A model generated the notes under the pieces. That model did no database searches. It was not told the origin of the DNA and was given only the letters and a program-made list of their open reading frames with translations. From Rhizobium sp. (GTDB lineage Bacteria > Pseudomonadota > Gammaproteobacteria > Burkholderiales > Thiobacillaceae), in assembly GCA_019459285.1 (NCBI GenBank), contig JAIBEL010000065.1, forward strand, positions 1-64,000: a stretch of DNA of 64,000 bases, written 5' to 3'. The stretch's first letter is position 1. Every line of letters begins with the position of its first letter. Of the stretch, positions 1 through 64,000 are shown one piece after another. The position numbers and the translations under genes are program-made.

Positions 1-46
1 GGCGGGGGGTGGGGCCCCTTTCTGGGGTGGGTTGTGGGGCACGGCT

Positions 47-691
47 TTATTCCGCCCTTATCGCTGGCTTATCGGCTGGGGCTCTTTTGGCGTGGGGGGG
101 GGGGGGTTGGCGCCGGTGAAGCCGGGCGGTTATCACGACGATGGCGAGTGCCGCCAGCGAGAGCATCGTGGTCGGCAGGTCGAAGCCGGGCAGCGCCTGG
201 ATCAGCGCCGCCAGTTTTTCGTGGAAGTGGCGGCCTGAGATGGCCGGGTGCAGGCCGAAAAAGTCCTTCCACTCCCCGACCCAGATGATCACCGCGATGC
301 CGGTGGTGAAGCCGGTAATCACCGGCGTGGGGATGAAGCGGATGATGCCCCCCAGCTTGACCAGACCCATTGCCAGCAGGATGAGGCCGGCCATGAGGCT
401 GGCGACCTGCAGGCCGTCGATGCCGTATTTCGCGGTGATACCGGCCAGGATGACAATGAAGGCGCCGGTCGGTCCGCTGATGGACACCCGCGAACTGCCG
501 AACAGTGCGGCCAGCAGGCCGGCGACGATGCCGGTGTAGATGCCTTGCTCCGGGCGTGCGCCGCTGGCAATCGCGAAGGCCATGGCCAGCGGCAGGGCCA
601 CCACGCCGACCACCAGGCCGGCGCCGATGTTGCGCATGAGATGGCGCCGGTGGAACAACCCGGCCCGCCAGGACTCCAGCGCGGCGATCAC
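47..691 (-). CDS. SulP-family anion transporter, partial (C-terminal part lost at contig edge)
   Basis: This is the N-terminal part of a SulP (SLC26-like) membrane transporter, 214 residues in the open frame. It carries the family's opening hydrophobic segments, with a GSSRVSISGPTGAF stretch near residue 65 and a PTPVITGFTTG stretch near residue 121. Whole SulP proteins have about 500-600 residues, so the later helices and any STAS domain are missing. The start is GTG at 691, preceded by AGGAAC, eight bases after the carbonic-anhydrase stop, so it is the third gene of one unit. The frame closes in an implausible proline- and arginine-rich tail next to 13 consecutive G's at 94-106, so the true gene probably runs past base 1. 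The substrate (sulfate or bicarbonate) cannot be read from sequence; bicarbonate is inferred from the neighbour. Confidence 0.8.
   Translation of the reverse strand: MIAALESWRAGLFHRRHLMRNIGAGLVVGVVALPLAMAFAIASGARPEQGIYTGIVAGLLAALFGSSRVSISGPTGAFIVILAGITAKYGIDGLQVASLMAGLILLAMGLVKLGGIIRFIPTPVITGFTTGIAVIIWVGEWKDFFGLHPAISGRHFHEKLAALIQALPGFDLPTTMLSLAALAIVVITARLHRRQPPPPHAKRAPADKPAIRAE
94..106. other. Run of 13 G's in low-complexity contig-end sequence
   Basis: Bases 1-110 are unusually G-rich, with an uninterrupted G13. The SulP homology deteriorates here, which fits a poor-quality contig end rather than natural sequence. Confidence 0.6.
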
Positions 692-699
692 GTCAGTTC

Positions 700-1260
700 C
701 TAGAACTCATTGCGGATGCGCTTGTAGCCCTTGACCAGTTCATGGTTGGCCTGGGCCACACTTTCCGAGAAGTCGGCGGCCTGCGGCGATACGCGTTCGA
801 TCGTCGCCAAGTCGGCATCGGAGTGGATGTTGGCGGTGGAGGGGATGTAGAAGCCGGGCGGCACGGTGCAGCCTTCCACCACCGAGTTGTGGCGGACGAC
901 CGAGCCGTCGGACACGATACAGTTGAACAGCACCGAGTTGAAGCCGACGAAAACGTTATCGCCCACGGTGCAGGGGCCATGCACGATCGAACGGTGCGCG
1001 ATGGAGGTGCTTCGGCCGATGGTGACGCCGCCGCCCGCCTTGCAGTGGATGACCACGCCGTCCTGGATATTGGAATGGGCGCCGATGACGATGGGCTCCA
1101 TCTCGCCGTTGTCGTCCACCTCGTCGGCGCGGATCACCGCATAGGGCCCGATGAACACGTTTTCTTCTACGATGATCTTGCCGCACAGGATGGCGGTGGG
1201 ATCGACAAACGCGGTGTCATGTACGACGGGCAAATGTCCGGACGGGTTTCTGCGGATCAT
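700..1260 (-). CDS. Gamma-class carbonic anhydrase (CcmM/CaiE-like hexapeptide protein)
   Basis: A predicted 186-residue left-handed beta-helix protein that would interconvert CO2 and bicarbonate in the cytoplasm. Hexapeptide-type repeats run from about residue 22 to 130. His72 (VVIHCKAG), His89 and His94 (IAHRSIVHGP) are spaced as the zinc-binding histidines of gamma carbonic anhydrases. The start at 1260 is chosen because its ATGA overlaps the stop of the upstream SulP gene, which indicates translational coupling; a longer frame upstream would only duplicate SulP sequence. Lying between two SulP transporters suggests a role in inorganic-carbon uptake or retention. Activity is inferred, because many relatives (CaiE, PaaY) have other or unknown roles. 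Confidence 0.85.
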   Translation of the reverse strand: MIRRNPSGHLPVVHDTAFVDPTAILCGKIIVEENVFIGPYAVIRADEVDDNGEMEPIVIGAHSNIQDGVVIHCKAGGGVTIGRSTSIAHRSIVHGPCTVGDNVFVGFNSVLFNCIVSDGSVVRHNSVVEGCTVPPGFYIPSTANIHSDADLATIERVSPQAADFSESVAQANHELVKGYKRIRNEF

Positions 1261-3059
1261 GATGGGCGGGGTTCTCCGTTGGGTAGGCGTTGATGACAGA
1301 TGGGGAAGGCGCGTATGGTGCAATTCCGGCAAATCTCGTTGTCGAGCTTCGGATACAGGATCTCGGCAGGGCGGGTTTTGGCCGGGAAAAGATTTTCTTC
1401 ACCGACGTCGTCCATGAAATGGCCGCGTTTCAGCGTGTCGGCCAGGCTGTTCTTCATGCGGTAGAAAGACAGGGTCCCGCCCATTTTCCGCCGCTGGCGG
1501 GCGGCTTCGGCCAGGAACTCGGCTCCGGCCAGATCGACGAAGTTGATGCCGCTGGCCATGACGACCAGATGCTTGCGCTCGGGTTCCGATTCTTCGATTT
1601 CCTGCAATTGCTGCTGCAGGTGGGCGACTGCGCCGAAGAAGATCGAGCCATTGATCCGCATCATTTTCATCTGCGGACACTCCGGCCGGCCATCGAGGGG
1701 CGTGTAGTGGTAGCTTGCCGGATCGGGATCGGGTAGCACGGGTTCGAGCGCGGGGCGCGAGGTGCGATACAGGTAGAACACCAGCGACAGGGCGATGCCG
1801 AAGAAGATGCCTTTTTCCAGATCGATCAGTGTACCGATGAGCGTCACCCACAGGACGATGGTTTCCTGCCGGCTGATCTTGGGCAGCAGGCTGATATGGT
1901 GGAAGTCGATCAGGCTCCAGGCCACCAGAAACAGGATCCCGGCCATGGCCGCATCGGGCAGGTAGGCAGCCAGCGGCGCAACCAGCAACAGGATGATCAG
2001 CAGGAATACCGACGCGAACACGGCGGCCAGGGGCGTGCGCGCGCCTGCCGCGTAATTGACCCCGCTGCGGTTGAACGATCCGCTGGCCGCGTAGCTGGAG
2101 AAGAAGCTGCCGATCACGTTGGACAGGCCTTGGCCGACGAATTCCTGGTTGCCGTCGATGTGTTGCCCGGATTTGGTGGCGACGGCACGCGAGATGGATA
2201 CTGCTTCCGTCAGGGCCAGCATGGTGATGATCAGGGACGGGAACAGCATCTGGTTCAGCGAACCAAAGGAGAAGTCGGGCGACGACAGCGGCGGCAGGCC
2301 GGACGGCAGGGCGCCGACCGTTTTGATGTGGGTGACGTCCACGCCGTAGCGCGCGTTCAAGAACAGCGCCGCAAAACTGCCGACCAGCATGGCGGCGATC
2401 ATGTAGGGAAACTTGGGCATGAAGCGCTTGACCAGGATGCCCGAGGCAAGCGTGATGACGGATACCGCTGTGACGTATGGGTTGATGTCCTGAAGGTGCT
2501 GGACGAACAAGGACAGGATCTCAAAGAACGGCGTGCCGCGCGGGATGCTGACCCCAAAGAAATTCTTGATCTGGCTGCCTGCGATGAGCATGGCCGCGCC
2601 GGCGGTAAAGCCGATCACGACCGTATGGGAAATGAAGTTGACGAGCACGCCCATGCGCGCCAGGCCAAGAATGAGCTGGAATACCCCGGTCAGGAAGGTC
2701 AGGGTCAGCACCAGGCTGATGAATTCGGGTGTGCCAGGATGGGCAAACGGGCTGACCGACGCAAACACGGCGATCGAAATGGCGGTGGTAGGCCCGGACA
2801 CGAGATGCCATGACGAGCCGAACAGCGCGGCGATAATGGCCGGCATCATCGCCGCGTAAAGGCCGTATTCGGGCGGCATGCCGGCAATGGTGGCGAAGGC
2901 CACGCCCTGGGGCAGCACGATCAGGGCGCCTGTCAGCCCCGCCATCGCATCGTCGCGGGTCGTACTGCCGTTGACCGAAGGCCACCAGCGGAGAAAGGGG
3001 AGCATCCTGTAAACCCAGAGAGGACAGACGAGGGCGAGTTTGGAAAGAGTTTTTTGCAT
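1257..3059 (-). CDS. SulP-family transporter with C-terminal STAS domain
   Basis: A 600-residue inner-membrane transporter. Residues about 35-440 carry the SulP membrane core (FGSSWHLVSGPTTAIS; NFISHTVVIGFTAGAAMLIAG), and a STAS domain follows at about 455-560. The C-terminal tail has Cys577, Cys580 and Cys588 (CxxC-x7-C followed by His), not a usual SulP feature. The gene opens a minus-strand unit with the carbonic anhydrase (4-base overlap) and a second SulP gene. SulP proteins move sulfate, bicarbonate or other anions. Pairing with carbonic anhydrase favours bicarbonate, but in a sulfur oxidiser sulfate remains possible. Confidence 0.88.
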   Translation of the reverse strand: MQKTLSKLALVCPLWVYRMLPFLRWWPSVNGSTTRDDAMAGLTGALIVLPQGVAFATIAGMPPEYGLYAAMMPAIIAALFGSSWHLVSGPTTAISIAVFASVSPFAHPGTPEFISLVLTLTFLTGVFQLILGLARMGVLVNFISHTVVIGFTAGAAMLIAGSQIKNFFGVSIPRGTPFFEILSLFVQHLQDINPYVTAVSVITLASGILVKRFMPKFPYMIAAMLVGSFAALFLNARYGVDVTHIKTVGALPSGLPPLSSPDFSFGSLNQMLFPSLIITMLALTEAVSISRAVATKSGQHIDGNQEFVGQGLSNVIGSFFSSYAASGSFNRSGVNYAAGARTPLAAVFASVFLLIILLLVAPLAAYLPDAAMAGILFLVAWSLIDFHHISLLPKISRQETIVLWVTLIGTLIDLEKGIFFGIALSLVFYLYRTSRPALEPVLPDPDPASYHYTPLDGRPECPQMKMMRINGSIFFGAVAHLQQQLQEIEESEPERKHLVVMASGINFVDLAGAEFLAEAARQRRKMGGTLSFYRMKNSLADTLKRGHFMDDVGEENLFPAKTRPAEILYPKLDNEICRNCTIRAFPICHQRLPNGEPRPS

Positions 3060-3400
3060 AGTGGGCGCATTTTAAAGCATTAGGCGGGTATGACACAGCG
3101 GTTTTGGCATTTCAGGACGCATGCAGGGCTAACCGGAGGCTTGCGTACGCATTGCCGGGGAGGCCGCGGCCATGCTGCCCTTTTGCCCGGTGCCGGCGGG
3201 ATGCGACCGGCTTTCGACCGCTCGCGTTGATGTCCTTTGTTGATCCGGACACCGACCGTGAAAAGCCATGTAAGCCGCGATGCGGCCCGCCCGCGTAGGG
3301 CTGCTTACTTGAGCGGTGAACCGATTCTGATTGCGAACCTGGTCAGTTGACGTATAAAAAAGAAGTTAACTGTGCAATCACAACCATCAGGAGACAGAAA
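3060..3400. other. Intergenic region between SulP unit and sqr
   Basis: A divergent 341-base spacer. Nothing in it looks like a conserved protein; the short open frames have no recognisable features. It should hold the SulP promoter, for which I see only an AT-rich TTTAAAAT-type block near 3070, and the sqr promoter at its right end. Confidence 0.5.
3331..3358 (+). promoter_or_regulatory. Candidate sigma-70 promoter of sqr
   Basis: TTGCGA at 3331-3336 and TATAAA at 3353-3358 are separated by 16 bases, about 40 bases before the sqr start. Both boxes are close to consensus. This is inferred from sequence only. Confidence 0.45.
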
Positions 3401-4672
3401 ATGGCCCACATCGTAATTTTGGGAGCCGGTATAGGCGGGATGCCGATGGCGTTCGAGATGCGGGAGAATGCGCGCGCCGAAGACCGCGTCACCGTCGTTT
3501 CCAACACCCCCACCTTCCACTTCGTTCCCTCCAACCCCTGGGTGGCGGTCAACTGGCGTACCCGTGCGGACATCGAGCTGCCGATCGAACCCATCCTCAG
3601 CAAAAAGAAGATCGACTTCATCCCCGTCGCCGCGAAGCGCGTTCATCCTGCCGAGAACCGCATCGAACTCGAAGACGGCCGCAGCATCGACTACGACTAC
3701 CTCGTCATCGCCACCGGTCCCAAACTGGCTTTCGACGAGATCGAGGGGCTGGGCCCCAACGGCCACACCCAGTCCGTTTGCCACGTCGACCACGCCGTCA
3801 CCTCCAACGACAACTGGCAGGCCTTCGTCAAAGACCCCGGCCCCATCGTCGTCGGTGCCGTACAGGGCGCCTCGTGCTACGGTCCCGCCTACGAATTCGC
3901 CATGATCATGGAAACCGACCTGCGCCGCCGCAAGCTGCGCGACAAGGTACCCATCACCTTCGTCACCGCCGAACCCTACATCGGTCATCTCGGCCTCGGC
4001 GGCGTAGGCGACTCCAAGGGCATGATCGAATCGGCCTTCCGCGACAAGCATGTCAAATGGATCTGCAACGCCAAGGTCACCAAGGTCGAAGCCGGCAAGA
4101 TGTTTGTCACCGAAGTGAACGAGGACGGCAGCGAGAAGAAACAGCACGAGCTGCCGTTCAAGTACTCCATGATGCTGCCCGCCTTCAAGGGCGTGGATGC
4201 CGTCCTCGGCATCGAAGGATTGACCAACCCGCGCGGCTTCATCCTGATCGATCCATACCAGCGCAACCCCACCTTCAAGAACGTCTTCTCCGTCGGCGTA
4301 TGCGTCGCCATTCCCCCGGTCGAAGCCACGCCGCTGCCGGTCGGCGTGCCCAAGACCGGCTATATGATCGAATCCATGGTGACGGCCACCGCGCACAACA
4401 TCCGCTCGCTGCTGGACGGCAAGGAACCTGCCGAGAAAGCCACCTGGAACGCAGTCTGCCTGGCCGACTTCGGCGACACCGGCATTGCGTTCGTGGCGCT
4501 GCCGCAGATTCCGCCGCGCAACGTCAACTGGTTCTCCGAAGGCAAGTGGGTGCACCTGGCCAAGATTGCGTTCGAGAAGTATTTCCTGCGCAAGATCAAG
4601 AAGGGAAATGTCGGGCCCTTCTACGAAAACCTCACGCTGCGCGCGCTGGGAATTTCGAAACTCAAGGAGTGA
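3401..4672 (+). CDS. sqr: Sulfide:quinone oxidoreductase
   Basis: A 423-residue FAD-dependent disulfide oxidoreductase that oxidises sulfide to polysulfide or sulfur and passes electrons to the quinone pool at the inner membrane. The N-terminal dinucleotide-binding motif is GAGIGG (residues 8-13), and a second ATGP motif lies near 104. Cys127, Cys159 and Cys353 are placed like the three cysteines essential in characterised SQRs; Cys222 and Cys301 are additional. The C-terminal LRKIKKGNVGPFYE region suits the amphipathic membrane anchor. ATG at 3401 is chosen because AGGAG lies just upstream; an upstream in-frame start lacks this. It stands alone, without soxF or fccA. Flavocytochrome c sulfide dehydrogenase is the main alternative but is less likely without a signal peptide. 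Confidence 0.92.
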   Translation: MAHIVILGAGIGGMPMAFEMRENARAEDRVTVVSNTPTFHFVPSNPWVAVNWRTRADIELPIEPILSKKKIDFIPVAAKRVHPAENRIELEDGRSIDYDYLVIATGPKLAFDEIEGLGPNGHTQSVCHVDHAVTSNDNWQAFVKDPGPIVVGAVQGASCYGPAYEFAMIMETDLRRRKLRDKVPITFVTAEPYIGHLGLGGVGDSKGMIESAFRDKHVKWICNAKVTKVEAGKMFVTEVNEDGSEKKQHELPFKYSMMLPAFKGVDAVLGIEGLTNPRGFILIDPYQRNPTFKNVFSVGVCVAIPPVEATPLPVGVPKTGYMIESMVTATAHNIRSLLDGKEPAEKATWNAVCLADFGDTGIAFVALPQIPPRNVNWFSEGKWVHLAKIAFEKYFLRKIKKGNVGPFYENLTLRALGISKLKE

Positions 4673-4697
4673 GACGAACGCCCCACTCGGCGGCGCG

Positions 4698-5126
4698 TCA
4701 GATTGATGTGTCGTCGCGGGGTTTTCTGTCCCCGGGGTGAAGCGCGATCACAGGGGCGGGCGCATCCGGTTTTTGGCGCTCGGCGAGCAGCAGCAGGGCC
4801 TGATGGAATTCTCCCGGGAGGCGTTTCATGGTTTCCGCCGCCGGGGGAAGGTAATGCACTACCTCGAACGGCACGCGCTCGTCCAGCGATGCGCGCGCCT
4901 GGGGATGGAAGTGTTGCCAGGCCAGTTCGACCCAGGCCTTGTTCTGGCTGTCGACGAAAATGAACTCCTCCGCATCCAGCACTGCCATGTACTGCAGGCT
5001 GCGAATTGGCACGAATAGACATTTTCCGGCCCGTGCCAGCAGAGTGTGCGCAAGATTGTAGGTGGCGGCGGGAAGAAATGCCGGCAAGCGCGCGATTTCC
5101 TGTTCACGATAAAAACGTTCGTCCAT
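4698..5126 (-). CDS. Conserved hypothetical protein
   Basis: A 142-residue soluble protein with no signal peptide or membrane segment. It ends 25 bases from the convergent sqr stop. The composition is that of a real gene: a hydrophobic core (LFVPIRSLQYMAVLDAEEF), an aromatic region (WVELAWQHFHPQ) and an acidic-basic C-terminus. I do not recognise the family. Proximity to sqr and thioredoxin hints at a sulfur or redox setting, but nothing in the residues shows it. Confidence 0.65.
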   Translation of the reverse strand: MDERFYREQEIARLPAFLPAATYNLAHTLLARAGKCLFVPIRSLQYMAVLDAEEFIFVDSQNKAWVELAWQHFHPQARASLDERVPFEVVHYLPPAAETMKRLPGEFHQALLLLAERQKPDAPAPVIALHPGDRKPRDDTSI

Positions 5127-5228
5127 GGCGTTACGTTAGCAGTCCGGCTCCCGGTTGGTTAAGCATTTTTTGCTCACGTGCCTGTGTGCGGGCGAGGCGT
5201 GACGCGTGTCTGCGGGAATCATGCGCCC

Positions 5229-5256
5229 TTGAGGCAAAATAGGGATCAGATATTCT
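5229..5256 (+). promoter_or_regulatory. Candidate sigma-70 promoter of the thioredoxin gene
   Basis: TTGAGG (5229-5234), a 16-base gap and TATTCT (5251-5256) lie 14 bases before the thioredoxin ATG. The boxes are moderate matches and the leader would be very short. Confidence 0.3.
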
Positions 5257-5269
5257 GACCGCAATCACC

Positions 5270-5641
5270 ATGAACGATTCCACTCCTGCCCGCGGCCCGG
5301 GCCTGATTTTCGATACCCATCTGGAGCATTTCGATCACGACGTGATCGAAGCCTCGCATACGCTTCCCATCCTGGTCGATTTCTGGGCCGACTGGTGCCC
5401 GCCTTGCCGTGCGCTGACACCCGTGCTCGAGCGTGTCGTCGCACAGCACGCCGGCAAGATCCACATGGCCAAGGTCGAAGTCGACGAAGGCGCCAACATG
5501 AAGCTTGCCGGACGCTATGCCTTGCGCGGTTTTCCCACCGTCCTGCTGTTCGTCAAGGGCGAGATCGTCGGGCGTTTCTCCAGTGCCCATCCCGAGCACT
5601 GGGTGCGCGAATTCATCGCCGAGCACACCGATATTGAGTGA
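5270..5641 (+). CDS. Thioredoxin-like protein with a CPPC active site
   Basis: A 123-residue single-domain thioredoxin fold without signal peptide, so cytoplasmic. The active site is WCPPC (residues 42-46) instead of the classical WCGPC. The cis-proline loop (GFPTVLLF) and the FWADWCPPCR context are intact. CPPC variants occur in thioredoxin-2-like and thiosulfate/sulfite-related thioredoxins and alter redox potential. The last codons overlap the start of the next gene, so the two are probably co-expressed. It reduces protein disulfides or serves as sulfur carrier; which of these is unknown. Confidence 0.85.
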   Translation: MNDSTPARGPGLIFDTHLEHFDHDVIEASHTLPILVDFWADWCPPCRALTPVLERVVAQHAGKIHMAKVEVDEGANMKLAGRYALRGFPTVLLFVKGEIVGRFSSAHPEHWVREFIAEHTDIE

Positions 5642-6104
5642 CACACGCATCGTGCTCGACACCAATGTGGTGCTCGATCTGTTGCATTATGACGATGCGG
5701 CGGCGCGTCCCCTGCTGCATGCGCTGGAAGCGGGGCGCATACGCTGCGTGGTGACGAGCGCCACGCTCAACGAGTGGCGGCGCGTACTGGCGTATCCGGC
5801 GTTTGGGCTGGATTCGGCGCGCCAGGCGGCGCTGTACGCGCGCTATCAAGCCCTGGCCGTATTGGAGCCGGCAGCTATCGTTGCAGACCTGCCGCTTTGT
5901 CGTGATGCAGACGACCAGAAGTTCATCGAGTTGGCCGCCACAGCCCATGCGCAAGGACTGGTCAGCAAGGATCGCGCGGTGCTCCGCTTGCGGCGCCGCT
6001 GTGCGGCGCGTTTTCGGATCATGCTCCCCGCGGAAGCGGTGTGCTGGTTGACGGATGCGCTTAATCGCCCTGCGGCCGAAACCGCTGTCGCGCCGCTTCG
6101 CTGA
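5634..6104 (+). CDS. PIN-domain protein, putative toxin-type ribonuclease
   Basis: A 156-residue PIN-domain (COG1569-like) protein. The acidic residues that would bind metal are visible: Asp9 in VLDTNVVLD, the Asp-rich CRDADDQKF stretch near residue 90 and LVSKDRAV near 110. No ATG is available at the domain start; I chose TTG at 5634, which overlaps the thioredoxin stop by eight bases and suggests coupling. Many such proteins are toxins with an upstream antitoxin. None is present here, so this may be an orphan RNase or regulatory nuclease. The 3' end overlaps the convergent LysR gene by 44 bases, which is unusual but leaves both proteins complete. Confidence 0.75.
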   Translation: MSDTRIVLDTNVVLDLLHYDDAAARPLLHALEAGRIRCVVTSATLNEWRRVLAYPAFGLDSARQAALYARYQALAVLEPAAIVADLPLCRDADDQKFIELAATAHAQGLVSKDRAVLRLRRRCAARFRIMLPAEAVCWLTDALNRPAAETAVAPLR

Positions 6105-6963
6105 CCGCCAGTACGGCTGGATGACTCAGTCGCCGCTCCACCGAAATGGCAAAAAAACGTTCGCGTATCTCATGCGTCCGTCCCAGCTCGCTTACGTCGT
6201 ATTGCCGCATCACGTCCTGAACCGTCGTGAGCGGGACCGGGAACACGCCGGCACCCGCCTGACCGAAGGCGCTCATCAGTGCGCTGTCGTCGAATTCGCC
6301 GACGATGGTGGGCTGGATGCCCTTGCGTTCGAGCCAGCGCAACAGCGGCACGCGCAGTGCACTGTCTTCGCCCGGGATCAGGAGTGGCAGGCCGTGCAGG
6401 TTGGCGGGGAAGTCCGTTTCCAGCGTGTCGGCGATCGCGCGTGCGGCCAGAAAGGCGATGCCGCATTCGCCCAGCGGATGGCTGTAGCCCTTGATATCCA
6501 TCGTGGCGGGAAGGGGGCGGTCGGCCAGCACCATGTCGAGCCGGTGGATGGACAGGTCGGCGGCCAGTTGTTCCAGCCGGTCTTCCCGGCACACCAGTTT
6601 GACCGGCTCGGCCAAGGTGAGCGCGGGGGCCAGCAGCTGGTAGGCGATCGCCTTGGGAACGACGTCTGCGATGCCCACCCGGAACGGATGAGCGCGAGGC
6701 GCAAGACGGTTTTGCAGGGCGTCTTCCAGTTCGGCACCGACCTGGAAAATGTCGTCGGCGTAGACCAGCGCGGTGCGCCCGGCATCGGTCAGTTCCAGCC
6801 GTCGCCCGCTGCGCCGGAACAGCGCCACGCCCAGGCGTTCCTCGAAGGTGCTGATCTGCCCGGACAATGTCTGCGGCGTCAGATGCAGCTTCTCGGCGGC
6901 CCGGTTGAGTGCACCCGCCTTGGCGACGGTGCGGAAGTAGTACAGGTGCTTGTAATTGAGCAT
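6061..6963 (-). CDS. nhaR: LysR-family regulator of the NhaR type
   Basis: A 300-residue LysR-type transcription factor. The N-terminal winged helix (LNYKHLYYF, AAEKLHLTPQTLSGQI, LFRRSGRRLELTDAG) matches the NhaR subgroup, which in Escherichia coli activates nhaA in response to sodium. The effector domain follows from about residue 90. No Na+/H+ antiporter is nearby. The divergent neighbour is htpX, so here the target may be the membrane-stress cluster htpX-terC. The subgroup call is good; the physiological signal is inferred. Confidence 0.82.
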   Translation of the reverse strand: MLNYKHLYYFRTVAKAGALNRAAEKLHLTPQTLSGQISTFEERLGVALFRRSGRRLELTDAGRTALVYADDIFQVGAELEDALQNRLAPRAHPFRVGIADVVPKAIAYQLLAPALTLAEPVKLVCREDRLEQLAADLSIHRLDMVLADRPLPATMDIKGYSHPLGECGIAFLAARAIADTLETDFPANLHGLPLLIPGEDSALRVPLLRWLERKGIQPTIVGEFDDSALMSAFGQAGAGVFPVPLTTVQDVMRQYDVSELGRTHEIRERFFAISVERRLSHPAVLAVSEAARQRFRPQGD

Positions 6964-7100
6964 GGCGCCGAAATAGTTCGATAAAAACGAACAATAGCAT
7001 TATAAAAATCGAATTTTATTGTTATTGTCCAGTCTGTATTCTCTGCACGTATGTCGTGCAATGGTCCCGGCCGATCGGGCAGGGATGAAAGGAGAACACC

Positions 7101-7976
7101 ATGAAGCGTATTGTCTTATTCCTCGCCACCAACTTGGCGATCGTGCTGGTGCTGTCGTTCACCATGCGCATCCTGGGCGTCGAACCCTATCTCACCGCGA
7201 ACGGACTGAATCTGGGTTCGCTGCTGATCTTTGCCGCCGTGATGGGTTTTGGTGGTTCGTTCATCTCGTTGGCGATCTCCAAGTGGATGGCGAAGAAATC
7301 GATGGGCGTACGGGTGATCGAAACGCCGTCGAACTCGACCGAGTTCTGGCTCATGGAAACCATCCGAAAATACGCGGCGGACGCCGGCATCAAGATGCCG
7401 GAAGTCGGCATCTACGATGCGCCCGACGTCAACGCCTTTGCCACCGGCATGACCCGGAACAGCTCGCTGGTTGCCGTGTCCTCCGGTCTGCTGCAGCAGA
7501 TGACGCGGGAAGAAGCCGAGGCGGTGCTGGGGCATGAGATTGCGCACGTCGCCAACGGCGACATGGTGACGCTGGCGCTGATCCAGGGCGTGGTCAACAC
7601 CTTCGTGATGTTCCTGTCGCGCGTGATCGGCCATACGGTCGACCGCGTCGTGTTCAAGAACGAGGAAGGCCATGGACCTGCATTCTTCGTCACCATGATC
7701 GTGGCCGAACTGGTGCTGGGCATCCTCGCGTCGATCATCGTCATGTGGTTCTCGCGCCAGCGTGAATTCCGTGCCGACCGCGGTGGTGCTAGCCTGGCTG
7801 GCAAAGGTGCGATGATCGCCGCGCTGGAGCGTTTGGGTAGCCTGCATCCGCACCCGCTGCCCGACAAAATGGCGGCCTTCGGCATCGCCGGCGGCAGCCC
7901 GCAGGGCTGGAAGCGTCTGTTCATGACGCACCCGCCGTTGGAAGAGCGTATCGCTGCCCTGCGCGCGGTGCAGTAA
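7101..7976 (+). CDS. htpX: Membrane zinc protease HtpX
   Basis: A 291-residue inner-membrane M48 metalloprotease that degrades misfolded membrane proteins alongside FtsH. There are two N-terminal hydrophobic segments (residues about 5-25 and 37-58), the zinc motif HEIAH at 145-149, further membrane segments near 160 and 195, and the downstream Glu ligand in REFRAD. Length matches the family. AAAGGAG precedes the ATG. The next gene begins 25 bases downstream, suggesting an envelope-stress operon with the TerC gene. Confidence 0.95.
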
Positions 7977-8001
7977 GCCTTAAACCGGATCGAGGAAGAA
8001 C

Positions 8002-8970
8002 GTGGACGCTGTCGTGCATATCGGTGAACCCTGGATGTGGGCGGCGTTCGTCGGCTTCGTGCTGGTGATGCTGGCTGTCGACCTGTTCCTGGTCGGCGGC
8101 AACAAGGCGCACAAGGTCGGTTTCAAGGAAGCGGCGGCGTGGTCGGTCGTGTGGGTCTCGCTCGCCCTGCTGTTCAACGTCGGCCTGTGGTGGTATCTCA
8201 AGGGCGCGTACGGCAGCGAGGTGGCCGACGCCAAGGCGATGGAGTTCCTGACCGGTTACCTGATCGAGAAATCGCTCGCGGTCGACAACATCTTCGTCTT
8301 CCTGATGATCTTCGGCTTCTTCGCGGTGCCGGCGGAATACCAGAGGCGCGTGCTGATCTACGGTGTGATCGGAGCGATCGTGATGCGTGCCGTGATGATC
8401 CTGGCGGGTGCCTGGCTGGTGCAAGAGTTCCACTGGATCCTCTATGTGTTCGGTGCCTTCCTCGTCGTCACCGGTATCAAGATGCTGATGTTCGCCGAGG
8501 TCGAGCCGGATCTGGCGAAGAATCCCATGCTCAACTGGATCAAGCGCCACATGCGCCTGACGCCGGACTACCGCGGCGAGAAATTCTGGGTGCGCGAGAA
8601 CGGCGTGCGGCTGTTCACGCCGCTGTTCCTGGTGCTGATCATGATCGAGTTGTCCGACGTGATTTTCGCGGTCGATTCGATCCCCGCGATCTTTGCGATC
8701 ACCACCGACCCTTTCATCGTGTTCACTTCCAACATCTTCGCCATCCTGGGACTGCGGGCGATGTATTTCATGCTGGCCGGCATGGCGGACCGCTTCCATC
8801 TGCTCAAATATGGTCTGGCCATGGTGCTGGTGTTCGTGGGGACCAAGATGCTGATCGTCGACTTCTACAAGATCCCGGTGGGCTTGTCGCTCGGCATCGT
8901 CGGCCTCATCATCGCCAGCTTCATGTTTGCCAGCCTGTGGGTGACGCGAAAACCAGTTGTCCCAGACTGA
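8002..8970 (+). CDS. TerC/Alx-family integral membrane protein
   Basis: A 322-residue polytopic membrane protein. Acidic residues within helices are characteristic of TerC/Alx proteins (VDLFLVG, EKSLAVDNIFVF, ELSDVIFAVDSIPAIFA). Family members take part in metal homeostasis: E. coli Alx exports manganese and TerC is linked to tellurite resistance. No other ter genes are present, so an Alx-like manganese role is the better guess. Translation starts at GTG 8002 after GAGGAAG. The 25-base gap to htpX is too short to hold an alx-type riboswitch. Confidence 0.88.
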   Translation: MDAVVHIGEPWMWAAFVGFVLVMLAVDLFLVGGNKAHKVGFKEAAAWSVVWVSLALLFNVGLWWYLKGAYGSEVADAKAMEFLTGYLIEKSLAVDNIFVFLMIFGFFAVPAEYQRRVLIYGVIGAIVMRAVMILAGAWLVQEFHWILYVFGAFLVVTGIKMLMFAEVEPDLAKNPMLNWIKRHMRLTPDYRGEKFWVRENGVRLFTPLFLVLIMIELSDVIFAVDSIPAIFAITTDPFIVFTSNIFAILGLRAMYFMLAGMADRFHLLKYGLAMVLVFVGTKMLIVDFYKIPVGLSLGIVGLIIASFMFASLWVTRKPVVPD

Positions 8971-9063
8971 GGGCGTTGACGAAGGTGGGAACTGCCTGCT
9001 GATAAACCTGGGTTCGGGAGCGCGCTGAAGTATCCTTGTGGGTATCAAGGCTGAAGGCCAACT

Positions 9064-10119
9064 ATGCCGACTTATACCGATTCTCCCCTCGCTCGGCGTA
9101 TCGTGGGATTTGCATTCCTCGTCGCCATATTCGGGCTGACGATCTGGGTATTGTCACCCTTTCTCGCTGCCCTGGCCTGGGCGGGGATCCTCGCGTACGT
9201 GACCTGGCCGCTCCATCAGTGGGTATGCCGCCGGATGCCGGGACGCGACAATCTCGCCGCGCTGCTGATGACACTGGGGGTGACGGCGACCCTGCTGCTG
9301 CCGCTGGTGTGGGTGATGTTCACGGTGGCGGCTGATGTGGTGGCGGCTTCGGCGACACTCAAGCAGTTCGCCGCTCATGGGCTTCCGCCCTTGCCCGCCG
9401 TGGTGCGCAACTGGCCGGGCGGGGCGTGGCTGGCCGAGCAGTACCAGCGCGTCCAGGCCGATCCGACATGGATGCATGCACAGTTCGATGCGCTGGGCCT
9501 GACCAATTCGGTCGCGTTGAAATCGCTGGCAGGCGGCGTCGGCCGTAATGTGGCGAAATTCGGCCTCGCGGTGTTCGCGCTGTTCTTCCTGTACCGCCAC
9601 GGTGTCAGCGTGCTGGCGCAGTTTCGCGGCGTGGCGACGCGCTGGTTGGGCGAGGCGGCGCGCGGCTACATCCAGGCGGTCGGCGTGACCGTGCGGGCCG
9701 TGGTGTTCGGTATCGTGTTGACCGCGCTGGCACAGGGCACGCTTGCCGGCCTCGGTTACTGGGTGGCGGGACTCGCCGCGCCCGCGCTGTGGGGGGTGAT
9801 CACCGCCCTGGTGTCGCTGATTCCTTTCGTCGGTCCGGTGGTCTGGATCGGGCTGTCCCTGACCCTCCTGGCCAACGGCGAGACCGGTGCGGCGCTGGGC
9901 CTGTTCCTGTGGGGGGCGCTGGTAGTGAGCTGGATCGACAACCTGATCCGTCCGCTCGTCATCAGTGGCCCGACGCAGATCCCGTTCCTGCTGGTCTTTC
10001 TGGGCGTGTTGGGTGGACTCCATGCCTTCGGTTTGATCGGGCTGTTCCTGGGCCCCGTGCTGCTTGCGGTAACGGTCGGGATCTGGCGTGAATGGCTGGG
10101 ACATGCGCGTCCGGATTGA
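9064..10119 (+). CDS. AI-2E family transporter (PerM/YdiK-like)
   Basis: A 351-residue membrane protein with about eight predicted helices and the family's conserved C-terminal portion (ALVSLIPFVGPVVWIGLSL; SWIDNLIRPLVISGPTQIPFLLVFLGVLGG). The family includes the AI-2 exporter TqsA, but many members transport other compounds or work as Na+/H+ antiporters, so the substrate is unknown. ATG at 9064 directly precedes the first hydrophobic segment. It follows the TerC gene by 93 bases. Confidence 0.9.
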   Translation: MPTYTDSPLARRIVGFAFLVAIFGLTIWVLSPFLAALAWAGILAYVTWPLHQWVCRRMPGRDNLAALLMTLGVTATLLLPLVWVMFTVAADVVAASATLKQFAAHGLPPLPAVVRNWPGGAWLAEQYQRVQADPTWMHAQFDALGLTNSVALKSLAGGVGRNVAKFGLAVFALFFLYRHGVSVLAQFRGVATRWLGEAARGYIQAVGVTVRAVVFGIVLTALAQGTLAGLGYWVAGLAAPALWGVITALVSLIPFVGPVVWIGLSLTLLANGETGAALGLFLWGALVVSWIDNLIRPLVISGPTQIPFLLVFLGVLGGLHAFGLIGLFLGPVLLAVTVGIWREWLGHARPD

Positions 10120-10158
10120 GGTTGAGGTATCCTTGCCAGTCACTTGATCGTAACGCCC

Positions 10159-10587
10159 ATGAATCCCGCCAAAGACCGGTTATTCGCGCGTCTGGCACTC
10201 AACGTGCTGGGTGTGTTCGAGGCCATCGGCCTCATCGTCATCACGCTTGCCACCCTGGTCGCTGGCGTGTTCGAGGTCAATGCCATGATCGCGGCCAGGA
10301 CGGTGGCGCTCGGCGACCTGCTGCTGCTATTCCTGTATCTGGAAGTCCTCGCCATGGTGGGGGTGTATTTCCGTTCCGGCCAGTTGCCGGTGCGCTTTCC
10401 CATTTACATCGCCATTGTGGCGCTGGCACGTTATCTCGTGCTCGACATGAAAAGCCTCGATGCATGGCGGATGCTGGGCGTGACTGCTGCGATGCTGTTG
10501 CTGGCTCTATCCGTGCTGGTGATTCGTTATGGTCATATCCGTTTCCCGTATGACGAAAATCCAAAGGACAAAGATACGCAACCATGA
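10159..10587 (+). CDS. PsiE-like phosphate-starvation-inducible membrane protein
   Basis: About 142 residues with four hydrophobic helices, resembling the PsiE family (LLLLFLYLEVLAMVGVYF; FPIYIAIVALARYLVLD). PsiE is induced by phosphate starvation in E. coli and its function is unknown. ATG at 10159 is preferred to a TTG five codons upstream. The stop overlaps the next gene's ATG (ATGA), so the pair is probably translated together. Confidence 0.75.
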   Translation: MNPAKDRLFARLALNVLGVFEAIGLIVITLATLVAGVFEVNAMIAARTVALGDLLLLFLYLEVLAMVGVYFRSGQLPVRFPIYIAIVALARYLVLDMKSLDAWRMLGVTAAMLLLALSVLVIRYGHIRFPYDENPKDKDTQP

Positions 10588-10886
10588 ATACCAAAATGAC
10601 CTATGCCGGCTTCTACAACGACAAGCACGGCGTCACCATGCTGGCGCGCGTCGTGCTCGACGGCTGGCTGTTCGGCTTCATCCCCGAGACTGAAGACTGC
10701 GCCGGCTGGCAGCTGGGGCAGATGCAGACCCTGACCGAGAAAATCGAGGCCGAATGGGACAAATACGGCAACCTGCCCAGCCGTCTTCCGCCTGATCTGC
10801 TCGCTCGCCATACCGCGCTCTACAAGATGGCCGTCGAGCGTGCCCGCGAGCGAGGCTGGGATCCCGAGCTCGGCGAAGACGAGTAA
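10584..10886 (+). CDS. Small conserved hypothetical protein
   Basis: A 100-residue soluble, acidic protein overlapping the PsiE-like stop by four bases. It has tryptophans at W28 and W42 regions and a C-terminal helical stretch ending WDPELGEDE. No signal peptide, membrane helix or known domain is seen. Codon use matches its neighbours. Function is unrecognised. Confidence 0.65.
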   Translation: MNTKMTYAGFYNDKHGVTMLARVVLDGWLFGFIPETEDCAGWQLGQMQTLTEKIEAEWDKYGNLPSRLPPDLLARHTALYKMAVERARERGWDPELGEDE

Positions 10887-10936
10887 ACCCCGGCAGGAAT
10901 GACCCTGCCGCCAGCCAACCTGCCTGCCGCCCCCTG

Positions 10937-12184
10937 ATGGAACTGACTCCGCCGTTGTTGCAACTTGCCACCCAGGCGCTCGATCTGGTGCTGGACTTCA
11001 ATCGCCCGGCCGATGCCGTACTGTCGGCGTTTTTCCGCGAGCACAAGAAGCTCGGCTCGCATGACCGTGCATTCGTGGCCGAAGCCGTATTCGGCGTATT
11101 GCGGCGCTATCGCTATCTGTCGGTAGTGGTGCCGGCGGCCAATCCGCGCACGCTGATCATCGCCTGGCTGATCAAGATGCGCGGCATGAGCGGAGCGACG
11201 CTGGAGAAATTCGCCAAGCCCGAACTGATCGACCACATTCGCAATGCCAAGACGGACGATTTGCCGCTGGCCGTGAATGCGGAGCTGCCCGACTGGGTGG
11301 TCGAGAAACTGCAGGCGTCGATGAACGATGCCGACATCCTTGCGCTTGGCCGTGCCCTGCAGCAGCCGGCGTCGCTCGACGTGCGTGTCAATGCCCACAA
11401 GGCCAGCCGCGACACCGTGCTGGCGCACCTGCGCGAGGCAGGCTTCAAGGTCGAAGCGACACCGTATTCTCCGTGGGGCATCCGTTTCAAGGAGCATCCG
11501 GCGATCAACCGTCATCCGCTGTTTCTCGACGGCAGCCTGGAAGTACAGGACGAGGGCAGCCAGTTGCTGGCCCTGTTGCTGGGCGCGCGGCGCGGCGAGA
11601 TGGTGTGCGATTTCTGCGCCGGTGCCGGCGGCAAGACGCTCGCCATCGGCGCGATGATGGCGTCAAGCGGCCGCCTGTACGCCTTCGACGTGGCGGAAAA
11701 GCGGCTCGCCAACCTGAAGCCGCGGCTGGCGCGTTCGGGGCTGTCCAACGTGATGCCGCAACTGATCGCCTCGGAGAATGACACGCGGGTGAAGCGGCTG
11801 GCGGGCAAGCTCGACCGCGTGCTGGTCGATGCGCCCTGCTCCGGCCTCGGCACCCTGCGCCGCAACCCCGACCTGAAATTCCGCCAGTCGCCCGAAAGCG
11901 TGGCGGAGTTGACGCAGAAGCAGGCGTCCATCCTGCGCGCGGCCGCGAAGCTGCTGAAACCCGGCGGCCGGCTGGTGTACGCCACGTGCAGCCTGCTGCC
12001 GGAGGAGAACGAGGCCATCGTCGAGGCGCTGCTGGCGGGCGGCGGATTTGCCCTGCTGCCGGTCAATGAACTGCTGGCGCAGAACAAGATCGACCTTGAT
12101 ACGGGCGCCATGCTGAAGCTGTCGCCCGCCGTGCACGGAACGGACGGTTTCTTCGCTGCCGTTCTGGCCAAGGCCACTGCTTGA
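10937..12184 (+). CDS. RsmB-like RNA (cytosine-C5) methyltransferase, NOL1/NOP2/Sun family
   Basis: A 415-residue SAM-dependent RNA methyltransferase. The N-terminal third is a helical NusB-like region. The catalytic part contains FCAGAGGKTLA (SAM loop, near residue 222), DAPCSGLGTLRRNPD (motif IV, releasing cysteine) and YATCSLLPEENEAIV (motif VI, catalytic cysteine). Length and motifs fit RsmB-type enzymes that make m5C967 in 16S rRNA, although RsmF-type or uncharacterised targets are possible. It lies 50 bases after the small unknown gene and in line with it. Confidence 0.85.
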   Translation: MELTPPLLQLATQALDLVLDFNRPADAVLSAFFREHKKLGSHDRAFVAEAVFGVLRRYRYLSVVVPAANPRTLIIAWLIKMRGMSGATLEKFAKPELIDHIRNAKTDDLPLAVNAELPDWVVEKLQASMNDADILALGRALQQPASLDVRVNAHKASRDTVLAHLREAGFKVEATPYSPWGIRFKEHPAINRHPLFLDGSLEVQDEGSQLLALLLGARRGEMVCDFCAGAGGKTLAIGAMMASSGRLYAFDVAEKRLANLKPRLARSGLSNVMPQLIASENDTRVKRLAGKLDRVLVDAPCSGLGTLRRNPDLKFRQSPESVAELTQKQASILRAAAKLLKPGGRLVYATCSLLPEENEAIVEALLAGGGFALLPVNELLAQNKIDLDTGAMLKLSPAVHGTDGFFAAVLAKATA

Positions 12185-12243
12185 CCCACCCGGGCTTTGC
12201 AGTTATCAATGCGGCGTTCCCCCGGCCGTTCGAATAAGCTGAC

Positions 12244-14058
12244 ATGGCAGATTTGCCCTTCCATCCCGACACGCTCGGCACCTTGTGCGGCCTGTTCCGT
12301 TCGCGCGTCGCGGCAACGCCAGATCAGGTGGCCTACCGCCAGTTCGACGAGGTGCGCGATACCTGGGTGAGCTTCACCTGGGTGCAGGTGGCGGCCGAGG
12401 TGGCGCGCTGGCAGGCTGCGCTGACGAAAGAGGGACTTGTTCCGGGCGACCGGGTAGCAGTGATGCTGAAAAACAGCGTCGAGTGGGTGATTTTTGACCA
12501 GGCCGCACTGGCGCTGGGCCTGATCACGGTGCCTTTGTATCTCGACGACCGTCCGGAGAGCGCCGCCTACATCCTCAATCATTCCGGCACCAGGCTGCTG
12601 CTGGTCGAAGGCAAGTTCCAGCACAAGAAACTGGCCGAAATCGCCGGGTCGGCCACGACCCTGCAACACATCGTCAGTCTGACTGCGCCGGAAGGCGGCC
12701 TGGTGGACTGGAGCACGCGTTTCGTGGTGGCGGCTGACTGGCTGGCCGGCGCTGCGGGGACGCCGGTGCCCGAACGTCATCTCACCCCCGACCTGCTGGC
12801 CAGCATCGTCTACACCTCGGGCACGACCGGGCGACCCAAGGGCGTGATGCTGACGCACGACAATCTGTTGTGGAACGCGTTCTATGCTTCGCAATGTGCC
12901 GATTTCGATTCGCACGAGGTGTTCCTGTCCTTCCTTCCCATGTCGCACACGCTCGAGCGCACCGGGGGGTATTACCTGCCGATGCTGATAGGGGCCGAAG
13001 TTGTCTATGCACGCTCCATCGCCCAGCTGGCGCAGGATCTGCAGGCCATTCGCCCTACCGTGCTGATTTCGGTGCCGCGTATCTACGAACGTGTGTATGG
13101 GCGCATTCAGGACAGCCTGGAGAAAAAGAGCCTGCTCGCCAGGCTGATATTCAAACTGGCGGTGCGGGTCGGCTGGCGGCGCTTCGAGCGCGGCCAGGGG
13201 CGGGCGGGGTGGAACCCGGCGCTCTGGTTGTGGTCTGCGCTCGACCGGAAGGTCGCGCGCAACGTTACCGAAAAACTGGGCGGCCGGCTGAAACTGGCGA
13301 TTTCGGGTGGGGCGGCGCTCTCGCCGGAAATCGCGCACATGTTCATCGGCCTGGGCGTGCCGATCATCCAAGGCTACGGACTGACCGAAACCAGCCCCGT
13401 GGTATGCGTCAACCGTCCGGAGTCCAACATTCCGTCCAGCATCGGCCCGCCGCTGCCGGCTATCGAGGTAAAGATCGGCGACAACGACGAACTGCTCACA
13501 CGCAGCCGTTGCATCATGCGCGGCTACTGGCAGGACGAGGCTGCCACCCGCGCCATGATCGACAGCGAGGGCTGGCTGCATAGCGGCGATCAGGCCACGA
13601 TGGATGCATGGGGCCACTACCACATCACCGGGCGCATCAAGGACATCATCGTGCTCAACAACGGCGAGAAGGTGCCGCCGACCGACATGGAATCCGCCAT
13701 CCTGCTCGACCCGCTGTTCGAACAGGTGATGGTCGTCGGCGAAGGCAAACCCTATCTGGCCGCGCTGACCGTACTCAACGAGGAGCATTGGCAGGAATTT
13801 GCCGCGCATCTCAATGTCGATCCCCGCCATCCCGGGGCCTTGCGCGATCCCAAGGTGATCAAGGCGCTGACCCACCGCGTGGCGCACCATCTCAAGCATT
13901 TTCCCGGCTATGCCCAGATTCGTCGGCTGCATCCCGAGCTCAAGCCATGGACGCTTGAGGACGGCCTCCTGACCCCCACCCTCAAGATCAAACGCAACCA
14001 GGTGCTCGACCGTTACCGTGCAGCGGTCGAGGCCATGTATGCTGATTTCGCACGTTGA
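12244..14058 (+). CDS. Long-chain acyl-CoA synthetase (AMP-forming)
   Basis: A 604-residue adenylate-forming enzyme that activates fatty acids to acyl-CoA. The AMP-binding motif is YTSGTTGRPKGVMLTHDN (near residue 190), and GYGLTETSPVV (near 377) and GWLHSGDQ (near 443) are intact. Length and sequence fit the eukaryote-like FAA1/FadD15 group. The FadL-type porin starts 29 bases after its stop, so uptake across the outer membrane and activation are paired. In an autotroph this may serve scavenging and membrane lipid recycling. Exact chain length is not readable. Confidence 0.9.
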   Translation: MADLPFHPDTLGTLCGLFRSRVAATPDQVAYRQFDEVRDTWVSFTWVQVAAEVARWQAALTKEGLVPGDRVAVMLKNSVEWVIFDQAALALGLITVPLYLDDRPESAAYILNHSGTRLLLVEGKFQHKKLAEIAGSATTLQHIVSLTAPEGGLVDWSTRFVVAADWLAGAAGTPVPERHLTPDLLASIVYTSGTTGRPKGVMLTHDNLLWNAFYASQCADFDSHEVFLSFLPMSHTLERTGGYYLPMLIGAEVVYARSIAQLAQDLQAIRPTVLISVPRIYERVYGRIQDSLEKKSLLARLIFKLAVRVGWRRFERGQGRAGWNPALWLWSALDRKVARNVTEKLGGRLKLAISGGAALSPEIAHMFIGLGVPIIQGYGLTETSPVVCVNRPESNIPSSIGPPLPAIEVKIGDNDELLTRSRCIMRGYWQDEAATRAMIDSEGWLHSGDQATMDAWGHYHITGRIKDIIVLNNGEKVPPTDMESAILLDPLFEQVMVVGEGKPYLAALTVLNEEHWQEFAAHLNVDPRHPGALRDPKVIKALTHRVAHHLKHFPGYAQIRRLHPELKPWTLEDGLLTPTLKIKRNQVLDRYRAAVEAMYADFAR

Positions 14059-14087
14059 CCACATAAAACCGATTAGGGAGATACTTC

Positions 14088-15299
14088 ATGCTTTCGTTTC
14101 CGCGTAAACAACTGATGTTCGGCCTTGCACTGGCCGGATTCGCCGACCTGAGCCAGGCGGCCGGCTTTGCCCTGGTCGAACAGAACGCCAGCGGCCTGGG
14201 CAATGCCTATGCCGGCCAGGCCGCCAGTGCGCAGGATGCCAGTACGATATTTTTCAACCCGGCGGGGATGACGCTGCTGCCCGACCGGCAGCTTGTACTG
14301 GGTGGCCACCTCATCAAGCCGCAGGCCAAATTCAGCGGAACCGTCAGCCCAGCGATCGGGGGCGGCAATGGCGGCGATGCCGGCGATCTTGCCTTCGTGC
14401 CCAATGCCTACTTCGCCTTTCGGCTGACGCCGGATGTGCATCTCGGAATCGGGATGAATGCGCCGTTCGGCCTGAAGACCGAATATGACAGCACATGGAA
14501 AGGGCGTACCGAGGCGATCAAGTCCGAACTCAAGACGATCAACCTCAATCCCTCGATTGCCTGGAAAGCGAGCGAGTCGCTGTCGTTGGGTGCCGGGCTG
14601 AGCATCCAGTATGCGGAGGCGACGCTGACCAACTTCGCCGGTGCGCCAGGCACGGCTAATGTCCACGGTGACGACTATGGCTGGGGATTCAATCTGGGCC
14701 TGCTGTGGCAACCGGGCGAGGCGACCCGGATTGGTCTGGCTTACCGCTCGGAAGTCGATCACACCCTGAAAGGCGATGCCACATTCAGTGCGATGGCCGC
14801 GGCGAACGGCGGGGTGACCGCCGATCTCACCCTGCCGGATTCGGCTTCCCTGAGCTTGTTTCACAAGCTGAACACGCAGTGGGATCTGCTGGCCGACGTC
14901 ACCTGGACCGGCTGGAGCGATTTCAAGGAATTGCGCATCGTGCGCAACAATGGTTCGACGCTCGGATTGACTACCGAAAACTGGGACGATACCTACCGTT
15001 ATTCGCTGGGCGCCAATTACCACCTCAATGACAGGGTCACCTTGCGCGGCGGCGTGGCCTACGACCAGACGCCCGTATCCGATGCCTACCGCACGGCGCG
15101 CATTCCCGACGGCGACCGCACCTGGATCGCGTTCGGCGGGCAGTATCGCGTGTCTGACCGGAGCACGCTCGACTTCGGATACGCCCACCTTTTCATCCGG
15201 GATACGCGCATCAACAAGACGGAAAGCGGCGTGACGCTCAGCGGAACCTACGAAGGCGCCGTCGACATCCTGTCGGCGCAGTTTACCCACAACTTCTAA
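14088..15299 (+). CDS. fadL: FadL/OmpP1/TodX-family outer-membrane transport protein
   Basis: A 403-residue beta-barrel protein for uptake of long-chain fatty acids or other hydrophobic molecules. A signal peptide ends near AGFALVEQNASG, giving the plug-like mature N-terminus typical of FadL. The conserved NPAGM motif is near residue 62, and the chain ends in phenylalanine (THNF), the usual outer-membrane assembly signal. AGGGAG precedes the ATG. It is coupled to the acyl-CoA synthetase gene. TodX-like transport of aromatics is an alternative. Confidence 0.9.
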   Translation: MLSFPRKQLMFGLALAGFADLSQAAGFALVEQNASGLGNAYAGQAASAQDASTIFFNPAGMTLLPDRQLVLGGHLIKPQAKFSGTVSPAIGGGNGGDAGDLAFVPNAYFAFRLTPDVHLGIGMNAPFGLKTEYDSTWKGRTEAIKSELKTINLNPSIAWKASESLSLGAGLSIQYAEATLTNFAGAPGTANVHGDDYGWGFNLGLLWQPGEATRIGLAYRSEVDHTLKGDATFSAMAAANGGVTADLTLPDSASLSLFHKLNTQWDLLADVTWTGWSDFKELRIVRNNGSTLGLTTENWDDTYRYSLGANYHLNDRVTLRGGVAYDQTPVSDAYRTARIPDGDRTWIAFGGQYRVSDRSTLDFGYAHLFIRDTRINKTESGVTLSGTYEGAVDILSAQFTHNF

Positions 15300-15383
15300 G
15301 TGGAGACCGACGTCCCTATGAGCGTCTGCCTGGCGGCGCGCGGGCCGCTATAATCCGGGTCACCTCGTTCCCGTACGACGCCT

Positions 15384-16673
15384 TTGGATCAGCCCATCCC
15401 CTTTGACAACCTTCTGACGCGCCTGATCGACGACAGCAAGAACGTCGATCTGCTGTGGCAGATGGGCGTACTTGCGGCGTGTGCGCTCGTGGCCTGGGGC
15501 GCGATGCGCCTGATCACCCCCTTTCTCGCGAGGACCGATACTGTCTGGCACGCAGGGCTGCGCAGGGTGGGATTTCCGCTCTTCATGCTGCTGGTGTTGC
15601 TGCTCGGGCGCGACCTGGCCCATCACTGGCTGGCCAAACCGCACCTGCTGGATCTGGCCGTGCCGCTGTTGTTGGCGCTGGCGGGCGTGCGGCTGGTGAT
15701 CTATGCGTTGCGTTACGCGCTCAAGCCGCGCGAATCGCTCAAGTTGTGGGAACGCACGGCCGCCTGGCTGATCTGGAGCGCGTTCGCACTACATATCACC
15801 GGCCTGCTGCCGCGCATCCATGCGGCGATGGAGGCGCTCTCGTTCCAGTCGGGCGACCACCGCTTCTCGCTGTGGCTGCTGTTCCAGGCCGGGGCGGTCA
15901 TCGTGGCGGCGCTCATCATTGCGTTGACGCTGGCGCGTCTCGTCGAGAACCGCCTGATGGGCATCACGCAGATGAATCTGTCGTTGCGCATGGCCTTGTC
16001 GAAAGCTGCGCGCACTGTGCTGCTGATTCTGGCTGTGCTGGTGGCCTTGCCGGCAGTGGGGATCGATCTCACGGTGCTGTCGGTGTTCGGCGGGGCGCTT
16101 GGCGTGGGAATTGGCTTCGGCCTGCAAAAAGTCGCCAGTAATTACATTTCCGGATTCATCATCCTGCTCGACCGTTCGGTGCGCATCGGCGATCTGGTGA
16201 CGGTCGATGGCAAATACGGCCAGGTCAGCCAGATCAATACGCGCTACACGCTGTTGCGGGCGCTCGACGGTACCGAAACCATCGTCCCCAACGAGACGCT
16301 GATCACCCAGACGGTCGTCAACCATTCGCTGTCCAAACCCAACGTGCGGATCGCATTGCCGATCCAAGTGTCCTACGATACCGATCTGGAGCAGGCCGAG
16401 GCCTTGATGCTGGAGGCGGCGAACAGTCATATCCGGGTGGTGCACGATGAGCCGGACAGCCCGCCCAGGGTGTTCCTGAAGGAGTTTGCCGATAATGGTG
16501 TTCTTCTGGAACTGGCTGTATGGATACGCGACCCCAGCGAGGGGCAGAATAATCTGCGTTCGGACATCAACTGGGCGATCTGGCGACGTTTCAAGGCTGC
16601 CGGCATCGAGATCCCCTTTCCGCAACGCGTTGTACATATGGCGACCCCGTCTTCGATTGATAATAATCCTTGA
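15384..16673 (+). CDS. MscS-family mechanosensitive channel
   Basis: A 429-residue inner-membrane protein with about five hydrophobic segments before the conserved pore helix and beta-domain (LSVFGGALGVGIGFGLQKVASNYISGFIILLDRSVRIGDLVTVDG, residues about 228-275). The C-terminal alpha/beta portion continues to DINWAIWRRFKAAGIEIPFPQR, the usual MscS ending. It would open under membrane tension on osmotic downshift. No ATG precedes the first helix; TTG at 15384 is the likely start and could be off by a few codons. Confidence 0.87.
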   Translation: MDQPIPFDNLLTRLIDDSKNVDLLWQMGVLAACALVAWGAMRLITPFLARTDTVWHAGLRRVGFPLFMLLVLLLGRDLAHHWLAKPHLLDLAVPLLLALAGVRLVIYALRYALKPRESLKLWERTAAWLIWSAFALHITGLLPRIHAAMEALSFQSGDHRFSLWLLFQAGAVIVAALIIALTLARLVENRLMGITQMNLSLRMALSKAARTVLLILAVLVALPAVGIDLTVLSVFGGALGVGIGFGLQKVASNYISGFIILLDRSVRIGDLVTVDGKYGQVSQINTRYTLLRALDGTETIVPNETLITQTVVNHSLSKPNVRIALPIQVSYDTDLEQAEALMLEAANSHIRVVHDEPDSPPRVFLKEFADNGVLLELAVWIRDPSEGQNNLRSDINWAIWRRFKAAGIEIPFPQRVVHMATPSSIDNNP

Positions 16674-16698
16674 TTTTTATGGGGTTTGTCCGTAAATT
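16670..16698 (+). promoter_or_regulatory. Candidate sigma-70 promoter of the desaturase gene
   Basis: TTGATT (16670-16675) and TAAATT (16693-16698) with a 17-base gap lie in an AT-rich patch, 36 bases before the desaturase ATG. Confidence 0.4.
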
Positions 16699-16734
16699 AT
16701 AGGATGCTATTGTCCTTTTTTGGAACTCTGAACC

Positions 16735-17907
16735 ATGCAATTAGGCCTGTTGGATTTACCTTGGTGGGGATATGTGTTGGTCGCGCTCGGCCTGACGCAC
16801 ATCACCATCGCTGCCGTTACCATTTTTCTGCACCGCTCGCAGGCGCACCGCGCCGTCGATCTGCACCCTATCGTCAGCCACTTCTTCCGTTTCTGGCTGT
16901 GGATGACTACGGGCATGGTCACCAAGGAATGGGTCGCCATTCACCGCAAGCACCACGCCAAGTGCGAAACACCCGATGACCCCCACAGCCCGCAGACGCG
17001 TGGCATCAAGAAAGTCTTCTGGGAAGGCTCCGAGTTGTATCGCGCCGAAGCCAAGGTGACCGAGACGCTTGAAAAATACGGCCATGGCACGCCCGACGAC
17101 TGGATGGAGCGCAATGTCTACAGCCGCCATTCGGCCGCAGGCATCTGGTCGATGATGGCGATCAACCTCGCGCTGTTCGGTCCGCTCGGCCTGACCATCT
17201 GGGCCGTGCAGATGGCGTGGATTCCTGTCACCGCCGCCGGCATCATCAACGGCATCGGCCACTACTGGGGCTACCGCAACTTCGCCAGCGAGGATGCCAG
17301 CACCAACATCGTCCCGTGGGGCATCCTCATCGGTGGCGAGGAACTGCACAACAACCATCACGCCTACGGCACGTCGGCGCGGTTGTCGAACAAGTGGTAC
17401 GAGTTCGACATCGGCTGGCTCTACATCAAGCTGATGTCCTACGTCGGCCTGGCCACCATCCGCAAGGTGGCGCCGACGGTGAAGTGGCAGCCGGCCAAGC
17501 CGCTGTGCGATTTGGATACCCTGCAGGCCGTCATCACCCATCGTTACGATGTGATGACGCGCTTCGTGAAGAGCGTGCGCGCGGACAGCAAGGCCGAGAT
17601 CGCCAAACTGAAGGCGGGCGCGAATCTGCCGCAGAATTGGAATTTCGACAGCTTCCGCCGCTGGCTTCACAAGGAGCCCGCCGAACTGGCAGCGGCCGAC
17701 AAGGCTGCGCTCGACACCCTGCTGGGCAAGAGCGAGCGCCTGCAAACGGTCTATCGCATGCGCCAGGATCTGGCCGCCATCTGGGGCCGTTCCACCGCCA
17801 GTCGTGAGCAATTGCTCGACCAGTTGCAGGCCTGGTGCAAACGCGCCGAGGAAAGCGGCATCCAGTCCCTGCAGCAGTTCTCGGTGCGCCTGCGCAGCTA
17901 CGCATGA
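16735..17907 (+). CDS. Membrane fatty-acid (acyl-CoA) desaturase
   Basis: A 390-residue di-iron integral-membrane desaturase. The three histidine boxes are present: HRSQAH (33-38), HRKHH (70-74) and HNNHH (205-209), in the stearoyl-CoA/delta-9 arrangement, with hydrophobic helices between them. The C-terminal ~130 residues form a charged, helical extension beyond the usual bacterial core. It would introduce double bases into membrane acyl chains aerobically, that is, double bonds for fluidity control. It sits just downstream of the acyl-CoA synthetase, FadL and MscS genes, an envelope-lipid neighbourhood. Confidence 0.9.
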   Translation: MQLGLLDLPWWGYVLVALGLTHITIAAVTIFLHRSQAHRAVDLHPIVSHFFRFWLWMTTGMVTKEWVAIHRKHHAKCETPDDPHSPQTRGIKKVFWEGSELYRAEAKVTETLEKYGHGTPDDWMERNVYSRHSAAGIWSMMAINLALFGPLGLTIWAVQMAWIPVTAAGIINGIGHYWGYRNFASEDASTNIVPWGILIGGEELHNNHHAYGTSARLSNKWYEFDIGWLYIKLMSYVGLATIRKVAPTVKWQPAKPLCDLDTLQAVITHRYDVMTRFVKSVRADSKAEIAKLKAGANLPQNWNFDSFRRWLHKEPAELAAADKAALDTLLGKSERLQTVYRMRQDLAAIWGRSTASREQLLDQLQAWCKRAEESGIQSLQQFSVRLRSYA

Positions 17908-17947
17908 CCGTGGCGGGTGGTCTCATGGCCACCCGATTACAGGCAAT

Positions 17948-17976
17948 AAAAAACCCGCCGATCGGCGGGTTTTTTA
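17948..17976. terminator. Bidirectional intrinsic terminator
   Basis: A perfect 16-base palindrome (CCCGCCGATCGGCGGG, 17954-17969) flanked by A6 and T6. It serves the desaturase on the plus strand and rpmB-rpmG on the minus strand. Confidence 0.9.
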
Positions 17977-17993
17977 TTGGCAACTGGGCTGAA

Positions 17994-18161
17994 TTACTTC
18001 AGCTTGGTTTCCTTGTACATCACATGCTTGCGAGCCTTGGGATCGAACTTGCTGATCTCCATTTTCTCGGGCATGGTCTTCTTGTTCTTGGTGGTGGTGT
18101 AGAAGTGGCCGGTGCCCGCACTGGACTCCAGCTTGATCTTTTCGCGTCCGCCTTTAGCCAT
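17994..18161 (-). CDS. rpmG: 50S ribosomal protein L33
   Basis: A 55-residue ribosomal protein, full length for the bacterial family, beginning [18 protein letters not shown] and containing the FYTTTKNK and [10 protein letters not shown] stretches. It is the non-zinc form, since it has no cysteine pairs. It follows rpmB by 11 bases in the usual rpmB-rpmG order and ends at the shared terminator. Confidence 0.96.
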
Positions 18162-18172
18162 GATTCAACTCC

Positions 18173-18409
18173 TTAAATTGCTTCGCCGCGGGCGCGCAGG
18201 TCAGCCAGAACAGCGTCAATGCCGTTTTTGTCGATAGTACGCAGCGCCGCGTTGGACAAACGCATGCGCACCCAGCGATTTTCGCTCTCGACCCAGAACC
18301 GGCGGTATTGCAGGTTGGGCAGGAAACGACGCTTGGTTTTGTTGTTGGCGTGGGAAACATTGTTCCCGACCATGGGCTTCTTGCCCGTCACGACACATAC
18401 GCGAGCCAT
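18173..18409 (-). CDS. rpmB: 50S ribosomal protein L28
   Basis: A 78-residue protein of the large ribosomal subunit, beginning [20 protein letters not shown] with the family's [13 protein letters not shown] stretch. Full length. First gene of rpmB-rpmG. Confidence 0.96.
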
Positions 18410-18428
18410 GATGCTGCTCCAAAATTAA

Positions 18429-18463
18429 GGGTTAACCAGTGAGGGTTAACGAAAGGGGTTAAC
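18429..18463 (-). repeat. Three GGGTTAAC repeats in the rpmB leader
   Basis: GGGTTAAC occurs at 18429-18436, 18443-18450 and 18456-18463, all in the same orientation and each containing the palindrome GTTAAC. They lie between the predicted rpmB promoter and its start codon, so they would be transcribed. Confidence 0.6.
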
Positions 18464-18476
18464 CCGAGAACCGCGA

Positions 18477-18506
18477 TTTATATCACAGCTTGCAAGTGCG
18501 AGGCAA
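18477..18506 (-). promoter_or_regulatory. Candidate sigma-70 promoter of rpmB-rpmG
   Basis: On the minus strand TTGCCT (18501-18506) and TATAAA (18477-18482) are 18 bases apart. This places the start about 60 bases before the rpmB ATG. Confidence 0.5.
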
Positions 18507-18519
18507 GTTCGGCGGGCCC

Positions 18520-19194
18520 TCAAAGATGGCCGGATTCCATGAACGACAGCGAGGACGCGCCCGCCACGATGAAATGGTCGAGTACGCGGATGTCGACCAG
18601 CGCCAGCGCATCTGCCAGTTGCCGGGTGAGCGAGCGGTCGGCCTGGCTGGGCTCAGCCACGCCGCTGGGATGGTTGTGCGCCAGGATCAGTGCCGCGGCA
18701 TTGTGCGAAAGCGCGCGCTTGATGATTTCGCGCGGATAGACGCTGGTTTGCGTCAGGGTGCCGCGAAACAGCTCTTCCACCGCGATCACGCGGTTCTGCG
18801 CGTCGAGAAACACGCAGCAGAACACTTCGTACTCCTTGCCGCGCAGGATCAGCCGCAGGTAGTCGCGTACGGCGGTGGGCGAAGTCAGCGCGTCGCCCGC
18901 CTGCATGTCCTCGGCCAGCGTGCGCCGTGCCATTTCCATCACCGCCTGCAGCAGCGCGTATTTGGCTTCGCCGACGCCGGGTGCGGCGCACGCGGATTTC
19001 CAGTCGGCACGACACAATCCACCCAGCCCGCCGAAGCGTTCGATCAGTTCGCGCCCCAGGTCGACCGCGCTTTTGCCGACGACGCCCGTGCGCAGGAAAA
19101 CCGCGACCAGTTCGGCATCGGTCAGGGCCGTGGCGCCCTGTTTCAGCAGTTTCTCGCGTGGCCGCGCGTCTTCCGGCCAGTCCCGAATCGCCAT
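18520..19194 (-). CDS. radC: RadC-family JAB/MPN-domain protein
   Basis: A 224-residue protein of the RadC family. An N-terminal helix-hairpin-helix-like region (residues about 25-90) is followed by the JAMM metalloprotease-like domain with His173-Asn-His-Pro-Ser-Gly and downstream Asp. The motif is intact, as in chromosomal housekeeping copies. The original DNA-repair assignment is disputed and the biochemical role is unknown. It is divergent from coaBC, the usual betaproteobacterial arrangement. Confidence 0.92.
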
Positions 19195-19254
19195 GACTCT
19201 CCCCCTCCCGTAGAATGTGCCATTTTCAAGGAAAGCGGGCAGGGAATCGAGACC

Positions 19255-20433
19255 GTGTCGCTGGCAGGCAAGAAAATCATTCTGGGGGTGACCGGCGGCA
19301 TCGCGGCCTACAAGGCAGCCGAGTTGTGTCGCCTGCTGGTCAAGGCTGGCGCCGAGGTGCAGGTGGCGATGACCGCTGCCGCGCAGCAGTTCGTCACGCC
19401 GCTGACCTTCCAGGCACTATCCGGCCGGCCGGTGCTGACGTCTTTGTGGGACGCCGCCAGCGGCGACGGCATGGCGCACATTCACCTGTCGCGTGACGCC
19501 GATCTGATTCTGGTGGCGCCGGCCTCGGCCGATTTCCTGGCGAAGCTTGCGTACGGCCGCGCCGACGATCTCTTGACGACGCTGTGCCTGGCACGTACCT
19601 GCAATCTGGCGGTGGCGCCGGCGATGAACCGCGAAATGTGGGCAGCGGCTGCGACCCAGCGCAATCTTGCGCAATTGCACGAGGACAGCGTGCAGGTGCT
19701 GGGACCGGCCGCGGGCGAACAGGCCTGCGGCGAAACCGGTCTTGGGCGCATGCTGGAGCCGGCCGACCTCGAAGTTGCTCTGCACGGCCTGCTGGGAAAG
19801 GGCGTACTGGCGGGCAAGCGGGCCGTGATCACGGCCGGCCCCACCTTCGAGGCGATCGATCCGGTGCGGGGCCTGACCAACCTGAGTTCCGGCAAGATGG
19901 GCTACGCGGTTGCCCAGGCGGCGGCCGAGGCGGGCGCCGAGGTCTGCCTGGTCTCGGGCCCGACCTGCCTTGCCATACCGGCAGGCGTGCGTCGGGTCGA
20001 TGTGCAAAGCGCAGCCGAAATGCGCGATGCCGTCCTGCGCGAATTGCCGGCCGACGTGTTCATCGCGGTGGCGGCGGTGGCCGATTACCGGGTGGACGCG
20101 GCGGTATCGCAGAAGATCAAGAAAAGTGCCGCGGGCCTGACCCTGAATCTGGTGGCCAACCCCGACATCCTGGCTGAAGTCGCCGCCCTGCCCGACGCGC
20201 CGTTCTGCGTGGGTTTCGCCGCCGAGACCGAACGGCTGGCCGAACATGCCGAGGCCAAGCGCCTGAAGAAAAAACTACCGCTGCTGGTCGGCAACCTGGC
20301 GCAGGACACGCTCGGTCAGGACAGCGCCGAGTTGGTGCTGTTCGACGATCAAGGCCGGCATCCGCTCTCGCGTGCAGACAAACTCTCCCAGGCGCGCCAT
20401 CTGGTTCGCCATCTCGCAACCCTGCTCAACTGA
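19255..20433 (+). CDS. coaBC: Bifunctional phosphopantothenoylcysteine decarboxylase / synthetase
   Basis: A 392-residue coenzyme A biosynthesis enzyme. The N-terminal CoaC part is a flavoprotein ([30 protein letters not shown] with the active cysteine near 160). The C-terminal CoaB part carries [23 protein letters not shown] (near 200) and the KIKKSA lysine motif. Translation begins at GTG 19255 after AGGGA; much longer upstream frames only overlap radC. dut follows after 16 bases, a common pairing. Confidence 0.95.
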
Positions 20434-20449
20434 CGAAATTCCGACGAAA

Positions 20450-20896
20450 ATGAAGATGGATGTGAAGATTCTCGACGCTCGCCTGCGCGATCAGCTGCCG
20501 CATTACGCTACGCCGGGTGCCGCCGGGCTCGATCTGCGTGCCTGTATCGATGGTCCAATCGTACTGGCGCCGGGCGAAACCCAGCTGATCCCGACCGGCA
20601 TGGCGATCCATCTGGCCGATCCGGGCTATGCCGCGCTGATCCTGCCGCGCTCCGGTTTGGGCCACAAGCATGGCATCGTGCTGGGCAACCTAGTGGGGCT
20701 GATCGACTCTGATTATCAAGGCCAACTCATGGTGTCCGCCTGGAATCGCGGGCAGCAGGCGTTCGAACTGACGCCGATGGAACGTCTGGCCCAGCTCGTC
20801 ATCGTCCCGGTCATGCAGGCCGAATTCAACGTGGTGGAAGCGTTTTCAAGCAGCGAGCGCGGCGAGGGCGGATTCGGCAGCACGGGCCGACAGTAG
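20450..20896 (+). CDS. dut: Deoxyuridine 5'-triphosphate nucleotidohydrolase
   Basis: A 148-residue trimeric dUTPase that hydrolyses dUTP to dUMP and pyrophosphate. It keeps uracil out of DNA and feeds thymidylate synthesis. All five motifs are visible: [34 protein letters not shown] and the C-terminal [10 protein letters not shown]. Start at 20450 gives the family length, 16 bases after coaBC. Confidence 0.96.
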
Positions 20897-20926
20897 TGTC
20901 GGAAATTTTTACATACCGGTAAAAGA

Positions 20927-20956
20927 CGCACCCGGCAGGCGAGCCTGCCGGGTGCG
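20927..20956. terminator. Strong hairpin between dut and the diguanylate cyclase gene
   Basis: A perfect 14-base inverted repeat (CGCACCCGGCAGGC and its complement) with only GA between the arms. On the plus strand no T-run follows; on the minus strand a TCTTTT stretch follows. It probably ends dut transcription, but it is not a textbook intrinsic terminator for that direction. Confidence 0.5.
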
Positions 20957-21076
20957 CGCACATCAGGGCATGGAATTTGCTGTATCAAGACCATGTCGGC
21001 GGGTTGCCTGGAGTCTGGGCGCCCGTCATTGCGGAGAAACAAATACTAAGAGGTTGGAGAGCCGGCTGGCGCAGTC

Positions 21077-22525
21077 ATGCCCCATACGTCGATATCACGG
21101 TTTGGCCTGATCCTGGCTGCAGCGTTGGTGCTGCTGGCCGGGCTCATCACATCCGCGATTTTTCTGACGCGGCCGCAGGCACAAACGGTGCCGGAAGAAC
21201 TGGGCAAACCGGTGATGGCGGCGCAGATCGAGTTTCTTGCCGATGCCATGAAGCGCAGTGCCGCACGGATTGCGGCGCATCCGCAGACACTGGCGTGTTT
21301 TGCCAGCGCGTCGCCCGACGTGTGCCAGGCACAGGCAGCCAACCTGCAGGCGCTGAACCAGGATGCGACCGTGTTGTTCGTCACGGAAGGCCAGCGCCAG
21401 TTGCTGCCCGGTTTCCTGCCGGGCGACACGCGGAAGCTGTTGGCCAACGCCGGGCGTGGCGGTAGCGGGGCGACCGCCACCGCTACCTTCAACCTCTCGC
21501 TCTCGCATCCGGTAACGGGCGCCGACGGCAAGCGGCTCGGCTATGTCATCGTCGAGCAGAGCGTGCCGCAGCTGCAGGCGCTGTTCGATACCCTGCCGTT
21601 GCCGGACGCCGCCGCCTATGCCGAATTGCAGCAAAGCGGGGGTGGCGATTCCGCCATGGTGCTGATGCGACGCGGCAACCAGGCGATCAAGCGGAACGTC
21701 CGCCCCACCCTCATCGCGCTGGCCGGCACGCCCTGGCAGATTGCCGTATGGCGTCCGGTTACGCCGGTGGTCGAGAGCGTCGCGCCCTATCTGCTGGGCT
21801 GGCTGGTGGCCAGCCTGGTCATCGCCATCCTGGTGGCGGCCACCATTCTGGCGGTGCGTAACCGGGTCGCCGACAATCTACGCATGCTGGTGAAATTCAC
21901 CAACGACCTGCGCCAGCAGCGGTTGCGCGCCGATTATCCGGTCAGCCTGGCGGAGTTCCAGACACCACTCGAGACCATGCTGAAACTGGGCAAGGTCATG
22001 CTGGGTAAACAGAAGGAAGTCTCCTCGCAGGCCAGGATCGACCATTTGTCCAAGGTGAACAACCGGCGCAGCTTCGACGAGAAGCAAAAGGAGTTGTTTG
22101 GCACGCTGAAGGACGGCTGGACTCACAGCCTGTTGATTCTCGACATCGATAATTTCAAGCAGGTCAACGATACCTTCGGCCACGAGGCGGGCGATCAGCT
22201 CATCATCAAGTTCGGCAATGCGCTGAAGGCCTGCCTGCGCAACAGCGATTTCATCGCCCGTCTGGGCGGCGACGAATTCTGCGTGGTATTCCCCTACACG
22301 CCGCTCGATCGGGCACAGGAACTGGCGGAGCGCCTGCGCGCCAAGATGCCGGAGAGCGTCGAGCTCATTCCGGGCGTGACGCAGAAGCTGTCCTGGAGCG
22401 GCGGCATGTCCGAATTCAGCCGCGACGACCGCGAGGAAAACGAGGCGCTGGCGCGCGCCGACGCGGCGCTCCTGGAGGCCAAGCGTGGCGGGCGCAACGC
22501 TACGCGGGTCAGGGCCGCCGCCTGA
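21077..22525 (+). CDS. Membrane-bound diguanylate cyclase
   Basis: A 482-residue c-di-GMP synthase. A membrane anchor (residues 10-30), a periplasmic sensing region of about 200 residues, a second membrane segment (about 240-262) and a cytoplasmic GGDEF domain are arranged in order. The active site is GGDEF intact (LGGDEFCVVF), and RNSD five residues upstream forms an RxxD inhibitory site, so product inhibition is likely. No EAL domain. The 3' end overlaps the convergent lnt stop by 17 bases. The periplasmic ligand is unknown. Confidence 0.9.
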   Translation: MPHTSISRFGLILAAALVLLAGLITSAIFLTRPQAQTVPEELGKPVMAAQIEFLADAMKRSAARIAAHPQTLACFASASPDVCQAQAANLQALNQDATVLFVTEGQRQLLPGFLPGDTRKLLANAGRGGSGATATATFNLSLSHPVTGADGKRLGYVIVEQSVPQLQALFDTLPLPDAAAYAELQQSGGGDSAMVLMRRGNQAIKRNVRPTLIALAGTPWQIAVWRPVTPVVESVAPYLLGWLVASLVIAILVAATILAVRNRVADNLRMLVKFTNDLRQQRLRADYPVSLAEFQTPLETMLKLGKVMLGKQKEVSSQARIDHLSKVNNRRSFDEKQKELFGTLKDGWTHSLLILDIDNFKQVNDTFGHEAGDQLIIKFGNALKACLRNSDFIARLGGDEFCVVFPYTPLDRAQELAERLRAKMPESVELIPGVTQKLSWSGGMSEFSRDDREENEALARADAALLEAKRGGRNATRVRAAA

Positions 22526-24029
22526 GGGCGGCCGCCAGCAGGACGATCCCCAATATCCCCCACAGCGTCAGTACCGGCGCATTGCCCCAGCGCACATACG
22601 GCGTGCTGCCGGCGTAGCCCTGAATTTCGCCGGCGAGGCTACCGGCAGTGAAGAGCGGCAGGCTGGCCAGGATGTGACCTTTTGCGTCGATGATCGCGGT
22701 GAGGCCGGTGTTGGTTGCGCGCAGCATCATGCGTCCGGTTTCCAGCGCGCGCATCTGCGACATCTGCGCGTGTTGCCAGGGCGCCAGCGAATCGCCGAAC
22801 CAGGCCAGATTGCTGACGTTGACCAGCACGCTCGCTTGCGGCAACTGGCGGATGATTTCCTCGCCGAACGCATCCTCGTAGCAGATGTCGGCGGCAACCC
22901 GCTGACCGCCGATAGCGAGCGGGCGCTGGTCGATGGCGCCGCGCGCGAAGTCTGATAACGGAATGTGCAGGATCTCGATGACCCAACCCCACACCTTCTT
23001 CAGCGGGATGTATTCGCCGAATGGCACCAGGTGCACCTTGCTGTAACGCTGGCTGGGCGCGCTGCCGAAACTGACGACGCTGTTGTAGTAGGCGCCATCG
23101 AGCGAACCGGTCGGCAGCCCGGCCAGCACATCGCCGCCGTTGTGCCGGCCGAGCGCGGCCAGCTCGGTGCGATAGGCGTCCGGGAGTTCGGACTCGAACA
23201 GCGGCAGCGCCGTTTCCGGCAATACGATCAGGCGCGCGGGCGCGGCTGCGGCCATGCGCGCGTAGCTGTCCAGCGTGGCGCGGGTTTTGTCGGGTTGCCA
23301 CTTCATGTCCTGCGGGATGTTGCCTTGCAGCAAGGCGACCGAAGTCGGCGCGCCGTCGGGTGTGGTCCATTGAATGTCGCGCAGGGCCTGACCGCCGACC
23401 CCCAGCGCCACGATGGCCGCCGCCGCCCAGACGCGCGATGCCGGCGAGGTGCGCGGCGTCACGCTCCATGTCAGCAGGCCTGCGATCAGCGCCAGCAGAA
23501 ACGAAATGCCGTACACGCCGACGAGGGGGGCATAACCGGCCAACGGGCCCTGGGGCACTTGCGAGTAACCCGCAACCAGCCAGGGGAAGCCGGTGAATAT
23601 CCAGCCGCGACTCCATTCCGTCATGCTCCAGGCAAGCGGAAGCAGCAGCACGGTCCTGAGTGCAGGTGTGTGACGCCACCCGGCCTGCAGCGCGCCGACT
23701 GTCGCCGGAAACAGCGCGAGGAATGCACAGAACAAAAAAGTGGCGAGTCCGGCCAGCCACAGGGACATGCCGCCGTATACCCACAGGCTGACAAATACCC
23801 AGCTTACGCCGGTCAGGAAAAATCCCAGCCCCCAGGCCAGACCGATCAGAAATCCGGTCCGTCTGGACGGGGTGCGCGACAGCTGCGCAAACAGTACGGC
23901 TAGGCTCAGGATGGGCAAGGGCCAGAATTCAAACGGCGCGAATCCGGCGATGGCCGTCGCGCCGGCTAGCAGGCTGAGAAGCAGCGGCAGGAAGGGGGGG
24001 CGGCGCATGACGGAACGCTTATCCGCCAT
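22509..24029 (-). CDS. lnt: Apolipoprotein N-acyltransferase
   Basis: A 506-residue inner-membrane enzyme that adds the third acyl chain to lipoproteins. An N-terminal block of about six hydrophobic helices (residues 10-215) precedes a periplasmic nitrilase-like domain. The catalytic triad is seen as Glu in LPETALP, Lys in YSKVHLVPFGEY and Cys in ICYEDAFGEE. A final helix follows. It lies 14 bases downstream of pyrC'. ATG at 24029 is used; ATG seven codons later is also possible. Confidence 0.94.
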   Translation of the reverse strand: MADKRSVMRRPPFLPLLLSLLAGATAIAGFAPFEFWPLPILSLAVLFAQLSRTPSRRTGFLIGLAWGLGFFLTGVSWVFVSLWVYGGMSLWLAGLATFLFCAFLALFPATVGALQAGWRHTPALRTVLLLPLAWSMTEWSRGWIFTGFPWLVAGYSQVPQGPLAGYAPLVGVYGISFLLALIAGLLTWSVTPRTSPASRVWAAAAIVALGVGGQALRDIQWTTPDGAPTSVALLQGNIPQDMKWQPDKTRATLDSYARMAAAAPARLIVLPETALPLFESELPDAYRTELAALGRHNGGDVLAGLPTGSLDGAYYNSVVSFGSAPSQRYSKVHLVPFGEYIPLKKVWGWVIEILHIPLSDFARGAIDQRPLAIGGQRVAADICYEDAFGEEIIRQLPQASVLVNVSNLAWFGDSLAPWQHAQMSQMRALETGRMMLRATNTGLTAIIDAKGHILASLPLFTAGSLAGEIQGYAGSTPYVRWGNAPVLTLWGILGIVLLAAALRRRP

Positions 24030-24043
24030 GAAGGTCGCCGTGG

Positions 24044-25324
24044 CTAGCGGGGTGTTTCAAAGTCGATATGGCCGTCGATCACTGTGTAGCGTACCCGGCC
24101 CTGCATCGGATGATCGAGGAAAGGGGTGTTGTCGCCCTGACTGGCCAGGGTTTTAGGCGTCACGACCCATTCGGCGGACTCGTCGAATATGCAGACGTCG
24201 GCGTAGCCGCCGATCGACAGGTTGCCGCCGGGCACCCCGAGAATCTGCGCCGGTTTCCAGGAAATCAGGTCGATCGCCTGCATCAGCGGTACGCCCATCT
24301 CGCGCGCCCATTTCAGCGTCAGCGGCAGCAGCAGTTCGACCCCCGATGCGCCCGGCGAAGATTCGCCGAAGGGCAGCTGCTTCTCGTCCTCGTCGACCGG
24401 GGTGTGGTCAGAGCACAGCGCGTCGATGGAGCCGTCGCGCAAGGCTTCGCGAATGGCATCGCGGTCGCGCAGGCTTCTGAGCGGCGGCACCAGATGCAGG
24501 TGCGAGTCGAAACTGATGAGATCGTTTTCCGACAGGTGCACATGGGTACAGGCCACATCGCAGGTCACGGCGAGCCCCTGCGCCTTGGCTGCGCGCACCA
24601 TGGCGATGCCGTCGCGCGTCGACAGGCGGGCAAGATGAATGCGTGCGCCGGTTTCGCGTGCCAGTTGCAGGATGGTTGCCAGCGCCACCGTTTCGGCCAG
24701 CGCCGGGATGCCCTGCAGCCCAAGCCGCGTGGCGACCGCACCGTCGTGCGCGACGCCGCCGCGAGCCAGCGACACGTCCTGTGGCCGCAACCACAGGCTG
24801 AAGCCGAAGGTGGCGGCGTATTCCATGGCACGCAGCAATACCAGGGTGTCGGTCAATGGTGCGTCGGCCTGGGTGAAGGCGCGGCAGCCCGCTTCGGTCA
24901 GCTCGGCCATTTCGGTGAGCATCTGGCCTTCGAGCTTTTGCGTCATTGCGCCAATCGGATACACGCGCGGTCCCGGCAGGTTCTTGGCGCGGAATTTCAG
25001 CATCTCCACCAGGCCCGGTTCGTCCAGCGGCGGGTCGGTGTCGGGCGGGCAGGCGAGCGAGGTGATCCCGCCGGCAGCGGCGGCGAGCATTTCCGATTCG
25101 AGCGTGGCCCTGTACTCGAAGCCGGGTTCGCGCAACCGCACCGACAGGTCGACCAGGCCGGGACAGACGACGAGGCCCGTTGCGTCGATCGTGCGGTTGG
25201 CGTGGAAGTCGGCAGGTCCCTGGCCGATGGCGACGATCTTGCCCGCCGCTACGAAGACGTCGGCGACTTCGTCGCGTTCGCTCATCGGGTCGATCACCCG
25301 CCCGTTCTTGATATGGATCTTCAT
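24044..25324 (-). CDS. Dihydroorotase-like PyrC' (non-catalytic ATCase partner)
   Basis: A 426-residue member of the dihydroorotase family. The metal-binding HxH that normally opens the barrel is replaced: the motif reads [13 protein letters not shown], with Ser61 and Arg63 where histidines belong. The usual TPHH region is altered to [10 protein letters not shown], while CSDHTP is kept. In Pseudomonas putida such a PyrC' is inactive and is required for assembly of the dodecameric PyrB-PyrC' aspartate transcarbamoylase. The gene overlaps pyrB by four bases in the same order. A catalytic dihydroorotase should therefore exist elsewhere in the genome. Confidence 0.9.
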
Positions 25325-26274
25325 GCGTTCCCCGTCCCTGCCAGCATTGCCATCACTGCCATGCGCACCGCAATGCCGTAAGTCACCTGCGGCAGGATCA
25401 CCGACTGCGGGCCGTCGGCCACCTCGGACGCGATCTCGACGCCGCGGTTCATCGGCCCGGGATGCATCACGATGGCATCCGGCTTGGCGAGTGCGAGTTT
25501 TTCCGGCGTCAGGCCGAAAAACTTGAAGTATTCCTGCGCGCTGGGCAGGCGTGCGCCTTTCATGCGTTCATTCTGCAGGCGCAGCATGATGACCACGTCG
25601 CAGCCGCGCAGGCCCGCTTCCATGTCGTGGAACACCTTGACGCCCATCTGTTCGACTCCGGTAGGCAGCAGGGTTTTCGGGCCGATGACGCGGACTTCCG
25701 GCACGCCCAGGGTGGTCAGCGCGTGAATCTGCGACCGCGCCACGCGCGAATGCAGCACGTCGCCGACGATGGCCACGGTCAGATTGTGGAACTCGCCCTT
25801 GAAGCGGCGGATGGTGAACATGTCGAGCAGGCCCTGGGTGGGATGCGCATGGCGGCCGTCGCCCGCGTTCACCACCGAGATGTGCGGTGCCACGTGCTGT
25901 GCGATGAAGTGCGCCGCCCCTGATTGCGAGTGGCGCACGATAAACATGTCGGCGTGCATGGCGGCGAGGTTGTCGACGGTGTCGAGGATCGCTTCGCCCT
26001 TGGTCTGGCTGGAGGTCGCGATGTTGAGGTTGACGACATCAGCGGACAGGCGCTTGGCGGCGATTTCAAAGGTGGTGCGGGTGCGCGTCGAGGGCTCGAA
26101 GAACAGGTTGAAGATCGATTTGCCACGCAGCAGCGGGACTTTTTTCACCTCGCGCTCGCCCACGTCCATGAAGGATTCTGCGGTGTCGAGGATTTGCGTG
26201 ATGATGGCGCGCGGTAGGCCGTCGAGGGTGAGCAGGTGGCGTAGCCTGCCGTCTTGGGTGAGTTGTCGGTTCAT
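25321..26274 (-). CDS. pyrB: Aspartate carbamoyltransferase catalytic chain
   Basis: A 317-residue enzyme that joins carbamoyl phosphate and aspartate in pyrimidine synthesis. The carbamoyl-phosphate motif [13 protein letters not shown] is near residue 55, HPTQGLLDM near 140 and [12 protein letters not shown] near 270. ATG at 26274 gives family length and overlaps the pyrR stop by four bases. No pyrI regulatory chain follows; the pyrC' partner takes its place, as in class A ATCases. Confidence 0.96.
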
Positions 26275-26765
26275 GCAAGGCTGAGAGTCAGATGGCCGTC
26301 GTCGAGGCGGGAAAGGTGGATGTTCTGGTGGTCGGGCACGGTGATCGTCAGGCCGGCGAAATCCGGGCGGATCGGCAACTCGTGGCCGCCGCGATCGACC
26401 AGGACAGCCAGCCGGATCGATGCCGGACGGCCATAGTCGAACAGTTCGTTCATCGCCGCGCGGACCGTGCGTCCGCTGTGCAGCACGTCGTCGACCAGCA
26501 GGATGGCGCGGCCTTCCAGATCGACCGGCAGGTTGGAGGGCTTGACCTGCGGGTGCAGGCCGATGCGCGAAAAATCGTCGCGGTAAAACGAAATGTCGAG
26601 CGTGCCGAGCGGTTGGGCGCACTGCAGCAGCGCGTGCAGCCGCTCGGCCACCCATACGCCGCCGGTGTGGATGCCGACGATCAGTGTGTCGGGCGTGAGG
26701 GTGGGGGCGATGGCGTCGGCGAGCCGCGCGATCAGTGTGTTGGCGTCAGGCAGTGAGGCGTGCAT
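26271..26765 (-). CDS. pyrR: PyrR-type uracil phosphoribosyltransferase / regulator
   Basis: A 164-residue type I phosphoribosyltransferase. The PRPP loop is [17 protein letters not shown] (near residue 93) and the C-terminal region matches PyrR. In Bacillus it binds pyr leader RNA. In Gram-negatives it usually co-occurs with pyrB-pyrC' and may act mainly as an enzyme or through a different regulatory mechanism. It overlaps ruvX by 20 bases and pyrB by four, so the set is tightly coupled. Confidence 0.93.
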
Positions 26766-27183
26766 CGAAAAACCCTTGCAGTATGAGTTGGGCGGCGACG
26801 GCGTCCGTCAGCGCCTTGTTTTTCTTGCCGTGGATGCCGCACGCATGGAGCTCGGATTCGGCTGCCGTGCTGGTGTGGCGCTCGTCCACCAGAAAAACCG
26901 GGAGATTGAAGCGGGATTCTAATTTGCGCGCGAAGTTTTTGGCCACCCGCGTCATGTCATGTTCGCTGCCGTCGGCGTGGGTGGGCAAGCCCATTACCAG
27001 CAGCACCGGCTGCCATTCGGTCATGAGCTTGCCGATGGCGATGAGCCGGGCATCGGTCGAGTCGGCCTGAATGACGGTGAGTGGATGCGCGATCCCGATC
27101 GACAGATCGCCCGAGGCCACGCCGGTGCGTTTCAGACCCAGATCGAGGGCCAGCACCGTGCCGTGGGTATGCTCCGGGTTCAA
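26746..27183 (-). CDS. ruvX: RuvX/YqgF pre-16S rRNA nuclease (Holliday-junction-resolvase fold)
   Basis: A 145-residue RNase H-fold protein with the metal-site motifs [24 protein letters not shown] and LVDERHTS followed by [10 protein letters not shown]. It processes the 5' end of 16S rRNA; a resolvase role was proposed first. The start appears to be TTG at 27183, overlapping the yqgE stop. The yqgE-ruvX-pyrR-pyrB-pyrC' order is conserved in many beta- and gammaproteobacteria. Confidence 0.92.
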
Positions 27184-27737
27184 GCGTGCCCGGCTTCTTC
27201 TGACAGGCTGGCGAAGTCAATGCCCAGCAGCTTCATCGCGGCAGGTAGACGTTCTTCGGGCGCCAGGTCGAAAATCACCTGCGGATCGGCGGCCACCGAC
27301 AGCCATGCATTCTGCTTGATCTCATCTTCCAGCTGGCCGGCCGACCAGCCCGCGTAACCCAGCGACACCATGAATTTTTCCGGGCCCGCCCCCTGGCTGA
27401 CGGCTTCGAGCACGTCCTTCGAGGTGGTGAGGCTGACCGCGTCGTTGACGGTGAGGGTGGAGCTGAAGGTGAGCGGCGGCGTGTGCAGCACGAATCCACG
27501 CTCGGTCTGCACCGGGCCGCCGAAGTACACGGTGTCGTGGTGCAGGCGTTCCGGCAGCGACAGCCCGATCTGCTCGAACAGCGTCGACAGTTCGAGGTCG
27601 ATCGGCCGATTGACCACCACGCCGAGCGCGCCCTGGTCGCTGTGATCGCAGATATAGGTCAAGGTGCCGTTGAAATTGGGGTCGACCATGCCGGGCATGG
27701 CGATCAGGAAATTGTGGGTCAGGTTGACGGTATCCAT
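27180..27737 (-). CDS. YqgE/AlgH family protein
   Basis: A 185-residue UPF0301 protein with the family opening [21 protein letters not shown] reduced here to its core (NFLIAMPGM), then [10 protein letters not shown] and [15 protein letters not shown]. Function is not settled; it is sometimes called a transcriptional regulator. ATG at 27737 is chosen over a TTG further upstream because family members start there. It leads the ruvX-pyrR-pyrB-pyrC' chain. Confidence 0.92.
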
Positions 27738-27824
27738 GGTTGCGTTCCCATTGTAATCTGCCTCAAATCCGGCAAGCACCACTTTTTTCAACTTGCCTTT
27801 CCACTATAGCGACCATCTCGTCCC

Positions 27825-29261
27825 ATGCCTGAATATGCCCACGCCCTGGTGTGGTTTCGCCGCGACCTGCGGGATTTCGATCACGCTGCGCTTTATCACG
27901 CGCTCAAGTGCGCCCGGCAGGTGGCCTGCGTGTTCGTATTCGACCGCGACATCCTGGATGCGCTCCCCGACCCGGCCGATCGGCGGCTCGAGTTCATCCA
28001 TGCCAGCGTCACCGAGTTGCAGCACGCCCTGCAGGCCCGGGGCGGCGGGCTTATCGTGCGGCATGGCGTGGCCCGCGACGAGATCATTCGACTGGCAGCC
28101 GAACTCGGGGTCGGCGCCGTGTTTTTCAACCACGATGACGACCCGGTCGCCTTGGCGCGCGACGCGGCTGTCGAAACCGCCCTGCATACGCAGGGCAGAG
28201 CCGTCCACCACTATAAAGATGCGGTCATCTTCGAACGGGGGGAAGTGCTTACAACCGGCGGTACCCCTTACAGCGTCTTTACTCCCTACAAGAATGCCTG
28301 GCTGAAAAAACTGACGCCTTTTCATCTGCAAGCCTGCCCGGTTGAAGCGCATGCCGGGCAACTGTCAGCATTGTCGACATCGATTCCCACCTTGCGGGAA
28401 ATGGGGTTCGTCCCCACCAATCTGCGTGAGCTCGGGTTCCCGACGGGCATGTCGGGCGGCGTGCAGTTGTTCGGGGATTTCCTGCAGCGGATCGATCGTT
28501 ATCAGGCCACGCGCGATTTTCCGGCACGCAAGGGACCGTCGTATTTGTCGGCGCATTTGCGCTTCGGCACGGTGTCCATCCGCCAGCTTGCCGCTGCGGC
28601 CTGGCAGCAGGGTGGACATGGGGCGCAGACCTGGCTGTCCGAGCTGGTCTGGCGCGACTTTTACCACCAGATCCTCTGGCATCGCCCCGACGTCGCGTCG
28701 GGCCACACCTTCAAGCCGCAGTACGACGCGCTGCCGTGGCCGAACCCGCCGGGGCATTTCGAGGCCTGGTGCGAAGCGCGTACAGGCTATCCCCTGATAG
28801 ACGCGGCAATGCGCCAACTCAATCAGACCGGCTACATGCATAACCGGCTACGCATGGTCACGGCCTCGTTCCTGACCAAGGATCTTCTGGTCGACTGGCG
28901 GCTCGGCGAACGTTACTTCGCCGACAGGCTGATCGATTACGATCTCGCCGCCAACAGCGGAGGCTGGCAATGGGCGGCCTCGGTCGGCTGCGATGCCCAG
29001 CCCTGGTTCCGCATCTTCAATCCGCTGGCGCAATCCGAGAAATTCGACCCGCAAGGCGTGTTCATCCGCCGTTACGTGCCCGAACTTGCCCAGTTGCCGG
29101 AAAAATTCATCCATGCACCGTGGCGGCTGCCAGTCAGCGAACAGATGCGCCTTGGCGTGATCGTCGGGCAGATCTATCCTGCGCCCATCGTCGAGCATGC
29201 GCGCCAGCGCGAGCAGGCGTTGGCGCTGTTCAAGGCCATTCGGCCGGCGCGTTCGGTCTAG
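27825..29261 (+). CDS. phrB: Deoxyribodipyrimidine photolyase
   Basis: A 478-residue light-dependent DNA repair enzyme that splits cyclobutane pyrimidine dimers using FAD. The N-terminal antenna-cofactor domain opens with [14 protein letters not shown]. The FAD domain carries [28 protein letters not shown] and [24 protein letters not shown] (in short segments), diagnostic of class I photolyases. It is divergent from yqgE across 87 bases and ends against the tetR stop in a shared CTAG. Confidence 0.96.
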
Positions 29262-29902
29262 CCGGCGTCCGGCGGGCAGATGGGCGGGCGCGTGGCCAGT
29301 CCGGCCAGATAGCAGTCGATCAGCGGTTCGGCGCACACTGCGAGGTCGTAGCTCTCGGGATTCAGCACCCATTCGTGCATCAGGCCGACCATGTAGGCGT
29401 GCAGGCCATGGGTCGCCAGAAAGGTGTCGGTGGTGGGCGGCAATTGGCCGCAGGCAACGGCCTGGTCGAAGAGTTGCTGCACCTGCGACAGGCAGGCAGC
29501 GCGGTCGGCATCGTTTTTCGCCACCACCGGCGCCAGCTCCGCAGTGAACTCGCATTTGTGGAAAATCACGTCGAACATTGCCTGGGTGTCGGCATGCTGG
29601 GCCAATTGGGTGAGGGCCATCAGGGCAAGCTGGCGGACCATGGCCAGTGGGTCGCGCTGCGCATTCAGGCTGGCCTGGGCCAGGAGCGCTTCCACCGGCA
29701 GGGTGCCGCGCTCGCAGACGGCCTGAAACAATTCGGCCTTGTCCTTGAAATGCCAATAGATGGCTCCCCGCGTCACCCCGGCTCGCTCGGCGACGTCGGA
29801 GAGCCGCGTGCGTGTGACGCCGCGTTCGCGAAATACCTGGAGCGCGGCGGCAAGCAGGGCTTCACGGGTGGCGAGCGCTTCGACACGGGTTTTTTTGACC
29901 AT
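29258..29902 (-). CDS. TetR-family repressor of the adjacent RND pump (AcrR/TtgR-like)
   Basis: A 214-residue TetR-family regulator. The N-terminal helix-turn-helix spans about residues 12-55 ([28 protein letters not shown]), followed by the variable ligand-binding domain typical of AcrR/TtgR. It is divergent from the acrAB-like genes, and a 16-base operator-like palindrome lies in the shared promoter region. It probably represses the pump until a drug-like ligand binds. Start at 29902 gives MVKKTRVEA; longer versions would run through the operator. Confidence 0.92.
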
Positions 29903-29938
29903 ACGCAGAATTGTCCAACAAATGACCAGTGCCCGCAA

Positions 29939-29968
29939 TTTACATTCATGTATGTATGCTTTTATGAT
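29939..29968 (+). promoter_or_regulatory. RND pump promoter
   Basis: TTTACA (29939-29944) and TATGAT (29963-29968) with an 18-base gap, about 30 bases before the membrane-fusion-protein start. The operator palindrome covers the -35 box and most of the spacer. Confidence 0.6.
29941..29956. promoter_or_regulatory. TetR/AcrR-type operator palindrome
   Basis: TACATTCATGTATGTA is a 16-base palindrome with one symmetric mismatch pair and closely resembles the half-sites of the E. coli acrAB operator. It is placed to block the pump promoter and, being divergent, probably also the regulator's own promoter. Confidence 0.7.
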
Positions 29969-29998
29969 GGCGAAGTACAAATAATTTCAGGGGGCACC

Positions 29999-31201
29999 AT
30001 GCACCGATTTTCCGGGGTAGTGGTTGTGGGCTTGAGCGCTTTGCTCACGGCGTGCGGACAACATGAAACGGCACAACAGGGCGGCGGAGCACCGCCCCCA
30101 GCGCAGGTGACGGTGGAAGCGGCGACGCCGCAAGTGGTGCCGATCAACTTCGAATATGTCGGACGGCTGGAAGCCTCGCGGGAAGTGGAGATCCGCCCGC
30201 GTGTCGCGGCTGTCATCGAGCATCGCTATTTTCAGGAAGGCGCCCCGGTCAAAGCGGGCGCCCAGTTGTACAAACTCGACGCCGCCAGCTTTGCCGCGCA
30301 GGTTCGTGCGGCGAATGCCGAACTCGCCAACCGACAGGCCTTGCTCGCGGAAGCCAGGCTGGAACTGGACCGCAATCGCGCGCTCGCGGCGCAAGGTTTC
30401 GTCAGCACACGCGCGCTGGATGCCACACAGACTGCACTCGCAGTGGCCGAGGCGGGCGTGCGCACGGCTGAGGCGAATCTGGCCAACGCGCGCATCAGTC
30501 TCGGCTACACCGACATTCGCGCCCCGCTCACGGGCGTGATGGGCCGCGCGCTGCAGGTCGAAGGTGCGCTGGTGAGTCCTACGGGGCCCGCGCTCACCAC
30601 GCTGGCACAGATCGCTCCCATCTATGCGCGCTTCTCGATCGGCGAGGATGCACGCCTGGCATTGGAGAAACAGCGTGCCGACGGGACGCTGGAACAGGGC
30701 CGGCAACACGTTCGTCTCGTGCTTGCCGACGGGACGCGGATCGCGGCCACCGGCACGCTCAACTTCAGCGATTACAAGGCGAATTCGCAAACCGGCGCGT
30801 TCGATATGCGGGCCGAGTTTGCCAATGCCGACGGCGCCTTGAAACCCGGGCAATTCGTGCGGGTGGTCGTCGAAGGCGGGCAGCTGCCCGATGCGATTAC
30901 CGTGCCTCAACCCGCGGTGCAGGATGGCCCGACCGGCAAATTCGTCTACGTGGCCACGCCCGGCGAGAAGGGGATGATCGTCGCGTTGCCCCACCCGGTC
31001 GAAGTTGGCGCGTGGGTAGGCGGCGGCGAGCCCGGCAAGGGGGCCGGCCGCTGGGTGATCAAAAGCGGCCTGAAGTCCGGTGACAAGGTCGTGGTCGATG
31101 GCATGGCGCGGATCTTCTTCCCCGGCATGCCCGTCGTGCCCTCTGAAGCCGGGACTGACCCGAAGGCTGCGGCTGCGCCGCCCGCCGCCACCAAACCATA
31201 A
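29999..31201 (+). CDS. RND efflux periplasmic adaptor (AcrA/MexA-like lipoprotein)
   Basis: A 400-residue membrane-fusion protein linking the inner-membrane pump to an outer-membrane channel. A lipoprotein signal ends in LLTAC (lipidated cysteine near residue 19). The lipoyl halves, coiled-coil hairpin (residues about 95-165) and beta-barrel are in the usual order, ending in an Ala/Pro-rich tail. Start at 29999 follows AGGGGG. The pump gene begins nine bases after its stop. Confidence 0.93.
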   Translation: MHRFSGVVVVGLSALLTACGQHETAQQGGGAPPPAQVTVEAATPQVVPINFEYVGRLEASREVEIRPRVAAVIEHRYFQEGAPVKAGAQLYKLDAASFAAQVRAANAELANRQALLAEARLELDRNRALAAQGFVSTRALDATQTALAVAEAGVRTAEANLANARISLGYTDIRAPLTGVMGRALQVEGALVSPTGPALTTLAQIAPIYARFSIGEDARLALEKQRADGTLEQGRQHVRLVLADGTRIAATGTLNFSDYKANSQTGAFDMRAEFANADGALKPGQFVRVVVEGGQLPDAITVPQPAVQDGPTGKFVYVATPGEKGMIVALPHPVEVGAWVGGGEPGKGAGRWVIKSGLKSGDKVVVDGMARIFFPGMPVVPSEAGTDPKAAAAPPAATKP

Positions 31202-31210
31202 GGAACGCTC

Positions 31211-34200
31211 ATGTTCTCGCGCTTCTTCATCGACCGGCCGATCTTTTCGGTCGTGATCTCCATCCTGATCGTGCTCGCCGGGCTGCTGGCGATGCGCGTG
31301 CTGCCGATCGCGCAGTACCCCGAGATCGCGCCGCCGGTGGTCACGGTACGCGCGGTCTATCCGGGCGCTTCGGCGACGGTTCTGGAACAGACCGTCGCGG
31401 CGCCACTGGAAAACGCGATCAACGGCATCGAGGACATGATGTACATGAGTTCGACCTCGGCCTCGAACGGCGTCCTGGAAATCCAGGTGACATTCGAGAT
31501 CGGTTCCGATGTCGACAAAGCTGCGCTCAACGTCAACAACCGGGTCAAGCAGGCCGAGGCACGGCTGCCGGAAGAAGTGCGCCGCCAGGGCGTGACAGTG
31601 GAGAAAGGCTCGTCCGCCTTCTTGCAGGTGCTGGCGTTCCTGTCGCCTGACGGCCGTTACGACGATCTGTACACCAGCAACTACGTCACGCTTAACGTGC
31701 TGGACCGCCTGAAGCGTATTCCCGGCACGACCAATGTGCAGATATTCGGTGCCAAGGACTACGCCATGCGCATCTGGCTCAAGCCCGACCGCATGGCCCA
31801 GCTGGGTGTGACCGTGGCCGATCTCACGCGCGCGATCAACGAGCAGAACGCCCAGTTCGCACCGGGCAAGATCGGCCAGCCGCCAGTCGACAACGGGCAG
31901 GCGCTGGTGTATTCGCTGACCGCCAAGGGACGGCTCGCCGATCCCAGGGAATTCGAGAATATCGTCGTACGCGCGAATGCCGACGGCTCGGTGCTGTACC
32001 TGAAGGATGTCGCGAGGGTCGAGCTCGGTTCCAAGGATTATGACTTTGCGGGGCTCTACAACGGCAAACCCGCGACGCTGGTGGGCATCTTCCTGCAGCC
32101 CGGCGCCAATGCGCTCGAGGTGGGCGACGAAGTGATCCGCACGGTCGAGGAACTGAAAAAGAAATTCCCACCCGGCCTCGACTATGCCGTGCCCTATGAC
32201 ACCACGCGCTTTGTCGAAGTGTCGATCCGCGAGGTGGTGAAAACCCTGGGCGAGGCCATTCTGCTGGTCGTACTGGTGGTGTTTGTCTTCCTGCAAAACT
32301 GGCGCGCGACGCTCATCCCCGTCCTCGCCGTGCCCGTGTCGCTGTTGGGTACCTTTGTCGGCCTGCTGTTGCTCGGCTATTCGATCAACACGCTGACGCT
32401 GTTCGGCATGGTGCTCGCCATCGGCATCGTGGTCGACGATGCCATTGTGGTGCTGGAAAACATCGAGCGCATCATCCACGAGCACAAGAAGACCCCGCGC
32501 GAAGCGGCGCTACTGGCGATGCGCGAGGTCACCGGCCCGGTGATCGCGATCGTGCTGGTCCTGTGCGCGGTGTTCGTCCCCATCGCCTTTCTCGGCGGCC
32601 TGACCGGCGAGCTGTACCGGCAGTTCGCGGCGACGATCGCGATTTCGGTGGTGATTTCCGGTCTTGTCGCGTTGACCCTCACGCCGGCGCTCTGCGTGGC
32701 ACTGCTCAAGGGCGAGAAGCCGCATGAGCCGGGACGCTTTTTCCGCGCGTTCAACCGGGGCTTCGCAGGCATGACCCGGCATTACCAGGGCGGCGTGAAA
32801 TTCCTCATGCGACGCTCGCTCGTCGCACTCTCGATTTACCTCCTGATGATTGCCGCGGCCGTCACCCTGTGGAAGTTCACGCCCGGCAGCCTGGTGCCGG
32901 ACGAAGATCAGGGCTACTACATCAGCGCGGTCTACCTGCCGGACGGTTCGGCGCTGTCGCGTACCGAGGCGGTGGTCAAGCAGGTCGATGCGATCGTGCG
33001 CAAGGACCCGGCCGTCCAGCACGTGGTTGCCTTCGCCGGGCTCGACTTTCTCGGCGGCGGCTTCCGCAACAGTGCGGCGACTATCTTCGTCGCTGCGCGC
33101 CATTGGGACGAGCGCAAGAAGACCATCCAGCAGATGGTCGGCGAAATGATGGGTGCGACGTCGGGCATCCGCGAGGCACTGGTGCTGGCCTTCGCGCCGC
33201 CGCCAATCTTCGGCCTGGGCAATGCCGGCGGGTTCGAGTTCTACATCCAGAACAAAGGCGAGGGCGGCCCGCAGAAACTGTCGCAGGTCGCCGATGCCTT
33301 TCTCGCCGCCGCGCGCCAGGACAAGCGGCTCGCGCAGGTGCTGACGCTGTGGCGACCGCACGTGCCGCAGCTGTATGTCGACGTCGACCGCGAAAAGGCC
33401 AAGATGCTGGGCGTCAAGATCGATGACGTGTTCACGACCTTGTCGGCCACGCTCGGTTCGTATTACGTCAACGATTTCAACAAGTATGGCCGCACTTGGC
33501 AGGTTCTGATGTCGGCCGAGCCGGGCGCGCGGAAGACGCCGCAGGACGTGTCTGCGCTGTTCGTGCCCAACGCGTCCGGCGAGATGGTCCCGATGTCGGC
33601 CCTGGCCAAAATCAGCTTCTCGTCCGGACCGGAAACGCTCGACCGCTACAACAATTCCCAGGCGGTCAAGATCATGGGCAGCGCGGTGCCCGGGGTCAGT
33701 TCGGGCCAGTCACTTGCCATCATCGACGAAATAGCGAAAAAAGTGCTGCCGCCCGACTTCAGCTACGAATGGACCGGCGCCTCGTTCCAGGAGAAGCGTT
33801 CGAGCGGGACGTCGGGCATCGCGCTGGGATTGGCGGTGCTGATGGTATTCCTCATCCTGGCGGCGCAGTATGAAAAATGGACGCTGCCGTTTGCCGTGCT
33901 GATGGCGCTGCCCTTCGGCACCTTCGGTGCGCTGGCGGCGGTGTGGCTGCGCGGACTGTCCAACGACGTGTATTTCCAGATCGGTCTGGTGACCTTGCTG
34001 GGGCTTGCGGCGAAGAACGCGATCCTGATCGTCGAATTCGCGGTGTTGAAGAAGCAGGAGGGCTATTCCAGCGTGGCCGCTGCGCTCGAAGCCGCCCGCC
34101 TGCGCTTCCGTCCCATCCTGATGACCTCGCTCGCCTTCATCCTCGGCGTGCTGCCGCTGGCGATTTCGACCGGCGCGGGGGCCGGTGCACGTCATGCAGT

Positions 34201-34405
34201 CGGCACGGGCGTCGTCGGCGGGATGCTGGCCGCCACGTTCCTCGCGGTGTTCTTCATCCCGCTCTTTTTCCACTGGGTGTCCGACAGGCGGCTGCAAGCC
34301 AAGACGGAAGAGATCGATGCGCATCCGCATGCCACGCGCTACGACAACGTCCATATGCCGTCCCACCATCCGTCGCCGGCATCGAAACCGCCGGAAACAC
34401 CGTAA
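31211..34405 (+). CDS. HAE1-type RND multidrug efflux pump (AcrB/MexB-like)
   Basis: A 1064-residue inner-membrane drug/proton antiporter with 12 predicted helices and two large periplasmic loops. It begins MFSRFFIDRPIFSVVIS, a hallmark of the family. The proton-relay aspartates lie in GIVVDDAIVVLENIER (helix 4) and the lysine in GLAAKNAILIVEF (helix 10). AAGGA precedes the start. No TolC/OprM gene follows, so the outer-membrane channel must come from elsewhere. Confidence 0.95.
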   Translation: MFSRFFIDRPIFSVVISILIVLAGLLAMRVLPIAQYPEIAPPVVTVRAVYPGASATVLEQTVAAPLENAINGIEDMMYMSSTSASNGVLEIQVTFEIGSDVDKAALNVNNRVKQAEARLPEEVRRQGVTVEKGSSAFLQVLAFLSPDGRYDDLYTSNYVTLNVLDRLKRIPGTTNVQIFGAKDYAMRIWLKPDRMAQLGVTVADLTRAINEQNAQFAPGKIGQPPVDNGQALVYSLTAKGRLADPREFENIVVRANADGSVLYLKDVARVELGSKDYDFAGLYNGKPATLVGIFLQPGANALEVGDEVIRTVEELKKKFPPGLDYAVPYDTTRFVEVSIREVVKTLGEAILLVVLVVFVFLQNWRATLIPVLAVPVSLLGTFVGLLLLGYSINTLTLFGMVLAIGIVVDDAIVVLENIERIIHEHKKTPREAALLAMREVTGPVIAIVLVLCAVFVPIAFLGGLTGELYRQFAATIAISVVISGLVALTLTPALCVALLKGEKPHEPGRFFRAFNRGFAGMTRHYQGGVKFLMRRSLVALSIYLLMIAAAVTLWKFTPGSLVPDEDQGYYISAVYLPDGSALSRTEAVVKQVDAIVRKDPAVQHVVAFAGLDFLGGGFRNSAATIFVAARHWDERKKTIQQMVGEMMGATSGIREALVLAFAPPPIFGLGNAGGFEFYIQNKGEGGPQKLSQVADAFLAAARQDKRLAQVLTLWRPHVPQLYVDVDREKAKMLGVKIDDVFTTLSATLGSYYVNDFNKYGRTWQVLMSAEPGARKTPQDVSALFVPNASGEMVPMSALAKISFSSGPETLDRYNNSQAVKIMGSAVPGVSSGQSLAIIDEIAKKVLPPDFSYEWTGASFQEKRSSGTSGIALGLAVLMVFLILAAQYEKWTLPFAVLMALPFGTFGALAAVWLRGLSNDVYFQIGLVTLLGLAAKNAILIVEFAVLKKQEGYSSVAAALEAARLRFRPILMTSLAFILGVLPLAISTGAGAGARHAVGTGVVGGMLAATFLAVFFIPLFFHWVSDRRLQAKTEEIDAHPHATRYDNVHMPSHHPSPASKPPETP

Positions 34406-34410
34406 AGCCG

Positions 34411-34442
34411 CCGGCCCATCGCGATCGCTCGCCGTGGGCCGG
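34411..34442. terminator. Possible weak terminator hairpin after the RND pump gene
   Basis: CCGGCCCA (34411-34418) and its complement (34435-34442) enclose 16 bases, five bases after the pump stop. No T-run follows, so termination is uncertain. Confidence 0.3.
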
Positions 34443-34591
34443 AAGGCAATGCCCATAACACCATCGAAACGCGACCTGTTGGACGGCATTGCACATGCCG
34501 GCGTTGACCGCGGCCGGTAAAACCGAAATACTTGCATCGGTAGTATGGTTAATTGTGCAACCCTCCAGTCAAGAGAGGATCGCCTGCTTAA

Positions 34592-36697
34592 ATGTCAGGA
34601 CAAGACACACACCGCCTCGCCGGCATACTGCTGCTGTCCGCAAGCATCCCTTTGCTGCTGTGGCAGGCATTTCCAGCCAATCAACTGACGCTCTCGGCCC
34701 CGGCTTTCCTGGCAGTCCATTCGATGATGGAAATCTTCGCCGTCATCGTGGCCGCGCTGGTTTTCTTCACCGGCCACGGCGTACAGGAAACCTTGCGCTC
34801 GATCCGTTCCGTGGCATTGGGCTGCGCGTTCCTTGCGGTGGCGTTATTCGACACCCTGCATTTCCTGTCCTATATCGGCATGCCGGACCTGGTCAGTCCG
34901 AATTCCCCCCACAAAGCCATCCTGTTCTGGCTGTGCGGTCGCCTGGCGGCCGGGATCGGGCTGCTGGCGTATGTGCTGCTTCCGGAAACCCCTGCCACGC
35001 GTGTCCCCGCGAGCCGCTACGGCTGGATGGTCGTCCTGCTGATACTGGGGAGCCTGTCGTACGGGCTGCTGGCTTCGCCCCACGCCATTCCTGCGATGTA
35101 TGTCATGGGCGAGGGATTGACCCCGCTCAAAGTGGCGTTCGAATGGGGGGTGTTCGGCCTTTACCTGGCGATTGCCATCCTGCTGTACCTGCGTCGTGCG
35201 CGCATCACTCACTGCGATTTCGAGAGCCTGATGCTGGCCCTGCTGCTGATGGCTGCGGCCGAGCTGTTCTTCGTCGTGTATGTACAGGTGAGCAGCACGG
35301 CCAACCTGCTGGGACATACCTACAAGGTGTTTGCCTATTATTTTCTCTATCGCGCGATCTATGCCGAAGCGGTGAGCCGCCCGTTCCGCCAGATGCGCCA
35401 TATGCTCACGCATGATGACCTGACCGGCTTGCCGAACAGGGCCGCATTCGGCGAACGGCTCAACCAGTCTGTCCTCACCTGCAATGAGGCGGCACCCTGT
35501 ACCGTGATGCTGCTGGATCTCGACCATTTCCAGAACGTGAACGACACGCTGGGTCACGAATACGGCGACCTGCTGCTGGTGGCGGTCGCCGAGCGCATCC
35601 GGACGAGCCTGCCTTCTGCCGCTTTCCTGGCCCGTTTCAGCGGCGACGAATTCGTGATCCTGCTGGAAAACACCTCCGCCGAACAGGCCAAGCAGGTGGG
35701 GCAGACCCTGCTGGACGCCATGGGGCGGGAATTCGATATCGGCAACGACCGCCTGGGGATCGGCGCCAGCATCGGTATCGTCAGTTATCCAGCCGACGGC
35801 GAGTCGGCCAGCGTCCTGATGCGCTATGCCGATCTGGCCCTGCATCGCGCCAAATCGGCCGGCCGCAATTGCTTCCGGGTGTTCAGCCACGATCTGTCCG
35901 AAGAAATCCAGCGCCGTGTGCTGCTTGAGGCGCGCCTCAAGCAGGCGCTGGAGCATAAGGAACTGGCCCTGCACTACCAGCCCAAGCTGGAAATCCGGAC
36001 AGGCCGCCTGATGGGGTGGGAGGCACTGTTGCGCTGGCAGTCGGCGGAACTGGGCATGGTAAGCCCCGATGAATTCATTCCGGTGGCCGAGCACACCGGC
36101 CTCATCCTGCCGATCGGCGACTGGGTGGTGCGCGAGGCTTGTCGTCAAATGCGCGCCTGGCAGGACGCGGGCCTGCTGGCCGGCACCATGGCGGTCAACC
36201 TGTCGACCCGCCAGTTTCGCCAGAAGGATCTGGCGGAGGAGGTCAGCGCCGCCCTGCGCGACACCGGGCTGGCGGCGGGCGACCTGGAACTGGAGATCAC
36301 CGAATCGTCGATCATGGACAATCTGGCGACCGCGGCTACTGTATTGACCGAGCTGGAGCGCTTGGGTCTTCGTATCGCCGTGGACGATTTCGGTACCGGG
36401 TATTCCTCGCTCAGCTATCTGAAGAGCTTTCCCATCCATTGCCTGAAGATCGACCGCTCGTTCATCAGCGACATCCCGGGCGACGACAACGACACCGCCA
36501 TCGTGCGCACCATCATCGCGCTGGCCGGCAGTCTCGGCCTGACCGTGGTCGCGGAAGGCGTCGAAACTGACGCGCAACTGGCTTATCTGCGGGCCCATTA
36601 TTGCGATCAGGCTCAGGGCTATTTCTTCAGTCGGCCGCTCCCCCCGGATGAGTGCATCAAGCTGATGCGGGCCGGCCTGCGCCGGGTGGCAGCCTAG
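34592..36697 (+). CDS. MASE3-like membrane sensor GGDEF-EAL protein
   Basis: A 701-residue c-di-GMP turnover protein. Eight or so N-terminal membrane helices (residues 1-265) resemble the MASE3 sensor, including FDTLHFLSYIGMPD. The GGDEF domain (about 270-430) reads SGDEF in place of GGDEF (FSGDEFVILL), so synthase activity is uncertain. The EAL domain (about 445-695) has WEALLRW, the metal-site NLSTRQ and DDFGTGYSSL motifs intact. It is most likely a phosphodiesterase. A terminator follows directly. Confidence 0.9.
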   Translation: MSGQDTHRLAGILLLSASIPLLLWQAFPANQLTLSAPAFLAVHSMMEIFAVIVAALVFFTGHGVQETLRSIRSVALGCAFLAVALFDTLHFLSYIGMPDLVSPNSPHKAILFWLCGRLAAGIGLLAYVLLPETPATRVPASRYGWMVVLLILGSLSYGLLASPHAIPAMYVMGEGLTPLKVAFEWGVFGLYLAIAILLYLRRARITHCDFESLMLALLLMAAAELFFVVYVQVSSTANLLGHTYKVFAYYFLYRAIYAEAVSRPFRQMRHMLTHDDLTGLPNRAAFGERLNQSVLTCNEAAPCTVMLLDLDHFQNVNDTLGHEYGDLLLVAVAERIRTSLPSAAFLARFSGDEFVILLENTSAEQAKQVGQTLLDAMGREFDIGNDRLGIGASIGIVSYPADGESASVLMRYADLALHRAKSAGRNCFRVFSHDLSEEIQRRVLLEARLKQALEHKELALHYQPKLEIRTGRLMGWEALLRWQSAELGMVSPDEFIPVAEHTGLILPIGDWVVREACRQMRAWQDAGLLAGTMAVNLSTRQFRQKDLAEEVSAALRDTGLAAGDLELEITESSIMDNLATAATVLTELERLGLRIAVDDFGTGYSSLSYLKSFPIHCLKIDRSFISDIPGDDNDTAIVRTIIALAGSLGLTVVAEGVETDAQLAYLRAHYCDQAQGYFFSRPLPPDECIKLMRAGLRRVAA

Positions 36698-36713
36698 GGC
36701 ATGGCCGGACAAC

Positions 36714-36742
36714 AAAAAAGCCGGGCACTGCCCGGCTTTTTT
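36714..36742. terminator. Bidirectional intrinsic terminator
   Basis: The inverted repeat GCCGGGCA...TGCCCGGC is flanked by A6 and T6. It separates the GGDEF-EAL gene (plus) from fbp (minus). Confidence 0.9.
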
Positions 36743-36761
36743 ATGGCGGCGTCGGATTGGG

Positions 36762-37775
36762 TCACGCGGCTTTTTCGTGATGGTAGCCGGTCACGGTGTC
36801 CACCTCGCTCTTGGAACCCAGGATTACCGGCACGCGCTGGTGCAGGCCTTCGGGCGCCAGATCAAGGATGCGCTGGTAGCCGGTGGTGGCGGCGCCGCCG
36901 GCCTGCTCGACGATGAAGGCCATCGGGTTGGCTTCATACAGCAGGCGCAGCTTGCCGGCCTTGGCGGGGTCCTTGGTGTCCTTGGGGTACATGAAGATGC
37001 CGCCGCGGGTGAGGATGCGGTGCACTTCGGCGACCATCGAGGCGACCCAGCGCATGTTGAAGTCCTTGCCGCGCGGGCCGGTCTTGCCGGCCAGGCACTC
37101 GTCGACGTAGCGCTGCACCGGCTTTTCCCAGAAACGCATGTTGGAGGCGTTGATCGCGAATTCCTTGGTTTCGGTGGGAATCTTCATGTTGGGGTGGGTC
37201 AGCACGAACTCGCCGACGTCGCGGTCGAGCGTGAAGCCGTTGGTGCCGTGGCCGAAGGTCAGCACCAGCATGGTCGAGGAGCCGTAGATCGCGTAGCCGG
37301 CACACACCTGCTGGGTGCCGGTCTGCAGGAAGTCTTCCATCTTGGCGGCGCGGCCGGCGACCGGGGCCTTGAGAATCGAGAAGATGGTGCCGACCGAGAT
37401 GTTGACGTCGACGTTGGAGGAGCCGTCGAGCGGATCGAACACCAGCAGGTACTTGCCCAGCGGGTATTTGTTGGGGATGGCATACACCTCGTCCATCTCT
37501 TCCGAAGCCATGCCGGCCAGGTGGCCTGCCCACTCGTTGGAGCGGATCATGATCTCGTTGGTGATGACGTCGAGCTTCTTCTGCGTCTCGCCCTGCACGT
37601 TCTCGGAGTCCAGCGAACCCATCACGCCCAGCAGCGCGCCTTTGTTGACGGCGTTGGAAATGGCCTTGCAGGCGGTGACGACGTCGTTCAGGAGCGAGGT
37701 GAAATCGCCGGTGGCGCCGGCGGTGCGGCGCTGTTCTTCAATGATGAACTGGGTAAGGGTGGTGCCGGTGTGCAT
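36762..37775 (-). CDS. fbp: Fructose-1,6-bisphosphatase, class I
   Basis: A 337-residue magnesium-dependent sugar phosphatase of gluconeogenesis and the Calvin cycle. The signature [17 protein letters not shown] lies near residue 115, and the C-terminal catalytic region contains [19 protein letters not shown] precedes the start. It stands alone and is not in a cbb operon. In an autotroph it would serve ribulose-bisphosphate regeneration. A perfect palindrome lies 50 bases upstream. Confidence 0.95.
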
Positions 37776-37825
37776 GACGGTCTCCAGGAGCGGAATTAAA
37801 TGAAAATATTAGAACAATCAAACAT

Positions 37826-37841
37826 TTTATCACGTGATAAA
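37826..37841. promoter_or_regulatory. Perfect 16-base palindrome upstream of fbp
   Basis: TTTATCACGTGATAAA lies 51-66 bases before the fbp start in an AT-rich patch. It contains T-N11-A spacing, compatible with a LysR-type (for example CbbR) site, but other dimeric regulators are equally possible. Confidence 0.5.
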
Positions 37842-37893
37842 GATATCAAATATCTCCGGCGGACTGACGAAGCGTGTACCCGGGACATGAAAA

Positions 37894-37913
37894 AACCCGC
37901 CTGGAGGCGGGTT
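37894..37913 (-). terminator. Intrinsic terminator of the PEP-CTERM-like gene
   Basis: AACCCGCC, TGGA loop, GGCGGGTT; on the minus strand it is followed by a T-run. It lies about 20 bases after the stop of the exported-protein gene. Confidence 0.8.
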
Positions 37914-37935
37914 GTTGTCGTGTGTGGCCTGGAGT

Positions 37936-38631
37936 TCAGGCTTGGCGCCGGCTCACGCGAAAGCCGACCAGACCCAGACCGGCCAGCATCGTCATCCAGG
38001 TGGCTGCATCCGGTACCGGTTGGGCCACGGGATGGATCGTCAGGGATTGCAGCTTGGCAAAGTCGTTGTTCTGGCCGATCCGGGCGGCCACCGCGATCCA
38101 GTCGTAGCTTCCGGTGAAATTGGCGAGGCTGACGGTTTTGACGGTGTTCGCATTGCTGGTGTTGTCATACAAGGTCGCCGTGCCAATCAGGCTGGCCTTC
38201 AGCCCGGCCGGACTGAAAGCGCCGGCGCCGGCCCAGATGCTGAGGTCGGAATCGCCGCCGAACTGGAGCATGGACAGGGATTGCAGGTTGACCGCGCTGG
38301 AAAACGTGAACAGGATCAGATCGTCGGCGCCCTTGTTGCCCAGCGCATCGGCAAAATTCTTGGCCGTGCAATTGGCCTTCTCCTGGCTGTTGCATACGCC
38401 CAGGCCGAAACCCGGCGTGAGGGTCAGGGCAGCCTGCCCGAACTGGTTGGCGCGTGCTGTGTTCGACCAGGCGCTGGCCGAGATCGTCAGGCCATCCACC
38501 GTGGTGGTGTAGGTGTTGCCATAGCTCTGGGCGAGCCCGGCGCCCGAGGTGAAGGAAACGTCCACGGCGTGCGCCTGGGCGGAAACCAGGGCAATACCCA
38601 GGATGGCGGCAAATCGATTGAATGAGGTCAT
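37936..38631 (-). CDS. Exported PEP-CTERM-like protein
   Basis: A 231-residue secreted protein. A signal peptide ends at AQAHA (near residue 22). The middle is Gly/Ser/Thr/Asn-rich and beta-like. The C-terminus is VPDAATWMTMLAGLGLVGFRVSRRQA in short form: a PxA-type motif, a hydrophobic helix and an arginine cluster. This matches PEP-CTERM sorting signals (consensus VPEPATW), but with PDA in place of PEP. Such proteins are cleaved by exosortase and tied to exopolysaccharide. No exosortase gene is in the window. The start has GGAGCAG upstream. Confidence 0.8.
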   Translation of the reverse strand: MTSFNRFAAILGIALVSAQAHAVDVSFTSGAGLAQSYGNTYTTTVDGLTISASAWSNTARANQFGQAALTLTPGFGLGVCNSQEKANCTAKNFADALGNKGADDLILFTFSSAVNLQSLSMLQFGGDSDLSIWAGAGAFSPAGLKASLIGTATLYDNTSNANTVKTVSLANFTGSYDWIAVAARIGQNNDFAKLQSLTIHPVAQPVPDAATWMTMLAGLGLVGFRVSRRQA

Positions 38632-38815
38632 GTCTGCTCCTGTCATTCGGCGCGGCCAGGGGAGAGGCCCTGCAGCCGGCTTTGCCTGAATGCAGCAACA
38701 TGCATGCCTTGTGAGGCGGCTATCCGTAAGCTATTGATTGGTATTTGATTTTTTAGGATGGGCGAGTCGGTCGCGGCGTGGGGCCGGGCCCTGCGCACGT
38801 CGGCAATGACGGGAT

Positions 38816-39736
38816 TCAGTCAGTCCCGACGAGCTGATCGGAGCGCGTGAAGGTCCAGGTGCGGGTGATCGACAGGATGTCGACCTTTTTCCGCATCTCG
38901 TCGGGAAAGGGCGCGTAGGGGGCGGCGAGCTCGACGATCTTGATGGCGGCGGTGTCGAGGATCTTGGAACCGGACGAGCGATCGATGTCGACTTTCTCGA
39001 TGCGGCCGTTGGCGTAGATCGATACGGTCAGCCTCAGGCTGCCGTAAATGCCCTGGCGGCGCGCAGCCTCGGGATAGTTGACGTTGCCGATGCGCTCGAC
39101 CTTGGTGACCCAGTCCTCGACGTAGCGTGCGAAGTCGTATTCGCGTGTGTTGGCCCCGACGAAGGCGCGCTTGGGACGTTTCTGGTATTCGTCCCATTGC
39201 TGCGAGATACGCGCCTGCAGTTGCGCCATTTCGCGTGCCTGTTCGTTGAGTTGGCTGGCGTCGACGGTGGGCTGGACGGGAGCGGGGGTTTCGACGGGCG
39301 GTGGAGTGTGCAGTTGAGCGTCGGGTTTAAGTTGGCTCAACAGGGTTTTGGCCTGCTGTTCGAGGGAGGCCACCTTCGCCTGCAAGGCGGCTTCGTCGGT
39401 CCCGGTCTGGGTTCTGGCACTGGCAGGAAGCGGGCTTTTCAGCCGGCGGTCTTCATCGGTGTTGCCCCCCCCCGCCAGATTCACCTGCGCCAGTGCGTCG
39501 GGATTGAGCGGGGAGTCCACGCTTTTGGCGTTGACCAGCACCACCTCCATCGGCAGATTGGGATCCTCGAACAAGTGCGGATTGACATGCACGAACTGGG
39601 TCGAGAGCACCATGCCATGCACCGCCGCCGACGCCAGCAGGGCCAGCGCCATGCGCGTGCCCTGCTTGGAGGGCGCGGCGAGAGCGGGAGACGGGGCAGG
39701 AGCAGAAGACACCATGGACTCGAAATAGTCGGACAA
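38816..39736 (-). CDS. TonB-family energy-transducing protein
   Basis: A 306-residue protein with one N-terminal membrane helix (about residues 28-48), a long periplasmic linker with coiled-coil and proline-rich segments (VETPAPVQPT), and a C-terminal TonB domain (VNYPEAARRQGIYGSLRLTVSI). It has the TonB domain but no ExbB/ExbD beside it and no receptor. It follows the RNB ribonuclease gene by eight bases, a conserved betaproteobacterial pairing. It may serve cell-envelope functions instead of iron uptake. Confidence 0.87.
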   Translation of the reverse strand: MSDYFESMVSSAPAPSPALAAPSKQGTRMALALLASAAVHGMVLSTQFVHVNPHLFEDPNLPMEVVLVNAKSVDSPLNPDALAQVNLAGGGNTDEDRRLKSPLPASARTQTGTDEAALQAKVASLEQQAKTLLSQLKPDAQLHTPPPVETPAPVQPTVDASQLNEQAREMAQLQARISQQWDEYQKRPKRAFVGANTREYDFARYVEDWVTKVERIGNVNYPEAARRQGIYGSLRLTVSIYANGRIEKVDIDRSSGSKILDTAAIKIVELAAPYAPFPDEMRKKVDILSITRTWTFTRSDQLVGTD

Positions 39737-39744
39737 GCTGGATT

Positions 39745-41613
39745 CTACGGAACGACGGTGGCGCTGTCAGGCGGCGGTGCCATCGTCTCCAGGTACTCGG
39801 CATGAAAGCTGATGTCCAGCAGATCGATGTTGGAAATGGCCAGCCGAACTTTCGATCCCGGTGCGATGCCCATCACCGAGGGTGCGCGCGTCACCATCGG
39901 CAGGGTGTCGAATCGAACCAGGTCTTCGCGGATGACGCTGGCGACGACGCCGTTCACGTTTTCCTGGATCAGCCAGCGCAGCATCCAGTAGCGTTCGAGC
40001 CGCCGCTGGAATTCATTGTAGGCGTCGTATGCCAGCTCGAAGTCGCGCACCGTCGAGAACAGTTGCTCGCTCCTCGGGGGATACACCGGATCGGCCCCTT
40101 GCACGATGCTGATCAGCTGTCGCTGGTTGACCAAGTCGACGTAGCGCCGCAGCGGCGAGGACGACCACGCGTACTGGTCGACACCCAGGCCGACGTGCGG
40201 GTCGGGCGAGGTGGTCATGCGGGTCTTGCCACCTGCCTGAGCGCGGTAGATGCCGGGCACGCGCTTTTCCGCCAGCCAGCCGCCCCAGTGCGCATTGGCG
40301 AAGATCATCAACTCGGAGACCACCTTGTCGATCGGGCTGCCGCGCTTGCGCGGGACGATGCTGATGCGCTCGCCGTCGAGCTTGAAGTTGTAATCGACGC
40401 GATCCACGTTGTCGGCCTTGCCGCGCCCCGCCTCGAGTACGGCAGCAAAATCGCGCAGCCATTCGAGTTCGCGGCGGTAAGGATAGTCGGGCACGTCGGG
40501 ATTGCGCAGGGTGTCGTCGTTGAACTGCACTTCCAGCGTTTCGTGGCGCAGGTTATCGGCGATGTGCACCATTTCCAGCCGGGTCTCGGTGCCGAGCACG
40601 CGCAGATCGGCGGCCACGTCGACATACAACGACAGCGCCGGGCAATCGTGGGTCTCGCCCAGCGTGTAGTGATGGATCAGCGCCTCGGGCAGCATGGTGA
40701 TCTTGTTGCCGGGGTAGTACACGGTGGAGAGTCGCTCGCGCGCGACCTTGTCGAATTCCGAGCCGGGCGCGATGCCGAGCGCCGGTGCCGCAATGTGGAT
40801 GCCGACGCGGGCGCTGCCGTCGCCGCGCCATTCGACCGACAGCGCATCGTCGATCTCGGTGGTCGCCTCGTCGTCCATCGAGAAGGCGCGCACGTTGCTC
40901 TTGGGCAATTCCGGCGGGTCGAGCGGTTCGGTGACGGGCGCGAAACCGGTGCCGCGGGGGAAGTATTCCAGTAGGAAAGTCGCGAGATGGAAGTCGAGCG
41001 TCGACGGGATCGCGCCGCAGCGCTCGATGAGTCTCAATTGGGACAGTCCGGTGGCCGTTGCCGCGTCTTCCAGCGCCTTGTATTCCAGCGTGTTCTTGTC
41101 CGGCGCGATGAGAATGCGCGGGATCAGCGAGGCGTATTCGGGCGGCAGGCGGAAGGCCGCGAGCTCGGCAGCCAGGTGAGCCTGTCGTTCCGCCGCGAGG
41201 CGTTTCTTCTCCATGCCGGCCTTGGCCGCTGCCAGCGTTTCGGCCGGCGCCGGGCGGTAGCGGCCCTTGCCCTTCTTGTGAAAATAGATCGGCGACGTGT
41301 GCAGCTTCAGCAGCAGCGCCACCGACTCCGCCGGCCGCGGCGCGTGGCCGTAGTATTCCTGCGCCAGTTGCTCGAAACCGAATTCCTCGGTGCCTGCCGC
41401 TTCCCACAGGAAATCGGCGTCGAGTTCGGCCGTCAGCGTCTCGGCTTCGGCCATCACCTCGGCCGGCGCCGGCGCGGCGAAGCGCAGCAGGATGTTCGCC
41501 GTCTTGATCTTGCTGCGCTTGCCCGAGGCCGCCTCCACCTGCGCCGTGGCGTCGGTTTCGGACAGGATGGAGCCGGCCTTGAAATGGCCGTCCTCTTCAA
41601 AGATGAGATGCAT
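39745..41613 (-). CDS. RNase II/R-family exoribonuclease (RNB domain)
   Basis: A 622-residue 3'-5' exoribonuclease. The RNB catalytic domain starts near residue 240; its magnesium-binding aspartates are in SMDDEATTEIDDALSVE. The cold-shock/S1 regions are reduced compared with E. coli RNase R (about 810 residues), so it is a short RNase II-like form. A charged N-terminal region precedes the catalytic part. It sits between the YqiA-type esterase gene (6-base gap) and the TonB gene (8-base gap). Confidence 0.9.
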   Translation of the reverse strand: MHLIFEEDGHFKAGSILSETDATAQVEAASGKRSKIKTANILLRFAAPAPAEVMAEAETLTAELDADFLWEAAGTEEFGFEQLAQEYYGHAPRPAESVALLLKLHTSPIYFHKKGKGRYRPAPAETLAAAKAGMEKKRLAAERQAHLAAELAAFRLPPEYASLIPRILIAPDKNTLEYKALEDAATATGLSQLRLIERCGAIPSTLDFHLATFLLEYFPRGTGFAPVTEPLDPPELPKSNVRAFSMDDEATTEIDDALSVEWRGDGSARVGIHIAAPALGIAPGSEFDKVARERLSTVYYPGNKITMLPEALIHHYTLGETHDCPALSLYVDVAADLRVLGTETRLEMVHIADNLRHETLEVQFNDDTLRNPDVPDYPYRRELEWLRDFAAVLEAGRGKADNVDRVDYNFKLDGERISIVPRKRGSPIDKVVSELMIFANAHWGGWLAEKRVPGIYRAQAGGKTRMTTSPDPHVGLGVDQYAWSSSPLRRYVDLVNQRQLISIVQGADPVYPPRSEQLFSTVRDFELAYDAYNEFQRRLERYWMLRWLIQENVNGVVASVIREDLVRFDTLPMVTRAPSVMGIAPGSKVRLAISNIDLLDISFHAEYLETMAPPPDSATVVP

Positions 41614-41619
41614 GGAAAA

Positions 41620-42177
41620 TCAGAAATCCAGGATGGTTTGGAAGTGGCGTTCGAACCCGGCAAAGCCGTGGTCGCCGCCGTCTTCGATGATCTGCGTGGC
41701 GCCTGTGTAGTAGGCGACGGCGTCGCGGTAGTCGAGCACCTCGTCGCCGGTCTGCGCCAGCAGCAGATAGCGCTCGGGTTGCGAGATGGCGGGAACGTCG
41801 AGTGCCGCGAGTTCGGCCAGATGCGCCTCGGTAAGTTCCCATTTTTCGCCGCTGTGCCAGTTGGTCTGCGGGCCGAGTGCGGCGCGCAGCAGCGTGTGCG
41901 CGTGCACGGCGGGGTTCACCAGCACCGCTTTCCAGCCGTGCCTCTCGGCCAGGTGGGTGGCATAGAAGCCGCCCAGCGAACTGCCCACCAAGGTGACGGA
42001 TTCAGGGTGGCGTTGCGCCAGTTCGACCTCGACCTGGGCAATGGCCGCGCGCGGGCTGTTGGCGAGCGCCGGGCAATAGTAATCGGCCTGCCGGCCGAGG
42101 TGCGCCATGTGCTCGCCCAGCTGCCGGGCCTTGCCGGATGCGGGAGAGGAGTTGAAGCCGTGGAGATAGACGATCAT
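41620..42177 (-). CDS. YqiA/YcfP-type alpha/beta-hydrolase (UPF0227)
   Basis: A 185-residue small esterase. It begins MIVYLHGFNSSPAS; the nucleophile elbow GSSLGG is near residue 68, the acid Asp in TGDEVLDY and His in EDGGDHGF near the C-terminus. E. coli YqiA hydrolyses short acyl- and palmitoyl-CoA esters in vitro. Its in vivo substrate is unknown. First of the three-gene run with the RNB ribonuclease and TonB genes. Confidence 0.9.
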   Translation of the reverse strand: MIVYLHGFNSSPASGKARQLGEHMAHLGRQADYYCPALANSPRAAIAQVEVELAQRHPESVTLVGSSLGGFYATHLAERHGWKAVLVNPAVHAHTLLRAALGPQTNWHSGEKWELTEAHLAELAALDVPAISQPERYLLLAQTGDEVLDYRDAVAYYTGATQIIEDGGDHGFAGFERHFQTILDF

Positions 42178-42230
42178 CCCCAGATTTTACCGGGGCGGCT
42201 CCCATTCCAGAAATTAAGTGTGAATGGGTC

Positions 42231-42443
42231 CTAATCGTCGAAGCAGTAGAAGTCCGCCTTGGTCACGCCGCAGTCGGGGCAGCTCCAGTCGTCGGGGATG
42301 GCTTCGTAGCGGGTGCCCGGTGCCAGGCCGTGGTCGGGGTCGCCGAGCGCTTCGTCATAGACGTAGTCGCAGACGGCGCAAGTCCATTTGCGGAAGGCGG
42401 GGACGGATTCGGGGGCAGAGACAGCAGCGGAGAGATTCATCAT
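42231..42443 (-). CDS. Rubredoxin
   Basis: A 70-residue iron protein for one-electron transfer. It has the two CxxC knuckles, CAVC (residues 22-25) and CPDC (55-58), around the [19 protein letters not shown] core. An N-terminal extension of about 18 residues precedes the fold. Its ATG overlaps the DUF302 stop, so it is the last member of the osmC-like / acyl-CoA-dehydrogenase-like / DUF302 unit, perhaps delivering electrons to the flavoprotein. Confidence 0.93.
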
Positions 42444-42829
42444 GGTAATTTCCACGGATCGAGCGTGGCCAGCAGTTGATTGAAGATGGCGTCGAGTTCG
42501 CTGCCCAGCACATCGAGCTGCGGGTTGACGTAGGGTTTGAAGACATCGATGGCCGGGCGGTACGCGACCCACGTGCGGCCGTCGGCCTCGTACAGATGGA
42601 TGCGTAGCGGGATATCGATGCCCGCCGCCTTTTCCGCCGCCCAGACCTTGGCGGCATAGTCGGGGCGAAACACCTCGAGGATCTGGTCGGCCGGCACCTC
42701 GATCCCCTTTTTTGCGCAATTGGCCTGGCCATTGGCGTGGGCGACCAGACCCATCGGGTAGGCGGCGATGGCGGCGATCAGTTTCCCTGCGGCTTCGTCC
42801 ACAGAGAGCGATACGGCAAAACGGGTCAT
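42440..42829 (-). CDS. DUF302-domain protein
   Basis: A 129-residue cytoplasmic protein matching DUF302 ([41 protein letters not shown]). The family is widespread in sulfur bacteria and often lies near redox and sulfur-metabolism genes; the function is unknown. It overlaps the acyl-CoA-dehydrogenase-like gene upstream and rubredoxin downstream by four bases each, so the three are translated together. Confidence 0.85.
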
Positions 42830-43995
42830 GCGACCTCTCTTTCAGGCTGCGCCAGTGCGCAGGCGTGGCTGTCGAACTCATGCAGCTCCTTGCGCAGGTG
42901 CTTGATCGCGGGGGTGACAATGGCGATGAAGTAGGCCTCGCGCAATCTGCGCTGTGCCGCATTATTCGACAAATAGCCCTTGGCGCCCAGATGCAGCATC
43001 GCCGCGCTGGCGGCCTTCAGGCTCAACTCGCTGCCGGCGAGCCGCAATTGCAGCGTTTCCTTGACGTGCGGCGCGCTGCCGTCGCGGTCGATGCGTTCGG
43101 CCAGATCATAAGTCGCGGCGCGCGCGGCGTCGAGCTCGGCTTGCAAGGCGTCGGCCTGTACGTCGAGGAAGCGGTTGATGTGGCCGAACTGCCTGTCGGC
43201 CCGCTGCATCATGACGACGCAGGCGTCGACGAGGCCGAGGCCCATGCCCATCTGCAGCAGGATGAAGGCCGATTTGGTGCGGTCGCGGAAAGCGTCGAAT
43301 TCGTGCGGGTGGCAGACCACCTGCGCGTCGGGCAGGAATACGTCGCGGAACTGGCAGGCGAAGGTGTTGGTGCCTTCCATGCCGATGAAGTGCGCGTTCT
43401 GCGCCAGCGTGAGGCCGGGCGTGCTGCCGTGCAGCAGGCCGATCACCAGCCCCGGCGCGTCGGCCAGCGAGGCGCCCATGTGGAAATGATGCTCGGGCCC
43501 GATATTCGACACCCAGGGCAGCACGCCGTTGACGCGGTAGCCCCCCTCGACGCGCTGCGCCTTGAGACGGGTTTCCTCGATGCCCACGCAGGACTTCATG
43601 GTGTTCGACTGCGCGGTGCCGCCCAATACCTCGCCGCGTGCCATCTTCGGCAGCATGTCGGCGGCGAGTGCGGGGTTGGTGCCATTCAGCACGTACCACT
43701 GCAGCGCGTATTGCGCCCACAGCAGGAAGCCGGTGGACACGCATTGCTTGGACGCTTCCTCGACCACCTGGATGGCGTGTTTCAGGCCGCGTGCGCTGCC
43801 GCCGTGCGAGGCCGGCGTGAGGCTGCCCAGACCGCCGAGCGTGCCGAGCTTGCGCAGAAAGATGTCGGGATAAAGGCCCTTCAGGTCGATGTCGACCACC
43901 TTGGGCGCGAGCTCTTCGGCGATGAGTTCGGACAAGCCCGGCAGGATTTCGCAGGCTTCATCCGGAAGAGGGGGGGCGAGGGCGACGGCGGGCAT
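42826..43995 (-). CDS. Acyl-CoA-dehydrogenase-family flavoprotein
   Basis: A 389-residue flavoprotein of the acyl-CoA dehydrogenase superfamily: helical N-terminal domain, beta domain ([24 protein letters not shown]) and C-terminal helical bundle. The substitution pattern does not show a clear catalytic glutamate. Relatives in this superfamily (SfnB, DszC types) act as flavin-dependent monooxygenases on sulfur compounds. AGGAG precedes the ATG. In an osmC-like / DUF302 / rubredoxin unit under a sigma-54-like promoter, an oxidative role on an organosulfur or nitrogen compound is possible but unproven. Confidence 0.8.
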
Positions 43996-44025
43996 GGTGC
44001 GCTCCTGGTTCGATAAAGGGACGGC

Positions 44026-44568
44026 TCAGGCCAGCTCGACGCTGACGTTCACCGGATTGCGCAGCGTGTTGGCCACCGGCGACCAGGCGTTGGAATGCGC
44101 GACCAGGTCCTTTAGCTCGGCTTCGCTGGCGTCGCCTTCCAGGTGCACCTTGACGCGTACGTCGGTGAAACCGAGTTTCTTCAGCGGATCGAGGTCGCCC
44201 ACGCCCCATACCGCGGTCACGTTGATGTCGCCTTCGAGTTCGAGTTCGAGGCGGGTCAGCGAAATGCCGCGTGCCACGGCGTTGGCGTGCAGGCCGACCG
44301 ACAGACAGGAACCCAGCGTGGCCAGCACGGCTTCGGACGGATTCGGCGCAGTGTCGTCGCCCAGCAGGTGCGGTGGCTCGTCGATCACGTGCGCCGGCAG
44401 GTTGCGCACGTAGGTGAGATTGCGGAACTTGCTTTCGCACACGGTCTTCGCTTTCAGCGTGACGACCGATTGCGGGTTGGCCTTGCCTTTGGCGGACAGC
44501 GCGGCGAGGCCTTCGCCGGAAATGGGTTCGAGGATGGCCTGGGTTTTCAGGGCAACGACTTCAGACAT
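44026..44568 (-). CDS. OsmC-family peroxiredoxin-like protein
   Basis: A 180-residue OsmC/Ohr-fold protein. The core has NPSEAVLATLGSCLSVGLHANA with the conserved cysteine, and another cysteine lies in AKTVCESKFR near residue 44. OsmC/Ohr proteins reduce organic hydroperoxides; YhfA-like members have unclear roles. AGGAG precedes the ATG. First gene of a unit with the acyl-CoA-dehydrogenase-like gene 30 bases downstream, and preceded by a strong sigma-54 promoter match. Confidence 0.87.
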   Translation of the reverse strand: MSEVVALKTQAILEPISGEGLAALSAKGKANPQSVVTLKAKTVCESKFRNLTYVRNLPAHVIDEPPHLLGDDTAPNPSEAVLATLGSCLSVGLHANAVARGISLTRLELELEGDINVTAVWGVGDLDPLKKLGFTDVRVKVHLEGDASEAELKDLVAHSNAWSPVANTLRNPVNVSVELA

Positions 44569-44616
44569 GGCATGACTCCTTGGTTGAGAGGATCGAGGAA
44601 CCGACATGCCCTGTAT

Positions 44617-44632
44617 TGCGATTCCTGTGCCA
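44617..44632 (-). promoter_or_regulatory. Sigma-54 (-24/-12) promoter of the osmC-like unit
   Basis: The minus strand reads TGGCACAGGAATCGCA: perfect TGGCAC, GG-N10-GC spacing and TCGCA for TTGCA, one mismatch from consensus. It is 49 bases before the osmC-like ATG, and a sigma-54 activator gene lies immediately upstream. Confidence 0.7.
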
Positions 44633-44689
44633 GCTCCGAAAAACGCGGTAAACCGTTGTTTGTTATTCAGATATTCCTTTCCGTCCGGT

Positions 44690-44732
44690 TGCCGCCAATT
44701 GTCTGCGCTAACAAATTGTCAACCATTGTCAG
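44690..44732. promoter_or_regulatory. Triple ATTGTC repeats, possible activator-binding sites
   Basis: ATTGTC occurs three times, in CAATTGTCTG, AAATTGTCAAC and CATTGTCAG, 60-100 bases upstream of the osmC-like sigma-54 promoter, where enhancer sites are expected. A TTGTCAAC copy also lies at about 46329 upstream of cynA. Confidence 0.4.
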
Positions 44733-46312
44733 CTTGCCTCGGCTGCTTCGAGCCGCTGCAGGCGGTAGTTCAACTGGCGCAGGGTCAGCCCCAGCATCTG
44801 GGCTGCGCGCGACTTGTTGCCATGGGCGTGTGCCAGCGCCTGCGCGATCTGCTGACGATCGTGCGACTGCGCAGGGAGATAGGGGCGCACGGTGGCAGCT
44901 GCAGGCGGATTCGCCGGTACGCTGCCGAGCGATCTGCCGTTCTCCGGCGTGGCTTCGCTGTGGATCACGCGCTCGACCTCCTGTGCGGGAATCGTCGCGC
45001 TTTCGGCCAGCAGCACCAGGCGTTCCAGCACGTTGCGCAATTGCCGGATATTGCCCGGCCAGTGGTAGCCCGCCAGCTTCTCCATCGCCTCCGGCGTCAG
45101 GCCGACGTTGCGCTGATAACTCTGACTGATGAGGTTGAGCTGGTGGCGTACCAGCGGGCGGATGTCCTCGGGACGTTCGCGCAGTGCGGGCAGGCGGATC
45201 GGAATGATGTTGAGGCGGTAATACAGGTCGAGACGGAAGCGCCCCGCGCTCACCTGCTGCTGCAGGTCGAGGTTGGTAGCGGCGACGATGCGCACGTCGA
45301 TCGGCGTTTCGCGGCGGCCGCCGACGCGCTGCAGCGATTTTCCTGCAACACGCGCAGCAGTTTCACCTGCATCGCCAGCGGCAACTCGCCGATCTCGTCG
45401 AGGAAGAGCGTGCCACCGTTCGCCTGCTCGAAGTAACCGGCGCGCGCCGTGACCGCACCGGTGAATGCGCCTTTCTCGTAGCCGAACAATTCCGACTCGA
45501 ACAGGTTTTCCGGAATCGCGCCGCAGTTCACCTTGACGAAAGGCTGGTCGCGCCGCGGGCTCGACAGATGCAGCGCGCGCGCGAACAGCTCCTTGCCGGT
45601 TCCCGATTCGCCCAGCAGTAGCACCGTCACATCGGTGGACGATACCTGTTCGATCTGGTGCAGCGCATGACGCAGGGCGGGCGATTCGCCGACGATGCCG
45701 AGCGTGGCCGGCTGCGGCGTGCCGCGTTCGAGCGCCCATTTGAGCTCGCGGTTCTCGTGCTCCAGGCGTGCGGTCTGCTCCGCCACGCGATCGTTCAGTT
45801 TGAGGATCTGCGTGATCAGCGTGGCGATGATTTCGAGGATGCGCAGATCGTCGGTCAGCGCCCGCGCGCGTCCGCGGATGCGGTGCACGCCCAGCAGACC
45901 CAGGACCTCGCCATCGCTGCGCAGCGGCAGCGCAATGAAGCTGACCGTTTCGTTCGGCAGGTGCGAACGGTCCACCGCGCGCGAGGTAATGCGGATCGTT
46001 GTCGATGTCCTGCACGATCACCGGCTCGCCGCTTTGCAGGGCGCGCCCGGTGACGCCGACCCCGGGGTGATAGACGCCGCGTTTGATTTCCGTGGCCGTC
46101 AGGCCGTAGGCATAACGGATCGCATAGTCGCCGCCGGGCTGCCGCAACACCACGCGCCCGCGGTTGAGCCCGAGAAACTCCGAGACCAGATGCAGCATTT
46201 CGCGGATCACCGGTCCGGGCTCCAGGCTTTTTCCCACCAGGCGTGCCGATTCGCGAATGACCAGCATTTCCTCGTTCTGTAGATGTTCGGCTGGCAATGC
46301 AGGGGATGTCAT
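44729..46312 (-). pseudogene. Sigma-54-dependent activator (GAF-AAA+-Fis), frameshifted twice
   Basis: A NifA-like activator that in this sequence needs two frame changes. The intact design is a GAF sensor (residues 1-170), AAA+ domain and C-terminal Fis helix-turn-helix (NKSRAAQMLGLTLRQLNYRL). The middle of the protein, including Walker A GESGTGKE, the GAFTGA sigma-54 contact loop and LFLDEIGEL, lies in a second frame between about 45984 and 45340. The first shift is at a CG repeat (45976-45983) and the second at T4 (45338-45341), where [15 protein letters not shown] needs one more base. The net change restores frame. The frame without correction is open but encodes nonsense in the middle. 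Sequencing error or recent inactivation are both possible. Confidence 0.85.
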
Positions 46313-46435
46313 GGCGATTCCTCAAAACATTTTGTCAACACTGTGTAATCAAGAATCGGACCAGTATCGAAGGCGGTTCCGAATATTCCTGGAGAAGTCT
46401 TGGATAAACAGCTTCTTAGTGTCGATCGTGTGGGC

Positions 46436-46451
46436 TGGCACGCTTCCTGAT
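46436..46451 (+). promoter_or_regulatory. Candidate sigma-54 promoter of the cyn operon
   Basis: TGGCACG (46436-46442) is a perfect -24 element; GG-N10 spacing leads to GA where GC is expected at -12. Start codon is 190 bases downstream, so a long leader is implied. Confidence 0.45.
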
Positions 46452-46553
46452 AAGACTTCAGGTGTCAACACGACGCATCGCCCGGCCCGGTTCCTCCGGG
46501 CCCGCACAATCAGGTGTTAGAGCGGTCGGCGTGCTGCAAACCGGAATCGTGGC

Positions 46554-46595
46554 CATGCACCAGACCGGAGCGCAGTGCGGCGATGCTGGTGCATG
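46554..46595 (+). promoter_or_regulatory. Inverted repeat in the cynA leader
   Basis: CATGCACCAG (46554-46563) and CTGGTGCATG (46586-46595) are perfect complementary arms enclosing 22 bases, about 45 bases before cynA. It could be an RNA hairpin or a protein-binding site. Confidence 0.5.
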
Positions 46596-46640
46596 CGGAC
46601 GTGTTGTGAAGCCAAGTTTTTCAACCGATGGGAGCGCTTA

Positions 46641-47999
46641 ATGTCCGGTTTTGATAATCCGTTTGACCCCGATACCCCACTGCACCGTGCAGGATGCAGC
46701 TGCGGCCGCCACCACAGCCAGGCCGACCACGAGGCCGACATGCAGAACGAGGATGCGCGCGTGTCGCGCGTGGTCGAATCGGCGGTGATGCGTGGTCTGT
46801 TCCCCGACGACCAGTTGCGCCGCAACTTCCTGCGCGCGGTCGGCGCCGGCACGGCGATGGCAGCGATCTCGACGCTGTTCCCGATGGGCGCGGCCAAGGC
46901 GCTGGCCGCCGAGAAGGGCAAGCTCGAGAAGACCGACCTCAAGATCGGCTTCATCCCGATCACCTGCGCCACGCCCATCATCATGGCGGGGCCGATGGGC
47001 TTTTATGCACGTGAAGGGCTCAACGTCAGTCTGCAGAAAACCGCCGGCTGGGCAGTGATCCGCGACAAGGTACAGAACAAGGAATACGACGCCTCGCACA
47101 TGCTCTCCCCGATGCCACTGGCGATGTCGCTCGGACTGGGTTCGGCCAAGCAGGCAGTCGACGTGGCGTCGATCCAGAACATCAACGGCCAGGCCATCAC
47201 CCTGGCCCTCAAGCACAAGGACAAGATGAACCCCAAGGACTGGAAAGGCCTGAAGTTCGGCCTGCCGTTCGACTATTCGATCCACAACCTGCTGTTGCGC
47301 TACTACCTCGCCGAAGCCGGCCTCGATCCCGACAAGGACGTCGAGCTGCGCATGATGCCGCCGCCCGACATGGTGGCCAACCTGCGCGCCGGCAACATCG
47401 ACGGCTTCCTCGGCCCCGAGCCGTTCAACCAGCGCGCGGTGTATGAAGAAGTCGGCTTCATCCATACCCTGTCGCGCGACCTGTGGGACGGCCACCCGTG
47501 CTGCGCCTTCGGCGTGCAGGAAGGCTTCTACAAGCAGTATCCCAACACCTATGCCGCGCTGTTCCGCGCGATTGCCAGCGCCACCGACTACGCGCACAAG
47601 CCGGAGAACCGCAAGGCCATCATCGAGGCGATCGCGCCGCCGAATTACCTCAACCAGCCGATCCCGGTGCTGGAACAGGTCATGACCGGCCGCTTCGCCG
47701 ACGGACTCGGCAAGGTGCGGAACGTGCCCGACCGCGTCGACTTCGATCCATTCCCGTGGCAGTCGATGGCGGTGTGGATCCTCACGCAGCTGAAGCGCTG
47801 GAACTACATCAAGGGCGACATCAACTACCAGGCGGTCGCTGAGGACGTGTTCCGTGCCACCGACGCGCGCGCCCGCATGGCCGAGCTCGGCATGAAGCCG
47901 CCGAAGTCGAACTACGCCAAGCACACCATCATGGGCAAGGTGTTCGACCCCGCGAAGCCTGCCGAGTACCTCAACTCCTTCGCCATCAAACGCACATGA
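46641..47999 (+). CDS. cynA: Cyanate/nitrate-type ABC transporter substrate-binding protein
   Basis: A 452-residue NrtA/CynA-family binding protein for periplasmic capture of cyanate (assigned from the cyanase gene in the operon). An unusual 60-residue N-terminal extension with C19-S-C21-GRHH precedes a twin-arginine signal (RRNFLRAV, Arg60-Arg61), so it is probably exported folded. The mature domain starts after ALAAEKGK. The extension's Cys/His cluster may bind a metal. ATG at 46641 follows GGGAG. Its stop overlaps the permease ATG (ATGA). Nitrate is the main alternative ligand. Confidence 0.87.
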   Translation: MSGFDNPFDPDTPLHRAGCSCGRHHSQADHEADMQNEDARVSRVVESAVMRGLFPDDQLRRNFLRAVGAGTAMAAISTLFPMGAAKALAAEKGKLEKTDLKIGFIPITCATPIIMAGPMGFYAREGLNVSLQKTAGWAVIRDKVQNKEYDASHMLSPMPLAMSLGLGSAKQAVDVASIQNINGQAITLALKHKDKMNPKDWKGLKFGLPFDYSIHNLLLRYYLAEAGLDPDKDVELRMMPPPDMVANLRAGNIDGFLGPEPFNQRAVYEEVGFIHTLSRDLWDGHPCCAFGVQEGFYKQYPNTYAALFRAIASATDYAHKPENRKAIIEAIAPPNYLNQPIPVLEQVMTGRFADGLGKVRNVPDRVDFDPFPWQSMAVWILTQLKRWNYIKGDINYQAVAEDVFRATDARARMAELGMKPPKSNYAKHTIMGKVFDPAKPAEYLNSFAIKRT

Positions 48000-48847
48000 A
48001 GACGAAACTCTCGCTCAGCCAGAAGGCCGGCCTGCTGTCGCTCGGGCTGCTTGCGGTGATCCTGCTGGTCTGGCAGCTGGCGACGCTGCCGGAAGCCAAG
48101 GTCGTCGCGGCCGACGTCGACCCCGAGTATGCCGCGCTGATGGGTGGCGGCGCGGCCAGGGCGGCGTCGAGCTTCCCCACCCCGGCGGCGATGGCGCAGA
48201 CGCTGTGGGACAAGCTGTCGCACCCGTTCTACGACAACGGCCCCAATGACAAGGGCATCGGCATCCAGCTCGCCTATTCGCTGGCGCGCGTGCTCGGCGG
48301 CTTCTTCCTCGCCGCTGTGGTGGCGATCCCGCTCGGCTTCGCCATCGGCAACTCGCGGATGGTCTACCAGGCGATCAACCCCTACGTGCAACTGCTGAAG
48401 CCGATTTCGCCGCTGGCGTGGATGCCGCTCGCCCTCTACACCATCAAGGACGCGTCGGCCTCGGCCATCTTCGTCATCTTCATCTGCTCGCTGTGGCCGA
48501 TGCTGATCAATACCGCGCACGGCGTCGCCAATGTGCGCAAAGACTGGCTCGACGTCTCGCGCACGCTGGAGGTCAATCCGCTGCGCAAGGCATTCCGGGT
48601 GATTCTTCCAGCTGCGGCGCCGACGATCCTGACCGGCATGCGCATCTCCATGGGCATCGCCTGGCTGGTCATCGTCGCCGCCGAAATGCTGGTCGGCGGT
48701 ACGGGCATCGGCTACTTCGTGTGGAACGAGTGGAACAACCTGTCGCTCACCAACGTACTGTTCGCCATCCTCATGATCGGCGTCGTCGGCATGGCGCTCG
48801 ACAGTGTCTTCGGCGTGCTGGGCAAGCGCGTCGCGTATCAGGAGTAA
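47996..48847 (+). CDS. cynB: Cyanate/nitrate-type ABC transporter permease
   Basis: A 283-residue inner-membrane permease of the NitT/TauT family. It has one early helix (residues 10-30) and about five more, and the EAA-type loop region (DVSRTLEVNPLRKAFRVILPAAAPTILTGMRIS, in short pieces) that contacts the ATPase. Overlap of four bases with cynA and three-base gap to the ATPase indicate one operon. Confidence 0.9.
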   Translation: MKTKLSLSQKAGLLSLGLLAVILLVWQLATLPEAKVVAADVDPEYAALMGGGAARAASSFPTPAAMAQTLWDKLSHPFYDNGPNDKGIGIQLAYSLARVLGGFFLAAVVAIPLGFAIGNSRMVYQAINPYVQLLKPISPLAWMPLALYTIKDASASAIFVIFICSLWPMLINTAHGVANVRKDWLDVSRTLEVNPLRKAFRVILPAAAPTILTGMRISMGIAWLVIVAAEMLVGGTGIGYFVWNEWNNLSLTNVLFAILMIGVVGMALDSVFGVLGKRVAYQE

Positions 48848-48850
48848 CGC

Positions 48851-49786
48851 ATGTCAGCCATCCATCCCTTTCTGCAGGTCGAAAACCTGGCGCGCGCCTA
48901 CCCCAGCCCCACCGGGGGCGACGCCATCACCGTGTTCGACCACGTCAATTTCCGCATCCACAAGGGCGAGTTCGTCTGCGTCACCGGCCACTCCGGCTGC
49001 GGCAAGTCGACTATCCTCAACATCCTCGCCGGCCTCGACAGCGCCACGACAGGAAACGTCTTCATGGACGGCCGCGAAGTCGCCGGCCCCAGCCTCGACC
49101 GCGGCGTCATCTTCCAGGGCCATGCGCTGATGCCGTGGCTGACGGTACAGGAGAACGTCGAATTCGCTGTGAAATCGCGCTGGCCTTCGCGGAACAAGCA
49201 GAAAATCCGCGCCCACGCCATGCGCTACATCGAACTGGTGGGCCTGAAGGGCGCCGAGCACAAGAAGCCGTCGCAGCTCTCTGGCGGCATGAAGCAGCGC
49301 GTCGGCATCGCGCGCGCCTTTTCCATCGAGCCGAAGATGCTGCTGATGGACGAACCCTTCGGCGCGTTGGACGCCTTGACGCGCGGCGTCATCCAGGACG
49401 AATTGCTGAAAATCTGCGCCGAGACGCAGCAGACCGTGTTCATGATCACGCACGACGTCGACGAAGCCATCCTGCTGTCCGACAGGATCATGCTGATGTC
49501 GAACGGTCCGCATGCGCGCATCGCCGAGATCGTCAACAACACCCTGCCGCGTCCGCGCGAGCGCAGCGCCATCCACAAGCAAGTGCACTACTACCCGATC
49601 CGCAACCACCTGGTCGATTTCCTGGTGAGCCGGTCGAAGCAGTTCGGCAGCCTGCGCGACGCGCCCGACGCCCCCAGTTCGCCCACCGTGTTCGATCCGG
49701 CCGACCTCATCGAGTCCGACGTCGAGCCGGTCGTCGCCCACACGCCGCCCGTCGGCAAGCCTCACATCCACCTCGTCAACGCCTAA
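48851..49786 (+). CDS. cynD: Cyanate/nitrate-type ABC transporter ATP-binding protein
   Basis: A 311-residue ATPase of the NitT/TauT type. Walker A is GHSGCGKST, the signature LSGGMKQR, Walker B LLMDEPFGALD, and the H-loop ITHDVDEA. About 60 residues beyond the usual domain form a C-terminal extension. It lies between the permease gene and cyanase, eight bases before cynS. Confidence 0.92.
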   Translation: MSAIHPFLQVENLARAYPSPTGGDAITVFDHVNFRIHKGEFVCVTGHSGCGKSTILNILAGLDSATTGNVFMDGREVAGPSLDRGVIFQGHALMPWLTVQENVEFAVKSRWPSRNKQKIRAHAMRYIELVGLKGAEHKKPSQLSGGMKQRVGIARAFSIEPKMLLMDEPFGALDALTRGVIQDELLKICAETQQTVFMITHDVDEAILLSDRIMLMSNGPHARIAEIVNNTLPRPRERSAIHKQVHYYPIRNHLVDFLVSRSKQFGSLRDAPDAPSSPTVFDPADLIESDVEPVVAHTPPVGKPHIHLVNA

Positions 49787-49794
49787 GGACCATC

Positions 49795-50238
49795 ATGACC
49801 CGCACCGAAGTCACCGACCTCATCCTCGCCGCCAAGCACAAGAAAGGCCTCAAATGGGCTGACATCGCCAAGAAAGTCGGCCAGAGCAAAGAATGGACAA
49901 CCGCCGCCCTGCTGGGCCAGATGACGCTCGACAAGAAACAGGCCACCACCGTCGGCAAGCTGCTCGGCCTGCCGCCCGAAGCAATCGACCAGCTGCAGAT
50001 GGTGCCGTACAAGGGCAGCCTGCCTTCCGCGGTGCCGACCGACCCGCTGATCTACCGCTTCTATGAACTGATCATGGTCTACGGCATCACGATCAAGTCG
50101 CTGATCCACGAGGAATTCGGCGACGGCATCATGAGCGCGATCGATTTCTCGATGGATATTTCGCGCGTGCCGGATCCCAAAGGGGATCGGGTGAAGATCG
50201 TGCTGAACGGGAAGTTCCTGCCGTACAAGATGTATTGA
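49795..50238 (+). CDS. cynS: Cyanate hydratase (cyanase)
   Basis: A 147-residue enzyme that converts cyanate plus bicarbonate to ammonia and CO2. The N-terminal half is a helix-turn-helix-like fold and the C-terminal half forms the decameric active site. Arg88, Glu91 and Ser114 align with the E. coli catalytic residues Arg96, Glu99 and Ser122 at a constant offset of eight. In a sulfur oxidiser cyanate may come from thiocyanate or carbamoyl phosphate. It fixes the meaning of the upstream transporter. Confidence 0.96.
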   Translation: MTRTEVTDLILAAKHKKGLKWADIAKKVGQSKEWTTAALLGQMTLDKKQATTVGKLLGLPPEAIDQLQMVPYKGSLPSAVPTDPLIYRFYELIMVYGITIKSLIHEEFGDGIMSAIDFSMDISRVPDPKGDRVKIVLNGKFLPYKMY

Positions 50239-50242
50239 CCCC

Positions 50243-52939
50243 TTAGTTGCGCCGCAGCCAGGCCTCGAACTCATCCGGCGGCAGCGGTTTTCCGGCGTAG
50301 AGATACCCTTGCGCGTAATCGCACCCTGCCGCGGCCAGCAGGGCGCGCTGCCCGGCGGTTTCCACCCCTTCCGCGATGACCTTCAGCCCCAGTTCGTGCG
50401 CCATGACGATGATCGCCCTCGAGAGGGCCATGTCGTTCGGGTCCGTTTCGATGTCGCTCACGAACGACCGGTCGATCTTCAGGTAATCGATGGGAAACTG
50501 CTTGAGATAGGACAGCGTGGAATAGCCCGTGCCGAAATCGTCGATGGCGATCTGGATGCCGGCGTCGCGAAACGCCAGTAATTGCTCGGTGACGTCGGCA
50601 TGCGCATTGAGCAGCAGGTTTTCCGTGATCTCGATCGTAAGATTCGTGCCCGGCAGTCCGATGTCCTGCAGATGCCGTAGCCATGCCCGGGTGTGCGGGC
50701 GTCCTTCCGCCCGGAACTGCACGGGCGACATGTTGATGCTGATCTGGAAATCGTCACCGAATTCATGGCGCCATGCCTGCGCACGCCGTGCCGATTCCAT
50801 GAGGACCCATTCGCCGATTTCGTTGATGAGTCCCGTTTCTTCGGCGAGCGGAATGAAATCCATCGGATTGACCAGTCCGCGCGTGGGGTGCTGCCATCGC
50901 AGCAGCGCTTCGGCCTTGCGGGTGCGGCCGGTGGACAGCTCGACGATCGGTTGGAAATAGGCGACGAATTGCCTGGCGGCGACCGCCTCGCGCAGGTCGC
51001 GGGACAGTTTCAGGCGAGTCTGGGCGGCTACCTGCAGCGACGCCGTGAAATAGAAAAAGCGATTGCGCCCGTGTTTTTTGGCGGCATACATGGCCTGGTC
51101 GGCATGCTTCAGCAGGGTGTCGATATCGTCGGCGTCACCCGGATACACGGTGATGCCGATACTGGCCGTGACATAGGCCACCTCGTCGCCAAGGCGAAAA
51201 GGCTCGGCCATGCGTCCGATGATTTTCTGGGCGATGTCCTCGATATGGGTACGATCCGACAGGTCGGCCAGGATGACCGTGAACTCGTCGCCGCCCAGGC
51301 GCGCGACCGTGTCGGTATCGCGAATGCAACTGCGGATGCGCCGGGCCGCCTCCTGCAGCAGGATATCGCCCACGTCGTGCCCCAGCGTGTCGTTGACCTC
51401 TTTGAACTCGTCGAGATCGACCAGCAGGAGCGCCAGGAAAAAATCGGCACGCTGGGACTTGATGATTTCCTGGCCCAGGCGGTCGAGGAACAGCCGCCGG
51501 TTGGGCAGTTGCGTCAGCGGATCGAAGTTGGCCTGGCGCTGGATGGTTTCCTCCGCCTGCCTGCGCTCGCTGACATCGAGGTAGGTTCCGATCAGCCGCG
51601 TGGGAACACGAGCCGAATCGCGGGTGACCACCATGCCATGCGTCTGGACCCATTTCCAGCTGCCGTCCTTGCAGCGTTTGCGATGTTCGTGGGCGAAAGT
51701 GTCGCGGCTGCCGTCAAGCAGCGGCTGCCGTGCGGTCATCAGACTGGGCAGGTCGTCCGGGTGGACACGCTGCAGCCAGTCGTCCATGCGAGGCCCGATC
51801 TCATCGTCGGCAAATCCCAGCATGGCCTTGCTGCGGCTTGAAAGCAGAATCCGGTTGGCCGGAATGTCCAGGTCCCATACACCGGCCCCCGTGCTGTCCA
51901 GCGCGAAGCGCCAGCGTTCCTCCACATCGCGCAACCTGGCGTTGATCTCCGCGGTCTCCCGTCTGGAGAGGACAAGCTTGCGCACGAGCGGCGTCACCAG
52001 TCCGTACAGCAGGAGAACGCCGGTCACGACCAGGATGGCCAGCAGCGGAATGACGATTTGGAGTTGTTGTCTGATGGGGCCGAACAGTTCGGCTCGATCG
52101 ATCTTCAGCACCATGCCGGGCCCCAGGCGGCCCAATGGCGTGTAGGCGGCGACCACGTTCTCGTGGCGATAATCCTGCGTGAATACGGTGCCGGTTTCCC
52201 CAGCCAGCGCATGGCTCATGGGCAGCGGCTGCCCGCCGATCGTGCGGGCCAGGCGTGCGAACACATGTTGCGACCGGGTGAGCGGGAAACATTGCATGTC
52301 CTTTTCCAGCGGGGCGCACAGGGCGAGTTCCACGGTTTTCCCCAGTACCCCAGCCTCGGCGATGGCATCCGTCAGCCGCGGCAGGGTGGATTCGGTCCGC
52401 GCCGTGCCGATGAGGTGGCCCGCTTCGTCCATGACCTCACGGTCGACCCGCAGGATCAATTGCCCATCCCACAGCAGATGTGACTTGGCTTGCGTATTGA
52501 GGGGCACGCTGAGCGCCGGGCTTTTCGACGGATGGCCTGCATGCACGATCGCCTGGCCATGGCTGTCATGAAAGGAGACGCTGGTGAATCCGATCGGCAG
52601 GAAGGAGTCCGCGATCTGCTGCAAGGCCAGCCGGCTGGCGTCATTGCCCGGCTTCGCCTGCAGCAGCTGCAGGTTGTGGATCACGAAAGGGCGGGTGGAA
52701 ACGGCCAGCGCATTGGTCACGCCGGCGCTGATCTCGCTTTCGAACAGGCGGCGGTCGTTCTGCAGGGCGGTGGCCAAGCTTTTGACGAGGACGGATTCCG
52801 CTTGTCTCTGCATCAAGGCATACACGGCGAGGCCGGCGGCGAGCGTCAGGACAATCAGGATGAGGCCGCCGATGAGGCCGATGCGGTGACTTTCGAATTG
52901 CCGATCCAAATACGTTCCTCCCGATCTCGCGTCGCGCAT
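50243..52939 (-). CDS. Membrane PAS-GGDEF-EAL c-di-GMP protein
   Basis: An 898-residue inner-membrane signalling protein. Two membrane segments (about residues 20-42 and 295-318) enclose a periplasmic sensor. A PAS/PAC domain (about 335-460), GGDEF domain (LGGDEFTVIL near 570, with RDTD as the RxxD inhibitory site) and EAL domain (KAEALLRW near 690; DDFGTGYSTL) follow. All key motifs are intact, so it could both make and degrade c-di-GMP. It stops four bases from the convergent cynS stop, with no terminator between. Confidence 0.92.
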   Translation of the reverse strand: MRDARSGGTYLDRQFESHRIGLIGGLILIVLTLAAGLAVYALMQRQAESVLVKSLATALQNDRRLFESEISAGVTNALAVSTRPFVIHNLQLLQAKPGNDASRLALQQIADSFLPIGFTSVSFHDSHGQAIVHAGHPSKSPALSVPLNTQAKSHLLWDGQLILRVDREVMDEAGHLIGTARTESTLPRLTDAIAEAGVLGKTVELALCAPLEKDMQCFPLTRSQHVFARLARTIGGQPLPMSHALAGETGTVFTQDYRHENVVAAYTPLGRLGPGMVLKIDRAELFGPIRQQLQIVIPLLAILVVTGVLLLYGLVTPLVRKLVLSRRETAEINARLRDVEERWRFALDSTGAGVWDLDIPANRILLSSRSKAMLGFADDEIGPRMDDWLQRVHPDDLPSLMTARQPLLDGSRDTFAHEHRKRCKDGSWKWVQTHGMVVTRDSARVPTRLIGTYLDVSERRQAEETIQRQANFDPLTQLPNRRLFLDRLGQEIIKSQRADFFLALLLVDLDEFKEVNDTLGHDVGDILLQEAARRIRSCIRDTDTVARLGGDEFTVILADLSDRTHIEDIAQKIIGRMAEPFRLGDEVAYVTASIGITVYPGDADDIDTLLKHADQAMYAAKKHGRNRFFYFTASLQVAAQTRLKLSRDLREAVAARQFVAYFQPIVELSTGRTRKAEALLRWQHPTRGLVNPMDFIPLAEETGLINEIGEWVLMESARRAQAWRHEFGDDFQISINMSPVQFRAEGRPHTRAWLRHLQDIGLPGTNLTIEITENLLLNAHADVTEQLLAFRDAGIQIAIDDFGTGYSTLSYLKQFPIDYLKIDRSFVSDIETDPNDMALSRAIIVMAHELGLKVIAEGVETAGQRALLAAAGCDYAQGYLYAGKPLPPDEFEAWLRRN

Positions 52940-53027
52940 GCCGGGAAATACGCGCGCAAGGTATTGATATCGTGGATGCGGTTACAGATCGACAACTTAC
53001 CATGCATTCCGGGAGAAGGTTGAAAGG

Positions 53028-53055
53028 GCGTACGGCCACCGTAGTGGCCGTACGC
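53028..53055 (-). terminator. Hairpin after the EamA transporter gene
   Basis: A perfect 12-base stem with CGTA loop. On the minus strand it is followed by CCCTTTC, a weak T-stretch, 17 bases after the transporter stop. Confidence 0.55.
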
Positions 53056-53071
53056 AATGATGGTAGTGTGG

Positions 53072-54016
53072 TCAGCGCGCCATCGCCACCGCGTTCACCG
53101 CCACGTGGGCACTGGCGCGCTGGCTCAGCAGGCTGTTGAATATCAGCGCCAGGATGACAAACGCAGCGCCGGCCAGTTCGGCAAGCCCGAAACGGTGGCC
53201 GAGGATGACCCCGATGACGAACGCGGATACCGGGACGAAGTTGATGAACAGCACGCCGTTGAGCGCGCCCAGCTGCCGGATGCCGGCGTTCCAGCTCAGC
53301 ACGGCGATCACCGCGCCTATCACCACCATGTAGGCCAGTGCCCACAGGCCGTCCTGCACGGCCGCCATGGAGGGCGGATGAATGTGACCCAGGCGCGTCA
53401 TCGCGGCAGTCGCGGCAAAGATGCTCAGCACACCGAGCAGACAGGTCAGCGTGGTGTAGCGCAGCGGCGACCAGTGCGTGAAGCGTGCGGCCCCCAGGGT
53501 GTAGAACACCCAGCACAGTGCACCGAGCAACAGCAGCAGGTCACCGCCGACCTGGCCCGAGGCAGACAGCGCGGACAGGTGGCCGTTACTCACCACCAGC
53601 ACCACGCCGGTCAAGGCGATGGCGATGGCGACCAGCGTGTGCGAGGCCGGACGGGTGCCGCGCATGCCCCAGTTCACGAGGGCGGTCATCAAGGGCATCA
53701 GCGCCATGATGACCGCAGCGTGCTCGGGCCGGCTGTGCGCCAGACCGGTGAACGCGAGCAGGTTGAAGCCAGCAAAGCCCAGACTGCCATATAGCCAGAG
53801 CAGCATGCCGCGACCCTCGAGCCTGAAGGCGTCCCGCCCTTCGCGGTAGGCCAGCAAGCCGGCGAAGAGAAAGGCGGCGCCCCCATAGCGGATGGCGGTC
53901 ATATGGAACGCGTCGATCTGTGGCAGCAAGGGCTTGGCGACCTGGAACATGCCGCCCCAGGAGACGGCGGCAAGCAGCAGCAGGCCCATGGCCTGGAAAA
54001 GCGAAGCGCGGGACAT
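53072..54016 (-). CDS. EamA/DMT-family transporter
   Basis: A 314-residue membrane protein with ten predicted helices in two EamA repeats (residues about 8-145 and 160-300). The family exports amino acids and metabolites (RhtA, YdcZ types). AAGGAGAT precedes ATG 54016; longer versions lack a good start. It is divergent from a LysR regulator, its likely controller. Substrate unknown. Confidence 0.88.
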   Translation of the reverse strand: MSRASLFQAMGLLLLAAVSWGGMFQVAKPLLPQIDAFHMTAIRYGGAAFLFAGLLAYREGRDAFRLEGRGMLLWLYGSLGFAGFNLLAFTGLAHSRPEHAAVIMALMPLMTALVNWGMRGTRPASHTLVAIAIALTGVVLVVSNGHLSALSASGQVGGDLLLLLGALCWVFYTLGAARFTHWSPLRYTTLTCLLGVLSIFAATAAMTRLGHIHPPSMAAVQDGLWALAYMVVIGAVIAVLSWNAGIRQLGALNGVLFINFVPVSAFVIGVILGHRFGLAELAGAAFVILALIFNSLLSQRASAHVAVNAVAMAR

Positions 54017-54062
54017 CGTGATCTCCTTGCAACAATGCGATGTGCGTAGCGTAGCCATACGA

Positions 54063-54127
54063 GGCCTGTTAAAAATCCCCCCGGAAGGCATATGATTGTT
54101 TCCCTCACGTTAACAATCTAACAGGCC
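54063..54127. promoter_or_regulatory. Nested inverted repeats between transporter and LysR gene
   Basis: Inner pair: GATTGTT (54094-54100) and AACAATC (54112-54118), exactly 11 bases apart, the LysR T-N11-A box. Outer pair: GGCCTGTTA (54063-54071) and TAACAGGCC (54119-54127); the latter abuts the LysR ATG. Strong candidate operator for the LysR protein. Confidence 0.7.
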
Positions 54128-55024
54128 ATGCTCGACCTGGAAGCCGCCCGCATTTTTACCCTCGTGGTCCAGAACCAGTCCTTTTCGGAAACCGCGCGCA
54201 AGCTGGGCGTATCGGCGCCGGTCATCAGCAAGCAGGTGGCGCGCCTGGAAAAATCGCTGGATGCGCGGCTGCTGCAGCGCACCACGCGCCGCCTCGGCCT
54301 GACCGAAGCCGGCACGGCGTTCTACGCGCATTGCGTGCGCATGCTCGAAGAAGCCGACGCCGCCGAGCGCGCGGTCAGCCGACTGCATGAAGCGCCGCGC
54401 GGCCACCTGCGCGTCAGCGCGACCGTCGGCTTCGGCAGCCTGCGCATCGCCCCGCTGCTGCCGGGCTTCCTGGCGCGCTACCCTGAAGTGAGCGTGGAAC
54501 TGGTCTGCGACGATCGCGTGGTGGACTTGGTCGATGGCGGCTACGACCTCGCCCTGCGCCTTACTGCCCAGCCCGGCGAACTGCTGGTGGCGCGGCCCTT
54601 GACTGCGGTGCGCCAGGTGCTTTGCGCCGCCCCCGCCTATCTCGAACGCCGCGGCACGCCGCAGCGGCCGGAAGACCTCGTCGACCACAACTGCCTGCGC
54701 TATCTGCGCAGCGACGATGCGGGCGATACCCGCTGGGCGTTCGTGAGCGAGGGCCGTGCGCTTAACGTGCCGGTGGCTGGCAATTTTTCCACCAACAATA
54801 TCGATGCCCTGCGGCGGGCGGCGATGACGGGGCTGGGGATCATCCTCGGCTCGAGCTATCGGCTGGAGCCGGATATTCGGGCGGGGCGGCTGGTGGAGAT
54901 TCTGGGCACCTTTTTACCCGAGCAGGATGCGCGGATTTATGCGGTGTATCCGTCGAATCGGCATCTGAGTCCGAAGGTGCGCGTGTTTATTGATTATCTG
55001 GTGGAGGCGTTGGCGGAGGCTTAG
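54128..55024 (+). CDS. LysR-family transcriptional regulator
   Basis: A 298-residue LysR-type regulator. Winged helix-turn-helix (residues 1-60, FSETARKLGVSAPVISKQVARLE) and effector-binding domain (about 88-295) are typical of the AaeR/DmlR subgroup. It is divergent from the EamA transporter and probably controls it through the box described between them. The start codon touches an inverted-repeat arm and no good Shine-Dalgarno site is visible, which may allow autorepression. Confidence 0.9.
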   Translation: MLDLEAARIFTLVVQNQSFSETARKLGVSAPVISKQVARLEKSLDARLLQRTTRRLGLTEAGTAFYAHCVRMLEEADAAERAVSRLHEAPRGHLRVSATVGFGSLRIAPLLPGFLARYPEVSVELVCDDRVVDLVDGGYDLALRLTAQPGELLVARPLTAVRQVLCAAPAYLERRGTPQRPEDLVDHNCLRYLRSDDAGDTRWAFVSEGRALNVPVAGNFSTNNIDALRRAAMTGLGIILGSSYRLEPDIRAGRLVEILGTFLPEQDARIYAVYPSNRHLSPKVRVFIDYLVEALAEA

Positions 55025-55040
55025 GGGCGGTCTTCGTGCC

Positions 55041-55067
55041 CCGTTCGCGCTGAGCCTGCCGAAGCGC
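55041..55067. repeat. Degenerate copy of the 27-base hairpin repeat
   Basis: Differs from the copy at 55080 at four positions. The C-to-G and G-to-C changes in the stem are complementary, so the short stem (CGCT/AGCG) is preserved. Confidence 0.7.
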
Positions 55068-55079
55068 ACAAGCTCAGCA

Positions 55080-55395
55080 CCGTTCGCCCTGAGCTTGTCG
55101 AAGGGCATGTTCGTTGTGGCTAGGTTCTTTGCAGGACTGCTGACCGTTGGCCGGGGGTAGCCCGGCAGCTAGTTCCTTTTCTTGTCTCCCAAATAAAAAT
55201 AACAAAAACACGGCGACCCCGACAGTCCCGAATTCCCGAAGATCAAGCGCGCCGAGTGGGCGGCAAAGAACTCGCCCCGCTTTTGCTATGCCTTTTTAAT
55301 TTTTGTGAGCGGGGCTCAAACACCTTTGCCGCTGATCCACCCGACGCACTTGATCTTCGGCGGGTCTGTAAGGGGATGAAAGTCAAAACCAGGGC
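55080..55395 (+). repeat. Left arm of the island's long inverted repeat
   Basis: It starts with a 27-base hairpin repeat (55080-55106; begins CCGTTCGCCCTGAGCTTG). Bases 55080-55238 match the right arm (56294-56451) in inverted orientation with few differences, and 55361-55395 matches 56243-56275. Between them is a hairpin block missing from the right arm. Confidence 0.8.
55236..55360. other. Large imperfect hairpin (possible structured RNA or mobile-element core)
   Basis: CCGAAGATCAAG (55236-55247) pairs with CTTGATCTTCGG (55349-55360). Pairing continues with mismatches to GCCCCGC (55274-55280) and GCGGGGC (55309-55315), leaving an AT-rich 28-base loop. It carries a T-rich stretch but lies between no clear transcription units. 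Confidence 0.6.
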
Positions 55396-55470
55396 GGTGA
55401 TGACTGGGCGGGTTGGGTGCTTGTGTTGCGACGTCGCCCCTACGTGGCTTTACAGCATAGCCAGACCAAG

Positions 55471-56187
55471 TTAGTGAGCTTCGATTGCTTCTTGAAGTGC
55501 AAGCAGAATGGTACTGGCCTCAATAAAGTGAGCACGCTGGGAACGTGCTGACCCACGAATTGCCATGCCACAGAAGGTTGGTTGTCTTGAAATGGCAATT
55601 TCATTTCGCAGACAAAAGACCGGTGAACCACTAAGGCCGTTGAAATCGCTCAAGTTCAGGGGATTCTCGATCAGGAGTTCGTGACAGTTATGAGCGATGC
55701 TTGGACCAACATAACGACCAGGTAAGAAGAACTGCTGGAGCTGTAATTTGGAGTGTGCATAGTCAGCTTCATTTGTGGCCGAGGGATAGCCGAATAAGAA
55801 AAATCTCGAAATATATCGATCATCGAACCACTCACTTACAGAAGGAGGGGTTAGATGGAGCAGGTGGTTAGATTTGCGAATGGATTTCGGGACATTAGTT
55901 AGGTCGGCGCGAATCAGCAAAATGTCAGAGCTGTCGGGATCATTCTTGGGATCTTCGATATGCCACCAATCAGATAACCGTAGCCCTTCTATTGATCGGT
56001 CAGATGGAAAGATCCGCAATCTATTTACTGGATGGTCGCGTACGACGTGGCGTGCTGTTATTACAAATAACGTGCGATGGAAAGCCACGAGGAAGGCAGT
56101 CCCAGCAATTGAGTAAGGCGCACTAGGAATGCCAGTCTCGAAAACAACAGGACGTGAGCACTGACGAAGGTGGTTCAGTTCTAGCAT
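55471..56187 (-). CDS. Trypsin-like serine peptidase, accessory gene
   Basis: A 238-residue protein with a chymotrypsin-fold catalytic triad: His in LFVITARHVV (near residue 47), Asp in DSSDILLIRAD (near 90) and Ser in FNGLSGSPVF (near 191). No signal peptide is visible, so it is probably cytoplasmic. Its codon use and visibly higher AT content differ from every neighbour. It stands alone between inverted repeat arms, which suggests horizontal acquisition. Cytoplasmic trypsin-like proteins of this type recur in bacterial conflict and effector systems, but a defence role here is a guess. The start at 56187 is the first ATG of the conserved part. Confidence 0.75.
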   Translation of the reverse strand: MLELNHLRQCSRPVVFETGIPSAPYSIAGTAFLVAFHRTLFVITARHVVRDHPVNRLRIFPSDRSIEGLRLSDWWHIEDPKNDPDSSDILLIRADLTNVPKSIRKSNHLLHLTPPSVSEWFDDRYISRFFLFGYPSATNEADYAHSKLQLQQFFLPGRYVGPSIAHNCHELLIENPLNLSDFNGLSGSPVFCLRNEIAISRQPTFCGMAIRGSARSQRAHFIEASTILLALQEAIEAH

Positions 56188-56491
56188 TTCCCGCGAGTCT
56201 TTACGGTGAGTTGCATTCAGGTGTTGTCATCATCTTAGGCTCCGTCCTGGTTTTGACCTTCCCCCTTGCAGCCCGTCCGGCAGGTTCGATTTCCGGGAAT
56301 TCGGGGATGTCAGGGTCGCCTTCTTTTGGTCATTTTTCTTGGCGAGACAAGAAAAGTGACTAGCTGCCGGGCTACCCCCGGCCAACGGTCAGCCGTCCTG
56401 TAAAATCCCCAACTACAACAACCAGCCCTTCGACAAGCTCAGGGCGAACGGTGATTAGGGCAACGTACCGCAACCACCCCAACATCTCCCC
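56188..56491. other. Non-coding repeat region, right flank of peptidase island
   Basis: 304 bases. A 69-residue open frame here (56154-56363, ending in FGHFSWRDKKSD) is the translation of the repeat, of a type often mis-annotated as small proteins. The rest is the right repeat arm and a 40-base run to the mpl stop. Confidence 0.65.
56243..56451 (-). repeat. Right arm of the island's long inverted repeat
   Basis: Inverted counterpart of the left arm, ending in a perfect copy of the 27-base hairpin repeat (56425-56451). It lacks the ~120-base internal hairpin block present at 55236-55360. Confidence 0.8.
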
Positions 56492-57907
56492 TTACGCATA
56501 CCCCCCATACCGATGCATCGGCGTCAACACAATATCCTCGTGATAGTGATGATGCAGCGCATCCAGAAGCTTGGCGTGGATGCCCCCGAACCCCCCGTTG
56601 CTCATCATCAGCACATGGTCGCCAGGCCGTGCATCGGCGACCAGCTGGCTCACCAATTTATCCAGATTGTCGAACACCCGCGCCTTCTCGCCCAGCGGTG
56701 CCAAGGCTTCCGCTGCATCCCAGCCGAGGTTGGCGCCGTAGCAGTAGACCTGGTCGGCCTCGGTGAGGCTGCCGGGTAGCTGGGCTTTCATGACGCCGAG
56801 TTTCATGGTGTTGGAACGCGGCTCCAGGATGGCGAGGATGCGGTTCTTGCCGATCTTGGCCCGCAGGCCTTCGACGGTGGTGGCGATGGCGGTGGGATGG
56901 TGGGCGAAGTCGTCGTAGACGGTGATGCCGTGGACGGCGCCGCGGATTTCCATGCGGCGCTTGACGTTCTCGAAACGGGACAGGGCGTCGATCGCGGTGG
57001 CGGCGGGCACGCCGGCGTGGCGCGCGGCGGCAATCGCCGCGAGTGCGTTCAGGCGGTTGTGTTCGCCGATCAGCTCCCATTTCACGCGACCTTGCAGCGT
57101 GCCGTTGAAGAAGACGTCGAAGCTGCCTTGGGCGTCGGCTTTGCCTGCGGTCCAACCGTCTGCGCCGTTGGTTGACTCAGCGCCGAAGTGCTCGACCGGG
57201 GTCCAGCAGCCGCGCGCGAGCACGCGTTCGAGGTTGGCGTCGGCGCCGTTGGCGACGATGAGGCCGTTGCCGGGGACGGTGCGCACCAGGTGGTGGAACT
57301 GGGTTTCGATGGCGGCGAGGTCGGGGAAGATGTCGGCGTGGTCGTATTCGAGGTTGTTGAGGATGACGGTGCGCGGCCGGTAGTGGACGAACTTGGAGCG
57401 TTTGTCGAAGAAGGCGGTGTCGTATTCGTCGGCTTCGATGACGAAGAAGGGGCTGTCGGTGAGCCGCGCAGAGACCTCGAAATTCTGCGGTACGCCGCCG
57501 ATGAGGAAGCCGGGGCGCATGCGCGCGTCGTCGAGGATCCAGGCCAGCATGGCGGAGGTGGTGGTCTTGCCGTGGGTGCCGGCGACGGCGAGCACCCATT
57601 TGTCGCGCAGGACGTTGTCGGCCAGCCACTGCGGGCCGGAGGTATACGCAAGGCCGCGTTCGAGGATGGCTTCCATCAAGGGGTTGCCGCGGGTGACGAC
57701 GTTGCCGACGACGAAGATGTCGGCCTTGAGGTCGGCCTGGCTGGCATCGAAGCCTTCGATGAGGTCGATGCCGAGCGCGCGCAGTTGGTCGGACATGGGT
57801 GGGTAGACGTTGGCGTCGCAGCCGGTGACCGTGTGGCCGGCTGCACGGGCGATGGCGGCGATGCCGCCCATGAAGGTGCCGCAGATGCCGAGGATGTGGA
57901 TGTGCAT
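56492..57907 (-). CDS. mpl: UDP-N-acetylmuramate:L-Ala-gamma-D-Glu-meso-DAP ligase
   Basis: A 471-residue Mur-family ligase for peptidoglycan recycling, joining the recycled tripeptide to UDP-MurNAc. It opens MHIHILGICGTFMGG; the ATP loop is AVAGTHGKTTTSAM (near residue 110). Central and C-terminal Mur domains are complete (VYDDFAHHPTAI; LEPRSNTMKLG), at family length. First cytoplasmic Mur-like gene past the island; the following kinase gene is 62 bases upstream on the same strand. Confidence 0.95.
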   Translation of the reverse strand: MHIHILGICGTFMGGIAAIARAAGHTVTGCDANVYPPMSDQLRALGIDLIEGFDASQADLKADIFVVGNVVTRGNPLMEAILERGLAYTSGPQWLADNVLRDKWVLAVAGTHGKTTTSAMLAWILDDARMRPGFLIGGVPQNFEVSARLTDSPFFVIEADEYDTAFFDKRSKFVHYRPRTVILNNLEYDHADIFPDLAAIETQFHHLVRTVPGNGLIVANGADANLERVLARGCWTPVEHFGAESTNGADGWTAGKADAQGSFDVFFNGTLQGRVKWELIGEHNRLNALAAIAAARHAGVPAATAIDALSRFENVKRRMEIRGAVHGITVYDDFAHHPTAIATTVEGLRAKIGKNRILAILEPRSNTMKLGVMKAQLPGSLTEADQVYCYGANLGWDAAEALAPLGEKARVFDNLDKLVSQLVADARPGDHVLMMSNGGFGGIHAKLLDALHHHYHEDIVLTPMHRYGGYA

Positions 57908-57914
57908 GGTTGTG

Positions 57915-57968
57915 GGTAGTGAGCGGTGAGGGGTGAGTAGTAAGGGGTGAGCGGGAAGCGGTGAGCGG
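57915..57968. repeat. GTGAG-rich imperfect tandem repeats
   Basis: GTGAG starts at 57919, 57926, 57933, 57947 and 57961 within the 62-base gap between the kinase and mpl. Strong purine asymmetry on the plus strand. Confidence 0.55.
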
Positions 57969-57969
57969 A

Positions 57970-59886
57970 TTATCCCATGGCGGCGGCGCGTGCCTGCTGG
58001 ATCAGGTGGGTCAGCAGGGCGCGCAGTTTGGCGGGACGCAACGGTTTGTGCAGCAAGGGGAAACCGGCCTGGCTGATGCGCAGGATGGTGTCGGGTGCGG
58101 TGTCGCCGGTGACCAGGATGGCCGGAATGTCGTGGCCGAATTTCTGCCGCAGGCGGACGATGACCTCGATGCCGTCGATGTCGTCGGGCAGGCGGTAGTC
58201 CGACACGATGACGTCGGGCACGCGGTCGAGGCTGGTGAGCCAGTGCTCGGCTTCGTCGGCGCTGTGGGCGGTGACCAGGTCGATCTGCCAGTTGTCGAAC
58301 AGTTCGGCCATGCCGCGCAGGATGGCGCTTTCGTCGTCCACCAACAGTACCAGCGCGTCGGCCGGGATGGAGCCGGGCGAATGCGCGGAGGTGGGCGGCT
58401 GGATCAGGCGCGCTTCGCCGCCGGGCACGTCGATGCTGAATACCGAGCCGTGCCCTGGACGCGAGAGCAGGTCCACCCGGTGTCCGAGCAGCCGACCGAG
58501 GCGCGACACGATGGCGAGTCCGAGTCCGAGGCCCTTGCTGCGGTCGCGGGCCGGGTTGTGCAGCTGGACGAATTCCTGGAATACGCTCTCCTGCTGGTCG
58601 GGCGGGATGCCGCGTCCGGTGTCGATCACGCTGATGCGCACCAGGTTGCCGCGCTGCCGGCAGGCCACCAGGATGCCGCCGTCGTCAGTGTAGCGGATGG
58701 CGTTGGCGATCAGGTTGACGAGGATGCGCTCGATCAGCAACGGGTCGCTGTACAGGGTGGCGTCGCATGGACGGAAACGCAGGCGCAACTGCTTCTCCGC
58801 CGCCAGCGCACCGAACTGCTGTTCGAATTCGATGAACATCTTCTGCAGCGGAAAATGCACTGGATGCGTTTCGATGGTGCCGGCGTCGAGCCGCGAAATG
58901 TCGAGCAGCGCATTGAACAGCAGTTCCATGGCTGCGGTGGAGGCTTCGATGTTGTCGATCAGGATTTGCGCCTCGGGCTGCTGGTTGCGCGCCTTCAGCG
59001 CGGCGACGAACAGCGACAGGGCGTGCAGCGGCTGCCGCAGGTCGTGGCTGGCCGCGGCGAAGAAGCGCGACTTGGCCTGGTTGGCGCGTTCGGCCATGTC
59101 CTTCTTGGCGGCGAGATCGGCGGTGGCTTCGCGGATGCGCCGTTCCAGTTCGCCGCGATGCGTCTGCAGGGCCTCGGCCAGGTTGTCCACGCCGGCGGCA
59201 AGGGCACCGACCTCGCCTTCGGGTGGCAAGTGGGTACGCACCGAAAGATCGTCGCAGGCGAGCAGCCCCACCACGCGGCCGACATGTTGCAGCTGGCTTG
59301 CCAGCCGGTTGGACAGGCGCCAGGCCAACGCGCCGGTCAGCGCCAGGGCCAGCAACATCAGGAGGACGGCATGGATCAGGGTGTCGCGCTTGAACGCGGC
59401 GATCTGGTCGAGCTGGACGCTGACTTCCACTTCGCCCAGCAGGTCACTGGCGGCGGCCGGGCCGACCGGAAACAGCGCGTTGTCCTGGAACACGGTGCTG
59501 GGCAGGAAAATGCTGGCGCGCTGCCGGTAGCGCTCGGCAAACTGTCCGGCGTCCAGGGTGTCGCCGGCGCTCGCCAGCGTATGGCCATGGAGGTCGATGA
59601 TGCGGGCAAACGCCAGCTGGTTGTTGTGGGCCTCGGTCTCGAGCAGATGGTGGGCCAGGGCCATGTCGCCGCTGACGAGCGCGTAGGGCAAGGCGTCGGC
59701 GAGATGGCGGGCTGAACTGGTGGCCCGCGCGTGGAGGGCTTTTTCGGCCGTGGCCAGCGCTTGCGAGGTGAAATAGGCCACCATGCTGAATTCGGCGAGC
59801 AGCGCAGGCAGCAGGGCGATCATCAGCATCCGGCTGCGGATGCTGGAAGGCGACAGGCGGCGGAGCCAGGCGCGCGGCGAGGTCAC
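57970..59886 (-). CDS. Hybrid sensor histidine kinase with C-terminal receiver
   Basis: A 638-residue membrane kinase. Two membrane segments (about residues 20-42 and 170-190) enclose a periplasmic sensor; a HAMP-like linker, DHp helix with FFAAASHDLRQPLH (phospho-His near 285), HATPase domain (NLIANAIRYTDDGG; DTGRGI; GLGLGLAIV) and a receiver (LLVDDESAI; VSDYRLP with acceptor Asp near 560) follow. The architecture suggests phosphorelay or self-inhibition. It overlaps its response regulator by four bases. The signal is unknown. Confidence 0.92.
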   Translation of the reverse strand: MTSPRAWLRRLSPSSIRSRMLMIALLPALLAEFSMVAYFTSQALATAEKALHARATSSARHLADALPYALVSGDMALAHHLLETEAHNNQLAFARIIDLHGHTLASAGDTLDAGQFAERYRQRASIFLPSTVFQDNALFPVGPAAASDLLGEVEVSVQLDQIAAFKRDTLIHAVLLMLLALALTGALAWRLSNRLASQLQHVGRVVGLLACDDLSVRTHLPPEGEVGALAAGVDNLAEALQTHRGELERRIREATADLAAKKDMAERANQAKSRFFAAASHDLRQPLHALSLFVAALKARNQQPEAQILIDNIEASTAAMELLFNALLDISRLDAGTIETHPVHFPLQKMFIEFEQQFGALAAEKQLRLRFRPCDATLYSDPLLIERILVNLIANAIRYTDDGGILVACRQRGNLVRISVIDTGRGIPPDQQESVFQEFVQLHNPARDRSKGLGLGLAIVSRLGRLLGHRVDLLSRPGHGSVFSIDVPGGEARLIQPPTSAHSPGSIPADALVLLVDDESAILRGMAELFDNWQIDLVTAHSADEAEHWLTSLDRVPDVIVSDYRLPDDIDGIEVIVRLRQKFGHDIPAILVTGDTAPDTILRISQAGFPLLHKPLRPAKLRALLTHLIQQARAAAMG

Positions 59887-60524
59887 GAATTATGGGTCAA
59901 GCGCTGAATGGCGAGCACGGCCTCGGTTCGATTGGTCACGTCGAGGGCGCGAAAAATTGCCGCGATGTGGACTTTCACCGTGCTTTCCGACATCGCCAGC
60001 ATGCCGGCGATGGCCTTGTTGGCACAGCCCTGCGCCAGCAGGCGCGCCACCTCGAGCTGGCGCGCGGTCAGCCCGCTATGCTGCAGGGCCTCGAAATCGG
60101 CCGGCGCCACCGTATGCAATCCGCCGTTTCCGTCGCCCAGGCAGGCCGGTACGAAAATGTTACCCGCCAGCACCTGCCGCAGCGCAGACAGCATCACGGC
60201 GGTGGACGCGGCCTTGGGAATGTAGCCGAGCGCGCCGGCTTCCAGCGCATTGCGGATGTCGTGCGGCGATTCGGAGGCGGACAGGACCACCAGGGGAATG
60301 TCGGGGAAACGGCTGCGATACTGCGTGATCCCTTGCATGCCGACGAAGCCGGGCATGTTCAGATCCACCAGCGCCAGGTCGAGATCGGTATGCAGCGCGG
60401 TCTGGGCGAACAGGCTGGGGTAATCGTGGGCGTCGATGATTTCGACCGGCGGCTCCAGTTGCGATAACACCTGTCGCACGCCCTCGCGCATCAGCGGATG
60501 ATCGTCGGCCAGAAGGGTTTTCAT
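59883..60524 (-). CDS. NarL/FixJ-family response regulator
   Basis: A 213-residue two-domain regulator. The receiver has LLADDHPLMREG and the acceptor Asp in LVDLNMPG (near residue 53). The LuxR-type helix-turn-helix is near 150-205 (LTARQLEVARLLAQGCANKAIAGML). It overlaps the downstream kinase gene (ATGA), so they are one cognate pair. Targets are unknown. Confidence 0.93.
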   Translation of the reverse strand: MKTLLADDHPLMREGVRQVLSQLEPPVEIIDAHDYPSLFAQTALHTDLDLALVDLNMPGFVGMQGITQYRSRFPDIPLVVLSASESPHDIRNALEAGALGYIPKAASTAVMLSALRQVLAGNIFVPACLGDGNGGLHTVAPADFEALQHSGLTARQLEVARLLAQGCANKAIAGMLAMSESTVKVHIAAIFRALDVTNRTEAVLAIQRLTHNS

Positions 60525-60629
60525 GTCTGCGCGTCCTGCATGGCGGGATTCTAGCAGCCTGCCAGGCTTGAAGAATCGATGCGCGCGGGGGGCGAGACCG
60601 ATCGGCGAGCCATGTCGGCTGCGCCGCGA

Positions 60630-61148
60630 TTATTTGCCGCGTACTTTGCTCACGCCGGCGTCGATGGCGTTTTCCAGATAGCCGAAGTAGTAGTCGGGAA
60701 TCAGCAGGCCGACGATGGGGTCGCCGACTCCATTGCCCTGGGTATCGAAGACCTGGACGGTGGGCACCATGAAGACCTTGTGTGCGGCGGCAAACGCGCC
60801 TTCGGTGGTGGGCGTGCCGTCAAAGTCGGTCATGGAGTCGGTGGTGCCGATGGTGACCTCGCGGATGATGACGCGCTTGCGGTAGGCCGGGTCCTTGTGC
60901 ATGGGAATCAGATAGTCGTGCTTGACGCGTTCGCAATACGGGCAGTGCGGCGTGGTGAAGACGACCAGGACGGGCACCTGCCGTTTGGCAGCCGTGCGCG
61001 CGTCAGCCTGAAAATCCTTGGCGTGGACCAGGCTGTCTGCCGCGCGGGCCGTGCCGGACAGCCCCAGGCCCCATGCTAAAATCAGGGCCCAGGCTGCGAT
61101 CTGTCGTGCGATTGTCGCCATTCCTGCGGGTGGTTTCGGGTACGTCAT
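60630..61148 (-). CDS. Periplasmic thioredoxin-fold protein (SoxW-like)
   Basis: A 172-residue exported protein. A signal peptide ends near GTARAADS. The active site is [12 protein letters not shown] (CPYC, the glutaredoxin-type dipeptide) and the cis-proline loop is VPTVQVF. It resembles SoxW-type periplasmic thioredoxins that reduce cysteines in sulfur-oxidation or c-type cytochrome proteins. The start could be 61148 or nine codons later (61121); both give a signal peptide. It is divergent from hemC. Confidence 0.8.
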
Positions 61149-61202
61149 AATCGCCAGTATCGCGCCATCATTTGCCAAATCAAACAGTTTATTCCTACCG
61201 CC

Positions 61203-62126
61203 ATGCATACCCTGACCATCGCCTCCCGTGAAAGTGCACTTGCCATGTGGCAGGCCGAGCATATTCGCGATCGCCTACGCGCACTGCACCCCGGTTGCAC
61301 GGTGAACATTCTGGGCATGACCACGCGCGGCGACCAGATCCTCGACGTCACGCTGTCCAAGGTCGGCGGCAAGGGCCTGTTCGTCAAGGAGCTCGAGGTT
61401 GCGCTGGAGGCCGGCGAGGCCGATCTGGCGGTACATTCGATGAAGGACGTGCCGATGGAACTGCCGCCGGGCTTCGCACTCGCCGTGATCGGCGAGCGCG
61501 AGGACCCGCGCGACGCCTTCGTCTCGAACCGCTACGAACGCCTGTCGGAGCTGCCGCCCGGCAGCGTGGTCGGCACCTCCAGCCTGCGCCGCGAAGCGCA
61601 GTTGCGTGCGCGCTACCCGCATCTGGCGGTGAAGCCGCTGCGCGGCAACGTCGGCACCCGCTTGAAGAAACTCGACGAAGGCCAGTTCGACGCCATCCTG
61701 CTGGCCGCCGCCGGCCTCAAGCGGCTCGGGCTGGGCGACCGCATCAAGAGCCTATTGAGTGTGGAAGACAGCATCCCCGCTGCTGGTCAAGGCGCGCTCG
61801 GCATCGAAATCCGCAGCGGCAACGGCGACGTGGCGGCCATGCTGACTGCATTGAACCATCCTGAAACCGCCGCCTGCGTACGCGCCGAGCGCCAGGTCAG
61901 CCGCGTGCTCGGCGGCAGCTGCCAAGTACCGCTGGGGGCGCATGCGGTGCTGCAGGCGGGCCGACTGGTGTTGAATGGCTTCGTGGCGAATCCGGACGGC
62001 AGCGGCTTCATCCATGATCGTGCCGAAGGCGATGCGGCCGATCCTGAAGCGGTCGGCCAGGCGCTGGCCGACAAGCTGCTGGCGCAGGGCGCGCGCGCCA
62101 TCCTCGACGCCTTGCCGGCCGCATGA
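61203..62126 (+). CDS. hemC: Porphobilinogen deaminase (hydroxymethylbilane synthase)
   Basis: A 307-residue enzyme polymerising four porphobilinogen units to hydroxymethylbilane. It begins [16 protein letters not shown], with the catalytic region [12 protein letters not shown] and the dipyrromethane-attachment cysteine in [13 protein letters not shown]. Full length. First gene of hemC-hemD-hemX-hemY, overlapping hemD by four bases. Confidence 0.97.
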
Positions 62127-62905
62127 CGCAGCCTCTGGCCGGCCGCACCGTGCTGGTGACGCGGCCAGCCCATCAGGCAACTGCACTGGCACAGAAGGTT
62201 GCGGCCGCAGGCGGGGAGGCATTTGTGTTTCCCGCGCTTGGGATCGAGCCGGTTGCGGCGGATCGATTGGCGGAGGCGCTCGCGTATCTGGCCGGGGCTG
62301 ACATCGCGATTTTCATCAGCCCCAATGCCGCACAGTTCGGCATGGCGGCGATCCGTACACACGGCGGCTCGTCCGATGCGCTCCGGATTGTTGCGGTCGG
62401 CCCCGGCACGGCGCGCGCGTTGGCGGAACAGGGTGTCGAAGGCGTCATCACGCCGGACGGCCAGGACAGCGAGGCCGTGCTGGCGTTGCCGCAATTGCAG
62501 GCGATGGCAGGCAGGCAGGTGGTGATCGTGCGCGGGGTCGGCGGCCGCGCGCTGATGGCCGACACGCTGCGGGCGCGCGGTGCCGACGTGCGATACATGG
62601 AGTGCTACCGGCGCACCTGTCCCCACGCCGACCCCGCGCCCCTGCTGGTGCGCTGGCAGGCGGGCGGCATCGATGCGGTGACGGTTGCCAGCGCGGAGAC
62701 GTTGCACAATCTGGCGACGCTGCTGGGCGAGCCGGGTGCGCCGCTGCTGGCGGCCACCCCGCTTTTCGTCCCGCATGAGAAAATAGCCGATGCGGCCCGC
62801 CGCTTCGGCGTTGCGCACGTCGTCGCCACGCCGGGCGGCGATGCAGGCCTGCTGGATGGTCTGGTTAACTGGTTCAGGAATAAGACAGGCTCTACACATG
62901 AATGA
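62123..62905 (+). CDS. hemD: Uroporphyrinogen-III synthase
   Basis: A 260-residue enzyme that inverts ring D and closes the macrocycle. It shows the family's bilobal layout: [16 protein letters not shown] at the start, [10 protein letters not shown] near residue 70 and [12 protein letters not shown] near 193. Family sequences are poorly conserved, but position after hemC supports it. Overlaps hemC and hemX. Confidence 0.94.
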
Positions 62906-63926
62906 CACGCCCGACACCTCCTCCGCCCCGCCCGTTTCCCCACCTGCGGCAACGCCGCAGCCGCGCATGCATGCGCTGCCGCTCGTTGCCGTGCTGGTGT
63001 CCGTTCTGGCGCTGGCTGCGGCGGGGTGGTCGTGGTCCGACAGCCGTGAACGCATCCGCGACCTGAAGACCGAGTTGGGGCGCCGTCTGGCCGAGTCGGG
63101 CAAGGACGTGAGCGAATCCCGCCTGCTGGCGCGCAACGCCGACGACGCGATGCGCCAGGTCAGCGAAAAGGTCTCGCATATCGAAAGCCAGATGGCGACC
63201 TCGCAGCAGCAGCAACTGGCGCTCGAGTCGCTGTACAAGGATCTGGCGCAGGGCCGCGACCAGTGGACGCTGGCCGAGATCGAACAGGTGTTGCTGACCG
63301 CCGCGCAGCAGTTGCAGCTGGCGGGCAATGTAAAGGCGGCGATCATCGCACTGGAGGGCGCCGATACCCGTCTGCAGCGCCTAAACAAACCGCAGTTCAC
63401 CGCGTTGCGCCGTGCCATTGCCTCGGATCTGGCCAACCTGCGCGCGGCACCCTCGGTTGACGAAGTGGGAATGAGCGCGCGCATCGAGGCCCTGGTGGCA
63501 CACCATATGGACTGGCCGCTGGCCAGCGCGCAGGCCTCCGAGGCGGTACCCGCACCGCGCAGCGTGCGGGCGGCCAACTTCGGCCAGGAGCTGTGGGCGG
63601 AACTGAAGCATCTGGTGCAGATCCGCCGCGTGGAAGGCAACGAAGCGGTGCTGCTGCCGCCCGACCAGGCCTACTTCCTGCGCGAGAACCTGCGCCTGCG
63701 CCTGCTGTCGGCGCGGTTGGCGCTGTTGTCGCAGGATCAAGCGGCATTCCGTGCGGACCTGCGCGCGGTGCTGCTCATGCTTGAACGCTATTTCAATACG
63801 CGCGATGCCGGCGTCGCCGACGCCATCAAGGAGGTCAAGCGCCTCTCCAGCCTGCAGATCGCCATCAAGCTGCCCGGCATCGACGCCAGCCTGGCCGCCC
63901 TCGATGCCTACAAGGGGAATCCGTGA
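62898..63926 (+). CDS. hemX: HemX-like uroporphyrinogen-III C-methyltransferase-associated membrane protein
   Basis: A 342-residue inner-membrane protein with one N-terminal helix (about 25-45) and a long coiled-coil periplasmic part (RIRDLKTELGRRLAESG onward). The name comes from the hemCDXY operon; it is not itself a methyltransferase, and function is unknown. ATG at 62898 overlaps the hemD stop, and the stop touches hemY (TGATG). Confidence 0.92.
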   Translation: MNDTPDTSSAPPVSPPAATPQPRMHALPLVAVLVSVLALAAAGWSWSDSRERIRDLKTELGRRLAESGKDVSESRLLARNADDAMRQVSEKVSHIESQMATSQQQQLALESLYKDLAQGRDQWTLAEIEQVLLTAAQQLQLAGNVKAAIIALEGADTRLQRLNKPQFTALRRAIASDLANLRAAPSVDEVGMSARIEALVAHHMDWPLASAQASEAVPAPRSVRAANFGQELWAELKHLVQIRRVEGNEAVLLPPDQAYFLRENLRLRLLSARLALLSQDQAAFRADLRAVLLMLERYFNTRDAGVADAIKEVKRLSSLQIAIKLPGIDASLAALDAYKGNP

Positions 63927-64000
63927 TGCGCTGGCTGATCTCGCTGCTCATCGTTGCCGTGCTGGCGGTCGCCCTGGCGATGGCGGGACGTTACGACCCG
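63926..64000 (+). CDS. hemY: HemY-like protein, N-terminal fragment (cut by window end)
   Basis: Only the first 25 codons are in the window: MRWLISLLIVAVLAVALAMA, one hydrophobic helix, then GRYDP. This matches the start of HemY, a TPR-containing inner-membrane protein of the heme operon. The start overlaps the hemX stop by one base. Confidence 0.85.
   Translation, partial: MRWLISLLIVAVLAVALAMAGRYDP

Follow-up and report, generated by a model that had tools for sequence, protein, structure and literature searches.

A gene unit pairing OsmC with an acyl-CoA-dehydrogenase-fold flavoprotein beside cyanase genes: a possible route from thiocyanate to cyanate

The window, the whole 64,000-nucleotide stretch that was analysed, contains a gene with sigma-54-activator domains that lies between cynABD-cynS and a unit of four genes on the reverse strand. 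The first of the four encodes an OsmC-family protein (44026-44568, 180 aa, Pfam PF02566), the proposed sulfur-carrying partner in the interpretation given below. It is followed by a protein of the acyl-CoA-dehydrogenase fold (ACAD; 42826-43995, 389 aa, Pfam PF02771 and PF00441), the proposed core enzyme, a DUF302 protein (42440-42829, 129 aa, Pfam PF03625, 45.3 bits, above the cut-off) and a rubredoxin (42231-42443, 70 aa, Pfam PF00301, 80 bits, above the cut-off). These genes lie outside the interval 44569-50238 given in the preliminary description of the locus. Rubredoxin reductase is missing beside the unit; a homologue on another contig of the same genome (C34, 50% identity) may stand in for it. 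On the forward strand are cynA, for an NMT1-type substrate-binding protein (46641-47999, Pfam PF13379), cynB, for a permease (47996-48847, above the TIGR01183 cut-off), cynD, for an ATPase (48851-49786, above the TIGR01184 cut-off), and cynS, for cyanase (49795-50238, TIGR00673, 183.8 bits versus a cut-off of 113.3).

The activator (44729-46312, reverse strand) has a GAF / AAA+ / Fis arrangement whose middle section falls out of frame in the sequence as read. Compared with four relatives (L016, L017, L021 and L022), the gene is short of 2 nt around position 45984 and of 1 nt around position 45341, and therefore the frame starting at 46312 lacks GAFTGA. That motif is carried, with GESGTGKE and the rest of the AAA+ core, by an overlapping open reading frame in a shifted frame (45250-45975, reverse strand). 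In all 16 relatives examined the core (GAFTGA and Walker A) occupies a single frame. The window's activator thus reads as frame-broken, through either sequencing error or a real lesion; the indels had been overlooked in the preliminary description. It is proposed that both units are fired by the activator between them.

A sigma-54 type promoter, TGGCACAGGAATCGCA, is predicted before osmC (44617-44632, reverse strand) and a partial one, TGGCACGCTTCCTGAT, upstream of cynA (46436-46451, forward strand). Each is two mismatches from TGGCACGNNNNTTGCW; the transcription starts predicted for them lie near 44605 and 46463. At up to three mismatches the consensus has 113 matches in the window versus 135 expected, so a match alone is no evidence for a sigma-54 site; the evidence for these putative promoters is conservation, not consensus counts. 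In the window and 16 relatives, the best site in every activator-osmC interval (17/17) is of the sigma-54 type (mononucleotide-shuffle P ≤0.0034); its distance from the ATG is 47-51 nt for 13 intervals, 56-59 nt for three and 86 nt for one. In a second set of loci such a site precedes osmC in 23 of 33 (P ≤0.02) and was not found in the other ten, including L082, L083 and L102, where an activator gene is present. Of 13 Thiobacillus-type relatives, 12 have the cynA site 186-193 nt from the gene, as the window does, and L036 has it at 170 nt (P 0.003-0.10); GA always replaces the -12 GC. Three other loci (L029, L033 and L030) have a better site 34-43 nt from cynA. Three TTGTC elements, probable activator sites, precede the osmC promoter by 71-98 nt (44699-44730), and a TTGTCAACA element precedes the cynA promoter by about 104 nt (46332-46340). 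Over 17 intervals each, TTGTC/GACAA occurs 41 times before osmC versus 6.4 expected, and 25 times before cynA versus 10.9. The genes, the conserved promoter sites and this enrichment bear out the earlier account of an activator gene flanked by two units with sigma-54 type promoters and TTGTC repeats near both.

The ACAD has acyl-CoA dehydrogenase family domains (PF02771, 54.5 bits; PF00441, 27.8 bits), and its relatives in the PDB by sequence are isovaleryl-CoA dehydrogenases. The predicted model is of moderate quality (mean pLDDT 64.5) and appears to match PDB folds; it was used solely as support for the fold, and the OsmC AlphaFold model (mean pLDDT 46.7) was not used. The fold is shared with SfnB, 3-sulfinopropanoyl-CoA desulfinase and TdsC, some of which carry out sulfur chemistry, but the unit's ACAD scores far below the family cut-offs for SfnB (TIGR04022, 22.6 versus 430.9 bits) and the desulfinase (64.9 versus 600), and TdsC is a fold match only, at 16% identity. 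Acyl-CoA dehydrogenases have two known places for the catalytic glutamate. At one of these, the IYEGT place, the window's ACAD has Thr361 instead of Glu, and Thr is found in 34 of 35 aligned members; no acidic residue occurs in alignment columns 240-250 in any of the 35 (both counts exclude rows L129 and L133). Judged by this alignment, the ACAD is without the usual catalytic glutamate. An ordinary β-oxidation role was set aside because this residue and recognised partner genes are both lacking. Cys85 is conserved in 35 of 35 members; it was dropped as a candidate sulfur acceptor because a common acyl-CoA dehydrogenase presumably has Cys there as well. In the OsmC protein, Cys88 and Ser163 are conserved without exception across the 28 unit members aligned (four outlying rows, excluded from the counts, have the same two residues). 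Ser163 lies in an SPV motif where CPV, with the second Cys of OsmC/Ohr, is presumably usual, and as aligned the unit's OsmC has one cysteine of the OsmC/Ohr pair.

The unit is tied to cyanase well beyond the window. ACAD was found in 14 of 369 genomes of the class, 13 of them also with cyanase, which occurs in 50 of the 369 overall and in 37 of the 355 without ACAD (Fisher P 1.5e-11, relatedness not corrected). Within the family, cyanase is present in 23 of 26 genomes with ACAD versus 25 of 91 without, and in a draw from the phylum 11 of 12 further genomes with OsmC have it. Lack of co-occurrence in relatives had been named in the preliminary description as grounds for giving up its reading; co-occurrence is strong in all three samples. 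Cyanase was not detected in G440 and G654, unit and cyanase are on separate contigs in three family genomes (G057, G063 and G064), and 13 family genomes have a close-type CynS without ACAD.

The constant core of the unit is OsmC plus ACAD: the two adjoin in 13 of 13 class loci other than the window's own, one of them split across two contigs. The OsmC relative by itself was rejected as a marker, since L114, L131 and L132 have it without ACAD in the fetched stretch. Of the 11 loci from the phylum draw that have ACAD, seven have a sulfurtransferase gene after it, as do two named plasmids of alphaproteobacteria. In L073 rubredoxin is fused to a reductase bearing a rubredoxin-binding domain. In the stretches fetched for five loci (L084, L112, L113, L130 and L133), rubredoxin and sulfurtransferase are both missing, so the path of electrons varies between loci. 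Both plasmids and chromosomes carry the unit, in alpha-, beta- and gammaproteobacteria. One example is the pMAD49a locus of Marinobacter shengliensis; two clusters are on plasmids, predicted to be conjugative, of named strains, and a more distant OsmC-ACAD pair occurs in an actinomycete. No report of such an OsmC-ACAD cluster was found in the literature searched.

In 8 of the 13 other class loci the unit includes an ABC importer distinct from CynABD. Its binding protein was detected at 18 places in the 369 genomes (E ≤1e-60): eight in OsmC-ACAD units, eight in thiocyanate hydrolase (scn) clusters and two in neither. The genome of the window has an scn cluster on another contig (C27, locus L055), with no OsmC or ACAD match in that locus. 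The importer in this cluster shares 56% identity with the unit type and 26% with CynA, and the cluster's ScnC scores 398.8 bits versus a TIGR03887 cut-off of 291.45, so thiocyanate hydrolase is present. ScnA, ScnB and ScnC had no match in the OsmC-ACAD loci among L072-L128. From the neighbouring genes, the scn importer probably carries thiocyanate. Because it is common to units and thiocyanate hydrolase clusters, the thiocyanate reading gains independent weight. A sigma-54 site upstream of scnB, considered as a tie of both thiocyanate systems to one factor, was rejected; none was found in six of the seven scn loci tested.

In the ACAD tree, CynABD and the scn-type importer substitute for one another within clades. 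The window's own branch has CynABD and lacks the scn-type importer: of 17 family genomes with ACAD and no detected scn, 16 were searched and none had it (15 had importer matches of 28-30% identity, one had none). An scn-type importer in every unit is thus rejected, other loci lacking it too. Uptake in the window's branch would have to go through CynABD, unless the substrate is made inside the cell.

We put it at nearly even chances that OsmC and ACAD together form the core of a cytoplasmic system for taking sulfur off thiocyanate (or off a closely similar S-C-N compound) with release of cyanate. The pseudohalide anion would enter through an ABC importer, either CynABD or the scn type. The ACAD-like flavoprotein would then oxidise the thiocyanate sulfur, with electrons passing, where the proteins are present, from NADH through rubredoxin reductase and rubredoxin. 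The single conserved Cys of OsmC would accept the sulfur, forming a mixed sulfide or persulfide, as cyanate departs, and the sulfur may be passed to a sulfurtransferase or to the sulfur oxidation of the cell. The neighbouring cyanase would convert cyanate to ammonia and CO2; that CynS-family enzymes destroy cyanate is established. The predicted sigma-54 type promoters and similar upstream elements on both units of the window would allow the intervening activator to fire them. The context supports a thiocyanate-to-cyanate route; the chemistry we infer and do not regard as proven. The earlier suggestion that the second unit acts on a cyanate-related substrate, possibly thiocyanate, draws support from the cyanase co-occurrence and the importer shared with scn clusters. 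Counting against the route are the thiocyanate hydrolase already present in the window's genome, the two importer places in neither context, the indirect, neighbour-based assignment of thiocyanate to the scn importer, the varying electron path, the two genomes (G440 and G654) in which cyanase was not detected and the ten loci where no sigma-54 site was found before osmC. The frame-broken activator, the cynA promoter atypical in Thiobacillus and the absence of the shared importer from its own branch weigh on the reading of the window itself. To our knowledge, no enzyme of the acyl-CoA-dehydrogenase fold acts on a small inorganic anion.

Organic acyl compounds are the normal substrates of that fold, and an organic relative (an organic thiocyanate, isothiocyanate, nitrile or sulfonate) that yields cyanate or sulfide on breakdown is an unlikely, though credible, substrate. 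The best NCBIfam match of the importer, below the cut-off, is an aliphatic sulfonate family, and in Rhizobium sp. AB2/73 a related OsmC gene and a DUF302 gene lie within a nitrile-hydratase-type cluster. However, the importer is common to scn clusters, and no acyl-CoA synthetase or amidase was recognised in the recurring gene clusters scanned, which were annotated in part.

It is decidedly improbable that the unit represents the cyanide monooxygenase that has long been postulated, in which a flavoprotein fed by rubredoxin would convert cyanide to cyanate for cyanase and the sulfurtransferase would be a side route from cyanide to thiocyanate. Such an enzyme has been proposed, its existence being undemonstrated (PMC11049912). 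Rubredoxin and its reductase fit the idea, as do monooxygenases such as TdsC within the ACAD fold, the adjoining cyanase and the rhodanese in several units. But many units have ABC importers, and hydrogen cyanide should need none; the other context of the importer is thiocyanate hydrolase, and some units lack rubredoxin or reductase.

A protective role off the pathway, against damage such as oxidised thiols, peroxides or carbamoylation that comes with using cyanate or thiocyanate, has a small chance of being right. OsmC proteins are known as peroxidases, and an induced OsmC-like protein has been interpreted as peroxidase-type protection (PMC5157978). The second OsmC/Ohr cysteine is nevertheless Ser in the unit members, many units include their own importer, and cyanase loci often lack the unit, as in the 13 family genomes above. 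Mere neighbourhood, meaning two separately controlled operons around one regulator with no functional link, would suit the atypical cynA promoter, the broken activator frame and the three genomes with unit and cyanase on different contigs, but is very improbable given a co-occurrence that spans families and differing gene orders.

If the thiocyanate reading is true, genomes lacking the two known systems could be those of thiocyanate users, the ACAD fold would gain an inorganic substrate, and bacteria without TcDH would have in the unit the enzyme that was once postulated for their cyanate pathway. Reactors that remove thiocyanate often have Thiobacillus as a prominent member. Mining and metallurgy give rise to thiocyanate, which is toxic, and a thiocyanate-fed metatranscriptome has been described with cyanase mRNA and without thiocyanate dehydrogenase mRNA (PMC6172326). 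When the cyanate pathway was first proposed, before TcDH was described, it included an uncharacterised thiocyanate-splitting enzyme (PMC5778177). The clusters, including the two plasmid-borne ones in named strains, are clear bench targets.

Among known systems, cynFABDS of Pseudomonas pseudoalcaligenes CECT5344 resembles the window in its divergent sigma-54 activator gene and cynABDS order; there, CynF is essential for cynABDS expression and a putative sigma-54 promoter lies upstream of cynA (PMC6627978). The window has this layout, with divergent cynABDS and a putative sigma-54 site before cynA with a non-consensus -12. Unlike the window, CECT5344 has glutamate synthase genes upstream of cynF, and the passages of that paper on the cluster make no mention of an osmC/ACAD/DUF302/rubredoxin unit (PMC6627978). 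The scnABC cluster of Thiobacillus thioparus DSM 505 has a cyanase nearby and a NitT/TauT importer of the subfamily of many units; in contrast to the OsmC-ACAD unit, the enzyme is of the nitrile-hydratase type and belongs to the carbonyl sulfide pathway (PMC5328954). The TcDH operons of Thioalkalivibrio, Guyparkeria and Thiohalobacter convert thiocyanate to cyanate and include a sigma-54 regulator, but TcDH, unlike the proposed system, is a periplasmic copper enzyme with copper-transport genes (PMC5744179, PMC6504805, PMC5328954); the terms OsmC, acyl-CoA and rubredoxin are absent from the main text of these three papers. Set beside these systems, OsmC and the ACAD-fold flavoprotein may, tentatively, form a new cytoplasmic enzyme system from thiocyanate to cyanate, copper-free and cobalt-free, and a third biological thiocyanate route.

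On the minus strand, the sigma-54 activator gene (44729-46312) stands with osmC (44026-44568), the gene for an acyl-CoA-dehydrogenase-fold protein (ACAD, 42826-43995), a DUF302 gene (42440-42829) and a rubredoxin gene (42231-42443). The plus strand carries cynA, cynB, cynD and cynS (46641-50238). The preliminary description placed the whole locus at 44569-50238, a range that holds the activator and cynABDS and ends before the oxidative unit (42231-44568). The window is part of contig C31 of a 3.38 Mb genome (G000), whose close relatives have record titles that include Thiobacillus, Hydrogenophilales, Parasulfuritortus and Gallionellaceae. By eye, a Cys-rich GCSCGRHH precedes a Tat-like RRNFLRAVG signal at the CynA N-terminus (46641-46900). 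A GGDEF/EAL-like gene (also by eye; 50243-52939), on the strand opposite to cynS, ends 4 bases beyond the cynS end; such a gene adjoins cynS in several relatives (L016, L017, L028, L049) as well. The neighbor of cynS in two related genomes is carbonic anhydrase (L078, 12207-13124; L079, 12033-12848), which fits the need of cyanase for bicarbonate.

The activator has GAF, AAA+ (with GAFTGA), lid and Fis-type HTH domains. In all 16 relatives examined its gene is one uninterrupted frame that includes GESGTGKE and GAFTGA. As read, the window's copy has its AAA+ core in a different frame: relative to L016, L017, L021 and L022, two bases are absent at about 45984 and a third at about 45341, a net loss of three. 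This break may be a sequencing error or a real lesion.

The same description linked the unit to cyanate use, and the co-occurrence of the two in relatives bears this out. Cyanase was found in 23 of the 26 ACAD genomes of the family draw and 13 of the 14 of the class draw. Overall, cyanase occurred in 48 of 117 family genomes and 50 of 369 class genomes (Fisher P 1.5e-11 for the class), P values here being guides only since related genomes are not independent. The three family ACAD genomes without cyanase are 70-87% complete. By search matches, 17 of the 26 have a cyanase gene on the ACAD contig, no more than 10 kb away, and five have it on a separate contig (G032, G050, G057, G063, G064); G017 has an ACAD remnant and, as its sole cyanase, a distant type. 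In the phylum draw (398 genomes), OsmC was present in 14, and cyanase in 11 of the 12 not counted earlier. The dependence is one-sided: genomes with the unit nearly always have cyanase, whereas cyanase frequently occurs without the unit (e.g., 13 family genomes have a close-type cyanase and no ACAD). This fits a unit that acts upstream of cyanase. The thiocyanate hydrolase subunit ScnB was found in 9/26 family genomes with ACAD versus 12/91 without it (P 0.019).

Neighborhoods in other genomes show OsmC and ACAD as the constant core, often with an importer near. OsmC adjoins ACAD in all 13 non-self class loci (one split across contigs, L081/L126), where the same stretch holds rubredoxin, rubredoxin reductase and activator in 12 each, cyanase in 9, an scn-type importer in 8, DUF302 in 7 and rhodanese in 4. 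For the phylum, 12 stretches were fetched from 11 genomes (G683 left out). ACAD adjoins OsmC in all but L114; rhodanese is next in 7 of the 11 with ACAD, and L115 and L116 have rubredoxin reductase and rubredoxin. Plasmids carry such sets too. For example, the order on Marinobacter shengliensis pMAD49a is importer, sigma-54 regulator, OsmC, ACAD, rubredoxin/reductase and cynS, and an Acetobacter ascendens plasmid has OsmC, ACAD, rubredoxin/reductase, a CmpA/NrtA-type importer and cynS, together with a sigma-54 regulator. Matches on an unannotated Caballeronia sp. SBC1 plasmid run activator, OsmC, ACAD, rubredoxin/reductase, CynABD, CynS. Importer, OsmC and ACAD are followed by a sulfurtransferase on Rhodobacteraceae SC52 and Pseudosulfitobacter plasmids and stand without it on a Methylocystis iwaonis plasmid; a Corynebacterium occultum plasmid combines a cyn-like importer and OsmC with a distant ACAD.

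Two further records contain related genes. On a Rhizobium sp. AB2/73 plasmid (L131, 3378-8034), a nitrile-hydratase-type cluster with CbtA/CbtB and aquaporin genes also includes a DUF302 gene and a related OsmC. In a Neisseria gonorrhoeae record (L129, 8001-9359; filed as a plasmid although 2.17 Mb long), a rubredoxin match comes after an ACAD homologue (42% identity); the fetched stretch gave no OsmC match.

The unit can also be lost. In Thiobacillus thioparus DSM 505 (L038, 8001-8895), all that is left is the C-terminal end of ACAD together with DUF302 and rubredoxin, next to the usual cynS-flanking gene; the ACAD gene has lost its 5' part, and cyn, activator and osmC are jointly absent from this place. 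DUF302 directly adjoins cynABDS in L047, which lacks activator, OsmC and ACAD, and a yqiA-like gene does so in L048, so the unit can disappear while cyn remains.

Near-matches to the sigma-54 consensus are fewer in the window than in shuffles (113 versus 135), and a lone match therefore proves nothing. Conservation, unlike a lone match, is evidence for putative sites. Intervals were compared in the window and in the 16 of 23 relative loci containing both the activator-osmC and cynA intervals. The best site before osmC is TGGCAC[AG]NNNNT[TC]GC[AT] in 17/17 (mononucleotide-shuffle P <=0.0034); its distance to the ATG is 86 nt in L033 and 47-59 nt in the other 16. Upstream of cynA, TGGCACG[CT]TT[CT]CTGA, with GA replacing GC at -12, stands in the window and in each of its 13 Thiobacillus-type relatives; L029, L033 and L030 have a consensus-like site 34-43 nt 5' of cynA. 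TTGTC/GACAA elements number 41 before osmC (6.4 expected; 17/17 intervals) and 25 before cynA (10.9 expected; 14/17). In 12/17 intervals two of them lie near -98 and -88 upstream of the osmC promoter; in 8/17 one lies at -104 to -106 upstream of the cynA promoter. Of 33 loci in a second set, 23 have a site before osmC at P <=0.02 and ten do not (L082, L083, L084, L101, L102, L104, L105, L112, L113, L114). L082, L083 and L102 nevertheless have an activator gene nearby, which argues against a strict activator-promoter match.

The importer near many units is not CynABD; it is an scn-type, NitT/TauT-type system whose binding protein is about 27% identical to that of CynABD. Its operon in the units has a sigma-54 site at P <=0.015 in 6/15 cases (a seventh at 0.055); scnB had one in 1/7 scn loci tested. 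A binding protein search of the 369 class genomes (E <=1e-60) gave 18 places in 17 genomes: eight in OsmC-ACAD units (L073-L077, L083, L084, L126), eight alongside genes for thiocyanate hydrolase subunits (L055, L118, L119, L121-L125) and two in neither context (L117, a lone binding protein; L120, near a contig end). The fetched L117 stretch (gene at 8868-10109) had no scn, OsmC or ACAD match; APS-reductase-like ORFs, judged by eye, are near. G000 itself has an scn cluster on contig C27 (L055, 7000-26000) with its own NitT/TauT-type importer, a second cyanase beside it, and an ScnC above the thiocyanate hydrolase gamma cut-off (398.8 versus 291.45 bits). CynABD units and units with the scn-type importer are intermixed on the ACAD tree. 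The Cyn units L078-L080 branch with L083 (95/91) within the clade of L073, L077 and L083. L100, an scn-type unit, falls within the L082, L102, L103, L115, L116 clade (98/100), its inner placement less sure (86/92). The simplest reading is that either importer may feed the same enzyme. Against this, 17 family genomes have ACAD but no detected scn, and the 16 of them that were searched (all but G096) showed no scn-type importer.

The likeliest reading of this gene context is that the unit takes in thiocyanate and hands cyanate to cyanase. Thiocyanate would enter the cell, its sulfur would be oxidised at a flavin presumably bound by ACAD, OsmC would take over the oxidised sulfur, and the cyanate released would pass to cyanase. 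The nearest sequence relatives of ACAD are isovaleryl-CoA dehydrogenases (E 6e-23), and it reaches no NCBIfam cut-off. Catalytic Glu occupies one of two places in this fold. At the usual one, 34 of the 35 aligned members counted have Thr (rows L129 and L133 were excluded), and alignment columns 240-250 hold no acidic residue in those 35. The SC52 rhodanese is nearest 3-mercaptopyruvate sulfurtransferase, under the cut-off (99.6 versus 250 bits). The unit reductase is NorW-like, also under its cut-off (274.9 versus 392); that of L073 is fused to rubredoxin and bears a rubredoxin-binding domain. None lies beside the unit in the window, and contig C34 carries one of 50% identity.

Cyanide oxygenation by the unit may apply instead, because a cyanide monooxygenase was proposed and, according to PMC11049912, its existence is not demonstrated. 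An organic S-C-N substrate is a rival to thiocyanate. Protection is another; OsmC has one conserved Cys in 28/28 members and Ser at the second place in 28/28 (rows L114, L131, L132 and L133, outside the count, show the same residues), so the two-cysteine mechanism of OsmC-type peroxidases (PMC5157978) should be unavailable to it.

Among the matches listed from the open-access literature, no title or abstract opening described an OsmC-ACAD-cyanase cluster. A sigma-54 activator divergent from cynABDS and essential for cyanate use is already known (PMC6627978), and the cyn half of the locus is thus not new. Clusters for thiocyanate hydrolase and thiocyanate dehydrogenase (TcDH) are likewise known (PMC5328954, PMC5744179, PMC6504805).
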